A stretch of DNA of 64,000 bases from Scylla paramamosain (lineage: Eukaryota; Arthropoda; Malacostraca; Decapoda; Portunidae): assembly GCF_035594125.1 (NCBI RefSeq), contig NC_087172.1:22829430-22893429 (forward strand), read 5' to 3'. Below the pieces are notes generated by a model. That model searched no databases and was not told the DNA's origin. It saw only the letters and a program-made list of their open reading frames with translations. A program made the translations under genes and the position numbers. Shown one piece after another: positions 1 to 64,000 of the stretch (positions are counted from its first letter, which is position 1; every line of letters begins with the position of its first letter).

Positions 1-3000
1 TTAAAACACATGTTTTTAATAATGTTATTCTGCTTCTCCGTAAAAGAAGTTTTTGCATGCGTTTTAGCGTTTTGGTTTGTAAGGAGGTCAAAAAACACTT
101 CATGGCAATTTCTTGGTAAAAGTTAATTTTATTCCCATGTAATGTGATTGCCCTGTTTTTTTTTCTGATTTATTGCCTAACACGCTCAAAAACACTCAAA
201 AGACACTTCTAGTAATGTCATTTTTTTCCAAGATAGTTTCGCGTGGTATTTGGGATTTTGCTAAGAATGTGAAAAACACTCAAAATATACGCATTTGGTA
301 AGGTTGTTGTTTCTCAATTAATATTCTTATTCATGAGTTTCATCATTTTGGTATCTAAGAAACTTCTTTATATACACGAGTTTTTGCATTTTTTGCCATG
401 TGGTTCTTGTGAACCACAAGTTCTTTTGCTCAAAAATAATAAGACACTCATTATACACGTTTCTCGTAATGTCTTTTTGTTTTACAATAGGGAATGCTTT
501 GCATCCATTTTCGCGTGTTTTGTAGGTAACAAGCTCAAAAACACTCAAAATGTACCTTTTTGGTAATATTATTTTATTTCTTCTTATTGGTTGGTTTGCA
601 TCCGTTTTAGCGTTTTTCTACGTAAAACACCGAAAAGACACTTTTTCAATAATTTTGTTTTAGATTCCCAAATAGAGTGACTTGCATGTTATTTACCGTT
701 AGGGTGCCTAACAAGCTGAAAAACACTCATAAGACAGTGTTCTGGCAAAGACGTTTAATTTCCCCATATAGGTTGCATGCACTTTAGGGTTTGGTACATA
801 ACAGTACGAAAAAAAAGCTCACAAACATAAGGTTCTTTGCATGTATTTAAGCGTTTTTATAGATAACATTATCAAAAACACTCAAAATACATGTTTTTGG
901 TAATGTTATTCTGTTACTCCATAAAGCTTTTTTTTCCATGCGTTTTAGCGGTTTGGTATGTATGGAGCTCAAAAACACATATTGGCAAGTTCTTGGTAAA
1001 AGTTGGTTTTATTCCCATGTAATATGATTGCCCTGCTTTTTAGTACTTAATTGCCTAACACGCTCAAAAACAATTAAAATACACTTCTGATGATGTCATT
1101 TTTTTCCCTCATAAAGGTAGTTTCTTATGCTATTTTGGGTATTGCTAACTAGGAATATGAAAAACACTCAAAATACAGGCATTTGCTAAGGTTGTTCTGT
1201 TTCTCAATTAAGATTGTTATTCATGAGTTTCAGCATTTTGGTATCTAAGAAACTTCTTTATATACACGAGTTTTTGCGATTTTCTACGTAAAACACTGAG
1301 AAGATACATTTTCAGTAATTTTGTTTTGGATTCCCATATAGAGTGAGTTCCTTATTATTTATCGTTTTGGTGCCTAACATGCTGAAAAACACTCAAAAGA
1401 CAGATTTCTGGTAAGCTCGTTTAATTTCCTCATATAGGAGGCTTTGCATGCACTTTAGGGTTTGGTACATAACAGTCCGAAAGAAAAGCTAAAATTAACT
1501 TTTTTGATAATATTCTTTTGTTCATATAATTTTCCTGAATTTTTCCAGAATTTTGGCATCTCGGTACCTATGAAGATGAAAAAAAAATTCCTATTTTTTG
1601 TTTTTATTTTCTAAATAGTGTTATTTGTGGGTTTTAGTTTTTTGGTACTTAAGGAACTTAAAAAAACACTCATAATACACGTTTCTCGTAATGTCCTTTT
1701 GTTTCCCAAACATAGTGTTCTTTGCATGTATTTAAGCGTTTTTATAGATAACATGATAAAAATCACCCAAATTACATGTTTTTGGTAATGTTATTCTGTT
1801 TCTCCATAAATTTGTTTTGCATGAGTTTTAGCGGTTTGGTATATAAGGAGCTCAAAAACATTTAAAGGCAAGTTCTTAGTAAAAATTGGTTTTATTCCAA
1901 TGAAAAGTGATTGCCCTGCTTTTTAGTGCTTTATTGCCTATCACGCTCAAAAACACTCAAAAGACATTTTTCTGGAAATGTCATGTTTTCCCACATAAAT
2001 CTGGTTTCGCATGAAATTTGGGTTTTTGGTAACTAAGAATATGAAAAACACTCAAAATACACGAATTTGGTAAGGTTGTTCTGCTTCTCAATTAAGAGTG
2101 TTATTCATGAGTTTCAGCATTTTGGTATCTAGGAAACTCCTCCATATACACGAGTTTTTGCGTTTTTTGCCTTGCTGTTTTTTTGAACTATAATACACTC
2201 ATTATACACTTTTCTAGCAATGTCCCTTTGTTTCCCAATATAGAGTGCTTTGTATCAATTTTAGCGTTTTTTTGTAGGTAACAAGCTCAAAAACACTCAA
2301 AATATACCTTTTTGGTAAAGTTTTTTTTTCTATTTCTTGATATTGGTTGGTTTGCATCCATTTTAGCGTTTTTCTACGTAAAACACTGGGAACACACGTT
2401 TTCAGTAATTTTGTTTTGGATTCCCATATAAAGTGAGTTCCTTATTATTTATCATTTGCTTTACATGCTGAAAAACACTCAAAAGACAGATTTCTGGTAA
2501 GGTAGTTTAATTTCCTTATATAGGAGGCTTTGCATGCAGTTTAGGGTTTGGTACATAACAGTAGGAAAAAAACAGCTAAAATCAACTTTTTTGATAATAT
2601 TCTCTTATCATATAATTGCCTTGAATTTTCCCAGAATTTTGGCATTTCGTACCTATGAAGATGAATAACAAAAAAAAAAATCCTATTTTTTATTTTTTTT
2701 TATTTATTTTTTTTTCTAAATAAAGAGTGGGTTTTAGGTTTTTGGTACTTAAACTTAAAAACACTCATAATATACGCTTCTCGTAATGTCCTTTTGTTTC
2801 CCAAACATAAGGTTCTTTGCATGTATTTAAGCGTTTTTATAGGTAACATGATCAAAAATACTCAAAATACATGTTTTTGGTAGTTTTATTCTGTTTCACC
2901 ATAAAGTGTAATTTGCATGCGTTTTAGTGTTTTGGTATATAAGGAGCTCAAAAAGACTTAAAGGCAAGTTCTTATTTAAAATTGGTTTTATTCAAATGTA

Positions 3001-5782
3001 ATGCGATTGCCCTGCTTTTTAGTGCTTTATTGCCTATCAGGCTCAAAAACACTCAAAAGACTTTTTTCTGGTAATGTCATTTTTTTCTCACATAAAGCTG
3101 GTTTCGCATGCAATTTGAGGTTTTGGTAACTAAGTATGTGAAAAGCTCTCAAAATACACGCATTTAGTAAGGTTGTTCTGTTTCTCAATTAGGAATGTTA
3201 TTCATGAGTTTCAGCATTTTGGTATCTAGGAAACTTCTCCATATCCTCAAGTTTTTGCGTTTTTTGCCTTTTGGTTCTTTTGAACTAGAAAACACTCATT
3301 ATACACTTTTCTTGCAATGTCCTTTTATTTCCTAATATAGAGTGCTTTGCATCAATTTTCGCGTTTTTTGTAGGTAACAAGCTTAAAAACACTCAAAATA
3401 TACCTTTTTGGTAATGTTTTTCTATTTTTTTTTTTTTTAATTGGTTGGTTTCCATCCGTTTATCGTTTTTTCTACGTAAGACACTGAGAAGACACGTTTT
3501 CAGTAGTTTTGTTTGGATTCCCATATAGAGTGAGTTCCTCATTCATTTATCGTTTTGGTGCCTAACATTCTGAAAAACACTCAAAAGACAGATTTCTTTT
3601 AAGGTCGTTTAATTTCCTCATATAGGAGGCTTTGCATGCACTTTAGGGTTTGGTATATAACAGTCCGAAAAAAAAGCTAAAGTTAACTTTTTTGATAATT
3701 TTCTTTTATCATATAATAGCCCGGAATTTTCCCAGAATTTTGGCATCTCGGTACCTATGAAGATGAATAACAAAAAAAAAAATCCTATTTTTTTATTTTT
3801 ATTTATATATTTTTCTAAATAATGAGTGTTATTTGTGGGTTTTAGCTTTTTGGTACTTAAGGAACTAAAAAAAACACTCATAATACATATTTCTCGTAAT
3901 GTCCTTTCGTTTCCCAAACATAAGGTTCTTTGCATGTATTTAAGCGTTTTTATAGATAACATGATCAAAAACACTCAAAATACATATTTTTGGTAATGTT
4001 ATTCTGTTTCTCCATAAAAGGTGTTTTGCATGCGTTTTAGCGTTTTGGTATGTAATGAGCTCAAAAACATTTAAAGGCAAGTTCTTGGTAAAAGTTGGTT
4101 TTATTCCCATGTAATGTGATTGCCCTGCTTTTTAGTGGTTTATTGCCTAACACGCTCAAAAACACTCGAAAGACATTTTCTGGTAATATTTTTTTCCCAC
4201 ATAAAGCTAGTTTCGCATGAAATTTGGGGTTTTGGTAACTAAGAATGTGAAAAACACTCAAAATACAGGCATTTAGTAAGGTTGTTCTGTTTCTTATTTA
4301 AAAGGGTTATTCATGAGATTCAGCATTTTGGTATGTAAGAAACTTCTTTATGTACACGAGTTTTTGAGTTTTTTGCCTTGTGGTTCTTGTGAAACTATAA
4401 AACACTCATTATACACGTTTCTCGTAATGTCCTTTTCTTTCCTAATATAGAGTGCGTTTCATCCATTTTCGCATTTTTTTGTATGTGACAAGCTCAAAAA
4501 CACATCAAAATATATCTTTTTGGTAATGTTATTCTATTTCTTCATATTGGTTGGTTTGCATCCGTTTTAGCTTTTTTCTACGTAAATCACTGAAAAGACA
4601 CGTTTTCAATAATATTGTTCAAATTGCTGAAAAAAACAAACACTCAAAAGACAGGTTTCTGGTAAAGTCGAGTAATTTCTCCATATAGGTGGCTTTGCAT
4701 GCAGTTCAGGGTTTGGTACATAACTCCGGAAGAAAGCTAAAATTATTTTTTTATAATGAATTTCTTTTACAAAATTTCCCTGAATTTTTCCAGAATTTTG
4801 GTACCTATGAAGATGAATAACAATTTTTTTTTTCTCTCTATAAAGTGTTATTTGTGTGTTTTAGCTTTTTAGTACTTAAGGAACTTAAAAACACTCATAA
4901 TACACGATTTTCTTAATGTCCTTTTCTTATAGGAACATAGGGTTCTTTACATGTATTTAAGCGTTTTTATAAGTAACATGATCAAAAACACTCAAAATAC
5001 ATATTTTTGGTAGTTATTCTGTTTCTCCATAAAGGGTGTTTTACATGCGTTTTAGCGTTTTGGTATGTAAGGAGTTAAAAAAAACACTTAAAGGCAAGTT
5101 CTTCGTAAAAGTTGGTTTTATTCCCAAGTTATGTGATTTTTCTGGTTTTTAGTGCTTTGTTGCATATCACGCTCAAAAACACTTAAAAGACGTTTTTCTG
5201 ATAATGTCATTTAAGCGTTTTTATTGGTAACATGATCAAAAACACTAAAAACACATGTCTTTGGTAATGTTATTCTGTTTCACCATAAAGTGTATTTTGC
5301 ATGCGTTTTAGTGTTTTGGTATATAAGGAGCTCAAAAAGACTTAAAGGCAAGTTCTTATTAAAAATTGGTTTTATTCCAATGTAATGTGATTGCCCCCCT
5401 TTTTAGTGCTTTATTGCCTAACACGCTCAAAAACACTCAAAAGACATTTTTTTTCTGGTAATGTCATTTTTTTCCCACATTAAGCTGGTTTTGCATGCAA
5501 TTTGGGGTTTTGGTAACTAAGAATGTGAAAAGCACTCAAAATACACACATTTAGTAAGATTGTTCTGTTTCTCAATTAAGAGTGTTGTTCATGAGTTTCA
5601 GCATTTTGGTATCTATGAAATTTCTTCATATACACTAGTTTTTGCATTTTTTGCCTTGTGGTTCTTTTGAACTATAAAACACTCATTATACACTTTTCTT
5701 GCAATGTCCTTTTCTTTCCCATTATAGAGTGCTTTGCATCAATTTTCGTGTTTTTTATAGGTAACAAGCTCAAAAACACTCA
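1..5782 (+). repeat. Complex satellite array, left arm, forward orientation
   Basis: Diverged ~97-bp monomers, most starting with AAAAACACTCAAAA-like sequence, follow each other in the fixed order A-K. HOR starts (monomer A) are visible near 874, 1758, 2854, 3967, 4984 and 5238. Intervals are therefore about 884, 1096, 1113, 1017 and 254 bp. The short intervals come from monomer deletions: D joins directly to G near 1270 (E and F lost), and C joins K near 5207 (D-J lost). The array stops inside the start of monomer F at about 5782. AT-rich, no coding potential. Orientation is named '+' by convention here. Confidence 0.93.
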
Positions 5783-6401
<619 letters not shown>

Positions 6402-6812
6402 GTACAGTCCATGTAATGAAAAGGAACTAATCATGATTAAACAAAGAACTCTATGTTCTCCTTTATGAAAGAGTGAGAAATTAATATATTATAAATATGG
6501 GAGGTATATATATTACAGTCCCTGTATTGAAGGGGAACTCATCATGATTGAATGGATAACTATGTTCTCTTTTATGAAAGAGTGAGAAATTCATATATTA
6601 TAAATATGGGAGGTATATATATTACAGTCCCTGTATTGAAGGGGAAATCATCATGATTGAATGGATAACTATGTTCTCTTTTATGAAAGAGTGAGAAATT
6701 CATATATTATAAATATGGGAGGTATATATATTACAGTCCCTGTATTGAAGGGAAACTCATCATGATTAAATGGATACCTATGTTCTCTTTTATGAAAGAG
6801 TGAGAAATTAAT
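6402..6812. repeat. 109-bp minisatellite, about 3.8 copies
   Basis: Copies start near 6402, 6512, 6621 and 6730, a spacing of 110, 109 and 109 bp. Each carries ACAGTCC..GTA.TGAA, CATCATGATT, a TTATGAAAGAGTGAGAAATT segment and GGGAGGTATATAT. Copies 2 and 3 are nearly identical, copy 1 is more diverged, and the last is truncated after GTGAGAAATTA. Unrelated to the main satellite. Confidence 0.95.
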
Positions 6813-7477
6813 TATGAGCAAAACAAAGTTTACTATGGAGGTTGTTGTTTCGTTTTGAGGGGCCTGGCTCAGTCTGACCATAACCCTATTCAATCGCTAA
6901 TATCTCCAGAACTATGTGGCTGATCGTAACAAAATTAGCATCATATGATAGCACACCTCTATCAATTTTATATGATATAGCTTTCATCTCTTCTATTGGG
7001 TGAAGTTAACTTACTAAAAGTAGAAGGGTGTCAGAAATGGGATTTCTCAAAAACTACTCAACCAGTTTTAATGAAACTTAAGAGGTGTCATGTTATAATT
7101 TTAATAAAATTCCTTACGTCAACTTTGAAGTAGCACTGTACATGCACAAAGTCAAAATTACAACTTTTTAAGTAATTAACTGATCAAGCTCAAATTTTTG
7201 TTGGTAATAAGAGTAATACAAGTTATAATGAAAAATCATATGAAATTTGCAATACTACTGTGCATATGCAAAATACAATACAAAACTTTTTGTAAAGTGA
7301 CCATCAGTTTTCTGCAATTTTCACCAATTTTCTTTTGCCTCAATGAGAGCGGATAGATACCACTGAACACAAAATGAAATTTCCTATCAAGTGGTATATA
7401 GCACAACCACTGGGCTCTTGCAGAGTTTTGAGCTAGAGTGATTTGAATATTAGGCAAGTGTGGGGTGCCTGAAGTTG

Positions 7478-7478
<1 letters not shown>
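6813..7478. other. Intergenic, no feature recognised
   Basis: AT-rich, apparently low-copy sequence. I saw no convincing coding frame, RNA fold or transposon motif. Confidence 0.5.

Positions 7479-7516
<38 letters not shown>
7479..7516. repeat. (CT)19 microsatellite
   Basis: Perfect CT dinucleotide run of about 38 bp. Confidence 0.95.
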
Positions 7517-7517
<1 letters not shown>

Positions 7518-7599
7518 TGAAATACCCCTTCCACTGATGCATTACTGACATCTTTGCTCGTTAATTGCCTTCCAAGGCATTTTACTGGTATATTATAAC

Positions 7600-7690
7600 T
7601 TTTCTTCATTAAATTGTGTAACATTTGCTGTCTTAGATATCATTTTCTATCTGTACAACATCACCTCTCCTCTAGTAAACCTCATCTTTA
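7600..7690 (+). mobile_element. Fragment of non-LTR retrotransposon endonuclease (N-terminal edge)
   Basis: The frame reads CNICCLRYHFLSVQHHLSSS then KPHLYL and a stop. It aligns with the start of the endonuclease fragment at 7851 (CNIHSLRSSFQFLEHNLSS, KPYLLFLTET). The two stretches share DNA such as TTTCTTCATTAA and CTCTCCTCTA. It is a short separate remnant of the same family, about 250 bp upstream of the longer copy. Dead. The N-terminal motif of apurinic-type endonucleases is an inference from the pattern, not a database match. Confidence 0.5.
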
Positions 7691-7850
7691 TTTATGATAT
7701 GCATGTACAGTATTATGAATAAAATAATAAAAAAATAATTAGGTAAAAACCAACTTAAAATTTACTTGATGGGTCCTGTTGATGATGCTCATCAAGGCTA
7801 GTGTCTTCTGGTATCAACCCTAAGTCTCTTGAGACCCCCCCCCTCAACTT

Positions 7851-8335
7851 TTTCTTCATTAATTTCTGCAACATTCACAGTCTTAGATCTAGTTTTCAAT
7901 TTCTAGAACACAATCTCTCCTCTACTAAACCTTATCTTCTTTTCCTCACTGAAACATAGGTGTCTGAGGCAACTTACAATAGCCCCTTTTCTGTTCCCTC
8001 CTACTTTCTTTATTCTCATTTTCAATCCAAAGCTGAATGTTGCGTTTATGTGCGCAATGACTTAACCTGCTGTTGTGCCCACACTCTTGAATATTCCGAG
8101 TTTTTCACCATCTGGCTACTATTACAGAGTCAGACCTTGGAACTCCCTGCCTGCCTCTGTATTTCCACCTTCCTATGACTTGAACTCTTTCAAGAGTGAG
8201 GTTTCAAGACACTTAACTTGTATTTTTGACTAACATTTTTGACTGTTTGGGGACTGGCACCTCAGTGGCTGTTTTTTTTTTTTTTTTGCTGGAATTTTTG
8301 TTTCCCTTGGCCTGTGCCACTCCTACATGAAGGGG
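7851..8335 (+). mobile_element. Non-LTR retrotransposon with large internal deletion (endonuclease start fused to C-terminus and 3' UTR)
   Basis: The first part (7870-8120) reads as an apurinic-type endonuclease start: CNIHSLRSS, KPYLLFLTET, a stop, then VSEATYNSPFSVPSYFLYS and CCVYVRNDLTC. At about 8121-8135 the sequence jumps to the element's extreme C-terminus, WNSLPASVFPPSYDLNSFKS, then EVSRHLTCIFD and TAA at 8231. A T-rich 3' UTR follows. The same C-terminus and 3' UTR occur at about 12857-13060 in the longer relative, so the whole reverse transcriptase is missing here. The endonuclease would nick target DNA in an intact element; this copy is inactive. It belongs with the Jockey/I-like non-LTR elements by general pattern. 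Confidence 0.75.
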
Positions 8336-8354
8336 AAAAAAAGAAAAAAAAAGG

Positions 8355-8475
8355 GTGGTAGATGTGATCAGGGACTGAACCAGGAATGAACATACCAGAA
8401 TACCAAGCCTTAACTAACTGGACCATGAGGTACCTCACAGCTAATCTAGCTTTGGCTCATATTTGTGTCCTATCA
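8355..8475 (-). mobile_element. tRNA-derived SINE-like fragment, copy 1
   Basis: On the minus strand there is an A-box-like TGGTCCAGTTAGTTAAGG and, about 30 bp further on, a B-box-like GGTTCAGTCCC. These are the internal RNA polymerase III promoter elements of a tRNA-like head. A second diverged copy lies near 8835-8975 and shares the flanking TCTAGCTTTGGCTCAT-type sequence. The cloverleaf is too degraded to call a tRNA gene. A run of T follows on the minus strand. Confidence 0.5.
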
Positions 8476-8834
8476 CTGCATTACATGGCTCTTCCTTCTA
8501 GGTTAATTTCTGATGTTTCATTAATTTAATGTGGTACAATAAGTATCCAAACAATCCAAAGTGTGTGTCTGGGAAGTGTGGTTCTGGTCTTGCAAGGTTT
8601 ACCAGAGTATTCACTAGGAAGCCCCTGCTCGATTCATGTTTTCTCCCTTTTTTGGGTGGGACACTCATTTCCTGTTTGACGCAACAAAACAATGCCATCA
8701 TAAGTTCATACTAGGCTTTATTCTTTCCCCTATATGAAATCTTTTAAGACCATCCCACCACCATGTTGCCAATGTCATAGTTAAACAAAGAAATACATTT
8801 CCTATTACAAAATTAAAAATTATGAAAAAAAAAT

Positions 8835-8975
8835 GTATAAACATGGGAAGTGGATGTGACCAGGGATTGAAACCAGATCTGACAAGCTTAAAGGACAAGC
8901 CTTTAGCTGACATAATCATAAAGTACATCACATCTAGTTTAGCTTTAGCTCATGTTTTCACATCCTAGCTGAGGT
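8835..8975 (-). mobile_element. tRNA-derived SINE-like fragment, copy 2
   Basis: Shares GGATGTGACCAGGGATTGAA, ACAAGCCTT, CATCACATCTAG and TTTAGCTTTAGCTCATGTTT with copy 1, in the same orientation and about 480 bp away. Both promoter boxes are more diverged than in copy 1. Confidence 0.42.
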
Positions 8976-9949
8976 CTAAAAATGTGTACCAAGCATTTAT
9001 GTTCCTTTTTACATAAGCTACTGTTGTTATTTGTCGACAGTATATAATTTATTTAGAGCTGCCTGTTATTTATTTTTCCAGTTTTTAGAATAACATCTCA
9101 CAGGTATCAATAATTTTAACCCCCTGAGCAACAAGCAACACAGTGGTGTGCATTTCAGGGCTCTGATGGGTAATGAATGTATGTGCCTCATGATTTTCAA
9201 TCCTTAAATCAAAATGAAAGTGGGAGAGAGATATATTGAACATTACTTAGCAACATTTACAAAGCTGCTCCCTACCACTTGTAGTGACTTGCCATCTGGT
9301 ATTCTATACAAGGCAAGTATCATGGAAGGAGGTGATCTGCCCTCATCCTAATGAATGGCTAAGTGCAAATGCAAGCTAACCTCATCCACTCCCATTAAGT
9401 GCTGTTAAACAAGGAGTCACAGTGGAAGAACATTCCTTTTGATATGTGGGGAAAGCAGTGAGGGCAGGTGGGGCAAGTGAGCTGTAGCCAGTACTATATC
9501 CAGCATAATGAACACACCTTTACTTCCTGTTGAACTAAAATAATGAGTCAGACAAAAGTACCACTAGAATGGAGAAGGATAGGTGCTTCTTATGCTGTAA
9601 GTTTCATTATTCTAGAATCTGTACTAAATGAGATATAACTAGGAATAAGAGTTATTTTTCTCTAAAAACTCATTACAAGAAGAGGTTTCTGCACAAAAAA
9701 CCCGTTGCTTAGGGGCTAGCAGAAGTTTCTGCATACTGGTAGTCTAGCTGAGTAGGTAATGCTTGTTGAAAGGTGATTACAAAATAATTTTATTACTGTA
9801 ATATTTAGAGGCACTAGATCATTGATTATGGGGTATTATGAGTGAAAGAATTCACTGAAGACTGTCTCTGGTATAATTGGCACCCAATCACTAATTGCAC
9901 ATTATGAAGGGACACTGTAATCTCAGTGTCATCAAATTCTGTCCCCCTC

Positions 9950-9951
<2 letters not shown>
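8976..9951. other. Intergenic, no feature recognised
   Basis: Mixed-composition sequence without satellite, long coding frame, or recognisable RNA or transposon motif. Confidence 0.5.

Positions 9952-10010
<59 letters not shown>
9952..10010. repeat. (CA)n microsatellite, about 29 units
   Basis: Perfect CA run directly abutting the 5' end of the recognisable retrotransposon sequence at 10013. Confidence 0.97.
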
Positions 10011-10012
<2 letters not shown>

Positions 10013-10013
<1 letters not shown>

Positions 10014-11290
10014 GGGCAGCAGAATTCTTATAAAAGAAGGAATAATAACAGACAAACAATATGGCTCCAGGAAAAGAAAATCATGTGTAACAAATCTATT
10101 AAGCTTCAGCTCAAGAGTGATGACATCATGTAGGAAAGAGAAGCATTTGTGGACTGTATATAACTAGATCTGATAAAAAGCTTTTGACAAGGTTCCCCCA
10201 TGAAAGACTTATGTGGAAACTTGAAAATATTAAGAGACTACATGGGACAAGTATAAAGTGGATGGAAAATTACTTAAAATGATGAGAAATGAGAACAGTA
10301 GCTAATGATGAAAAGTTGGTTTGGAAAACAGTAAAGAGTGGTGTGCCACAAGGGTCAGTACTATCACCAATATGGTATTGTTCATTGTTTATATAAATGA
10401 TATTCTTGAAAAAATTGATAGCTACAACAGCCTATTTGCAGATAATGCTAAATTACAGAAAGAAATAAAAAGTTGCAAAGACTGTGAATATCTACAAAAT
10501 GACCAATAAAATTTGTGAATGGAGCAAAAAATGGGAAGTTAAATTCGATGTAAGCAAATGTCATATGATGGAGATGTGCAGAAGTGAATAGAAGACCACA
10601 TTGGACATACAAGGTAGAAAACAAATATATTAAAAGGATCCAGGAAGAAAAGGATCTAGGAGTAGTAAAGCCAGATAACTTCCAACCAGAGAAGCATATA
10701 GGTAGAATATGAGGAACATTTACAGATTACTATGAAACATAGTACAACTTCTCACCTCATGAACAAAAGTAAGATGAGAAAAATAATCCCTATGATAATA
10801 AGACCTAGATTGGAATATGCAGCAGTTGTGTAGTCTCTATGTAAGAAGCATGTAAACAAGCTAGGAAGAATACAAACAATAGGAACAAAAATGGTGGCAG
10901 AATTTGAGGAATTAAGCTATGAAGAAAGATTAGAAAAAATATACTTACCAATACTGGAACAAAGGAGAGAAAGAGATTTGATAACTATCTACAAGTTGGC
11001 AAACAAAATGGAAGTTGGTAATGACAAAACCATTACTAAAAGAGACAAGCAGTCATGACAGTAGAATGGGACACTCACATAAGTAGGGAAAAGAAGATGT
11101 CTGAACAACACAAAGAATAGTTTTCCACAAAGACACACTGAAGTTTGGAATGGACTAAAAGAAGATATGTATAGTTTTGGCAACAAGTGTACACAAACTA
11201 AAGGAAAAATTAGACATGTATAGGTATGGAGATGGGACCACTTGAGTGTAGCTCGGGCCCTGTATATTACACCTAGGTAAATACACAACA
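10013..11290 (+). pseudogene. Non-LTR retrotransposon reverse transcriptase, 3' part, decayed (Jockey/CR1-like)
   Basis: Scattered over several frames are recognisable blocks: a KAFDKVPHERL-like finger/palm segment near 10180; VKSGVPQGSVLSP near 10335-10370; FIVYINDILEKIDS; then FADN at 10434-10445, where the catalytic FADD has lost its second aspartate. KICEWSKKWEVKF follows near 10510, and thumb-like sequence after it. Many stops and frameshifts are present. The 3' end near 11245-11290 reads ARALYITPR and runs into CCTAGGTAAATAC. The element starts abruptly at the CA tract, so it is 5' truncated. An intact copy would reverse-transcribe its own RNA at a nicked target; this one cannot. Confidence 0.85.
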
Positions 11291-11464
11291 CAGTGCACAC
11301 CGTGCATGGCTACATGGACTTGTTTCTGACCATTATAGAGATGTTGTGTGATGTTTCAATAAGTGTGATGCCAAGAATGGAGTATTATCTGAACTAAATG
11401 TATACTATCTATGGTAAGAAATAGTGGTACAGATATTATAATAACTTTCTAATTAATTATTGAT
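11291..11464. other. Short spacer between two retrotransposon remnants
   Basis: AT-rich sequence with no recognised feature. Confidence 0.4.
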
Positions 11465-13080
11465 TTGAAAGGTTGCCTGATGGGATCCCTCCTATTGTTC
11501 TCCAAAACTGTGCCTCCGTGCTTGCACCTTGCCTAGTCAAACTCTTTCAACTCTGTCAACATCTACCTTTCCTTCTTGCTGGAAGTTTGCCTACATTCAG
11601 CCTGTTCCTAAAAAGGAAGACTGTTCTAATCCCTCAAACTACCATCCTATTGCTTTAATTTCCTGCCTATCTAAAGTTTTTGAATCAATCTTCCTCAAGA
11701 GGAAGATTCTTAAACATCTGTCACTTCACAACCTTCTATCTGATCACCGTATGGGTTCTGTCAAGGCCGCTCTACTGGTGATCTTCTGGGTTTCCTTACT
11801 GAGTCTCAGTCATCTCTTTTAGAGATTTTGGTGAACCTTTTGCTGTTGCCTTGGATATATCAAAAGCTTTTGATAGAGTGTGGCACAAAGCTTTGATTTC
11901 CAAACTACCTTCCTATGGCTTGTGTCCTTCTCTCTGTAACTTCATCTCAAGTTTCCTTTCTGACCATTCTGTTGCTGCTGTGGTAGATGGTCACTGTTTT
12001 TTCCTAAATCTATTAACAGTGGTGTTCCTCAGGATTCTGTCCTGGCACCCACTCTCTTCTTATTATTCATCAATGACCTTCTAAACCAAACTTCTTGTCC
12101 TATCCACTCCTACACTGATGATACCATCCAGCACTTCTCCACATCTTTTTATAGACATCCAACCCTTCAAGAAGTAAACATTTCACGCAGGGAAGCCACA
12201 GAACACCTGAGTTCTGATCTTTCTAAAATTTCTGATTGGGGCAGAGCAAACTTGGTATTGTTTGTTGTCTCAAAACTCAATTCCTCCATCCATCAACTCG
12301 ACACAACCTTCCAGACAACTATCCCCTCTTCTTCAGTGACACTCAACTGTCCCTCTTCTACACTGAACATCCTCGGTCTGTCCTTTACTTATAATCTGAA
12401 CTGGAAACTTCACATCTCATCTCTAGCTAAAAACAGCTTCTATGAAGTTAGGTGTTCTGAGACATCTCTGCCAGTTTTTCTCACCCACCCCCACACTGCT
12501 AACTCTGTACAAGGGCCTTATCCGTGCATGTATGGAGTATGCTTCACACGTCTGGGAGGTTCTACTATTACTGTTCTTCTAGACAGGGTGGAATCAAAAG
12601 CTTTTCGTCTCATCAACTCCTCTCTTCCAGCTGACTGTCTTCAGCCTCTGTTCATCGCTGCAATATTGCATCTCTAGCTATCTTCTACTGCAGTTTTCAA
12701 GCTAGCTGCTCTTCTGATCTTGCTAACTGCATGCCTCTCCTCCTCCTGCAGCCTTGCTGCATAAGACTTTCTTCATTCTCTCACCCCTATTCTGTCCACC
12801 TCTCTAATGCAAGAGTTAACTGGTATTCTCAATCATTCATCCCTTTCTCTGGTAAATTCTGGAACTTCCTACCTGCTTCTGTATTTCCACCTTCTTATGA
12901 CTTGAATTCCTTCAAGAGGGAGGAGGTTTCAAGACACTTATCCTTTAATTTTTGACTACCGGTTTGGACCCTTTTCTGGAACTAGCATCACAGTGGGCTT
13001 TTTTTTTATTGGATTTTTGTTGCCCATGGCCAGTGTCCCTCCTAGGTAAAAAAAAAAAAAGAAAAAAGAAAAAAGGGGGG
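11465..13080 (+). pseudogene. Non-LTR retrotransposon reverse transcriptase to 3' end, frameshifted
   Basis: Starts inside the fingers domain with PDGIPPIVLQNCASVLAPCL. It continues after frameshifts with FAYIQPVPKKEDCSNPSNYH, ALDISKAFDRVWHKALISKL, GVPQDSVLAPTLFLLFINDL and the catalytic box YTDD at 12111-12122. Then come a thumb-like region (LNILGLSFTYNLNWKLHISS) and a C-terminal tail WNFLPASVFPPSYDLNSFKR ending at TGA 12953. The 3' UTR runs to an A-rich stretch around 13048-13095. No APE endonuclease is present, so it is 5' truncated. Its tail and 3' UTR match the fragment at 8121-8335, so both are the same family. It is inactive because of several frameshifts. Confidence 0.88.
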
Positions 13081-13095
13081 AAGGGGGAAAAAAAA

Positions 13096-14227
13096 ATTAA
13101 TTGCACTATCCTATGATCATATTGCATCAGATATTATATGAGGTTCCCAAAGCCAGAGTGATCTAAGTGCCCATGTGGTCAAAATTACTATTTTATTGCA
13201 TTGTCATCCCCAACCTTCCTAACGTGACGAGAGAGAGTGCAGACATCAGAATGGACCCCACATTAGGGTCAAAATCCATCCAAGTGAAATTATCCACAGA
13301 ACCTTTTTGTCACGCTTGAGTGATAGCTATCAGTTGCTGGGGCCAGAGAGAATAACTCCCTCGCCACAGCAGCACGAGAAGAGTCAGCCAATGACAGCTC
13401 GTGCAGTGATTCACGTGTCACACTGAGACACTTCCCCACCACGACACCCACACACTTCACACTCTCCCTCCCTCCAGCCTGCTTGCTATCCATAAATAAC
13501 AGGCTGCTATCTTAATTTTACTTTTACACAACACATAAGCCTTTCATTATTATGACGGACAACAACATACCCCTGAGGAGCCAGAAGCCACATTCCCAGA
13601 TGTTTCTAAGATTTATCTTAGTGGGCTATGAACATCTTAGTGCTGGTAATTTTTTAAAGCAAAATCATTCGCAACTAAGAACCATGGAACATTCATAGCT
13701 ATGAATGGGTCAGGGCTTTCATAGCTCACTAAGAACAACAGTTTCTCCTCAACAACAACAACAATGTGAACATATCCTTGTCTGAAAATAAAATCAGAAA
13801 AAAAACCTGAAAGTAAGCATTAAGATGGGTTTTATTATCAATATCAAGTAGTCTTCAAACACACTGAATAGTCTTTTGCTTTGAATAAATCATGTGTGTT
13901 TAACTGACTTGCTAGGAGAGTACTGAAATCACATTTCTGGAAATTACACTCATTAATAATCACAGCAGCAACACACATGATCCAGTGTGTGTAGCCAACA
14001 CAAACTAAGGCTAATTATAGTTAACCCAAACATGACAATTGCAAATATAACTTTTTTCATTATGTTCCTTAAAAAGAAAAATTAATTCTGTCAGGGCATT
14101 TTCTTTCACATTCACAAAAAAAAAAAAAAAAATGTAAGTACAAAAGATGAGTGTTTCTTTTCTATGATCAATATCCCTGTGATAATAAGACAAGCATAAT
14201 ATCTCAGGTTCAAGATACATACTCATA
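13096..14227. other. Intergenic, no gene recognised
   Basis: The 13200-13500 part is less AT-rich than its surroundings but shows no convincing frame. An A17-type run lies near 14117-14133. No satellite sequence. Confidence 0.5.
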
Positions 14228-15684
14228 AGAATATAAGAACATAAAAAATGGAAGCTGCAAGAAACCATCAGGCATACATGTGGCAGTTCCTGTATGAAAT
14301 ATACTTACCTATTTCCACCTATCAATCCCCATCCATAAATCTCTAATTTTCTCTTAAAGCTTCCTAATGACCCAGCACCAACAACCTGATTACTGAGTCC
14401 GTTCCATTCATCTACCACTCTATTTGAGAACTGATTCCTTCCTATCTCTTTTTTAAACTAAATTTTTCAAGCTTAAAACTGTTATTTGTTGTTCTATCCT
14501 GGTTACTAATCCTAAGAATTTTGCTTACATCCCCTGTATTGTAACCCTTATAGCATTTAAAGACTTCTATCAGGTCCCCTCTTAACCTACATCTCTCTTA
14601 ATGTAAATTTAACAGCTTCAATCTCTCTTTGTAAGGAATACTCCTCACTCCTTGTATCCTTTTAGCCATTCTCCTTTGTATTGATTCTAAAAGACCTATA
14701 TACTTCCTGTAATATGGGGGACCAGAACTGCACAGCATAATATAGATGAGGTCTGACCAGCACCAAATATAACTTTAATATTACTTCGGGACTTCTACTT
14801 TTAACATTCTTAAAAATAAATCCTAATATCCTATTTGCCCTGTTTCTGGCCTCTATGCATTGCTTTCTTATATGGAATTTAGAGCTAACTATAAATTCTA
14901 AATCTTTTTTGTACCTTAAACCTACCAGGGGTTCATTGTTTATTGTGTACCTTCTGTGTGGATTTCCTCTACTTATGCTAAGTACTTTACATTTTTTTAT
15001 ATTAAACTGCATTTGCCATCTGTCTGTCCATTCGTTCATCCTATCCAAATCTGCCTGCAAGGGAATGGCATCCAATTCTAATCTAATTAATCTACCTATC
15101 TTCGTGTCATCCTCAAATTTACTAACGTCACAACTAATTCAACTATCCAAGTCACTGATGTATATTAAAAACATCAATGGCCCTTATACTGATCCCTGTG
15201 GCACCCCACTAATTACTTAATCCCACTCCGATTTAGAGCTGTTTATTATGACTCTGTCGCCTGTCACTTAGCCACAACCTTATCCACCCTAACACCTTCC
15301 CATCTATTCCGTGTGCCCTAACCTTTCTCAGGAGCCTCTGATGGGGTACCTTGTCAAACACTTCACTGAAGTCCAGATATAGGATGTCATAACTATCAGC
15401 ATTATCTCCTGCCATGTAAACTTTACAGTAAAATCTTGACAAGTTTGTCAGGTAAGACTTCCCCTTTGTGAAGCTATGCTGTGACCAATTTATCAAGTTA
15501 TGTTTGTCTAAATGTTCCCTAATGTTCTTTACTATTACAGACTTCATTATTTTATCTACAACAGAAGTTAAGCTTAAATCTCCTTTCTTAAAGCTTAAAC
15601 TTGCCTCCACATTACCGGTATCTCAAGTGATTTCCTAAAGGCAGAAACTAACAGTTCACTAATAACTTCTTTGCATTCCTTAAG
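14228..15684 (-). pseudogene. CR1-like non-LTR reverse transcriptase, 3' portion (minus strand)
   Basis: Read on the minus strand from 15684 downward: LKECKEVISELL; a short deletion in the fingers; LSLTSVVDKIMKSVIVKNI; the palm block YLDFSEVFDKVPHQRLLRKV; LSDRR; a GTPQGSV-like box; and FEDD at 15106-15117, a changed FADD. The connection and thumb follow, with LDRMNEWTDRWQMQFNIKKC, then RPHLYYAVQFWSP and a C-terminal FSNRVVDEWNGLSNQVVGAG block. The 3' end near 14228-14260 has TTCTTATATTCTTATG-type short repeats, common at CR1/L2 ends. Stops and frameshifts are present. Its 5' continuation lies at 17314-17510, beyond the Penelope-like insertion. Confidence 0.88.
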
Positions 15685-15697
15685 TACTCTGGGATAT
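15685..15697. repeat. Target site duplication, left copy
   Basis: TACTCTGGGATAT, identical to 17301-17313 on the other side of the Penelope-like insertion. Confidence 0.9.
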
Positions 15698-15770
15698 GAA
15701 CTGTTCATGTTGACAAGTAGTTGGGTTTAGGAAGGGGGATAAAAACCCAGGGAGGAGTTAGGATTCTTTT

Positions 15771-15812
15771 AATCTCTAACATTTTGGCTGAATAGCCATC
15801 CTCAGAGAGACT
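15771..15812 (-). ncRNA. Hammerhead-ribozyme-like motif, left inverted copy (core mutated)
   Basis: On the minus strand: AGTCTCT, CTGAGGA, T, GGCT-ATTC-AGCC, AAAA, TGTT, AGAGATT. Stem II is fully paired here (GGCU/AGCC), unlike the right copy. However, the invariant G of GAAA has become A, and the stem III palindrome ACGT is now ATGT. It is therefore predicted to be inactive. Comparing the two copies suggests an ancestral motif with both an intact stem II and GAAA. Confidence 0.62.
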
Positions 15813-15886
15813 GATTTACATGAGTGAAAACACACTATTTATAACAACATACAAAATTTTCTCATTTGACATTCGTACAGAGTATT

Positions 15887-16341
15887 GCCATCCTGGCGTG
15901 TACCTCACCTAATTTTATTTTCCTATTCAGGTGGCATTATCCGCCTACGTGACGAGCCTTTACTGGGGATTTTCCTTGTACCTGACCTGAGGGCCAATCT
16001 GGCGGAATTACCCGCCCACCTGATAAAACCTTCTCTGTGGTTAATGACTCCCCTAGTTGTTATGAGGGCTGCCTCTATAGCTTTTCTTATTCTTTTCTTC
16101 AATCCAACTTTAATTTCTTAGCCTCTTCCCATTTTGGTAGGTGTTTACATTTTTCTATGTGCAATACAAGGGAGTTTGATGTGTTGCATTTTAAAACATC
16201 TTTCCTATGCTCTGCTATTCTTGTTTTAAGTCCCCTGCCTGTTTCTCCTATGTACTGCTTTGTACAACCTTTGCATGGTATGCTGTACACTACGCTGTTA
16301 TTATTAACAAGTGAATGAATGTCCAATAAGGACGATTTCAT
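15887..16341 (-). pseudogene. Penelope-like GIY-YIG endonuclease (left, inverted copy)
   Basis: Read on the minus strand, the frame starting at 16341 carries LVNNNSVVYSIPCKGC, KQYIGETGRGLKTRIAEHRK and DVLKCNTSNSLVLHIEKCKH. It stops at 16099 because one base is missing relative to the right copy near 16117-16121 (EEAKKLKLD instead of EEAKEIKVGLK). The remaining C-terminal part (RKAIEAALITTRGVINH, REGFIRWAGNSARLAL) lies in another frame down to about 15887. The first ten residues before LVNNN come from the junction sequence, not from the element. Confidence 0.85.
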
Positions 16342-17080
16342 TCACTACCTTTCAGCCCACAGCATGAGAGTCAAATCTGATGTGATTATTGGTTTTTACT
16401 TAAGAGCGTTCAGAATTTGCAGCAACAACTTCCTAGAGCAAGAAATATGATATATCATATCAACTTTCAAAAAGCTGGGTTATCCTGAAGGGCTCCTTGT
16501 TAGGCTTAAGAATAAGGCAAAGAAAATAACAACTGAAAACAAAGAGAATAAAGATCTCTGTACAACCAGCAAAAGAGAGAGTTATACATGTGTACCAAAT
16601 TCGGACAAGGCTTCCATAATTAATAAATATTTGTCTAGAACAGGATTAAAAATAGCAACATTAGCGGGAGAGAAAATTGGTGAGCTAACGAGGACTAAAG
16701 AGACCGGACTTGTTAATAATAACAGCGTAGTGTACAGCATACCATGCAAAGGTTGTACAAAGCAGTACATAGGAGAAACAGGCAGGGGACTTAAAACAAG
16801 AATAGCAGAGCATAGGAAAGATGTTTTAAAACACAACACATCAAACTCCCTTGTATTGAACATAGAAAAATGTAATCACCTACCAAAATGGGAAGAGGCT
16901 AAAGAAATTAAAGTTGGATTGAAGAAAAGAATGAGAAAAGCTATAGAGGCAGCCCTCATAACAACTAGGGAAGTCATTAACCACAGAGAAGGTTTTATCA
17001 GGTGGGCGGGTAATTCCGCCAGATTGGCCCTCAGGTCAGGTACAAGGAAAATTCCCAGTAAAGGCTCGTCACGTAGGTGA
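16340..17080 (+). pseudogene. Penelope-like ORF: RT thumb end plus GIY-YIG endonuclease (right copy)
   Basis: The frame from 16340 reads IHYLSAHSMRVKSDVIIGFY, LRAFRICSNN and FLEQEI, then an in-frame TGA at 16448-16450. It continues with YIISTFKKLGYPEGLLVRLK to the end at 17080. The downstream part holds the endonuclease: NNNSVVYSIPCKGCTKQYIG, then ETGRGLKTRIAEHRKDV. These are the VYSIPC and YIG segments and the arginine of the TRIAEH block expected for the GIY-YIG fold, with cysteines typical of Penelope-like proteins. The catalytic reverse-transcriptase core is absent, so this is a 5' truncation. In a full element the protein would nick target DNA and prime reverse transcription. The start is set by homology; the first in-frame ATG after the stop is at 16631. 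Confidence 0.87.
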
Positions 17081-17208
17081 ATAATGCCACCTGACTAGGA
17101 AAATAAAATTAGGTGAGGTACACGCCAGGATGGCAATACTCTGTACGAATGTCATATGAGAAAATTTTGTTTGTTGTTATAAATAATGTGTTTTCACTCA
17201 TGTAAATC

Positions 17209-17250
17209 AGTCTCTCTGAGGATGGCTATTCAGCTGAAACGTTAGAGATT
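17209..17250 (+). ncRNA. Hammerhead-ribozyme-like motif in the Penelope-like terminal region (right copy)
   Basis: The order fits a type I hammerhead. The stem I strand AGTCTCT (17209-17215) is followed by CTGAGGA (17216-17222; the core CUGANGA with N=G), one extra T, and stem II GGCT/AGCT around ATTC (17224-17235). Then come GAAA (17236-17239), a minimal self-complementary stem III ACGT (17239-17242), H17=T at 17243, and the returning stem I strand AGAGATT (17244-17250). Stem I pairs over 7 positions with one G-U. Hammerhead motifs of this minimal type are an established part of Penelope-like terminal repeats. The extra U next to stem II is a departure. Activity is not shown. Confidence 0.68.
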
Positions 17251-17300
17251 AAAAGAATCCTACCTCCTCCCTGGGTTTTATCCCCCTTCCTAAACCCAAC

Positions 17301-17313
17301 TACTCTGGGATAT
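17301..17313. repeat. Target site duplication, right copy
   Basis: TACTCTGGGATAT, identical to 15685-15697. Its first bases TAC also continue the inverted repeat of the element, so the exact edge is uncertain by about 3 bp. Confidence 0.9.
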
Positions 17314-17510
17314 ATTTCATCTGGTCTTGGTGTCTTGAACTTTCTTAGCCTATCTATCACCTGTTCCACTATCTCCTTAATTATGGTAATATCTTTCAGC
17401 TTCTCATTCTCTTCTGCTCTAAAAATTTCACTATCCAGCATTTCCTGCATGTTTTCCTGGGTGAAGACAGTTAAAAAATACTTCTTCAGAATTTTACTAA
17501 TCTACTCCCC
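17314..17510 (-). pseudogene. CR1-like non-LTR element, 5' continuation of the split copy
   Basis: The minus strand reads KKYFLTVFTQENMQEM, then a linker, then IVEQVIDRLRKFKTPRPDEI, the segment just before the reverse-transcriptase fingers of CR1-like elements. Removing the insertion and one copy of the target duplication joins EIYPRV directly to LKECKEV with the frame kept. This shows that 14228-15684 and this piece are one element split later. The sequence beyond 17510 is not recognised. Confidence 0.85.
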
Positions 17511-18252
17511 AGAACTAACCAGCAACCTCAATCCTCACCAAACTTGTAGAACAATCAAGCACTTTCATTCATTGATGATACAAAATTCATTTCTTGGATT
17601 GGAATTTAGACTATCAGTTGTCAACTGGTTTTAAAGTGAACCCTAACTTTCATTATGAAATCAGAAGCATCTGAGATCACTGTAGCACAATGGTGATAAG
17701 GCAGCATAGTGAAAACTGTGATGACAAAATGATTATGCTTATGAAGTGGTTAGTCTAGAAATAGTTCTGATATAAATTATAAAACTTGTGGCATGCAGTG
17801 AAGCAAAATTTATAGAGAAAGGGTGTCAGTTCTTTCCTTCCAAGCACAAAGTTTGTCTCTCATCAGTGGTATTACACATTACCAACAAATAGAAACAAAA
17901 GTGTTCAAAATTGTTATTTCTGACTCAAATCACTCCAATATGCCATTCAAAAATGGTGAAAAAAAATTGAAAGAATGTACAGATTTATAAATGCTTATCA
18001 AAGCTTTAATTATGCTTCATTCTGTCTCTCAAATCTCTAATATTAGAGTTACTAGTTTTAAAAGATTGGACTCCCAACTTTTTTTTACAAGGCCCATGGA
18101 TCTCATTTGGAGGAAAGTAGAGACAAGGATTTAATATGGTATACATTCACATTTGGAATCATTCCATCACATCTCAACCTCCAGGCTAGATATACAGAAG
18201 ATGGTATAACTATTAATCATATGACCTTAATCATGTAAGATTAAAATGGAAA
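17511..18252. other. Intergenic, no feature recognised
   Basis: AT-rich sequence. No coding frame, RNA gene or satellite seen. Confidence 0.45.
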
Positions 18253-18316
18253 TTAAAAAAGCTCTTCCCTGGCAGGCAGTGAGGTTAAAAAAGCTTTTCT
18301 CTGGCAGGTGGTGAGC
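18253..18316. repeat. 32-bp direct duplication
   Basis: Two adjacent 32-bp copies start at 18253 and 18285, both TTAAAAAAGC...CTGGCAGG..GTGAG, with about six differences. Confidence 0.85.
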
Positions 18317-18790
18317 TACAGCTACCTGGCTGCACCTCAAGGCCAAAGCCACTCCAAAGATGTGGTCTATGGGTCTGGTGCAGCAGCCAAGCCTCCTTCC
18401 TCTGGCCACAGCTTCTCTGCCAGATCTCCAACTCTTAGCCAGACACTTTGACTGGAAATTCAGAAATCTGGTCATACAGCAGCTCCTGGCCATGCCTCAG
18501 ACCATACTCACCTCAGCACTACACCACCTGTTATTACTGCCTTTGAGTCCTCAAAATTATCTCACATTTCCCCTTCCCCATTAGTCCATTCCTCATCATT
18601 CTCTGCACCATCACCTTTTTTCTCCTCATCCTTCTCACCTTCTGCTCACTCATCATCTCCCCCACAACCATCACTCCCTCCTGCCTCTCCATTTACTCAT
18701 CCTGAAGCCATATTTGCCATGCACCAAACTTCTGCCACAGTTCACCCTGCTGATCCCAGCCAATTTATCATCAAGGACTCCACTTTCCAG
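18317..18790 (+). other. Ser/Pro-rich reading frame ending at a possible splice donor
   Basis: The frame containing CAG at 18788 is open except for one TGA at 18449. Upstream of the stop it reads SHSKDVVYGSGAAAKPP. Downstream it is strongly Ser/Pro-rich (SPSPLVHSSSFSAPSPF, HSSSPPQPSLPPASPF) and ends ATVHPADPSQFIIKDSTF-Q, directly followed by GTTAGT, a usable 5' splice-site sequence. It could be a disabled exon or the ORF1 end of a retroelement. No domain is recognised. The composition differs from the AT-rich flanks. Confidence 0.25.
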
Positions 18791-18805
18791 GTTAGTAGGT
18801 ATTTG

Positions 18806-18810
<5 letters not shown>

Positions 18811-18882
<72 letters not shown>
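18811..18882. repeat. (CT)36 microsatellite
   Basis: Perfect CT run of about 72 bp, 152 bp before a (GA)64 run. Confidence 0.98.
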
Positions 18883-18886
<4 letters not shown>

Positions 18887-19031
18887 AAAATGGTAATTTA
18901 GATTTGGGTCAATCTGTGAAAATACAAATAAGAAACAAATGCAAACACACACAAATGTACAAATTTGATTTTGGCTACCTTCTGTTCATTCATCTCCCTT
19001 TCCCCTTGTTTCTCCACCTTTTTAATTTTTG

Positions 19032-20330
<1,299 letters not shown>

Positions 20331-21015
20331 TTCAATCCTTTTGCTTTTGCCAATTTTCCTGTTCTTTGCAAGACATGTTCTGCTGCTGTTTGTGACATGA
20401 TTCTTGTTTTACATTGGCTTTGTTCTATTTTTGTCATACTTTCCGATCCTGTAAACCTCTTCAATTTGTTCGACTCTCCCCTCTCCTTCCTCTGCCACTT
20501 CTGCTATAATTTCCTTAGTTCTTTTCACTTCTTTCTCTCTAGCTGTTTTCATGGGTAGGTTCTTTTCCTTGACCCCAAATACCACCATACACATCTTTCT
20601 CTGTACTGTGTCTCTCACAAGATTACTTTTTTCCTTTATTATTTTAATCACTTGCTTTTCCATATCCTTGTTGTTTCTGTTGCTGTTGCCTTGTTATGTC
20701 CTCCATGTCCACCTTTTGCTGTTCTCTCTCTTTCCAACCTTTGACTTCCTCTGTAACTAACTCTCACTCCTCCAACCCTAACCTCTCTTGCAAAGTTTTC
20801 TTTAATTCTTCATTCTCTTTCTTGAGTTTCTTAATCTCTTCACAGTATTTCTTATTTAAGTCCACTATTTTTGTCACCTCTTCTCAGTTCTTTGTTTTCT
20901 TTTTCCCTTTCCATCTCTATTATATCATTGGATATCTTTTTTACATTGTCGCCACCCACTTCTGTTTCTTCCTTCCATGCCTTTATCATCGCTGTTAAGC
21001 TTCTTGTATTTTCAC
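20331..21015 (-). pseudogene. Non-LTR retrotransposon ORF1 (coiled coil plus nucleic-acid-binding domain), minus strand
   Basis: Upstream of the endonuclease on the same strand, frames read KKYCEEIKKLKKENEELKK (near 20800-20860, a leucine/lysine coiled-coil pattern), a Gln-rich stretch, and then from 20663 VIKIIKEKSNLVRDTVQRKM, CMVVFGVKEKNLPMKTARE and EEVYRIGKYDKNRTKPM. The VVFGVKEKN and VYRIGKYD blocks are typical of RRM-type ORF1 proteins in arthropod non-LTR elements. Frameshifts and stops separate the parts. An ORF1 protein binds the element RNA; this copy is dead. It may belong to the same family as 10013-11290, but the two do not overlap, so this cannot be tested here. Confidence 0.72.
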
Positions 21016-21319
21016 ATTTTCTTCTTTAGTTATCCACATTCATGTATTTGTATGAGTTACATTGAGATCCTCTTCCTTGAAGCCCTCAAAAATACCTGTA
21101 TGTGTGTGTGTGTTAACCTAGTTGATTACACTTATCTAGTTGTGACATACAGAAAAATACTGTTCCATCATTACAGTGCATGTGTCAAGGCTGAAGGAAG
21201 GACTTGGATAGTGAATGTGATAGTGTGGGTGATTGGGCCACTCAGGAAAAATTATACGATCAATCATACAAAAGTGTGATGCATGCTTCAAGTGCCAATG
21301 AAGAGCATTATGAAGACAA

Positions 21320-21321
<2 letters not shown>
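21016..21321. other. Probable retrotransposon 5' UTR and unrecognised sequence
   Basis: Lies immediately 5' (minus strand) of ORF1 and includes a short GTGTGTGTGT run near 21101-21112. No coding frame recognised. Confidence 0.35.

Positions 21322-21406
<85 letters not shown>
21322..21406. repeat. (TA)42 microsatellite
   Basis: Perfect AT/TA run of about 85 bp followed by a short ACACACAC. Confidence 0.97.
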
Positions 21407-21414
<8 letters not shown>

Positions 21415-22335
21415 TTGTATAGGTCTTCTTGATAGCTTGTTTTGCAGGGAAACTCCAGTTTCCTTCAACTTTATTCTTTCGTCAGTTGCTGTTTTGCCTA
21501 TTTCTGCAGGCAGCTTCAAGCTAGAAAAAACAATAAAATACTATGTAAAAGTTGTATAAAATTCACATCATATGACACTACACACAAAAAACAAAACACT
21601 ACAAGCACCAAGATTATAAACTGGATTGACAGAAAACAATAAGTATCCACACACATCTTGCCTGTATGGCAATGAGAGAGGGACTGAAAAAGTTGGGTTC
21701 CTAACACTATGATAATGGTATTGGAACGGGCCTCCGAAACATTATCTTACAATATGTGATTGACTTGATGTTAAGTTATTATTCAGTATTGGATTTATGT
21801 GTTTAATATATATTGCCTCTAATAATTTTGTATCCATATTGGACTCTGTCTTGTGTAGTATTCTAAAAACTTTGTCACAAAAAGGGATGATCATGTTCAT
21901 GTGAATGGGGACTTATTGCTGAAAATGATGGAACAGCTGGTTGATTATTAGTTCAAGGAGAAATACCTTTATGTTCAGCAATTCTATGTGCAAGGTTATG
22001 TCTAGTCTCATAAAGTTTGGTGGCATCCCTACTTCCTTGATGCCATTTTCCTATCGTTCTATGCCAATAGAATGGAATACATCTACAACAAATAAGAGAT
22101 AGCATATATCAGCGTTCCCTCACATATTCATGGTTTTGCATATTTGCAGAGTTTTCCCTAACCTAACCTAACTAATGGGGAGTTTTCAGAGTTGCCAGGT
22201 GTCACCACCAGCTCAGTCTTTCAGTCCAAAGAGCCGAAATTATTCTTTCAGTTATAAATTACAGTAACCCAAGATATAACGAACACATATGGGGGGAGAG
22301 TGGGTCACTTGAGATGAAAATTTGCTATATATGTG

Positions 22336-22338
<3 letters not shown>
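21407..22338. other. Intergenic; contains three CCTAA units
   Basis: No gene recognised. Three contiguous CCTAA units (22157-22171) match the arthropod telomere repeat TTAGG on the other strand. With only three units this may be chance. Confidence 0.45.

Positions 22339-22412
<74 letters not shown>
22339..22412. repeat. (AG)37 microsatellite
   Basis: Perfect AG run of 74 bp, preceded by TATATATGTGTAT. Confidence 0.97.
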
Positions 22413-22415
<3 letters not shown>

Positions 22416-22965
22416 GGAGACAGCAGCCTTAAATAGGTTGTTATACCTGAAATTTGGTAAATAGAAGTTCATTATATCAAGGGTTTATTGTACATATCAA
22501 CTTATTCCCCTTTTATTATATAGTGCACTGTATTTTAATTAAAATATCATGTACTATACATATAATAACTGTTTTTTATTGTCTTAAAGTGAATTGCTTA
22601 GTAAATGTGAGATGCATAGTTTAAGGTTTAAACTATAAATATAGGTAGTTCTGATCCTTATAAGAATGGTTTCCCATATTCACAGATTTTAATTATTTGC
22701 AGGAGGCTCTGGAATGTAACTCCCACAGATGGCAAGGAAACACTGCATATCTTCCCTCCCACAACAGCGATGCACTTAATGAATTGGGCCGAGATAATTA
22801 GTGAAAGCTTTCTGTGTTAAAGAGATGCAGCTAGTGAGCCAATATACATATATACTGATCGTTCATTTAATCCTTTATGTCATAAAACTTCTCTGAAAAA
22901 ATCTAGTGAATAATTTTTCCTCTATCACTGCACTGTCCTTGATCTAAATTACATATTAAAACTAC
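22413..22965. other. Intergenic, no feature recognised
   Basis: AT-rich sequence without satellite, coding frame or known element. Confidence 0.45.
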
Positions 22966-23004
22966 ACATGATAGTGTAATGATCAGTATGCTTGGCTCAC
23001 AAAC

Positions 23005-23006
<2 letters not shown>
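22966..23006 (+). mobile_element. tRNA-Val-like SINE head remnant
   Basis: TAGTGTAATGATCAGTATGC resembles a tRNA A box and D arm. It is followed by TGG-CTCACAA-ACCA, which would be an anticodon arm with anticodon CAC (valine). Everything 3' of this, including the B box, is missing because a (TA)n tract begins at 23008. Confidence 0.35.

Positions 23007-23007
<1 letters not shown>

Positions 23008-23097
<90 letters not shown>
23008..23097. repeat. (AT)45 microsatellite
   Basis: Perfect AT run of 90 bp. The 11-bp word TATGCTTGGCT occurs on both sides (22987-22997 and 23095-23105). Confidence 0.97.
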
Positions 23098-23099
<2 letters not shown>

Positions 23100-23454
23100 T
23101 TGGCTTTGTCTCCAAACTCTCCCCCATAGAGAGACTGTATTAACCTGCAGAAATAAAGCTATCATTCAGGGAAACTGGTTTGTTTGCCAAACAAACATTA
23201 CATTGCTGAATATTCTGTGGCACCAAATGCTTTGTCAGGAATTGTGGCAATGATATTTCAATCCTTGTCTTTGCATCCTACAATTTGTATGCTGAACATA
23301 AACCTTATCAACAAGTTTCTTGAGCTTCATATACTTTTATACATATTACACAAAGTCCATGATAACTGAAAAAACTATGCAAATAATGCAATGTAGCAGT
23401 AGCATCAAGGTAACACCAGTCTGCTACTAGTACTGCTGCTATCCACCTTCTGAC

Positions 23455-23586
23455 CTGCTCAGATGAAGCAGAAGCATTGTCCTCTTCAAAAGAATCCTCA
23501 GCCACCACACCAGACCGCTCATTGTTGTGGTAGTGTTGAGAGTAGAAGTTGGGGTAGTGGACAGGAGGAATGACACTGCCCTCACT
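23455..23586 (-). other. Candidate host protein-coding exon, 44 codons
   Basis: On the minus strand an open frame begins after ATATATTTTCAACACAG, a plausible 3' splice site, at 23586. It ends at GAGCAG before GTCAGA, a plausible 5' splice site, at 23455. The length is 132 bp, exactly 44 codons with phase 0 at both ends. The product begins SEGSVIPPVHYPNFYSQHYH, then NNERSGVVAEDSFEED, and ends NASASSEQ, rich in acidic and polar residues. No family is recognised and no partner exon was found in the window. The splice sites are by eye only. If genuine, its gene would extend beyond or across this repeat island. Confidence 0.3.
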
Positions 23587-23659
23587 CTGTGTTGAAAATA
23601 TATGCTGCCATAAGATGGAGAAAATACTGAATCTGATACTGAAAGAAATAAAGAACAAA

Positions 23660-24556
23660 ATTGTTTACAAAAATTTTATCATAATTGTTTATAATATCAA
23701 GCAAATCTACAGAACATAGGACAACTCTACAACAAGCAGGCTCCAGGCTCCAGGCTGGCAAGCTTGAATAGTCTACACATCATATAAACTTTTGACTGAA
23801 TAAAGATTCAGATGGATCCATGCTATTTTACAGGTTTTAAGCTTTTAACAATGATACAAGTTCCCCATCAAAGGAACAACAAACTAAAGTCAAGTATGCG
23901 ATCTCCTTCACTTTGTGTGCCTTCTTGTTTCAGTAAAATAATGCTCAGCTTCATTTATCCAATTTTCATGGTCTAAACGAAACCTTTCTTATCAAAGATA
24001 ATATAAGTTGTGGGATTTAGTTCACAATCAAATCAACATTTCTCTATTTTACCTACATCTGACATCTCTATTTATATGAATTTTTCAACAGCTACCCACC
24101 AACCAAGAGAAGAGTGCTGTGGAGATCTCCATCACCCACAATAAGTCCCTGAAATGCCTAAATAAACTTGGGATTCATGTAAAAAAAAAAAAAACTCACT
24201 GGGACATAGTACACATTTGCAAGAGTCCAAGGCAAGACTATCCCACCATCTGTGTACCATGGAGTGTTCCCAACAACTGGAGTTACCCACAACTGAGCTG
24301 CACTTGGTGCCAATAACCACTCATTCTCAGATATCCAACTCCTAAACAAATCAATGCTGCAGCTGATTACCACTAGGACAATACTTAGTAAAAATTAACA
24401 AAGGTGGGGAGTTCCTCAGTCTATTACCATTACTGGGTAGGATACAGATGGAGAAATAGTAAAAAAGATAGTTCAGTATTTGGTACAGTAGAGAACACTA
24501 ACCCTCACCTATAGAAAGAGATCAGCCATCAATACTTTCAAAGGAATAATTTCATC
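23660..24556. other. Intergenic up to the right satellite boundary
   Basis: Apparently low-copy sequence. A frame at about 24089-24316 (LPTNQEKSAVEISITHNKSL, broken by an A14 run at 24180) follows TTTTTCAACAG and may be a retroelement or pseudo-exon remnant. Nothing firm. Confidence 0.35.
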
Positions 24557-27236
24557 ACTTTTACGAAGAACTTGCCTTTAAGTATTTTTTAACCCCTTGT
24601 ATACCAAACCGCTAAAACGCATGCAAAACAAACTTTATGGAGAAACAGAATAACATTACCAAAAACATGTATTTTGAGTGTTTTTGATCATGTGATCTAT
24701 AAAAACGCTTAAGTACATGCAAAGAACATTATGTTTGGGAAACAAAAGGACATTACGAGAAACGTGTATTATGAGTGTTTTTATAAGTTCCTTAAGTACC
24801 AAAAAGCTAAAACCCACAAATAACACTCTTTATTTAGACAATAAGAAATAAAAAAATAAAATAAATAGGATTTTTTTTTTTGTTATTCATCTTCATAGGT
24901 ACCGAGATGCCAAAATTCTGGGAAAATTCAGGGCAATTATGTGATAAGAGAATATTATCAAAAAAGTTAATTTCAGCTTTTTTTTTTTTTCGGACTGTTA
25001 AGTACTAAACGCTAAAGTGCATGCAAAGCCTCCAATATGAGGAAATTAAACGACCTTTCCAGAAATCTGTGTTTTGTGTGTTTTTAAGCATGTTAGGCAC
25101 CAAAACGATATATAATAAGGAACTCACTCTATATGGGAATCCAAAATAAAGTTACTGAAAACGTGTCTTCTCGGTGTTTTACGTAGAAAAACGTTAAAAC
25201 GGATGCAAACCAACCAATATTAAGAAATAGAAAAACGTTACCAAAAAGGTATATTTTGAGTGTTTTTGAGCTTTTTACCTACAAAAACGCGAAAATTGAT
25301 GCAAAGCACTCTATATTGGGAAACAAAAGGACATTGCAAGAAAAGTGTATAATGAGTGTTTTATAGTTCAAAAGAACCACAAAGCAAACAACGCAAAAAC
25401 TCGTCTATATGGAAAGTTAATTTAAGCTTTTTTTTTTCGGACTGTTATGTACCAAACCCTAAAGTGCATGCAAAGCCTCCAATATGAGGAAATTAAACGA
25501 CCTTACCAGAAACCTGTGTTTTGTGTGTTTTTTAGCATGTTAGGCACCAAAACGATAAATAATAAGGAACTCACTCTATATGGGAATCCAAAACAAAGTT
25601 ACTGAAAACGTGTCTTCTCAGTGTTTTACGTAGAAAAACGTTAAAACGGATGCAAACCAACCAATATCAAGAAATAGAAAAACGTTACCAAAAAGGTATA
25701 TTTTGAGTGTTTTTGAGCTTTTTACCTACAAAAACGCGAAATCTTGATGCAAAGCACTCTATATTGGGAAACAAAAGGACATTGCAAGAAAAGTGTATAA
25801 TGAGTGTTTTATAGTTCAAAAGAACCACAAAGCAAACAACACAAAAACTCGTGTATATGGAGAGATTTCTTAGATACCAAAATGCTGAAACTCATGAATA
25901 ACACTCTTAATTGAAAAACAGAACAACCTTACTAAATGTGTGTATTTTGAGTGCTTTTCACATTCTTAGTTACCAAAAACCCCAAATTACATGCGAAAAT
26001 AGCTTTGTGGGGAAAAAAAAAAGACTTTACCAGAAAAGTGTCTTTTGAGTGTTTTTCAACGTGATAGGTAATAAAGCACTCAAAAGCAGGACAATCACAT
26101 TACATTGGAATAAAACCATTTTTTACCAAGAACTTGCCTTTAAGTGTTTTTGAGCTCCTTATATACAAAACTGCTAAAACGCATGCAAAACACACTTTAT
26201 GGAGAAACAGAATAATATTACCAAAACCTTGTATTTTGAGTGTTTTTGATCATGTTATCTATAAAAACGCTTAAATACATGCAAAGAACCTTTGGGAAAC
26301 GAAAGGACATTACGAGAAACGTGTATTATGAGTGTTTTTTAGTTCCTTAAGTACCAAAAAGGTAAATCCCACAAATAACACTCTTTATTGAGAAAATAAA
26401 TAAATAAATAAAAAATTAAAAAATAGTTTTTTTTATTTTTCTTTATTTATCTTCATAGGTACCAAGATGCCTAAAAGTGCATGCAAAGCCACCTATATCG
26501 GGAAATTAAACGTCTTTGCCAGAAAACTGTCTTATGAGTGTTTTTCAGCTTGTTAGGCACCCTAACGGTAAATAACATGCAAGTCACTCTATATGGGAAT
26601 CTAAAACAAAATTACTGAAAAAGTGTCTTTTCGGTGTTTTACGTAGAAAAATGCTAAAACGGATGCAAACCAACCGATAAGAAGAAATAAAATAACATTA
26701 CCAAAAAGGTATATTTTGAGTGTTTTTGAGCTTGTTACCTACAAAAAAACGCGAAAATAGATGCAAAGCACTCCCTATTGGGAAACAAAAAGACATAACG
26801 AGAAAGGTGTATAATGAGTGCCATTATTTTTGAGGAAAAGAACTTGTGGTTCACAAGAACCACAAGGCAAAAAACGCAAATACTCGTGTATATAAACAAG
26901 TTTCTGAGATACCAAAATGCTGAAACTCATGAATAACAATATTAATTGAGAAACAGAACAACCTTACAAAAATGCGTATATTTTGAGTGTTTTTCACATT
27001 CTTAGCAAAACCCCAAATAGCACGCGAAACTATGTTGGAAAAAAATGACATTACTAGAAGTGTCTTTTGAGTGTTTTTGAGCGTGTTAGGCAATAAATCA
27101 GAAAAAAAAACAGGGCAATCACATTACATGGGAATAAAATCAACTTTTACCAAGAACTTGCCTTGAAGTGTTTTTGACCTCCTTACAAACCAAAACGCTA
27201 AAACGCATGAAAAAAAACTCCTTTATGGAGAAGCAT
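24557..27236 (-). repeat. Satellite array, right arm of the island, reverse orientation
   Basis: The same monomers as the left arm appear as reverse complements, for example GGCAAGTTCTTCGTAAAA seen as its complement from about 24557. Running outward from the island the order is B', A', K', J', I', H', G', F', E'. A jump follows at about 25412 back to I', then the series continues to about 27236, where orientation switches. Contains an internal 450-bp tandem duplication (24963-25412 and 25413-25862). The last 780 bp (26460-27236) match the subtype at 1-800. Confidence 0.92.
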
Positions 27237-30200
27237 CCTAGTACCTATGAAGATAAAAAAAAAAAAAAAAAAATTATATTTTCTTTTCTTTTTTTTTATT
27301 CTCTATAAAGAGTGTTATTTGTGGGTTTTAGCTTTTTTGGTACTTAATGAACTTAAAAACACTCATAATACACGTTTCTCATAATGTCCTTTCGTTTCCC
27401 AAAAAATAGTGTTCTTTGCATGTATTTAAGCGTTTTCATTAGTAACATGATCAAAAACACTCAAAATACTTGTTTTTGGTAATGTTCTTCTGTTTCACCA
27501 TGAAGTGTATTTTGCATGCGTTTTAGTGTTTTGGTATATAAGGAACTCAAAAACACTTAAAGGCAAGTTCTTGTTAAAAATTGGTTTTATTCCAGTGTAA
27601 TGTGTTTGCCTTGGTTTTTAGTGCTTTATTGCCTAACACGCTCAAAAACACTCAAAAGACACTTTTCTGGTAAATCTTTTTTTTTTCCCACAAATCTATT
27701 TTCGCATGCAATTTGGGGTTTTGGTAACTAAGAATGTTAAAAGCACTCAAAATACACGCATTTAGTAAGGTTTTTCTGTTTCTCAATTAAGAGTGTTATA
27801 CATGAGTTTTAGCATTTTGGTATCTAGGAAACCTCTCCATATACACGAGATTTTGCGTTTTTTGCTTTGTGGTTCTTTTGAACTATAAAACACTCATTAT
27901 ACACTTTTCTTGCAATGTCCTTTTGTTTTAAAATATAGAGTGCTTTGTATCAATTTTTGCGTTTTTTTGTAGGTAACAAGCTCAAAAACACTCAAAATAT
28001 ACCTTTTTAGTAACGTTTTTCTATTTCTTGATATTGGTTGCTTTGCATCCGTTTTAGCGTTTTTCTATGTAAAACACTGAGAAGACACGTTTTCAGTAAA
28101 TTTGTTTTAGATTCCCATATAGAGTGAGTTCCTTATTATTTATTGTTTTGGTGCCTAACATGCTAAAAAACACTCAAAACAGATTTCTGGTAAGGTCGTT
28201 TAATTTCCTCATATAGGAGGCTTTGCATGCACTTTAGGGTTTGGTACATAACAGTCCGAAAAAAAGCTGAAATTAAATTTTTTGATAATATTGTTTTATC
28301 ATATGATTGCCCTGAATTTCCCCAGAATTTTGGCATGTCGGTACCTATGAAGATGAATAACAAAAAAAAAAAAAAAGAAAATTCCTATTTTTTAATTTAA
28401 ATTTTTTTTTTTTTTTTTATATTTTCTAAATAAAGAGTGTTATTTGTGGGTTTTAGCTTTTTGGTACTTAAGGAACTTAAAAAACACTCATAATACACGT
28501 TTCTCGTTATGTCCTTTTGTTTCCCAAACATAATGTTCTTTGCATGTATTTAAGCGTTTTTATAGATAACATGATGAAAAACACTGAAAATACATGTTTT
28601 TGGTAATGTTATTCTTTTTCTCCATAAAGTGTGTTTTCCATGCGTTTTAGCAGTTTTGTATTATAAGGAGCTCAAAAACACTTAAAGGCAAGTTTTTGGT
28701 ATAAATTGGTGTTATTCCAATGTAGTATGATTCCCTGCTTTTTAGTGCTTTATTGCCTATCATGCTTAAAAACACTTAAAAGACACTTTTCTGGTAATGT
28801 CATTTTTTTCTCACATAAAGGTGGTTTCGCATGCAATTTGGGGTTTTGGTAACTAAGAATGTGAAAAGCACTCAAAATACACGCATTTAGTAAGGTTGTT
28901 CTGTTTCTCAATTAAGAGTGTTATTCATGAGTTTCAGCATTTTGGTATCTAGGAAATTTCTCCATATACACGAGTTTTTTGCGTTTTTTGCTTTGTGGTT
29001 CTTTTGAACTATAAAACACTCATTATACACTTTTCTTGCAATGTCCTTTTGTTTCCCAATATAGAGTGCTTTGCATCAATTTTCAAGTTTTTTGTAGGTA
29101 AAAAGCTCAAAAACACTCAAAATATACCTTTTTGGTAACGTTTTTATATTTCTTGATATTGGTTGGTTTCCATCTGTTTAAACGTTTTTCTACGTAAAAC
29201 ACTGAGAAGACACGTTTTCAGTAACTTTGTTTTGGATTCCCATATAGAGTGAATTCCTTATTATTTATCGTTTTGGTGCCTAACATGCTAAAAACACTCA
29301 AAACACAGATTTCTGGTAAGGTCGTTTAATTTCCTCATATTGGAGGCTTTCCATGCTCTTTAGGGTTTGGTACATAACAGTCCGAAAAAAAAGAGCTGAA
29401 ATTAACTTTTTTGATAATATTCTTTTATCACATAATTGCCCTGAATTTTCCCAGAATTTTAGCATCTCGGTACCTATGAAGATGAATAACAAAAAAAAAA
29501 AAAAATCATATTTTTTATTTATTTATTTTTTTTTATTTTCTAAATAAAGAGTGTTATTTGTGGGTTTCAGCTTTTTGGTACTTAAGGAACTTAAAAAAAA
29601 AAAAAAACACTCATAATACACGTTTCTCGTAATGTCGTTTTGTTTCCCAAACATAATGTTCTTTGCATGTACTTAAGCGTTTTTATAGATAACATGATCA
29701 AAAACACTCAAAATACATGTTTTTGGTAATGTTATTCTGTTTCTCCATAAAGTTTGTTTTGCATGCGTTTTAGCGGTTGGGTATATAAGGGGTTAAAAAA
29801 TACTTAAAGGTAAATTCTTCGTAAAAGTTGGTTTTATTCCCATGTAATGTGATCGTTCTGCTTTTTAGTGTTTTGTTGCATATCACGCTGAAAAACAATC
29901 AAAAGACATTTTTCTAATGTCATTTTTTTTTCCCGCATGAAGATAGTTTCGCATGTAATTTGGCATTTTCATAACTAAGAATGTGAAAAACACTCAAAAT
30001 ACACAATTTGGTAAGGTAGTTCTGTGTATCGATTAAAAGTGTTATTCATGCATTTATTCATTTTGGTATGTAAAAAATTTCTCTATATACACGAGTTTTT
30101 GCGTTTATTGCCTTGTGGTTCTTTTAAAACTATAAAACACTCATTATACACGTTTCTCGTAATGTCCTTTACATCCATTTTTGTTTTACATCCATTTTTT

Positions 30201-31017
30201 GCATTTTTTGTAGGTAACAAGCTCAAAAACACTCAAAATATTTCTTTTTGGTAATGTTATTCTATTTCTTCATATAGGATGGTTTGTATCCGCTTTAGCG
30301 TTTTTCTACGTAAAACACTGAAAAGACACGTTTTCAGTAATTTTCTCTTGGATTCACATATTGACTGACTTCCATATCATTTATCGTTTTGGTGCCTAAC
30401 ATGCTGAAAAACACTGAAAAGACAGGTTTCTGGTAAAGTCGTTTAACTTCCCTATATAGGTGGCTTTGCATGCACTTTAGGGTTTGGTACATAACAATCC
30501 GAAATAAAAAGGTATAATTAACTTTTATGATAATGTTCTTTTTTCCACATAAATTCCCTGAATTTTGGCAGAATTTTGGCATCTCGGTACCTATGAAGAT
30601 GAATAACAAAAAAAAAAAAAAAAATCCCATTTTTAAATTTTTTTATTTATCATTTTTTCTCTAAAGAGTGTTATTTGTGGGTTTTAGCTTTTTTGGTACT
30701 GAAGGAACTTAAAAATCACTCATAATACACGTTTCTCGTAACGTTCTTTCGTTTCCCAAATATAAGGCTCTTTGCATGTATTTAAGCGTTTTTTTTAGAT
30801 AACATGATCAAAAACACTCAAAATACATGTATTTGGTAATGTTATTCTGTTTCTCTATAAAATGTATTTTGCATGTGTTTTAGCGTTTTGATATGTAAGG
30901 AGGTCAAAAACACTTAACGGCAAATTCTTGGTAAAATTTGGTTTTATTCCCATGTAATGTGATTGCCCTGGCATTTAGTGCTTTATTGTGTAACACGCTC
31001 AAAAACACTGAAAAGAC
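27237..31017 (+). repeat. Satellite array, forward block with three regular HOR units
   Basis: Forward orientation resumes at about 27237 with the end of monomer I. Monomer A starts at 27453, 28577, 29700 and 30810, giving units of 1124, 1123 and 1110 bp. This is the most regular part of the array. It ends 18 bases into monomer C, where the first inverted block begins. Confidence 0.93.
28577..29699 (+). repeat. Reference 11-monomer HOR unit, 1123 bp
   Basis: Monomer starts: A 28577, B 28674, C 28768, D 28864, E 29012, F 29109, G 29195, H 29290, I 29385, J 29485, K 29603. Lengths are 97, 94, 96, 148, 97, 86, 95, 95, 100, 118 and 97 bp. D is about 1.5 monomers long. J contains an A-run followed by a T-rich run, and the J/K border carries an expanded A-run here. 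Most monomers share TTTGCAT, then three bases, then a TTTTAGCGTTTTGGTA-like core. Confidence 0.9.
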
Positions 31018-31475
31018 ATGAAAAGCCTCCCATATGAGGAAATTAAAGACCTTACCAGAAATCTGTCTTTTAAGTGTTTTTCAGCATGTTAGGCACCAAA
31101 ACGATGAATAATAAGGAACTCACTCTATGTGGGAATCCAAAAGAAAATTACTGAAAACGTGTCTTCTCAGTGTTTTACGTAGAAAAAAACGCTAAAACTG
31201 ATACAAACCAACCAATATCTAGAAGCAGAAAAACATTACCAAAAATGTATATTTTGAGTGTTTTTGAGCTTGTTACAAAAAAACGCGAAAATGGATACAA
31301 AGCACTCTATATTGGGAAAGAAAGGGACATTGCGAGAAAAATGTATAATGAATGTTTTATAGTTAAAAAAAAAAAAAAAAACACACAAGGCAAAAAACGC
31401 AAAAACTCGTGTATATGCTGAAACTCATGAATAAAACTCTTAATTGAGAAACAGAGCAACCTTACTAAATGCGTG
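31018..31475 (-). repeat. Inverted satellite block 1
   Basis: Reverse-complement monomers H', G', F', E', D' embedded in forward satellite. The left junction joins AAAAACACTGAAAAGACA (monomer C) to ATG.AAAGCCTCC (H'). The right junction joins AAATGCGTG (D') to TCAAAAAC (monomer B). D' lacks about 23 bp, including TTTCCTAGATACC-like sequence. Confidence 0.9.
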
Positions 31476-34400
31476 TCAAAAACCGTAAAAGGCAAGTTCT
31501 TCGTAAAAATTGGTTTTATTCCCATGTAATGTGATTGCCCTGCTTTTTAGTGCTTTATTGCCTAACACGCTCAAAAACACTCAAAGACACTTTTCTGGTA
31601 ATGTCATTTTTTTTTTCTCACATAAAGCTAGTTTCGCATGGAATTTGGGGTTTTGGTAACTAAGAATGTAAAGAACACTCAAAATACACGCATTTAGTAA
31701 GGTTGTTATGTTTCTTCATTAAGAGTGTTATTCAGGAGTTTCAGTATTTTGGTATCTTAGAAACTTCTGCATACAGTCGAGTTTTTGTGTTTTTTGCCTT
31801 GTGATTCTGGTGAAACTATAAAACACTCATTATACACGTTTTTTATGTCCTTTTTTTTTTCCTTATATAGAGTGCTTTGCATCCATTTTCGCGTTTCTTT
31901 TTATGTAACAAGCTCAAAATCACACAAAATATACTTTTTTGGTAATGTTATTCTATTTCTTCATATTGGTTGGTTTGCATCCGTTTTAGCGTTTTTCTAC
32001 GTAAATCTTTTAAAACACACGTTTCCAGTAATTTTGTTTTAATTTTATTTTAATTTTATAGAGTGACTTTCATATTATATATCGTTTTGGTGCCTAACAT
32101 GCTTTTTGGTGCCTTTTGCTTCCCAATATAGAGTGCTTTCCATCCATTTTCGCGTTTTTTGTAGGTAACAATTTCAAAAACACTCAAAATATACCTTTTT
32201 GGTAATGTTATTCTATTTCTTCATTTTGGTTGGTTTGCATCCGTTTTAGCGTTTTCTACGTAAAACATAGAAAAGACACCTTTTCAGTAATTTTGTTTTT
32301 GGATTCCCATATAGATTGACTTTTTTGGGTTTTATCGTGTTGGTTCCTAACATGCTGAAAAACACTCATAAGACAGTTTTCTGGCAAAGACGTTTAATTT
32401 CCCCTTATAGGTGGCTTTGCATGCACTTTAGGGGTTTGATACATAACAGTCCGAAAAAAAAGCTAAATTTAACTTTTTTGATAATGTTCTTATTTCATAT
32501 AATTTCCTGAACTTTGCCCGAATTTTGGCACATCGTTACCTGTGAAGATGAATAAGAATGAAAAAAAAATCGTATTTTTTTATTTATTTATTTTTTTTTT
32601 CTCAATAAAGAATGTAATTTGAGGCTTTTAGGTTTTTCGTACTTTATGAAATTAAAAACACTCATAATACACGTTTCTCGTAATGTCCTTTCATTTCCCA
32701 AAAATACGGTTCTTTGCATGTATTTAAGCGTTTTTATTGTTAACATAATCAAAAACACTCAAAATACATGTTTTTGGTACTGTTATTCTGTTTCACCATA
32801 AAGTGTATTTTGCATGCATTTTAGAGTTTTGGTATATAAGGAGCTCAAATACACTTAAAGGCAAGTTCTTGTTAAAAATTTGTTTTATTCCAATGTAATG
32901 TGATTGCCTTGCTTTTTAGTGCTTTATTGCCTAACACGCTCAAAAACACTCAAAAGACATTTTTCTGGTAATGTCATTTTTTCCCCACATAAAGCTGGTT
33001 TCGCATGCAATTTGGGGTTTTGGTAACTAAGGATGTGAAAAGCACTCAAAATACACGCATTTAGTAAGATTGTTCTGTTTCTATATGAAGAGTGTTGTTC
33101 CAGAGTTTCAGCATTTTGGAATGTAAGAAACTTATCTATATACACGAGTTTTTGCGTTTTTTGGCTTGTAGAATTTTGGCATTTCGGTTCCTGTGAAGAT
33201 GAATAAGAAAGAAAAAAATATTTTATTTTTTTTATTTATTTATAGTTTCTTAATAAAGAGTGTTATTTGTGGCTTTTAGCTTTTTGGTAATTAATGAACT
33301 TAAAAACACTCATAATACACGTTTCTCGTAATCTCTTTTCGTTTCTCAAAAAGAGTGTTCTTTGCATTTATTTAAGCTTTTTTATTGGTAACATGATCAA
33401 AAACACTTAAAATACCTGTTTTTGGTAATGTTATTCTGTTTCACCATAAAGTGTTTTGCATGCGTTTTAGTGTTTTGGTATATAAGCAGCTCAAAAACAC
33501 TTAAAAGCAAGTTCTTGGCAAAAATTCGTTTTCCTCCAATGTAATGTGATTGCCCTCCTTTTTAGTGCTTTATTTTCTATCACGCTCAAAAACATTCATT
33601 CATTTTGCCAGAATTTTGGCATCTCGGTACCTATGAATATGAATAATAAAAAAAAATAAATAAATAAATAAATAAATAAAATTCCTATTTTTTTAATTTT
33701 TTAATTTTTTATTTTCTAAATAGTGTTATTTGTGGGTTTTAGCTTTTGGTACTTAAGGAACTTAAAAACACTCATAATACACGTTTCTCGTAATGTCCTT
33801 TTGTTTCCCAAACATAATGTTCTATGCATGTAAACTTCTCCATATATACGAGTTTTTGCGTTTTCTGCCTTATGGTTCTTGAAAACTATAAAAACATTCA
33901 TTATACAATTTTCTTGTAATATTTTTTTGTTTCCCAATATAGACTGCTTTGCATTTATTTTTGCGTTTTTTGTAGGTAACAAGCTCAAAAACACTCAACT
34001 TTTTTGTAATGTTATTCTATTTCTTCATATTGGTTGGTTTGCATCCGTTTTAGCGTTTTACGCTAAAACTGAAAAAAAACACGTTTTCAGTAATATTGTT
34101 AAAATTGCTGAAAACGCCCAAAGACACGTTTCTTGTAAAGTGTAATTTCCCCATATAGGTGGCTTTGCATGCACTTCCGGGTTTCGTACAAAACTCCGGA
34201 AATAGCTAAAATGATTTTTTTTTTTCACATAATTTCCCTGAATTTTCTCAGAATTTTGGCATCTCTGTACCTATGAAGATGAATAAGAAGAAAAAAAAAA
34301 ATTTTTTAATTATTTTTTTTCTCTATAAAGAGTGTTATTTGTGGGTTTTAGATTTTTGGTACTTAAGGAACTTAAAAATACTCATAATACACAATTTTCG

Positions 34401-37400
34401 TAATGTCCTTTCGTTTCACAAACATCGGGTTTTTTGTATGTATTTAAGTGATTTTATAGGTAACATGATCAAAAACACTCAAAATACATGTTTTTGGTAA
34501 TGTTATTCTGCTTCTCCATAAAGGTTGTTTTGCATGCGTTTTGGTATGTAAGGAGTTAAAAAACACTTAAAGGCAAGTTCTTCGTAAAATTTGGTTTTAT
34601 TCCAGTGTAATGTGATTGTTCTGCTTTTTAGTGTTTTATTGCATATAACGCTTAACAACACTCAAAAGACACTTTTCTGGTAATGTCATTTTTTTCCCGC
34701 ATAAAGCTAGTTTCGCATGTAATTTGGGATTTTCGTAACTAAGAATGTGAAAAACACTCAAAATACACACATTTGGTAAGGGAGTTCTGTTTTTTCAATT
34801 AAAAGTGTTATTCATGAGATTTAGCGTTTTGGTATGTAAAAAACTTCTCTATATATACGAGTTTTTGCGTTTTTTGTCTTGTGGTTCTTGTGAAACTATA
34901 AAACACTCATTATACACGTTTCTCGTAATGTCCTTTTGCTTCCTAATATAGAGTGCTTTCCATCCATTTGCGCGTTTTTTGTAGTTAAAAAGCTCAAAAA
35001 CACTTTTTTGGTAATGTTATTCTATTTCTTCATATTTTTTTGGTTTGCATCCGTTTTAGCGTTTTTCTACGTAAAACACTGAAAAGACATGTTTTCAGTA
35101 ATTTTGTTTTGGATTCACATATTGACTGACTTCCATATTATTTATCGTTTTGGTGCCTAACATTCTGAAAAACACTGAAAAGACAGATTTCTGGTAAAGT
35201 CGTTTAACTTCCTTAAATAGGTGGCATGCACTTTATAGTTTGGTACATAAAAATCCGAAAAAAAAGAGCTATAATTAACTTTTTTGATAATGTTCTTTTT
35301 TCCACATAAATTTCCTGAATTTAGGCAGAAATTTGGCATCTTGGTACCTATGAAAATCAATTACTACTTACGGAACAGTTAAAAACACTTAAAGGTATTT
35401 AAGGAACACTTAAAAACACTTAAAAACACTTAAAACACATGTTTTTAGAAATGTTATTCTGCTTCTCAATAAAGGAGTTTTTTGCATGCGTTTTAGCGTT
35501 TTGGTTTGTAAGGAGGTCAAAAACACTTCAAGGCAAGTTCTTGGTAAAAGTCGATTTTATTCCCATGTAATGTGATTGCCCTGTTTTTTTTGTGTGATTT
35601 ATTGCCTAACACGCTGAAAAACACTCAAAAGACACTTCTAGTAATGTCATTTTTTTTTCCAACATAGTTTCGCGTGCTATTTGGGGTTTGCCTAAGAATG
35701 TGAAAAACACTCAAAATACACGCATTTGGTAAGGTTGTTCTGTTTCTCAATTAATATTGTTATTCATGAATTTCAGCATTTTGGTATCTAAGAAATTTCT
35801 TTATATACACGAGTTTTTTGCGTTTTTTGCCTTGTGGTTCTTGTGAACCACAAGTTCTTTTACTCAAAAATAATAAGACACTCATTATACACGTTTCTCG
35901 TAATGTCTTTTTGTTTCCCAATAGGGAGTGCTTTGCATCCATTTTCGCGTTTTTTTATAGGTAGCAAGCTGAAAAACACTCAAAATGTACCTTTTTGGTA
36001 ATGTTATTTTTTTTTTGTTATTGGTTGGTTTGCATCCGTTTTAGCGTTTTTCTACGTAAAACACCAAAAAGACATTTTTTCAGTTATTTTGTTTTAGATT
36101 CCCATATAGAGTGATTTGCATGTTATTTACCGTTAGGGTGCCTAACAAGCTGAAAAAACACTCAAAAGACAGTTTTCTGGCAAAGACGTTTAATTTCCAA
36201 ATATAAGTGGCTTTGTATGCACTTTAGGGTTTGGTACATGACAGTACGAATAAAAAAAAGCTAAAATTAACTTTTTTGATAATCGACTGATAATTTCCTA
36301 AATTTTGCCCAAATTTTGGCATCTCGGTACCTGTGAAGATGAAAAAGAAAGAAAAAAATATACCTTTTGGTAATATTTTTCTATTTTTTTTATATTGGTT
36401 GGTTTGCATCCGTTTTAGCGTTTTTCTACGTAAAACACTGAGAAGACACGTTTTCAGTAGTTTAGTTTGGATTCCCGTATAGAGTGAGTTCCTTATTTAT
36501 TTATCGTTTTGGTGCTTAACATTCTGAAAAACACTCAAAAGACAGATTTCTATAAAGGTCGTTTAATTTCCTCATATAGGAGGAGGCTTTGCATGCACTT
36601 TAGGGTTTGGTATATAAAAGTACGAAAAAAAAGCTAAAATTTTTTGATAATTTTCTTTTATCAGATAATAGCCCGGAATTTTCCCGGAATTTTTGCATCT
36701 CGGTACCTATGAAGATGAATAACAAAAAAAAAAAAAAAAAAAATCCTATTTTTTTATATTTTTTATTTATTTTTTTTTCTAAATAATGAGTGTTATTTGT
36801 GGGTTTTAGCTTTTTGGTACTTAAGGAACTAAAAAACAATCATAATACATATTTCTCGGAATGTCCTTTCGTTTCCCAAACATAAGGTTCTTTGCATGTA
36901 TTTAATCGTTTTTTATAGATAACATGATCAAAAACACTCAAAATACATATTTTTGGTAATATTATTCTGTTTCTCCATAAAAGGTGTTTTGCATGCGTTT
37001 TAGCGTTTTGGTATGTAATGAGCTCAAAAACACCTAAAAACAAGTTCTTAGTAAATGTTTTTTTTTATTCCCATGTAATGTGATTGCCCTGCTTTTTATT
37101 GGTTTATTGCCTAACACGCTCAAAATTACTCGAAAGACATTTTCTGGTATTATTATTTTTTTCCCACATAAAGCTAGTTTCGTATGGAATTTGGGGTTTT
37201 GGTAACTAAAAATGTGAAAAACACTCAAAATATAGGCATTTAGTAAGGTTGTTCTGTTTCTTAATGAAAATTGTTTTTCATGAGATTCAGCATTTTGGTA
37301 TGTAAGAAACTTCTTTATGTACACGAGTTTTTGAGTTTTTTGCCTTGTGGTTCTTGTGAAACTATAAAACACTCATTATACTCGTACACGTTTCTCGTAA

Positions 37401-40400
37401 TGTCCTTTTCTTTCCTAATATAGAGTGCGATTCATCCATTTTCGCATTTTATTTGTAGGTGTTAAGCTCAAAAAACATATCAAAATATATTTTTTTGGTA
37501 ATGTTATTCTATTTCTTCATTTTGGTTGGTTTTCATCCGTTTTAGCGTTTTTCTACGTAAATCACTGAAAAGACACGTTTTCAGTAATATTGTTGAAATT
37601 GCTGAAAAAAAACACTCAAAAGACAGATTTCTGGTAGAATTGAGTAATTTCTCAATATAGGTGGCTATGCATAAACTTCAGGGTTTGGTACATAACGCCA
37701 GAAAAAAAGCTAAAATTATTTTTTTTATAATGATTTTTTTTTTTTTTACAAAATTTCCCTGAATTTTTTCCAGAATTTTGGTATCTCGGTTCCATTTTTT
37801 CTCTCTCTCTATAAAGTGTTATTTGTGTGTTTTAGCTTTTTGGTACTTAAGGAACTTAAAAACACTCATAATACATGATTTTCTTAATGTCCTTTTCTTA
37901 TACAAACATAGGGTTCTTTACATTTAAGCGTTTTTATAAGTAACATGATCAAAAATACTCAAAAAACATATTTTAGGTAATGTTATTCTGTTTGTCCATA
38001 AAGGGTGTTTTACATGCGTTTTAGCGTTTTGGTATGTAAGGAGTTAAAAAACACTTAAAGGCAAGTTCTTCGTAAAAGTAGGTTTTATTCCCAAGTTATG
38101 TGATTTTTCTGCTTTTTAATTCTTTGTTGCATATCACGCTCAAAAACACTTAAAAGACTTTTTTTCTTGTAATGTCAAAATACATGGTAATGTTATTCTG
38201 TTTCACCATAAAGTGTATTTTGCATGCGTTTTAGTGTTTTGGTATATAAGGAGCTCAAAAACTCTTAGAGGCAAGTTCTTATTAAAAATTGGTTTAATTG
38301 CAATGTAATGTGATTGCTCTGCTTTTTAGTGTTTTATTGCCTAACAATCTCAAAAACACTCAAAAGACATTTTTCTGGTAATGTCTTTTTTTTTTTTCCA
38401 CATGAAGGAGGTTTCGCATGCAATTTAATAAGATTGTTCTGTTTCTCAATTATGAGTGTTGTTCATGAGTTTCAGCATTTTGGTATCTACGAAACTTATT
38501 CATATACACTAGTTTTTGCATTTTTTGCCTTAAGGTTCTTTTGAACTATAAAACACTCATTATACACTTTTCATACAATGTCCTTTTCTTTCCCATTATA
38601 GAGAGCTTTGCATCAATTTTCGTGTTTCTTATAGGTAACAAGCTCAAAAACACTCAAAATATACCTTTTTGGTAATGTTGTTCTATTTCTTTATATTGGT
38701 TTGTTTGCATCCGTGTTAACGTTTTTCTACATAAAACACTGAGAAGACACGTTTTTAGTAATTTTGTTTTGAATTACCATATATAGTGAGTTCCTTATTA
38801 TTTATTGTTTTGGTGCTTAACATGCTGAACAACACTCAAAACAGAGATTTCTGATAAGGTCGTTTAATTTCCTCATATAGGAGGCTTTGCATGCACTTTA
38901 GGGTTTGGTACATAACAGTTTGGTACATAACAAAAATGTACATAAGGTACATTTTTGATAATATTCTCTTATCATATAATTGCCTTGAATTTTTCCAGAA
39001 TTTTGGCATTTCGATACCTATGAAGATGAATAACAAAAGAAAAAAAAAATCCTATTTTTAAATTTTTTTATTTATTTTTTTTCTAAATAAAGAGTGGGTT
39101 TTATGTTTTTGGTACTTAAACTTAAAAACACTCATAATATACGTTTCTCGTAATGTCCTTTAGTTTCCCAAACATAAGGTTCTTTGCATGTATTTAAGCG
39201 TTTTTATAGATAACATGATCAAAAACACTCAAAATACAAGGTTTTGATAATGTTATTCTGTTTCTCCATAAAGTGTGTTTTGCATGCGTTTTAGCAGTTT
39301 TGTAGATAAGGAGCTCAAAAACACTTAAAGGCAAGTTCTTGTTAAAAAATGGTTTTATTCCAATGTAATGTGATTGTCCTGCTTTTGAGTGCTTTATTAC
39401 CTATCACGTTGAAAAAAAAAACATTCAAAAGATACTTTTATGGTAAAGTAATTTTTTTTCCCCACAAAGCTATTTTTGCATGTAATTTGGGGTTTTTGGT
39501 AAATAAAAATGTGAAAAGCACTCAAAATACACGCATTTAGTAAGGTTGTTCTGTTTCTCAATTAAGAGTGTTATTCATGAGTTTCAGCATGTTGGTATCT
39601 AAGAAATCTCTCCATATACACGAGTTTTTGCGTTGTTTGCTTTGTGGTTCTTTTGAACTATAAAACACTTATTATACACTTTTCTTGCAATGTCCTTTTT
39701 GTTTCCCAATATAGAGTGCTTTGCATCAATTTTCACATTTTTGTAGGTAAAAAGCTCAAAAACACTGAAAATGTACCTTTTTGGTAACGTTTTTCTATTT
39801 CTTGATATTGGTTGGTTTGCATCCGTTTTAACGTTTTTGTACGTAAAACATTGAGAAGACACGTTTTCAGTAACTTTGTTTTGGATTCCCATATAGAGTG
39901 AGTTCCTTATTATTTGTCATTTTGGTGCCTAACATGCTAAAAAACACACAAAACACAGATTTCTGGTAAGGTCGTTTAATTTTCTCATATTGGAGGCTTT
40001 CCATGCACTTTAAGGTTTGATACATAACAGTCCGAAAAAAAAGCTGAAATTAACTTTTTTCATAATGTTCTTTCATCACATAATTGCCCTGAAGTTTCCG
40101 AGAATTTTGGCATCTCGGTATCTATGAAGATGAATTAATTTTTTTAATTTTTTAATTTTTTTATTTTTTAAATAAAGAGTGTTATTTGTGAGTTTTAGCT
40201 TTTTGGTACTTAAGGAACTTATAAAAACACTCATAATAATCGTTTCTCGTAATGTCCTTTTGTTTCCCAAATATAATGTTCTTTGCATGTACTTAAGCGT
40301 TTTTATAGATAACATGATCAAAAACACTCAAAATACATGTTTTTGGTAATGTTATTCTGTTTCTCCATAAAGTTTGTTTTGCATGCGTTTTAGCCGTTTT

Positions 40401-41629
40401 TATATATAAGGGGTTAAAAAAACACTTAAAGGCAAATTCTTCGTAAAAGTATTTTTTATTCTCATGTAATGTGATTATTCTGCTTTATATTCCTTTGTTG
40501 CATATCACGCTCAAAAACACTCAAAAGACATGTTATTTTTTTTTCCGAAATGAAGCTAGTTTCGCATGTAATTTGGCATTTTTGTAACTAAAAATGTTAA
40601 AAACACTTAAAATACACAATTTAGTAAGGTAGTTCTGTTTATCGATTAAAACTGTTATTCATGCATTTCATCATTTTGGTATGTAAAAATTTCTCTATAT
40701 ACAGGAGTTTTTGCGTTTATTGCCTTGTGGTTCTTTTAAAACTATAAAACTCATTATACACGTTTCTCGTAATGTCCTTTTGTTTCCTAATATAGAGTGC
40801 TTTACATCCATTTTTGCATTTTTTGTAGGTAACATGCTCTAAAACACTCAAAATATATCTTTTTGGTAATGTTATTCTATTTCTTCATATAGGATGGTTT
40901 GCATCCGCTTTAGCGTTTTTCTACGTAAAACACTGAAAAGACACGTTTTCAGTAATTTTGTTTTGGATTCACATATTGACTGATTTTCATACTATTTATC
41001 GTATTGGTGCCTAACATGCTGGAAAACACTGAAAAGACAGGTTTTTGGTAAAGTCGTTTAACTTCCCTATATAGGTGGCTTTCCATGCACTTTAGGTTTT
41101 GGTATATAACACTCAGAAAAAAAACAAAACTATAATTAACTTTCATGATAATGTTCTTTTTTTCACATAAATTCCGTGAATTTTGGCAGAATTTTGGCAA
41201 TTCGGTACCTCTGAAGATGAAAAAAAAAATTCCCATTTTTAAATTTTTTTATTTATTATTATTATTTTTTTCTAAAACGTGTTATTTGTGGGTTTTAGCT
41301 TTTTCGTACTGAAGGAACTTAAAAAACACTCATAATACACGTTTCTCGTAACGTCCTTTCTTTTCCCAAACATAAAATTCTCTTTGCATGTATTTAAGCG
41401 TTTTTATAGATAACATGATAAAAAAACAATCAAAATACATGCATTTGGTAATGTTATTCTGTTTCTCCATAAAATGTACTTTGCATGCGTTCTAGCGTTT
41501 TGGTATGTAAGGAGCTCAAAAACACTTAAATGCAAGTTCTTGGTAAAATTTGGTTTTGTTTTCATGTAATGTGATTGCCCTGGCTTTTAGTGCTTTATTG
41601 CGTAACACGCTCAAAAATACTGAAAAGAC
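31476..41629 (+). repeat. Satellite array, forward block with several out-of-order joins
   Basis: Forward monomers throughout, with HOR order broken by joins: G to E near 32105; C to I near 33600; K to D near 33833; I to a local AACACTTAAA expansion near 35345-35425; J to F near 36355; C to A near 38175. The segment 35420-36290 is the same subtype as 1-840. No coding features. Confidence 0.88.
35374..35425 (+). repeat. Local AACACTTAAA mini-tandem
   Basis: The monomer-start word AACACTTAAA or close variants is repeated at least four times without the rest of the monomer. It bridges a truncated monomer I and the next monomer A. Confidence 0.75.
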
Positions 41630-44600
41630 ATGCAAAGCCTTCCATATAAGGAAATTAAAGACCTTACCAGAAATCTGTCTTTTAAGTGTTTTTCAGCATG
41701 TTAGGCACTAAAACGATAAATAATAAGGAACTCACTCTCTGTGGGAATCCAAAAGAAAATTACTGAAAACGTGTCTTCTCAGTGTTTTACGTAAAAAAAA
41801 AAACGCTAAAACTGATACAAACCAACCAATATCAAAAAGGACAAAAACATTACCAAAAATGTATATTTTGAGTGTTCTTGAGCTTGTTACCTAAAAAAAA
41901 AAAAAAACGCGAAAATGGATACAAAGCACTCTGTATTGAGAAACAAAGGGACATTGCGAGAAAAGTGTATAATGAATGTTTTATAGTTCAAAAAAACCAC
42001 AAGGCAAAAAACGCAAAAACTCGTGTGTATGGAAAAGTTTCCTATATACCAAAATGCAGAAACTCATGAATAACACTCTTAATTGACAAACAGAGCAACT
42101 TTACTAAATGCGTGTCATAAACACTAAAAGGCAAGTTCTTCGTAAAAGTTGGTTTTATTCCCATGTAATGTGATTGCCATGCTTTTTAGTGCTTTATTGC
42201 CTAACACGCTCAAAAACACTCAGACACTTTTCTGGTAATGCCATTTTTTTCCCACATAAAACTAGTTTCGCATGGAATTTGGGGTTTTGGTAACTAAGAA
42301 TGTAAAAAAAACACTTAAAATACACGCATTTAGTAAGGTTGTTCTGTTTCTTGATTAAGAGTGTTATTCATGAGTTTCAGTATTTTGGTATCTTAGATAC
42401 TTCTCCATACAGTCGAATTTTTGCGTTTTTTGCCTTGTGATTCTGGTGAAAGTATAAAACACTCATTATACACGTTTCTCATTATGTCCTTTTTTTTTTT
42501 TCTTATATAGAGTGCTTTGCATCCATTTTCGCTTTTTTTTATGTAACAAGCTCAAAAACACACAAAATATACTTTTTTGGTAATGTTATTCTATTTCTTC
42601 ATATTGGTTGGTTACCGTCCGTTTTAGCGTTTTTCTACGTAAATCTTTTAAAAGACACGTTTTCAGTCATTTTGTTTTGGATTTCCATATAGAGTGACTT
42701 TCATATTATTTATCGTTTTGGTGCCTAACATGCAGAAAAACACTCAAAAGACAGATTTCTTGTAAAATCGTTAAATTTCATCAGATAGGTGGTTTGCATA
42801 CACTTTATGGTTTGGAACATAACTCCGAAAAAAAAAGTAAAACTAATTTTTTCGATAATGTTTTTTCCACATAATTTCCCTGAATTTTGGCAAAATTTTG
42901 GCATCTTGGTACCTATGAACATCAATAACAAAAAAATAAAAATGCTATTTTTTTTTTTATTTATTTTTTCTATAAAGAGTGTTATTTGTAGGTTTTAACG
43001 TTTTGGTACTTAAGGAACATTTAAACATTCATAATACACATTTCTCGTAATGTCCTTTCTTTTCCAAAATATGGGGATCTTAACATGTATTTAAGCGTTT
43101 TTATAGGTAACATGATAAAAAAACACTCAAAACACTTATTTTTGGTAATGTTATTCTGCTTCTCCATAAAGGAGTGTTTTGCATGCGTTTTAGTGATTTG
43201 GTATGTAAGGAGCTGAAAAACACTTCAAGGCAAGTTCTTGGTAAAAGTTGGTTTTATTGCAATGTAATATGATTGCCCTGCTTTTTAGTTCTTTATTGCC
43301 TAAGACGCTCATAAACACTGAAAAGATACTTTTTGTTATGTCATTTTTTTCCCACATTAAGCTAGTTTCGCATGCTATTTAGGGTTTTGGAAAAGAATAT
43401 GAAAAAAAAACCCCTCAAAATACACTCATTTGGTAATGTTGTTCTGTTTCTCAATTCTGATTTTTATTCATGAGTTTCAGCATTTTGGTATCTAAGAAAC
43501 TTCTTTATATACACGAGTTTTTGCGTTTTTTGCCTTGTGGTTCTTGTGAACCACAAGTTCTTTTGCCCGAAAATAATAAGACACTCATTATATATATTTC
43601 TCGTAATCTCCTTTTCTTTCCCAATAGGGAGTGCTTTGCATCCATTTTCGCGTTTTTTGTAGGTAACAAGCTCAAAAACACTAAAAATATACCTCTTTGG
43701 TAATGTTTTTCTATTTCTTCATATTGGCTGGTTTTAATCTGTTTTAGCGTTTTTCTACGTAAAACACCGAAAAGACACGTTTTCAGTAATTTTGTTTTCG
43801 ATTCCCAAAGAATATTGCCAGAATTTTGGCATCATAGTACCTATGAAGATGAATAAAAAAAAAAAAATACATATTTTATTTTTTTTTTTTTCTCTATAAA
43901 GTGTGTTATTTGTGGGTTTTAGCTTTTTTTGTACTTAAGGAACTTAAAAACACTCATAATACACGTTTCTCGAATGTCCTCTTGTTTCCCCAAAAAAGGG
44001 TTCCTTACATGTATTTAAGCGTTTTTATTGGTAACATGATCAAAAACCCTCAAAATATATGTTTTTAGTAATGTTCTACTGTTTCACCATAAAGTGTATT
44101 TTGCATGCGTTTTAGTGTTTTGGTACATAAGGAGCTCAAAAACATTTAAAGGCAAGTTCTTGTTAAAAATTGGTTTTATTCCAATGTAATGTGTTTGCCC
44201 TACTTTTTAGTGCTTTATTGCCTAACACTCTCAAAAACACTCAAAGGACATTTTTCATAGTAATGTCATTTTTTACCCACATAAAGCTGGTTTCGCATGG
44301 AATTTGGGATTTTGGTAACTAAGAATGTGAAAAACACTCAAAATACACGCATTTAGTAAGATTGTTCTGTTTCTCAATTAAGAGTGTTGTTCCAGAGTTT
44401 CAGCATTTTAGAATGTAAGAAACTTCTCTATATACACGTATTTTTACGTTTTTTGCCTTGTAGTTCTTGTGAAACTATAAAACACTCATTATATACGTTT
44501 CTTGTAATGTCCTTTTGCTTCCGAATATAAAGCGCTTTCTATCCATTTTTGCGTTTTTTTGTAGGTAACAAATTTAAAAACACTCAAAATATACCTTTTT

Positions 44601-46260
44601 GGTAATGTTATTTTATTTCTTCATATTGGTTGGTTTGCATCCGTTTTAGCGTTTTTCTACATAAAACACGGAAAAGACACGTTCTTAGTAATTTTGTTTT
44701 AGATTCCCATATAGATTGACTTCCATGTTATTTATCGTGTTGGTTCCTAAGATGCTGAAAAACACTCATAAGACCGTTTTCTGGCAAAGACGTTTAATTT
44801 ACCGTTATAGGTGGCTTTGCATGCACTTTACGGGTTTGGTACATAACAGTCCGAAAAAAAAGCTAAGTTTAACTTTTTGATAATGTTCTTATTTCACATA
44901 ATTTTCTGAATTTTTCCCGAATTTTGCCATATCGGTACCTGTGAAGATGAATAAGAAAGAAAAAAAATATTGTATTTATTTTTATTTATTTTTTGTTTTC
45001 TCAATAAAGAGTTTTATTTGTGGCTTTTTGCTTTTTGGTAATTAATGAACTTAAAAACACTTATAATACACGTTTCTCAGAATCTCCTTTCGTTTCCCAA
45101 AAATAGTGTTCTTTGCCTGTATTTAAGCGTTTTTATTGGTAACGTGATCAAAAACACCCAAAATACATGTTTTTAGTAATGTTATTCTGTTTCACAATAA
45201 AGTGTGTTTTGCATGCGTTTTAGTGTTTTGGTATATAAGGAGCTCAAAAACACTAAAAGGCAAATTCTTGGTAAAAATTCGTTTTACTCCAATGTAATGT
45301 GATTGCCCTCCTTTTTAATACTTTATTGCCTATCACGCTCAAAAGCACTCAAAAGACACTTTTCTGGTAAATCTTTTTTTTTCCCACAAATCTATTTTCG
45401 CATGCAATTTGGGGTTTTGGTAACTAAGAATGTTAAAAGCATTCAAAATACACGCATTTAGTAAGGTTGTTCTGTTTCTCAATTAGGAGTGTTATACATG
45501 AGTTTTAGCATTTTATTATCTAGGAAACCTCTCCATATACACGAGATTTTGCATTTTTTGCCTTGTGGTTCCTTTGAACTATAAAACACTCATTATACAC
45601 TTTTCTCTCAATGTCCCTTTGTTTCCCAATATAGAGTGCTTTGCATCAATTTTCGCGTTTTTTGTAGGTAACAAGCTCAAAAACACTCAAAATATACTTT
45701 TTTAGTAACGTTGTTCTATTTCTTGATATTGGTTGCTTTGCATCTGTTTTAGCGTTTTTCTATGTAAAACATTGAGAAGACATGTTTTCAGTAACTTTGT
45801 TATGGATTCCCATATAGAGTGAGTTCCTTATTATTTATCGTTTTGGTGCCTAACATGCTAAAAAACACACAAAACAGATTTCTGGTAAGGTCGTTTAATT
45901 TCCTCATATTGGAGGCTTTCCATGCACTCTAGTGTTTGGTACATAACAGTCCGAAGAAAAAAGAGCTGAAATTAACTTTTTTGATAATATTCTTTTATCA
46001 CATAATTGCCCTGAATTTCCCCAGAATTTTGGCATCTCGGTACCTATGAAGATGAATAACAAAAAAAAAAAAAAAAAAAATCATAATTTTAATTTTTTAA
46101 ATTTTTTTTATTTTCTAAATAAAGAGTGTTATTTGTGGGTTTTAGCTTTTTCAATTTTAAGAAATAAAAAAAATAAAAAAATAATACACGTTTCTCGTAA
46201 TGTCCTTTTGTTTCCCAAACATAATGTTCTTTGCATATATTTAAGCGTTTTTATAGATAA
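41414..46260 (+). repeat. 4.85-kb satellite segment, copy 1 of a tandem duplication
   Basis: Starts in the CATGATAAAAAAACAATC of monomers K/A and spans inverted block 2 and the monomers up to the next CATGATAAAAAACAATC at 46261. It matches 46261-51106 base for base apart from scattered substitutions and short homopolymer changes. Rare variants are shared, such as ATGTACTTTGCATGCGTTCT. Confidence 0.9.
41630..42114 (-). repeat. Inverted satellite block 2
   Basis: H' to D' in reverse with the same two junctions as block 1. D' is full length here (GGAAAAGTTTCCTATATACC present), unlike blocks 1, 4 and 5. Confidence 0.9.
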
Positions 46261-46475
46261 CATGATAAAAAACAATCAAAATACATGCATTTGGTAATGT
46301 TATTCTGTTTCTCCATAAAATGTACTTTGCATGCGTTCTAGCGTTTTGGTATGTAAGGAGCTCAAAAACACTTAAATGCAAGTTCTTGGTAAAATTTGGT
46401 TTTATTTCCATGTAATGTGATTGCCCTGGCTTTTAGTGCTTTATTGCGTAACACGCTCAAAAATATTGAAAAGAC
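42115..46475 (+). repeat. Satellite array, forward block
   Basis: Forward monomers. A join from G to I occurs near 43810 (GATTCCCAAAGAATATTGCC). The D monomer near 43543 carries the CTTGTGAACCACAAG palindrome. Confidence 0.9.
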
Positions 46476-49400
46476 ATGCAAAGCCTTCCATATAAGGAAA
46501 TTAAAGACCTTACCAGAAATCTGTCTTTTAAGTGTTTTTCAGCATGTTAGGCACTAAAACGATAAATAATAAGGAACTCACTCTCTGTGGGAATCCAAAA
46601 GAAAATTACTGAAAACGTGTCTTCTCAGTGTTTTACGTAAAAAAAAATCGCTAAAACTGATACAAACCAACCAATATAAAAAAGCACAAAAACATTACCA
46701 AAAATGTATATTTTGAGTGTTCTTGAGCTTGTTACCTACAAAAAAAAAAACGCGAAAATGGATACAAAGCACTCTGTATTGGGAAACAAAGGGACATTGC
46801 GAGAAAAGTGTATAATGAATGTTTTATAGTTCAAAAAAACCACAAGGCAAAAAACGCAAAAACTCGTGTGTATGGAATAGTTTCCTATATACCAAAATGC
46901 AGAAACTCATGAATAACACTCTTAATTGACAAACAGAGCAACTTTACTAAATGCGTGTCATAAAAACTAAAAGGCAAGTTCTTCGTAAAAGTTGGTTTGA
47001 TTCCCATGTAATGTGATTGCCATGCTTTTTAGTGCTTTATTGCCTAACACGCTCAAAAACACTCAAAGACACTTTTCTGGTAATGCCATTTTTTTTCCCA
47101 CATAAAACTAGTTTCGCATGGAATTTGGGGTTTTGGTAACTAAGAATGTAAAAAAAACACTTAAAATACACGCATTTAGTAATGTTGTTCTGTTTCTTGA
47201 TTAAGAGTGTTATTCATGAGTTTCAGTATTTTGGTATCTTAGATTCTTCTCCATATAGTCGAGTTTTTGCGTTTTTTGCCTTGTGATTCTGGTGAAAGTA
47301 TAAAACACTCATTATACACGTTTCTCATTATGTCCTTTTTTTTTCTTATATAGAGTGCTTTGCATCCATTTTCGCTTTTTTTTTATGTAACAAGCTCAAA
47401 AACACACAAAATATACTTTTTTGGTAATGTTATTCTATTTCTTCATATTGGTTGGTTTCCGTCCGTTTTAGCGTTTTTCTACGTAAATCTTTTAAAAGAC
47501 ACGTTTTCAGTCATTTTGTTTTTGATTTCCATATAGAGTGACTTTCATATTATTTATCGTTTTGGTGCCTAACATGCAGAAAAACACTCAAAAGACAGAT
47601 TTCTTGTAAAATCGTTAAATTTCATCAGATAGGTGGTTTGCATACACTTTTTGGTTTGAAACATAACTCCGAAAAAAAAAGTAAAACTAGTTTTTTCGAT
47701 AATGTTTTTTCCACATAATTTCCCTGAATTTTGGCAAAATTTTGGCATCTTGGTACCTATGAACATCAGTAACAAAAAAATAAAAATGCTATTTTTTATT
47801 TTATTTTTTTTTCTATAAAGAGTGTTATTTGTAGGTTTTAACGTTTTGGTACTTAAGGAACATTAAAACATTCATAATACACATTTCTCGTAATGTCCTT
47901 TCTTTTCCAAAATATGGGGATCTTAACATGTATTTAAGCGTTTTTATAGGTAACATGATAAAAAAACACTCAAAACACTTATTTTTAGTAATGTTATTCT
48001 GCTTCTCCATAAAGGAGTGTTTTGCATGCGTTTTAGTGATTTGGTATGTAAGGAGCTGAAAAACACTTCAAGGCAAGTTCTTGGTAAAAGTTGGTTTTAT
48101 TGCAATGTAATATGATTGCCCTGCTTTTTAGTTCTTTATTGCCTAAGACGCTCATAAACACTGAAAAGATACTTTTTGTTATGTCATTTTTTTCCCACAT
48201 TAAGGTTGTTTCGCATGCTATTTAGGGTTTTGGAAAAGAATATGAAAAAAAAACCCTCAAAATACACTCATTTGGTAATGTTGTTCTGTTTCTCAATTCA
48301 GATTTTTATTCTTGAGTTTCAGCATTTTGGTATCTAAGAAACTTCTTTATATATACGAGTTTTTGCGTTTTTTGCCTTTTGGTTCTTGTGAACCACAAGT
48401 TCTTTTGCCCGAAAATAATAAGACACTCATTATACATATTTCTCGTAATCTCCTTTTCTATCCCAATAGGGAGTGCTTTGCATCCATTTTCGCGTTTTTT
48501 GTAGGTAACAAGCTCAAAAACACTAAAAATATACCTCTTTGGTAATGTTTTTCTATTTCTTCATATTGGCTGGTTTTAATCTGTTTTAGCGTTTTTCTAC
48601 GTAAAACACCGAAAAGACACGTTTTCAGTAATTTTGTTTTCGATTCCCAAAGAATATTGCCAGAATTTTGGCATCATAGTATCTATGAAGATGAATAAAA
48701 AAAAAAAAAATACATATTTTATTTTATTTTTTTTTCTCTATAAAGTGTGTTATTTGTGGGTTTTAGCTTTTTTTGTACTTAAGGAACTTAAAAACACTCA
48801 TAATACACGTTTCTCGAATGTCCTCTTGTTTCCCCAAAAAAGGGTTCTTTACATGTATTTAAGCGTTTTTATTGGTAACATGATCAAAAACCCTCAAAAT
48901 ACATGTTTTTAGTAATGTTCTACTGTTTCACCATAAAGTGTATTTTGCATGCGTTTTAGTGTTTTGGTACATAAGGAGCTCAAAAACACTTAAAGGCAAG
49001 TTCTTGTTAAAAATTGGTTTTATTCCAATGTAATGTGTTTGCCCTACTTTTTAGTGCTTTATTGCCTAACACTCTCAAAAACACTCAAAAGACATTTTTC
49101 ATAGTAATGTCATTTTTTACCCACGTAAAGCTGGTTTCGCATGCAATTTGGGATTTTGGTAACTAAGAATGTGAAAAACACTCAAAATACACGCATTTAG
49201 TAAGATTGTTCTGTTTCTCAATTAAGAGTGTTGTTCCAGAGTTTCAGCATTTTAGAATGTAAGAAACTTCTCTATATACACGTGTTTTTACGTTTTTTGC
49301 CTTGTAGTTCTTGTGAAACTATAAAACACTCATTATATACGTTTCTTGTAATGTCCTTTTGCTTCCGAATATAAAGTGCTTTCTATCCATTTTCGCGTTT

Positions 49401-51106
49401 TTTTGTAGGTAACAAATTCAAAAACACTCAAAATATACCTTTTTGGTAATGTTATTTTATTTCTTCATATTGGTTGGTTTGCATCCGTTTTAGCGTTTTT
49501 CTACATAAAACACGGAAAAGACACGTTTTTAGTAATTTTGTTTTAGATTCCCATATAGATTGACTTCCATGTTATTTATCGTGTTGGTTCCTAAGATGCT
49601 GAAAAACACTCATAAGACCGTTTTCTGGCAAAGACGTTTAATTTACCGTTATAGGTGGCTTTGCATGCACTTTACGGGTTTGGTACATAACAGTCCGAAA
49701 AAAAAGCTAAGTTTAACTTTTTGATAATGTTCTTATTTCACATAATTTTCTGAATTTTTCCCGAATTTTGCCATATCGGTACCTGTGAAGATGAATAAGA
49801 AAGAAAAAAAATATTGTATTTATTTTTATTTATTTTTTGTTTTCTCAATAAAGAGTTTTATTTGTGGCTTTTTGCTTTTTGGTAATTAATGAACTTAAAA
49901 ACACTCATAATACACGTTTCTCAGAATCTCCTTTCGTTTCCCAAAAATAGTGTTCTTTGCATGTATTTAAGCGTTTTTATTGGTAACGTGATCAAAAACA
50001 CTCAAAATACATGTTTTTGGTAATGTTATTCTGTTTCACAATAAAGTGTGTTTTGCATGCGTTTTAGTGTTTTGGTATATAAGGAGCTCAAAAACACTAA
50101 AAGGCAAATTCTTGGTAAAAATTCGTTTTACTCCAATGTAATGTGATTGCCCTCCTTTTTAATACTTTATTGCCTATCACGCTCAAAAGCACTCAAAAGA
50201 CACTTCTCTGGTAAATCTTTTTTTTTTCCCACAAATCTATTTTCGCATGCAATTTGGGGTTTTGGTAACTAAGAATGTTAAAAGCATTCAAAATACACGC
50301 ATTTAGTAAGGTTGTTCTGTTTCTCAATTAGGAGTGTTATACATGAGTTTTAGCATTTTATTATCTAGGAAACCTCTCCATATACACGAGATTTTGCGTT
50401 TTTTGCCTTGTGGTTCCTTTGAACTATAAAACACTCATTATACACTTTTCTCTCAATGTCCCTTTGTTTCCCAATATAGAGTGCTTTGCATCAATTTTCG
50501 CGTTTTTTGTAGGTAACAAGCTCAAAAACACTCAAAATATACTTTTTTAGTAACGTTGTTCTATTTCTTGATATTGGTTGCTTTGCATCTGTTTTAGCGT
50601 TTTTCTATGTAAAACATTGAGAAGACATGTTTTCAGTAACTTTGTTATGGATTCCCATATAGAGTGAGTTCCTTATTATTTATCGTTTTGGTGCCTAACA
50701 TGCTAAAAAACAATCAAAACACAGATTTCTGGTAAGGTCGTTTAATTTCCTCATATTGGAAGCTTTCCATGCACTCTAGTGTTTGGTACATAACAGTCCG
50801 AAGAAAAAAGAGCTGAAATTAACTTTTTTGATAATATTCTTTTATCACATAATTGCCCTGAATTTCCCCAGAATTTTTGGCATCTCGGTACCTATGAAGA
50901 TGAATAACAAAAAAAAAAAAATAAATCATAATTTTAATTTTTTTAATTTTTTTATTTTCTAAATAAAGAGTGTTATTTGTGGGTTTTAGCTTTTTCAATT
51001 TTAAGAAATAAAAAAAAATAAAAAAATAATACACGTTTCTCGTAATGTCCTTTTGTTTCCCAAACATAATGTTCTTTGCATATACTTAAGCGTTTTTATA
51101 GATAAC
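46261..51106 (+). repeat. 4.85-kb satellite segment, copy 2 of a tandem duplication
   Basis: Second copy of 41414-46260, offset about 4842-4847 bp along its length. The offset changes only by a few bases, mainly in A/T runs. Confidence 0.9.
46476..46957 (-). repeat. Inverted satellite block 3
   Basis: Copy of block 2 carried by the 4.85-kb duplication, with the same junctions and full-length D'. Confidence 0.9.
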
Positions 51107-52386
51107 ATGATCAAAAACAATTAACATACTTGTTTTTGGTAATGTTATTCTGTTTTTCCATAGAGTTTGTTTTGCATGCATTTTAGCGGTTTGGTCTATA
51201 AGGGGTTAAAAAACACTTAAAGGCAAATTCTTCGTAAAAGTTGGTTTTATTCCCATGTAATGTGATAGTTCTGCTTTTTAGTGCTTTGGTGCATATCACG
51301 CTAAAAAACACTCAAAAGACACTTTTCTAATGTCTTTTTTTTTTTTTTTACCACATGAAGCTGGTTTCGCATGTAATTTGGCATTTTCATAAATAAGAAT
51401 GTGAAAAACACTCAAAATACACAATTTGGTAAGGTAGTTCTGTTTATCGATTTATGCATTTATTCATTTTGATATGTAAGAAATTTCTCTATATACACGA
51501 GTTTTTGCGTTTATTGCCTTGTGGTTCTTTTAAAACTATAAAACACTCATTATACACGTTTCTCGTAATGTCCTTTTGTTTCCTAATATAGAGTGCTTTA
51601 CATTCTTTTTTTGCATTCTTGTAGGTAACAAGCTCAAAACACTCAAAATATATCTTTTTTGATAATGTCATTCTATTTCTTCATATAGGATGGTTTGCAT
51701 CCGCTTTAGCGTTTTTCTACGTAAAACACTGAAAAGACACGTTTTCAGTAATTTTCTTTTGGATTCACATAGTGACTGACTTCCATATTATTTATTGTTT
51801 TGGTGCCTAACATGCTGAAAAACATTAAAAAGACACGTTTCAGGTAAAGTCGTTTAACTTCTTTATATAGGTGGCTTTGCATGCACTTTAGTGTTTGGTA
51901 CATAACAATCCTATAATTAACTTTTATGATAATGTTCTTTTTTCCACATAAATTCCCTGAATTTTTGCATAATTTTGGCATCTCGGTACCTATGAAGATG
52001 AATAACAAAAAAAAAAAAATCCCATTTTTTTTTTTTTCTAAAGAGTGTTATTTTTGAGTTTTAGCTTTTTTGGTACCGAAGGAACTTAAAAATCACTCAT
52101 AATACACGTTTCTCGTAACGTTCTTTCGTTTCCCAAACACAAGGTTCTTTGCATTTATTTAAGCGTTTTTTTTAGATAACATGATCAAAAACACTCAAAA
52201 TACATGTATTTGGTAATGTTATTCTGTTTCTCCATAAAATGTATTTTGCATGAGTTTTACCGTTTTGGTATGTAAGGAGCTCAAAAACACTTAAAGGCCA
52301 GTTATTGGTAAAATTTGGTTTTATTCCTATGATTGCTCTGGCTTTTAGTGTTTTATTGCGTAACACGCTCAAAAACACTGTAAAGA
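46958..52386 (+). repeat. Satellite array, forward block
   Basis: Forward monomers including most of duplication copy 2. After 51107 the array resembles 29.7-31.0 kb, 40.3-41.6 kb and 58.7-60.0 kb. Confidence 0.9.
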
Positions 52387-52837
52387 CATGCAAAGCCTCC
52401 CATATGAGGAAATTAAAGACCTTACCAGAAATCTGTCTTTTGAGTGTTTTTCAGCATGTTAGGCTCCAAAACGATAAATAATAAGGAACTCACTCTATGT
52501 GGGAATGAAAGAAAATTACTGAAAACGTGTCTTCTCAGTGTTTTACGTACAAAAACGCTAAAACTGATACAAACCAACCAATATCAAGAAGCAGAAAAAC
52601 ATTACCAAAAATGTATATTTTGGGTGTTTTTGAGCTTGTTACAAAGAAAAAAAAAGCGAAAATGGATACAAAGCTCTCTATATAGGGAAACAAAGGGACA
52701 TTGCGAGAAAAATGTATAATGAATGTTTTATAGTTCAAAAAAAAACCACAAGGCAAAAAACGCAAAAACTCGTGTTAATGCTGAAACTCATAAATAACAC
52801 TCTTAATTGAGAAACAGAGCAACCTTACTAAATGCGT
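52387..52837 (-). repeat. Inverted satellite block 4
   Basis: H' to D' in reverse with the shared junctions. Carries the ~23-bp D' deletion also seen in blocks 1 and 5. Confidence 0.9.
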
Positions 52838-55800
52838 TTCAAAAACACTAAAAGGCAAGTTCTTTGTAAAAGTTGGTTTTATTCCCATGTAATGTGATTG
52901 CCATGCTTTTTAGTGCTTTATTGCCTAACACGCTCAAAAACACTCAAAGACACTTTTCTGGTAATGTCATTTTTTTTCCCACATAAAGCTAGTTTCGCAT
53001 GGAATTTGGGGTTTTGGTAACTAAGAAAGTAAAAACACACTCAAAATACACGCATTTAGTAAGGTTGTTCTGTTTCTTGATTATGAGTGTTATTCATGAG
53101 TTTCAGTATTTTGGTATCTTAGAAACTTTTCCATACAGTCGAGTTTTTGCGTTTTTTTGCCTTGTGATTCTGGTGAAACTATAAAACACTCATTATACAC
53201 GTTTCTCGTTATGTCCTTTTTTTTTCCTTATATAGAGTGCTTTGCATCCATTTTCGCGTTTCTTTTAATGTAACAAGCTCAAAAAGACACAAAATATACT
53301 TTTTTGGTAATGTTATTCTATTTCTTCATTTTGGTTAGTTTGCATGCGTTTTAGAGTTTTCTACGTAAAACACCGAAAAGACACGTTTTCAGTAATTTTG
53401 TTTTGGATTCCCATTTATTTTGACTTCCTTGTGTTTTATCGTGTTGGTTCCTAACATGCTGAAAAATACTCATAAGACAGTTTTCTGGCAAAGACGTTTA
53501 ATTTCTCCATATAGGTGGCTTTGGATGCACTTTAGGGGTTTGGTACATAACAGTCCTAAAAAAAAAAGCTAAATTTAACTTTTGTGATAATGTTCTTATT
53601 TCATATAATTTCTTGAACTTTGCCCGAATTTTGGCAAATCGTTACCTGTGAAGATGAATAAGAATGAAAAAAAAATTGTATTTTTTCATTTATTTATTTA
53701 TTTTTCTCAATAAAGAGTGTAATTTGTGGCTTTTAGCTTTTTCGTACTTAATGAACTTAAAAACACTCATAATACACGTTTCTCGTAGTGTCCTTTCATT
53801 TCCCAAAAATACGGTTCTTTGCATGTATTTAATCGTTTTTATTGGTAAGACGATGTTTTTATTGGTAAAATTTTGCATGCATTTTAGTGTTTTTGTATAT
53901 AAGGAGCTCAAATACACTTAAAGGCAAGTTCTTGTTAAAAATTGGTTTTATTCCAATGTAATGTGATTGCCCTGCTTTTTAGTGCTTTATTGCCTAACAC
54001 GCTAAAAAAACACTCATAAGACATTTTTCTGGTAATGTCATTTTTGTCCCACATAAACATGGTTTCGCATGCAATTTGGGGTTTTGGTAACTAAGGATGT
54101 GAAAAGCACTCAAAATACACGCATTTAGTAAGATTGTTCTGTTTCTCAATTAAGAGTGTTGTTCCAGAGTTTCAGCATTTTGGAATGTAAGAAACTTCTC
54201 TATATAAACGAATTTTTGCGTTTTTTGCCTTGTAGTTCTTGTGAAACTATAAAACACTCATTATACACGTTTCTCGTAATGTCTTTTTGCTTTCTAATAT
54301 AGAGTGCTTTCTATCCATTTTCGCGTTTTTTGTAGGTAACAATTTCAAAAACACTTAAAATATACATTTTTGGTAATGCTATTTCATTTCTTCATATTGG
54401 TTGTTTTACATCCGTTTTAAAGTTATTTTACGTAAAACACCGTAAAGACACGTTATTAGTAATTTTGTTTTACATTCCCATATAGATTGACTGCCATGTT
54501 ATTTATCGTGTTGGTTCCTAACATGCTGAAAAACACTCATAAGACCGTTTTCTGTCAAAAACGTTTAATTTACCCGTATAGGTGGCTTTCCATGCACTTT
54601 AGGGGTTTGGTACATAACAGTCCGAAAAAAAAGCTAAATTTAACTTTTTTGATAATGTTTTTATTTCACATAATTTTCTGAATTTTTGCCCGAATTTTGG
54701 CATTTCGTTACCTGTGAAGATGAATAAGAAAGAACAAAAAATATTGTATTTTTTTTTATTTATTTATTGTTTCTCAATAAAGAGTGTTATTTGTGGCTTT
54801 TAACTTTTTGGTAATTAATGAACTTAAAAAAACACTCATAATACACGTTTCTCGTAATTTCTTTTCGTTTCCCAAAAATAGTGTTCTTGGCATTTATTTA
54901 AGCGTTTTTATTGGTAACATGATCAGAAACACTCAAAATACATGTTTTTGGTAATGTTATTGTTTCACCATAAAGAGTGTTTTCCATGCGTTTTAGCGGT
55001 TTGGTATATAAGGAGCTCAAAAACACTTAAAGGCAAGTTTTTGGTATAAATTGGTGTTATTCCAATATAATATGATATCCCTGCTTTTTAGTGCTTTATT
55101 GCCTATCACGCTCAAAAACACTTAAAAGATACTTTTCTGGTAATTTCATTTTTTCCTCACATAAAGGTGGTTTCGCATGGAATTTGGGGTTTTGGTAACT
55201 AAGAATGTGAAAAGCACTCAAAATACACGCATTTATTAAGGTTGTTCTGTTTCTCAATTAAGAGTGTTTAAGATTTGTAATTAGGAGTTTCAGCATTTTG
55301 GTATCTAGGAACCTTCTCCATATACACGAGTTTTTGTGTTTTTTGCCTTTTGGTTCTTTTGAACTATAAAAAACTCATTATACACTTTTCTTGCAAAGTC
55401 GTTTTGTTTTCAAATATAGAGTGCGTTGCATCAATTTTCGCGTTTTTTTTTTCTAGGTAAGAAGCTCAAAAACACACAAAATATACCTTTTTGGTAATGT
55501 TTTTCTATTTCTTGATATTGGTAGGTTTGTATCCGTTTTGGCGTTTTTCTAAGTAAAACAAAGAAAAACACGTTTTCAGCAATTTTGTTTTGGATTCTCA
55601 TATAGAGTGAGTTCCTTATTATTAATTGTTTTGGTGCCTAACATGCTGAAAAACACTCAAAAAACAGATTTCTGGTAAGGTCGTTTAATTTCCTCATGTA
55701 GGAGTCTTTAGATGCACTTTAGGGTTTGGTATATAACAGTCCGAAAAAAAAGCTAAAATTTACTTTTTTGATCATTTTTGTTTTATGATATAATAGCCCT

Positions 55801-58800
55801 GAATTTTCCCAGAATTTTGGCATTTCGGTATCTATGAAGATTAATAACAAAAAAAATCCAATTTTCTTATTTTCTTACTTTTTTTTTGTAAATAAAGAGC
55901 GTTATTTGTGGGTTTTAGCTTTTTGGTACTTAAGGAACTTAAAAACACTGATAATACACGTTTCTCGTAATGTCCTTTCGTTTCGCAAACATAAGGTTTT
56001 TTGCATTTATTTAAGCGTTTTTATAGATAACATGATCAAAAACACTTAAAATATATGTTTTTGGTAATTTTATTCTGTTTCTCCATAAATGGTGTTTTGC
56101 ATGCGTTTTAGCGTTTTGGTATGTAATGAGTTCAAAAACACTTAAAGGCAAGTTCTTGGTAAAAGTTGTTTTAATTCCCATGTAGTATGATTGTCCTGCT
56201 TTTTAGTGCTTTATTGCCTACCACGCTCAAAAACACTCAAAAGACACTTTTTTTGGAAATATCATTTTTTTTCCCACATAAAGCTAGTTTTGCATGGAAT
56301 TTGAGGTTTTGGTAACTAAGAATGTGAAAAAAAACTCAAAACACAGGCAATTAGTAAGGTTGTTCTATTTCTTAATTAAAAGTGTTATTCATGAGTTTCA
56401 GCATTTTGGTATGTAAGAAACTTTTCTAATACACACATTTGGTTAGGTATTTCTGTTTCAAAATTAAAAGTGTTATTCATGAGTTTCAGCTTTTTGGTAT
56501 GTAAGAAACTTCTTTATGTACACGAGTTTTTGAGTATTTTACCTTGTGGTTCTTGTTATACTATAAAACACTCATACTCGTTTCTCGTAATGTCCTCTTC
56601 TTTGCCAATATAAAGTGCTTTCTATCCATTTTTGCATTTTTAGTAGGTAACAAGCTCAAAAACTCATCAAAATATATTTTTTTGGTAATGTTATTCTATT
56701 TCTTCATATTGGTTGGTTTGCATCCGTTTTTTGCGTTTTTCTACGTAAATCACTGAAAAGACACGTTTTAAGTAATATTGTTGAAATTGCTGAAAAACAC
56801 TCAAAAGACAGGTTTCTAATAAAGTTGTGCAATTTCCCCGTATAGGTGGATCTGCATGCACTTTAGAGTTTGTACATAACTCCGGAAAAAACTTAAAATT
56901 ATTTTTTTTATAATGATTTTTTTTTTACAAAATTTCCATGAATTTTGCCAGAATTTTGGCATCTCGGTAGCTATGAAGAAGAATAAAAATTTCTCTCTAT
57001 AAAGAGTTATTTGTGGGTTTTAGTTTTTTGGTAGTTAAGGAACTTAAAAACACTCATAATACACGATTTTCGTAATGTCCTTTCATTTTCCAATCATAGG
57101 GTTCTTTGCATGTATTTAGACATTTTTATGGGTACCATGATCAACAACTCTCAAAATACATGTTTCTTGTAATGTTATTCTGTTTCTCCATAAAGGGTGT
57201 TTCGCATGCGTTTTAGCGTTTTGGTATGTAAGAAGCTCAAAAACACGTAAAGGCAGGTTCTTGGTAAAAGTTGGTTTTATTCCCATATAATGTGATTGCC
57301 CTCTTTTTTAGTGCTTTAGTGCCTATCACGTTCAAAAACACTCAAAAGACACTTTTCTGGTAATGTCATTCTTTTCCCACATAAAGCTAGTTTCGCATGC
57401 AATTTTTGGTTTTGGTAACTAAGAATGTGAAAAGCACTCAAAATACATGCATTTGGTATGGTTGTTCTGTTTCTCAATTAAGAGTGTTATTCATGAGTTT
57501 CAGCATTTTGGTATCTAAGAAATCTCTCCATATACACGAGTTTTTGCGTTGTTTGCTTTGTGGTTCTTTTGAACTATAAAACACTCAGTATACACTTTTC
57601 TTGCAATGTCCTTTTGTTTCCCAATATAGAGTGCTTTGCATCAATTTTCGCGTTTTTGTAGGTAAAAAGCTCAAAAAACACTCAAAATATACATTTTTGG
57701 TAACGTTTTTCTATTTCTTGATATTGGTTAGTTTCCATCCGTTTTAACGTTTTTCTACGTAAAACACTGAGAAGACACGTTTTTAGTAACTTTGTTTTGG
57801 ATTCCCATATAGAGTGAGATCCTTATTATTTATCGTTTTGGTGCCTAACATGCTAAAAAAAACACACAAAACACAGATTTCTGGTAAGGTCGTTTAATTT
57901 CCTCATATTGGAGGCTTTGCATGCACTTTAGGGTTTGGTACATAAAAGTCCGAAAAAAAAGCTGAAATTAACTCTCCATATACACGAGTTTTTGCGTTGT
58001 TTGCTTTGTGGTTCTTTTGAACTATAAAACAATCATTTTACACTTTCCTTGCAATGTCCTTTTGTTTCCCAATATAGAGTGCTTTGCATCAATTTTCGAG
58101 TTTTTGTAGGTAAAAAGCTTAAAAACACTCAAAATATACCTTTTTGGTAACGTTTTTCTATTTCTTGATATTGGTTGGTTTGCATCCGTTTTAACGTTTT
58201 TCTACGTAAAATACTGAGAAGACACGTTTTGAGTAACTTTGTTTTGGATTCCCATATAGAGTGAGTTCCTTATTATTTATCGTTTTGGTGCCTAACATGC
58301 TGAAAAACACAGAAAACACAGATTTCTGGTAAGGTCGTTTAATTTCCTTATATTGGAGGCTTTGCATGCACTTTAGGGTTTGGTACATAAGTCCGAAAAA
58401 AAAAAGCTGAAATTAACTTTTTTGATAATATTCTTTTATCACATAATTGCCCTGAATTTTCCCAGAATTTTGGCATCTCGGTACCTATGAAGATGAATAA
58501 CAAAAAAAAATATCCTATTTATTTTATTTTTTTATTTTTCATTTTCTAAATAAAGAGTGTTATTTGTGAGTTTTAGCTTTTTGGTACTGAAGGAACTTAT
58601 AAAAACACTCATAATACACGTTTCTCGTAATGTCCTTTTGTTTCCCAAACATAATGTTCTTTGCATGTACTTAAGCGTTTTCATAGATAGCATGATCAAA
58701 AACACTCAAAATATACGTTTTTGGTAATGTTATTCTGTTTCTCCATAAAGTTTTTTTTTTATGCGTTTTAGCGGTTTGGTATATAAGGGGTTAAAAAACA

Positions 58801-60002
58801 CTTAAAGGCAAATTCTTCGTACAATTTGGTTTTATTCTCATGTAATGTGATCGTTCTGCTTTTTAGTGCTTTGTTACATATCACGCTCAAAAACACTCAA
58901 AAGACATTTTTCTGGTAAAGTCATTTTTTTTCCCTAATGAAGCTAGTTTCGCATGTAATTTAACATTTTTGTAAACTAAGAATGTGAAAAACACTTAAAA
59001 TACACAATTTGGTAAGGTAGTTCTGTTTATCGATTAAAAGTGTTATTCATGCATTTCTTCATTTTGGTATGTAAAAATTTCTTTATATACATGAGTTTTT
59101 GCGTTTATTGCTTTGTGGTTCTTTTAAAACTATAAAACACTCATTATACACGTTTCTCGTAATGTCCTTTTGTTTCCTAATATAGAGTGCTTTACATCCA
59201 TTTTTGCATTTTTTGTAGGTAACAAGCTGAAAAACACTCAAAATATATCTTTTTGGTAATGTTATTCTATTTCTTAATATAGGATGCTTTGTATGCGCTT
59301 TAGCGGTTTTCTACGTAAAACACTGAAAAAGACACGTTTTTAGTAATTTTGTTTTGGATTCACATATTGACTGATTTTCATATTATTTATCGTATTGGTG
59401 CCTGACATGCTGAAAAACATTGAAAAGACAGGTTTCTGGTAAAGTCGTTTAACTTCCCTATATAGGTGGCTTTGCATGCACTTTAGGTTTTGGTACATAA
59501 CAATCAGAAAAAAAAAAGCTATAAATAACTTTTATGATAATGTTTTTTTTTTCACATAAATTCCCTGAATTTTGGCAGAATTTTGGCAATTCGGTACCTA
59601 TGAAGATGAAAAACAAAAAAAAAAAAAATTCCCATTTTTTAATTTTATTTATTTATTTTATTTTTTTCTAAAGAGTGTTATTTATGGGTTTTACCTTTTT
59701 TGGTACTGAAGGAACTTGAAAATCACTCATAATACACGTTTCTCGTAATGTCCTTTCGTTTCCCAAACATAAGGTTCTTTGCATGTATTTAAGCGTTTTT
59801 TTTAGATAACATGATCAAATGGTAATGTTATTCTGTTTCTCCATAAAATGTATTGTGCATGCGTTTTAGCGTTTTGGTATGTAAGGAGCTCAAAAACACT
59901 TAAAGGCCAGTTCTTGGTAAAATTTGGTTTTATTCCCATGTAATGTGATTGCCCCGGCTTTTAGTGCTTTATTGCGTAACACTCTCAAAAACACTGAAAA
60001 GA
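52838..60002 (+). repeat. Satellite array, forward block
   Basis: Forward monomers. Notable parts are a short D tandem near 56410-56500 and a 448-bp tandem duplication (57526-57973 and 57974-58421). The junction of the latter (monomer I joined to the end of D) is the same as in the reverse arm at 25412. Confidence 0.9.
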
Positions 60003-60310
60003 CATGCAAAGCCTCTCATATGAGGAAATTAAAGACGTTACCAGAAATCTGTCTTTTAAGTGTTTTTCAGCATGTTAGGCACCAAAACGATAAATAATAA
60101 GGAACTCACTCTATGTGGGAATCCAAAAGAAAATTACTGAAAACGTGTTTTCTCAGTGTTTTACGTAGGAAACATTTCGAGAAAAATGTATAATGAATGT
60201 TTTATACTTCAAAAAATTCACAAGGCAAAAAACGCAAAAACTCGTGTAAATGCTGAAACTCTTGAATAACAATCTTAATAGAGAAACAGAGCAACCTTAC
60301 TAAATGCATG
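60003..60310 (-). repeat. Inverted satellite block 5, internally deleted
   Basis: Same outer junctions as blocks 1-4, but about 150 bp of F'/E' are missing where TTTTACGTAGGAAACATTTC joins. D' has the ~23-bp deletion. Confidence 0.88.
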
Positions 60311-63300
60311 TCAAAAACACTAAAAGGCAAGTTCTTCGTAAAAGTTGGTTTTATTCCCATGTAATGTGATTGCCCTGCTTTTTAGTGCTTTATTGCCTAA
60401 CACGCTCAAAAACACTCAAAGACACTTTTCTGGTAATGTCATTTTTTTCCACATAAAGCTAGTTTCGCATGGAATTTGGGGTTTTGGTAACTAAGAATGT
60501 AAAAAAAACACTCAAAATACACGCATTTAGTAAGGTTGTTCTGTTTCTTGATTAAGAGTGTTATTCATGGGTTTCAGTATTTTGGTATCTTAGAAACTTC
60601 TCCATACAGTCGAGTTTTTGCGTTTTTTGCCTTGTGATTCTGGTGAACTATAAAACACTCATTATACACGTTTCTCATTATGTCCTTTTTTTTCTTTATA
60701 TAGAGTGCTTTGCATCCATTTTCGATTTTCTTTTTATGTAACAAGCTCAAAAACACACAAAATATACTTTTTTGGTAATGTTATTCTATTCCTTCATATT
60801 GGTTGGTTTGCCTCCGTTTTAGCGTTTTTCTACGTAAATCTTTTGAAAGACACGTTTCCTGTTATTTTGTTTTGGATTTCCATATAGAGTGAATTTCATA
60901 TTATTTATCGTTTTGGTGCCTAACATGCTTTTTGGTGCCTTTTGCTTCCCAATATACAGTGCTTTCCATCCATTTTCGCGTTTTTTGTACGTAACAATTT
61001 CAAAAACACTCAAAATATACCTTTTCGGTAATGTTATTCAATTTCTTAATTTTGGTTAGTTTGCATCCGTTTTAGCGTTTTGTACGTAAAACACCGAAAA
61101 GACATGTTTTCAGTAATTTTGTTTTGGATTCCCATATAGATTGACTTCCTTGGGTTTTATCATGTTGGTTTCGAACATGCTGAAAAACACTCATAAGACA
61201 GTTTTCTGGCAAAGACGTTTAATTTTCCCATATAGGTGGCTTTTCATGCACTTTAGGGGTTTGGTACATAACAGTCCGAAAAAAAAGCTAAATTTAACTT
61301 TTTTGATAATTTTCTTATTTCATATAATTTCCTGAACTTTGCCCGAATTTTGGCATCTCGTTACCTGTGAAGATGAATATGAATGATAAAAAAAATTCTT
61401 ATTTTTTTATTTATTTTTTTTCTCAATAAAGAGTGTAATTTGTGGCTTTTAGCTTTTTCGTACTTAATAAACTTAAAAACACTCATAATACACGTTTCTC
61501 GTAATGTCCTTTCTTTTCCCAAAAATACGGTTCTTTGCATGTATTTAAGAGTTTTTATTAATAACATGATCAAAAACACTCAAAATACATGTTTTTGGTA
61601 ATATTATTCTGTTTCACCATCGTGTATTTTGCATGCATTTTAGTGTTTTGGTATATAAGGAGCTCAAATACACTTAAAGGCAAGTTATTGTTAAAAATTG
61701 GTTTTATTCCAATGTAATGTGATTGACCTGCTTTTTACTGCTTTATTGCCTAACACGCTAAAAAACACTCATAAGACATTTTTCTGGTAATGTCATTTTT
61801 TTCCCACAAAAAGCTGGTTTCGCATGCAATTTGGGTTTTGGTAACTAAGGATGTGAAAAGCACTCAAAATACACGCATTTAGTCAGATTGTTCTCAATTA
61901 AGAGTGTTGTTCCAGAGTTTTAGCATTTTGGAATGTAAGAAACTTCTCTATATACACGAGTTTTTGCGTTTTTTGCCTTGTAGTTCTTGTGAAACTATAA
62001 ATTACTCATTATACGTGTTTCTTGTAATGTCCTTTTGCTTCCCAATATTGAGTCCCTTCCATCCATTTTTGCGTTTTTTGCAGGTAACAATTTCAAAAAC
62101 ACTTTAAATATACCTTTTTGGTAATGTTATTTTATTTCTTCATATTAGTTGGTTTACATCCGTTTTAGCGTTTTTCTACGTAAAACAACGAAAAGACACG
62201 TTTTTAGTAATTTTGTTTTGGATTCCCATATAGATTGACTTGCATTTTATTTATCGTGTTGGTTCCTAACATGCTGAAAAACACTTACGAGTATATGACC
62301 GTTTTCTGGCAAAGACGTTTAATTTCCCCCTATAGGTGGCTTTGCATGCACTTTAGGGGTTTGATACATAACAGTTCGAAAAAAAGCAAAATTGAACATT
62401 TTTGATAATGTTCTTATTTCACATAATTTCCTGAAATTTGCCCTAATTTTGGCATTTCGGTACCTATGAAGATGAATAAGAAAAAAAAATGGAATTTTTT
62501 TTTATTTATTTATTGTTTCTCAATAAAGAGTGTTATATGTGTCTTTTAGCTTTTTGATAATTATTGAACTTAAAAACACTCATTATACTCGTTCCTCGTA
62601 ATTGCCCTCTTTTTTAGTGCTTTATTTATTTTTTTTTTTTATCACGCTCAAAAACACTCAAAAGACACTTTTCTGGTAAAGTCTTTTTTTTCCCACAAAT
62701 CTATTTTTGCATGCAATTTGGGGATTTGCCAACTAAGAATGTGAAAAGCACTCAAAATACACGCATTTATTAAGGCTGATCTCTTTCTCAATTAGGAGTG
62801 TTATATATGAGTTTTAGCATTTTTGTATCTAGGAAACCTCTCCATATACACGAGATTTTGCGTTTTTTGCCTTGTGGTTCTTTTGAACTATAAAACACTC
62901 ATTATACACTTTTCTTGCAATGTCCTTTTGTTTCCCAATATAGATGCTTTGCATCAATTTTCGAGTTTTTTGTAGGTAACATGCTCAAAAACACTCAAAA
63001 TATACGTTTTTAGTAACGTTTTTCTATTTCTTGATATTGGTTGGTTTTCATCCGTTTTAGCGTTTTTCTACGTAAAACACTGAGAAGACACGTTTTCAGT
63101 AACTTTTTTTTGGATTCCCATATAGAGTGAGTTCCTTATTATTTATCGTTTTGGTGCCTAACATGCTAAAAAAACACTCAAAACACATATTTCTGGTAAG
63201 GTCGTTTAATTTCCTTATATAAGAGTCTTTAAATGCACTTTAAGGTTTGGTACATAACAGTACGAAAAAAAAAAAACGCAAACTAACTTTTATGATAATA

Positions 63301-64000
63301 TTCTTTTATCATATGATTGCCCTGAATTTTCCCAGAATTCTGGCATCTCGTACCTATGACTATGAATAACAAAAATTTATATTTTTTATTTTCTAAATAG
63401 ATAGTGTTATTTGTGGGTTTTAGCTTTTTGGTTCTTAAGGAACTTAAAAAAAACACTCAAAATACACGTTTCTCGTAATGTCCTTTTGTTTCCCAAACAT
63501 AATGTTCTTTGGATGTAATTAAGCGTTTTTATAGATAACATGATCAAAAACACTCAAAATACATGTTTTTGGTAATTTTATTCTGTTTCTCCATAAAGTT
63601 TGTTTTAGCGGTTTGATATATAAGGACCTCAAAAACACTTAAAGGCAAGTTTTTGGTATAAATTGGTGTTATTCCAATGTAATATGATTGCCTTGCTTTT
63701 AGTGCTTTATTGCTTATTACGCTCAAAAACACTTAAAAGACACTTTTCTGGTAATGTCATTTTTTTCTCACAAAAGGTTGTTTCGCATGCAATTTGGGGT
63801 TTTGTTAACTAAGAATGTGAAAAGCACTGAAAATACACGCATTTAGTAAGGTTGTTCTGTTTCTCAATTAAGAGTGTTATTCATAAGTTTCAGCATTTTG
63901 GTATCTAGGAACCTTCTCCATATACACGAGTTTTTGTGTTTTTTGCATTTGGTTCTTTTGAACTATAAAAAAAAAACTCATTATACACTTTTCTTGCAAA
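60311..64000 (+). repeat. Satellite array, forward block to the window end
   Basis: Forward monomers. Contains the same G-to-E join at about 60928 as at 32105, and a K-to-B join near 62600 followed by a T-run in monomer B. The array continues beyond the window. Confidence 0.9.

What the first reader, a model, noticed from the sequence alone, without database searches (positions are those of the whole stretch)
15771..17250. Hammerhead-ribozyme-like motifs in both outer arms of an inverted Penelope-like pair
Seen: the right copy has AGTCTCT, CTGAGGA, GGCT-ATTC-AGCT, GAAA, self-complementary ACGT, T, AGAGATT, in the order of a type I hammerhead with 7 bp of stem I. The left copy has the same layout on the other strand but with GAAA changed to AAAA and ACGT to ATGT. 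Known: Penelope-like elements carry minimal hammerheads with very short stem III, thought to act as dimers. Inferred: this crustacean-like family retains the motif, the right copy may still cleave, and the left is dead. The inverted arrangement would place two ribozymes facing opposite ways in one transcript. The extra U before stem II is unusual.
Basis: partly seen in the sequence, partly recalled or inferred. Interest (0 to 1): 0.8.

Follow-up and report, generated by a model that had tools for sequence, protein, structure and literature searches.

The report
Decaying hammerhead ribozymes in inverted retrotransposon
A dead, double-ended fragment of a Penelope-type jumping gene in an animal genome carries two worn copies of the small self-cutting RNA that such elements are known to carry; the ribozyme is ordinary for its kind, but the way the two halves are joined records how the element inserted itself.

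Summary
The motifs are real. At 17209-17250 (+) and 15771-15812 (-) lie two minimal type I hammerheads, at the outer (3') ends of a head-to-head pair of 5'-truncated Penelope-like elements (PLEs). A full descriptor matches once in the window and never in 2000 shuffles. The three differences between the motifs are all CpG-type decay from one shared core: the left lost G12; the right keeps the core but has a G·U at the base of stem II. The pair interrupts a LINE frame between 9-13-bp target duplications. Minimal hammerheads in PLE pseudo-LTRs, inverted pLTRs, an optional tail and junction palindromes are published, so this is a new member of a known kind. Corrections: a spanning transcript would hold one ribozyme, masked by the other's complement, not two. 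The extra U belongs to an AUG, apparently as in the Anolis PLE, and occurs in viral-contig hammerheads. The ORF start probably lies 69 nt beyond the cut, in a tail only the left copy has. Unequal tails and a fold-back junction fit priming from both target strands. Cleavage is untested; family covariation could not be tested.

The parts
17209..17250 (+). Right hammerhead motif; stem I 17209-17215 / 17244-17250, core 17216-17222, extra U 17223, stem II 17224-17227 / 17232-17235, GAAA 17236-17239, minimal stem III 17239-17242, cut after 17243
15771..15812 (-). Left hammerhead motif, core G12 changed to A, ACGU changed to AUGU; probably inactive
16323..17304 (+). Right PLE copy, 5'-truncated: part of the ORF downstream of the RT core (in-frame stop at 16448-16450), GIY-YIG endonuclease, pLTR with hammerhead; ends without tail
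15716..16312 (-). Left PLE copy, 5'-truncated further than the right one; 97.1% identical to it over the shared part
15698..15715 (-). 18-nt tail present only on the left copy; reads TGTCAAC ATG AAC AGT TC in element sense, probable first codons of the PLE ORF (M-N-S); inferred
15685..15697 (.). Left target-site duplication TACTCTGGGATAT
17301..17313 (.). Right target-site duplication TACTCTGGGATAT; its first 4 bases also match the element's end, so the duplication is 9 to 13 bp
16310..16346 (.). Inverted junction: 10-bp palindrome 16310-16319 / 16337-16346 around GTCC-AATAA-GGAC (16321-16333)
17222..17245 (+). AUG inside the hammerhead; in its frame 7 codons, then UAG spanning the predicted cut
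14662..17501 (-). Presumed host LINE reverse transcriptase interrupted by the pair; RVT_1 is matched only at 15233-15622, the right flank is assigned by the frame that stays open for 89 codons across the joined flanks (DEIYPRV-LKECKEV)
   Evidence: (E 2e-11)

Best explanation
The two motifs are the degenerating minimal type I hammerhead ribozymes of one family of endonuclease-containing Penelope-like retrotransposons, kept because each copy in this inverted insertion retains the element's 3' pLTR. In an intact, tandemly arranged element the hammerhead would cut the RNA about 69 nt before the main start codon, probably as a dimer through the self-complementary ACGU or with help of the PLE protein, giving unit-length RNA (inferred; not shown here). 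In this locus the ribozymes are passengers: the copies are 5'-truncated, the left lacks G12, and both drift. The pair itself most likely arose in one insertion in which both target strands primed reverse transcription, starting at two neighbouring sites, and the two cDNAs were joined through a short fold-back and a 3-nt microhomology (inferred).
For: Shown: full hammerhead descriptor 1 hit, 0 in 2000 shuffles. GIY-YIG protein relatives: 13 with E<=1e-3, conserved YIGETGRG..R..EH. Pair, 97.1% identical over 598 columns with 17 substitutions and 2 gap columns; 6 of 17 substitutions CpG-type, including 3 of 3 within the 42-base motif, as expected of neutral decay of one shared core. Insertion unit: identical 13-bp stretches at both flanks and a LINE frame open for 89 codons across the joined flanks. 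Tail: 18 nt only on the left end, no match of 10 bases or more elsewhere in the window, starting M-N-S like some full-length relatives (P0017 MINSH.., P0047 MNSNN..). Literature: minimal hammerheads in PLE pLTRs, lacking helix III (passages of PMC6155905, PMC7761336); PAc cleaves and extends both strands, starts internally at two sites that bound the tail, and carries a protein-assisted hammerhead (main-text section of PMC11167929); inverted pLTRs with a tail on one of them, 8-10 bp duplications and junction palindromes (passages of PMC3846280).
Against: No Rfam match. The best fold of the 42 nt is not the hammerhead register (-12.0 against -8.4 kcal/mol right; -14.2 against -10.3 left; stem III and tertiary contacts not modelled), and the right motif's fold is not exceptional (z -1.04, 25 of 200 shuffles fold as well). 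No other family copies could be compared, so no covariation. The motif diverges no slower than the rest (3 of 42 against 14 of 554 compared columns), so nothing shows selection on it here. On the role: in PAc, hammerhead-dead RNA inserted as well as wild type in vitro and no reads began or ended at the cut, so cutting may not serve insertion. On the extra U: a passage in PMC11014351 says an extra core nucleotide weakens a viroid hammerhead, and PMC3088659 passages report core insertions that lower activity. The tail does not fold into a stable stem-loop (z about +1.2), unlike the AC-rich stem-loop of PAc.
Confidence: 0.85

Rival explanations
1. The match is a chance resemblance in AT-rich repeat DNA and was never a ribozyme.
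For: No Rfam hit; core alone expected 0.58 times per window; the preferred fold is another register.
Against: Full descriptor 0 in 2000 shuffles with stem I of 5 bp or more; it lies in the pLTR of a PLE, where published PLE hammerheads lie; Rfam at gathering also misses 23 of 23 submitted stem-complete motifs in viral contigs.
Confidence: 0.05
2. The inverted pair was made by self-priming (snap-back) of one template, as proposed for bdelloid Penelope elements, rather than by priming from both target strands.
For: Junction palindrome of 10 bp plus GTCC/GGAC with a 5-nt loop; PMC3846280 reads such palindromes as self-priming on an antisense template.
Against: A simple snap-back copy of the right arm should carry the right arm's outer end and 5' extent. 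The left arm instead has an 18-nt tail that the right lacks and, beyond the short palindrome, omits about 364 element bases (16347-16710, give or take the shared ACT). A jump during self-priming on a longer antisense RNA could still give this.
Confidence: 0.35
3. The right hammerhead is still a working ribozyme that processes host transcripts.
For: C3-A9 core, GAAA, U17 and 7-bp stem I all present.
Against: G-U wobble at the base of stem II, competing fold, 5'-truncated copy, and a spanning transcript would bury it in a duplex with the left arm. Transcription was not examined.
Confidence: 0.15
4. Two separate insertions or a later recombination placed the copies head to head.
For: The copies differ by 2.9% and in 5' extent.
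Against: One duplication flanks the pair as a unit and the arms meet at a short palindrome without a stretch of host DNA between.
Confidence: 0.07

Closest known systems
Minimal type I hammerheads of Penelope-like elements (Cervera and de la Pena 2014; Lunse et al. 2017; neither held, known here from reviews and reference lists)
   Same: Type I order, minimal stem III, in the PLE pLTR, short self-complementary ACGU that fits dimer action
   Different: I saw no description of this family in the passages I could read; both copies are decayed
PAc (Poseidon of Anolis carolinensis) hammerhead and insertion reaction (PMC11167929)
   Same: Hammerhead next to the pLTR-ORF junction with an AUG at the start of stem II (by the text; figure not seen); two neighbouring ends that differ by a tail; both target strands can be extended
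   Different: In PAc that AUG starts the ORF and RT starts mostly 111-118 bp into it; here the AUG is closed after 7 codons, the ORF start seems to lie 91 nt downstream, and the two ends lie at about -8 and +11 of it
Bdelloid Penelope elements with inverted pLTRs (PMC3846280)
   Same: Inverted pLTR, tail on one of them, TSD (8-10 bp there, 9-13 here), junction palindrome, one family inserted in a non-LTR retrotransposon
   Different: Here both arms are 5'-truncated and both carry endonuclease sequence
LINE-1 twin priming (recalled)
   Same: Inverted join inside one insertion with TSD
   Different: As recalled, the twin-primed parts do not both carry the 3' end; here both arms do

Membership tests
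Type I hammerhead ribozyme | C3UGANGA9 and G12AA core | tested here: met
   Right copy exact apart from one extra U after A9; left copy has A for G12
Type I hammerhead ribozyme | Stems I and II can form, open end at stem I | tested here: met
   Stem I 7 bp with one G-U wobble; stem II 4 bp, one G-U wobble in the right copy; but the lowest-energy fold is another register
Type I hammerhead ribozyme | Match to a hammerhead covariance model | tested here: not met
   No Rfam hit; at gathering the models also miss 23 of 23 submitted stem-complete motifs in viral contigs, so weak
Type I hammerhead ribozyme | Compensatory changes in related copies | not testable with these tools
   No DNA relatives; own-genome search unanswered 13 times
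Type I hammerhead ribozyme | Self-cleavage after U17 | not testable with these tools
   Bench assay
Minimal PLE hammerhead | Stem III absent or of about 2 bp without loop, in the pLTR | tested here: met
   ACGU with no loop, 61-62 nt from the element's shared 3' end
Penelope-like element (EN+) | C-terminal GIY-YIG endonuclease related to PLEs | tested here: met
   13 relatives; PF01541 itself falls just under its cut-off, 20.8 against 22.6 bits, E 4.7e-4
Penelope-like element (EN+) | RT domain in the same ORF | tested here: inconclusive
   Copies truncated before the RT core; the relative P0012 carries PF00078 and the YIGETGRG motif in one protein
Penelope-like element (EN+) | Inverted pLTR, optional tail, short TSD | tested here: met

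The most novel reading that the evidence does not exclude
The locus is a genomic footprint of two-ended target-primed reverse transcription by a PLE: both target strands primed cDNA on two RNAs, one from the distal start site (tail) and one from the proximal, and the cDNA ends joined by a short fold-back and an ACT microhomology. If general, unequal tails on the two arms would explain inverted pLTRs without an antisense template, and would make the in vitro finding that a PLE extends both strands testable in genomes. In addition the AUG inside the hammerhead may be a leftover start codon that became a mini-uORF whose stop codon spans the cut, while the ORF start moved downstream.
Probability: 0.4. 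Interest if true: 0.5.

Novelty: new member of a known kind. Interest (0 to 1): 0.3.

Why it matters
The ribozyme itself is expected: the reviews seen in passages say that PLE sequences from diverse animals carry such motifs, with an unknown role. The locus is useful because one insertion preserves both ends, their unequal tails and the inner junction, which bear on how PLEs make inverted copies, left open in PMC3846280 and not settled in PMC11167929. It also separates the hammerhead from the start codon, while the hammerhead-to-end spacing (61-80 nt) stays near the 85-92 nt that I reckon from the PAc figures (start at 111-118, cut at 26).

Tried and rejected
Rfam at gathering and at E up to 10: no hammerhead; the weak CRISPR-repeat, lncRNA and snoRNA matches listed there (9 to 17 bits) are far below cut-off and were dropped. 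Relatives of the endonuclease in viral contigs and genome contigs, by single sequence and by alignment: none confirmed. Phage and plasmid records: none. Exact family patterns in viral contigs: 0 matches for three patterns. Protein N-termini as a test of AUG-in-hammerhead in other PLEs: 0 of 38 full-length relatives (740 aa or more, of 133 proteins held; one search listed only the best 120 of 985) show ET[SFLYIVT] or RN[VI] within the first 15 residues; the third frame (KR) was not counted, so the test says little. Tail as a stem-loop: not supported. Not held: the papers of Cervera 2014, Lunse 2017 and Arkhipova 2017; one search used a recalled DOI for Lunse 2017 that was wrong.

Full report
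Observation. Right: + strand 17209-17250. Left: - strand 15812-15771. The order is stem I strand, CUGAGGA, one extra U, stem II GGCU/AGCU (left GGCU/AGCC) with loop AUUC, GAAA (left AAAA), CGU (left UGU), U, stem I strand. CUGAGGA is a legitimate core, because position 7 is variable in hammerheads (recalled). The predicted cut follows 17243. A descriptor with core, stem II, GAAA, minimal stem III, UH and stem I of 5 bp or more hits once in 64 kb (the right motif) and 0 times in 2000 dinucleotide shuffles; with stem I of 4 or 3 bp the shuffles gave 3 and 7 hits. I built the descriptor after seeing the motif. The core alone is not significant.

Covariance models. Rfam gave no match at gathering in the window and no hammerhead at E up to 10 around the locus. 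To weigh this I looked at viral-contig loci found by patterns. Of 8 loci with CTGANGA-U-GGC..GCC-GAAACGT, 6 complete a hammerhead (3 type III, 3 type I); L006 and L007 do not. Of 23 loci without the U, 18 do (6 and 12); some of these share the same core and are not independent. With shuffled flanks 1.1% complete a type III and 1.6-1.9% a type I. At gathering Rfam called none of the 6, and none of the 17 that I submitted of the 18; it did call three type II hammerheads elsewhere in L002, L019 and L026. Rfam silence is therefore weak evidence, and an extra U before stem II is compatible with otherwise complete hammerheads. Against this, passages of PMC11014351 and PMC3088659 report that extra core nucleotides can weaken a hammerhead.

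Context. The right arm encodes a GIY-YIG endonuclease (PF01541 E 4.7e-4, just under the family's cut-off) with 13 protein relatives, one at 95% identity over 55% of the query and one named, from Portunus trituberculatus. The arms are 97.1% identical over 598 columns, with 17 substitutions and 2 gap columns. The right arm spans 16323-17304 and the left 15716-16312, so both are 5'-truncated and both have their 3' ends outward. The right arm's frame carries a stop at 16448-16450.

Decay. Of the 17 substitutions 6 are of CpG type, and all 3 that fall in the 42-base motif are of that type: one site reads CA on the left and TG on the right, the other TG and CG. The simplest reading is one shared core with CpG at both places, from which both copies decayed. 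The left lost G12, which is essential by established hammerhead chemistry (recalled). The right kept G12 but has a G-U wobble at the base of stem II. The motif is not better conserved than its surroundings (3 of 42 against 14 of 554 compared columns), so nothing here shows selection.

Folding. For both motifs the lowest-energy fold is a shifted register of the CUCUCU repeat (-12.0 against -8.4 kcal/mol for the hammerhead register on the right, -14.2 against -10.3 on the left; stem III and tertiary contacts not modelled). Folding of the right motif is not exceptional (z -1.04); that of the left is stronger than most shuffles (z -2.47). A + strand transcript of the whole pair folds into a long hairpin in which 41 of the 42 bases of the right motif pair with the complement of the left. 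One transcript therefore does not present two opposed ribozymes. It presents one, masked.

The extra U and the start codon. The U makes an AUG (A9-U-G10.1) at 17222-17224. [quoted passage not shown] its figure was not seen), so the same placement is likely there. Here the frame is closed after 7 codons in both copies (MAIQLKR* and MAIQPKC*), and the stop spans the predicted cut. The left end has 18 further nucleotides, reading TGTCAAC ATG AAC AGT TC. Among 38 full-length relatives (740 aa or more, out of the best 120 of 985 listed and the 13), 9 begin MN and 13 MS, and P0017 and P0047 begin MINS and MNS. I infer that the ORF of this family starts in the tail, 91 nt after the hammerhead AUG and 69 nt after the cut. 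This is suggestive, not shown.

Insertion. Identical 13-bp stretches (TACTCTGGGATAT) flank the pair at 15685-15697 and 17301-17313; the first four bases also match the element's end, so the duplication is 9 to 13 bp. Joined flanks give a frame open for 89 codons with DEIYPRV-LKECKEV at the join, as expected of one insertion into a LINE (RVT_1 E 2e-11 for 15233-15622; the right flank alone has no RT match). At the inner junction a 10-bp palindrome (16310-16319 / 16337-16346) surrounds GTCC-AATAA-GGAC. About 0.4% of random window positions start a 10-bp inverted repeat with a loop of 20 or less (793 of 200000; the window's dinucleotide repeats count in this). The left arm joins the palindrome through AGT. 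Bdelloid Penelope elements show inverted pLTRs, a tail on one of them, TSDs and such palindromes, read there as self-priming on an antisense template (PMC3846280, passages). PAc protein extends both target strands and starts at two sites that bound the tail (PMC11167929). The unequal tails and 5' extents here fit both-strand priming, followed by a short fold-back and microhomology joining, better than a plain snap-back. A self-primed copy with a jump on a longer antisense RNA is not excluded. My two searches for this idea (titles listed of 113 and of 104) gave listings; besides the two papers named I looked only at passages of PMC12910113, which did not address it. I make no claim that it is unpublished.

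Role. What the hammerhead does in PLEs is unsettled. In PAc, hammerhead-dead RNA inserted as well as wild type in vitro, RNA-seq reads did not begin or end at the cut, and cleavage needed the protein; the same paper mentions earlier self-cleavage of a PLE hammerhead in 3-25 mM magnesium. My reading that it trims tandem transcripts to unit length is inference.

Known or new. Reviews state that PLE sequences from diverse taxa carry minimal type I hammerheads lacking helix III, in pLTRs, with role unknown, possibly acting as dimers (PMC6155905, PMC7761336, PMC7229834; passages). The primary papers were not held. The finding is a new member of a known kind, decayed. Covariation across the family, the decisive test, could not be made: no DNA relatives were found in the collections scanned (the tools say that records of the window's own genome may be left out there) and the search of the window's own genome did not complete (13 attempts).

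Noticed in passing
window 11964-12677: Another reverse-transcriptase fragment (RVT_1 E 1.2e-4, below cut-off).
   Followed up: no
window 3870-4046, 4951-5469, 36832-37009, 37976-38385, 48790-48965, 56326-56507: Dispersed tandem modules of about 88-254 bp, several with similar consensus units (such as TTTAAGCGTTTTTAT in three of the six as printed); perhaps one repeat family, not compared.
   Followed up: no
window 5939-6038, 19035-19162, 21322-21406, 23008-23097: Perfect dinucleotide arrays of 42-64 units.
   Followed up: no
L001-L031: 24 of 31 viral-contig loci found by two core patterns complete a type I or III hammerhead by my stem test; Rfam's gathering cut-offs called none of the 23 submitted; three loci (L002, L019, L026) also hold a type II hammerhead about 1.1-1.4 kb from the pattern match.
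   Followed up: partly
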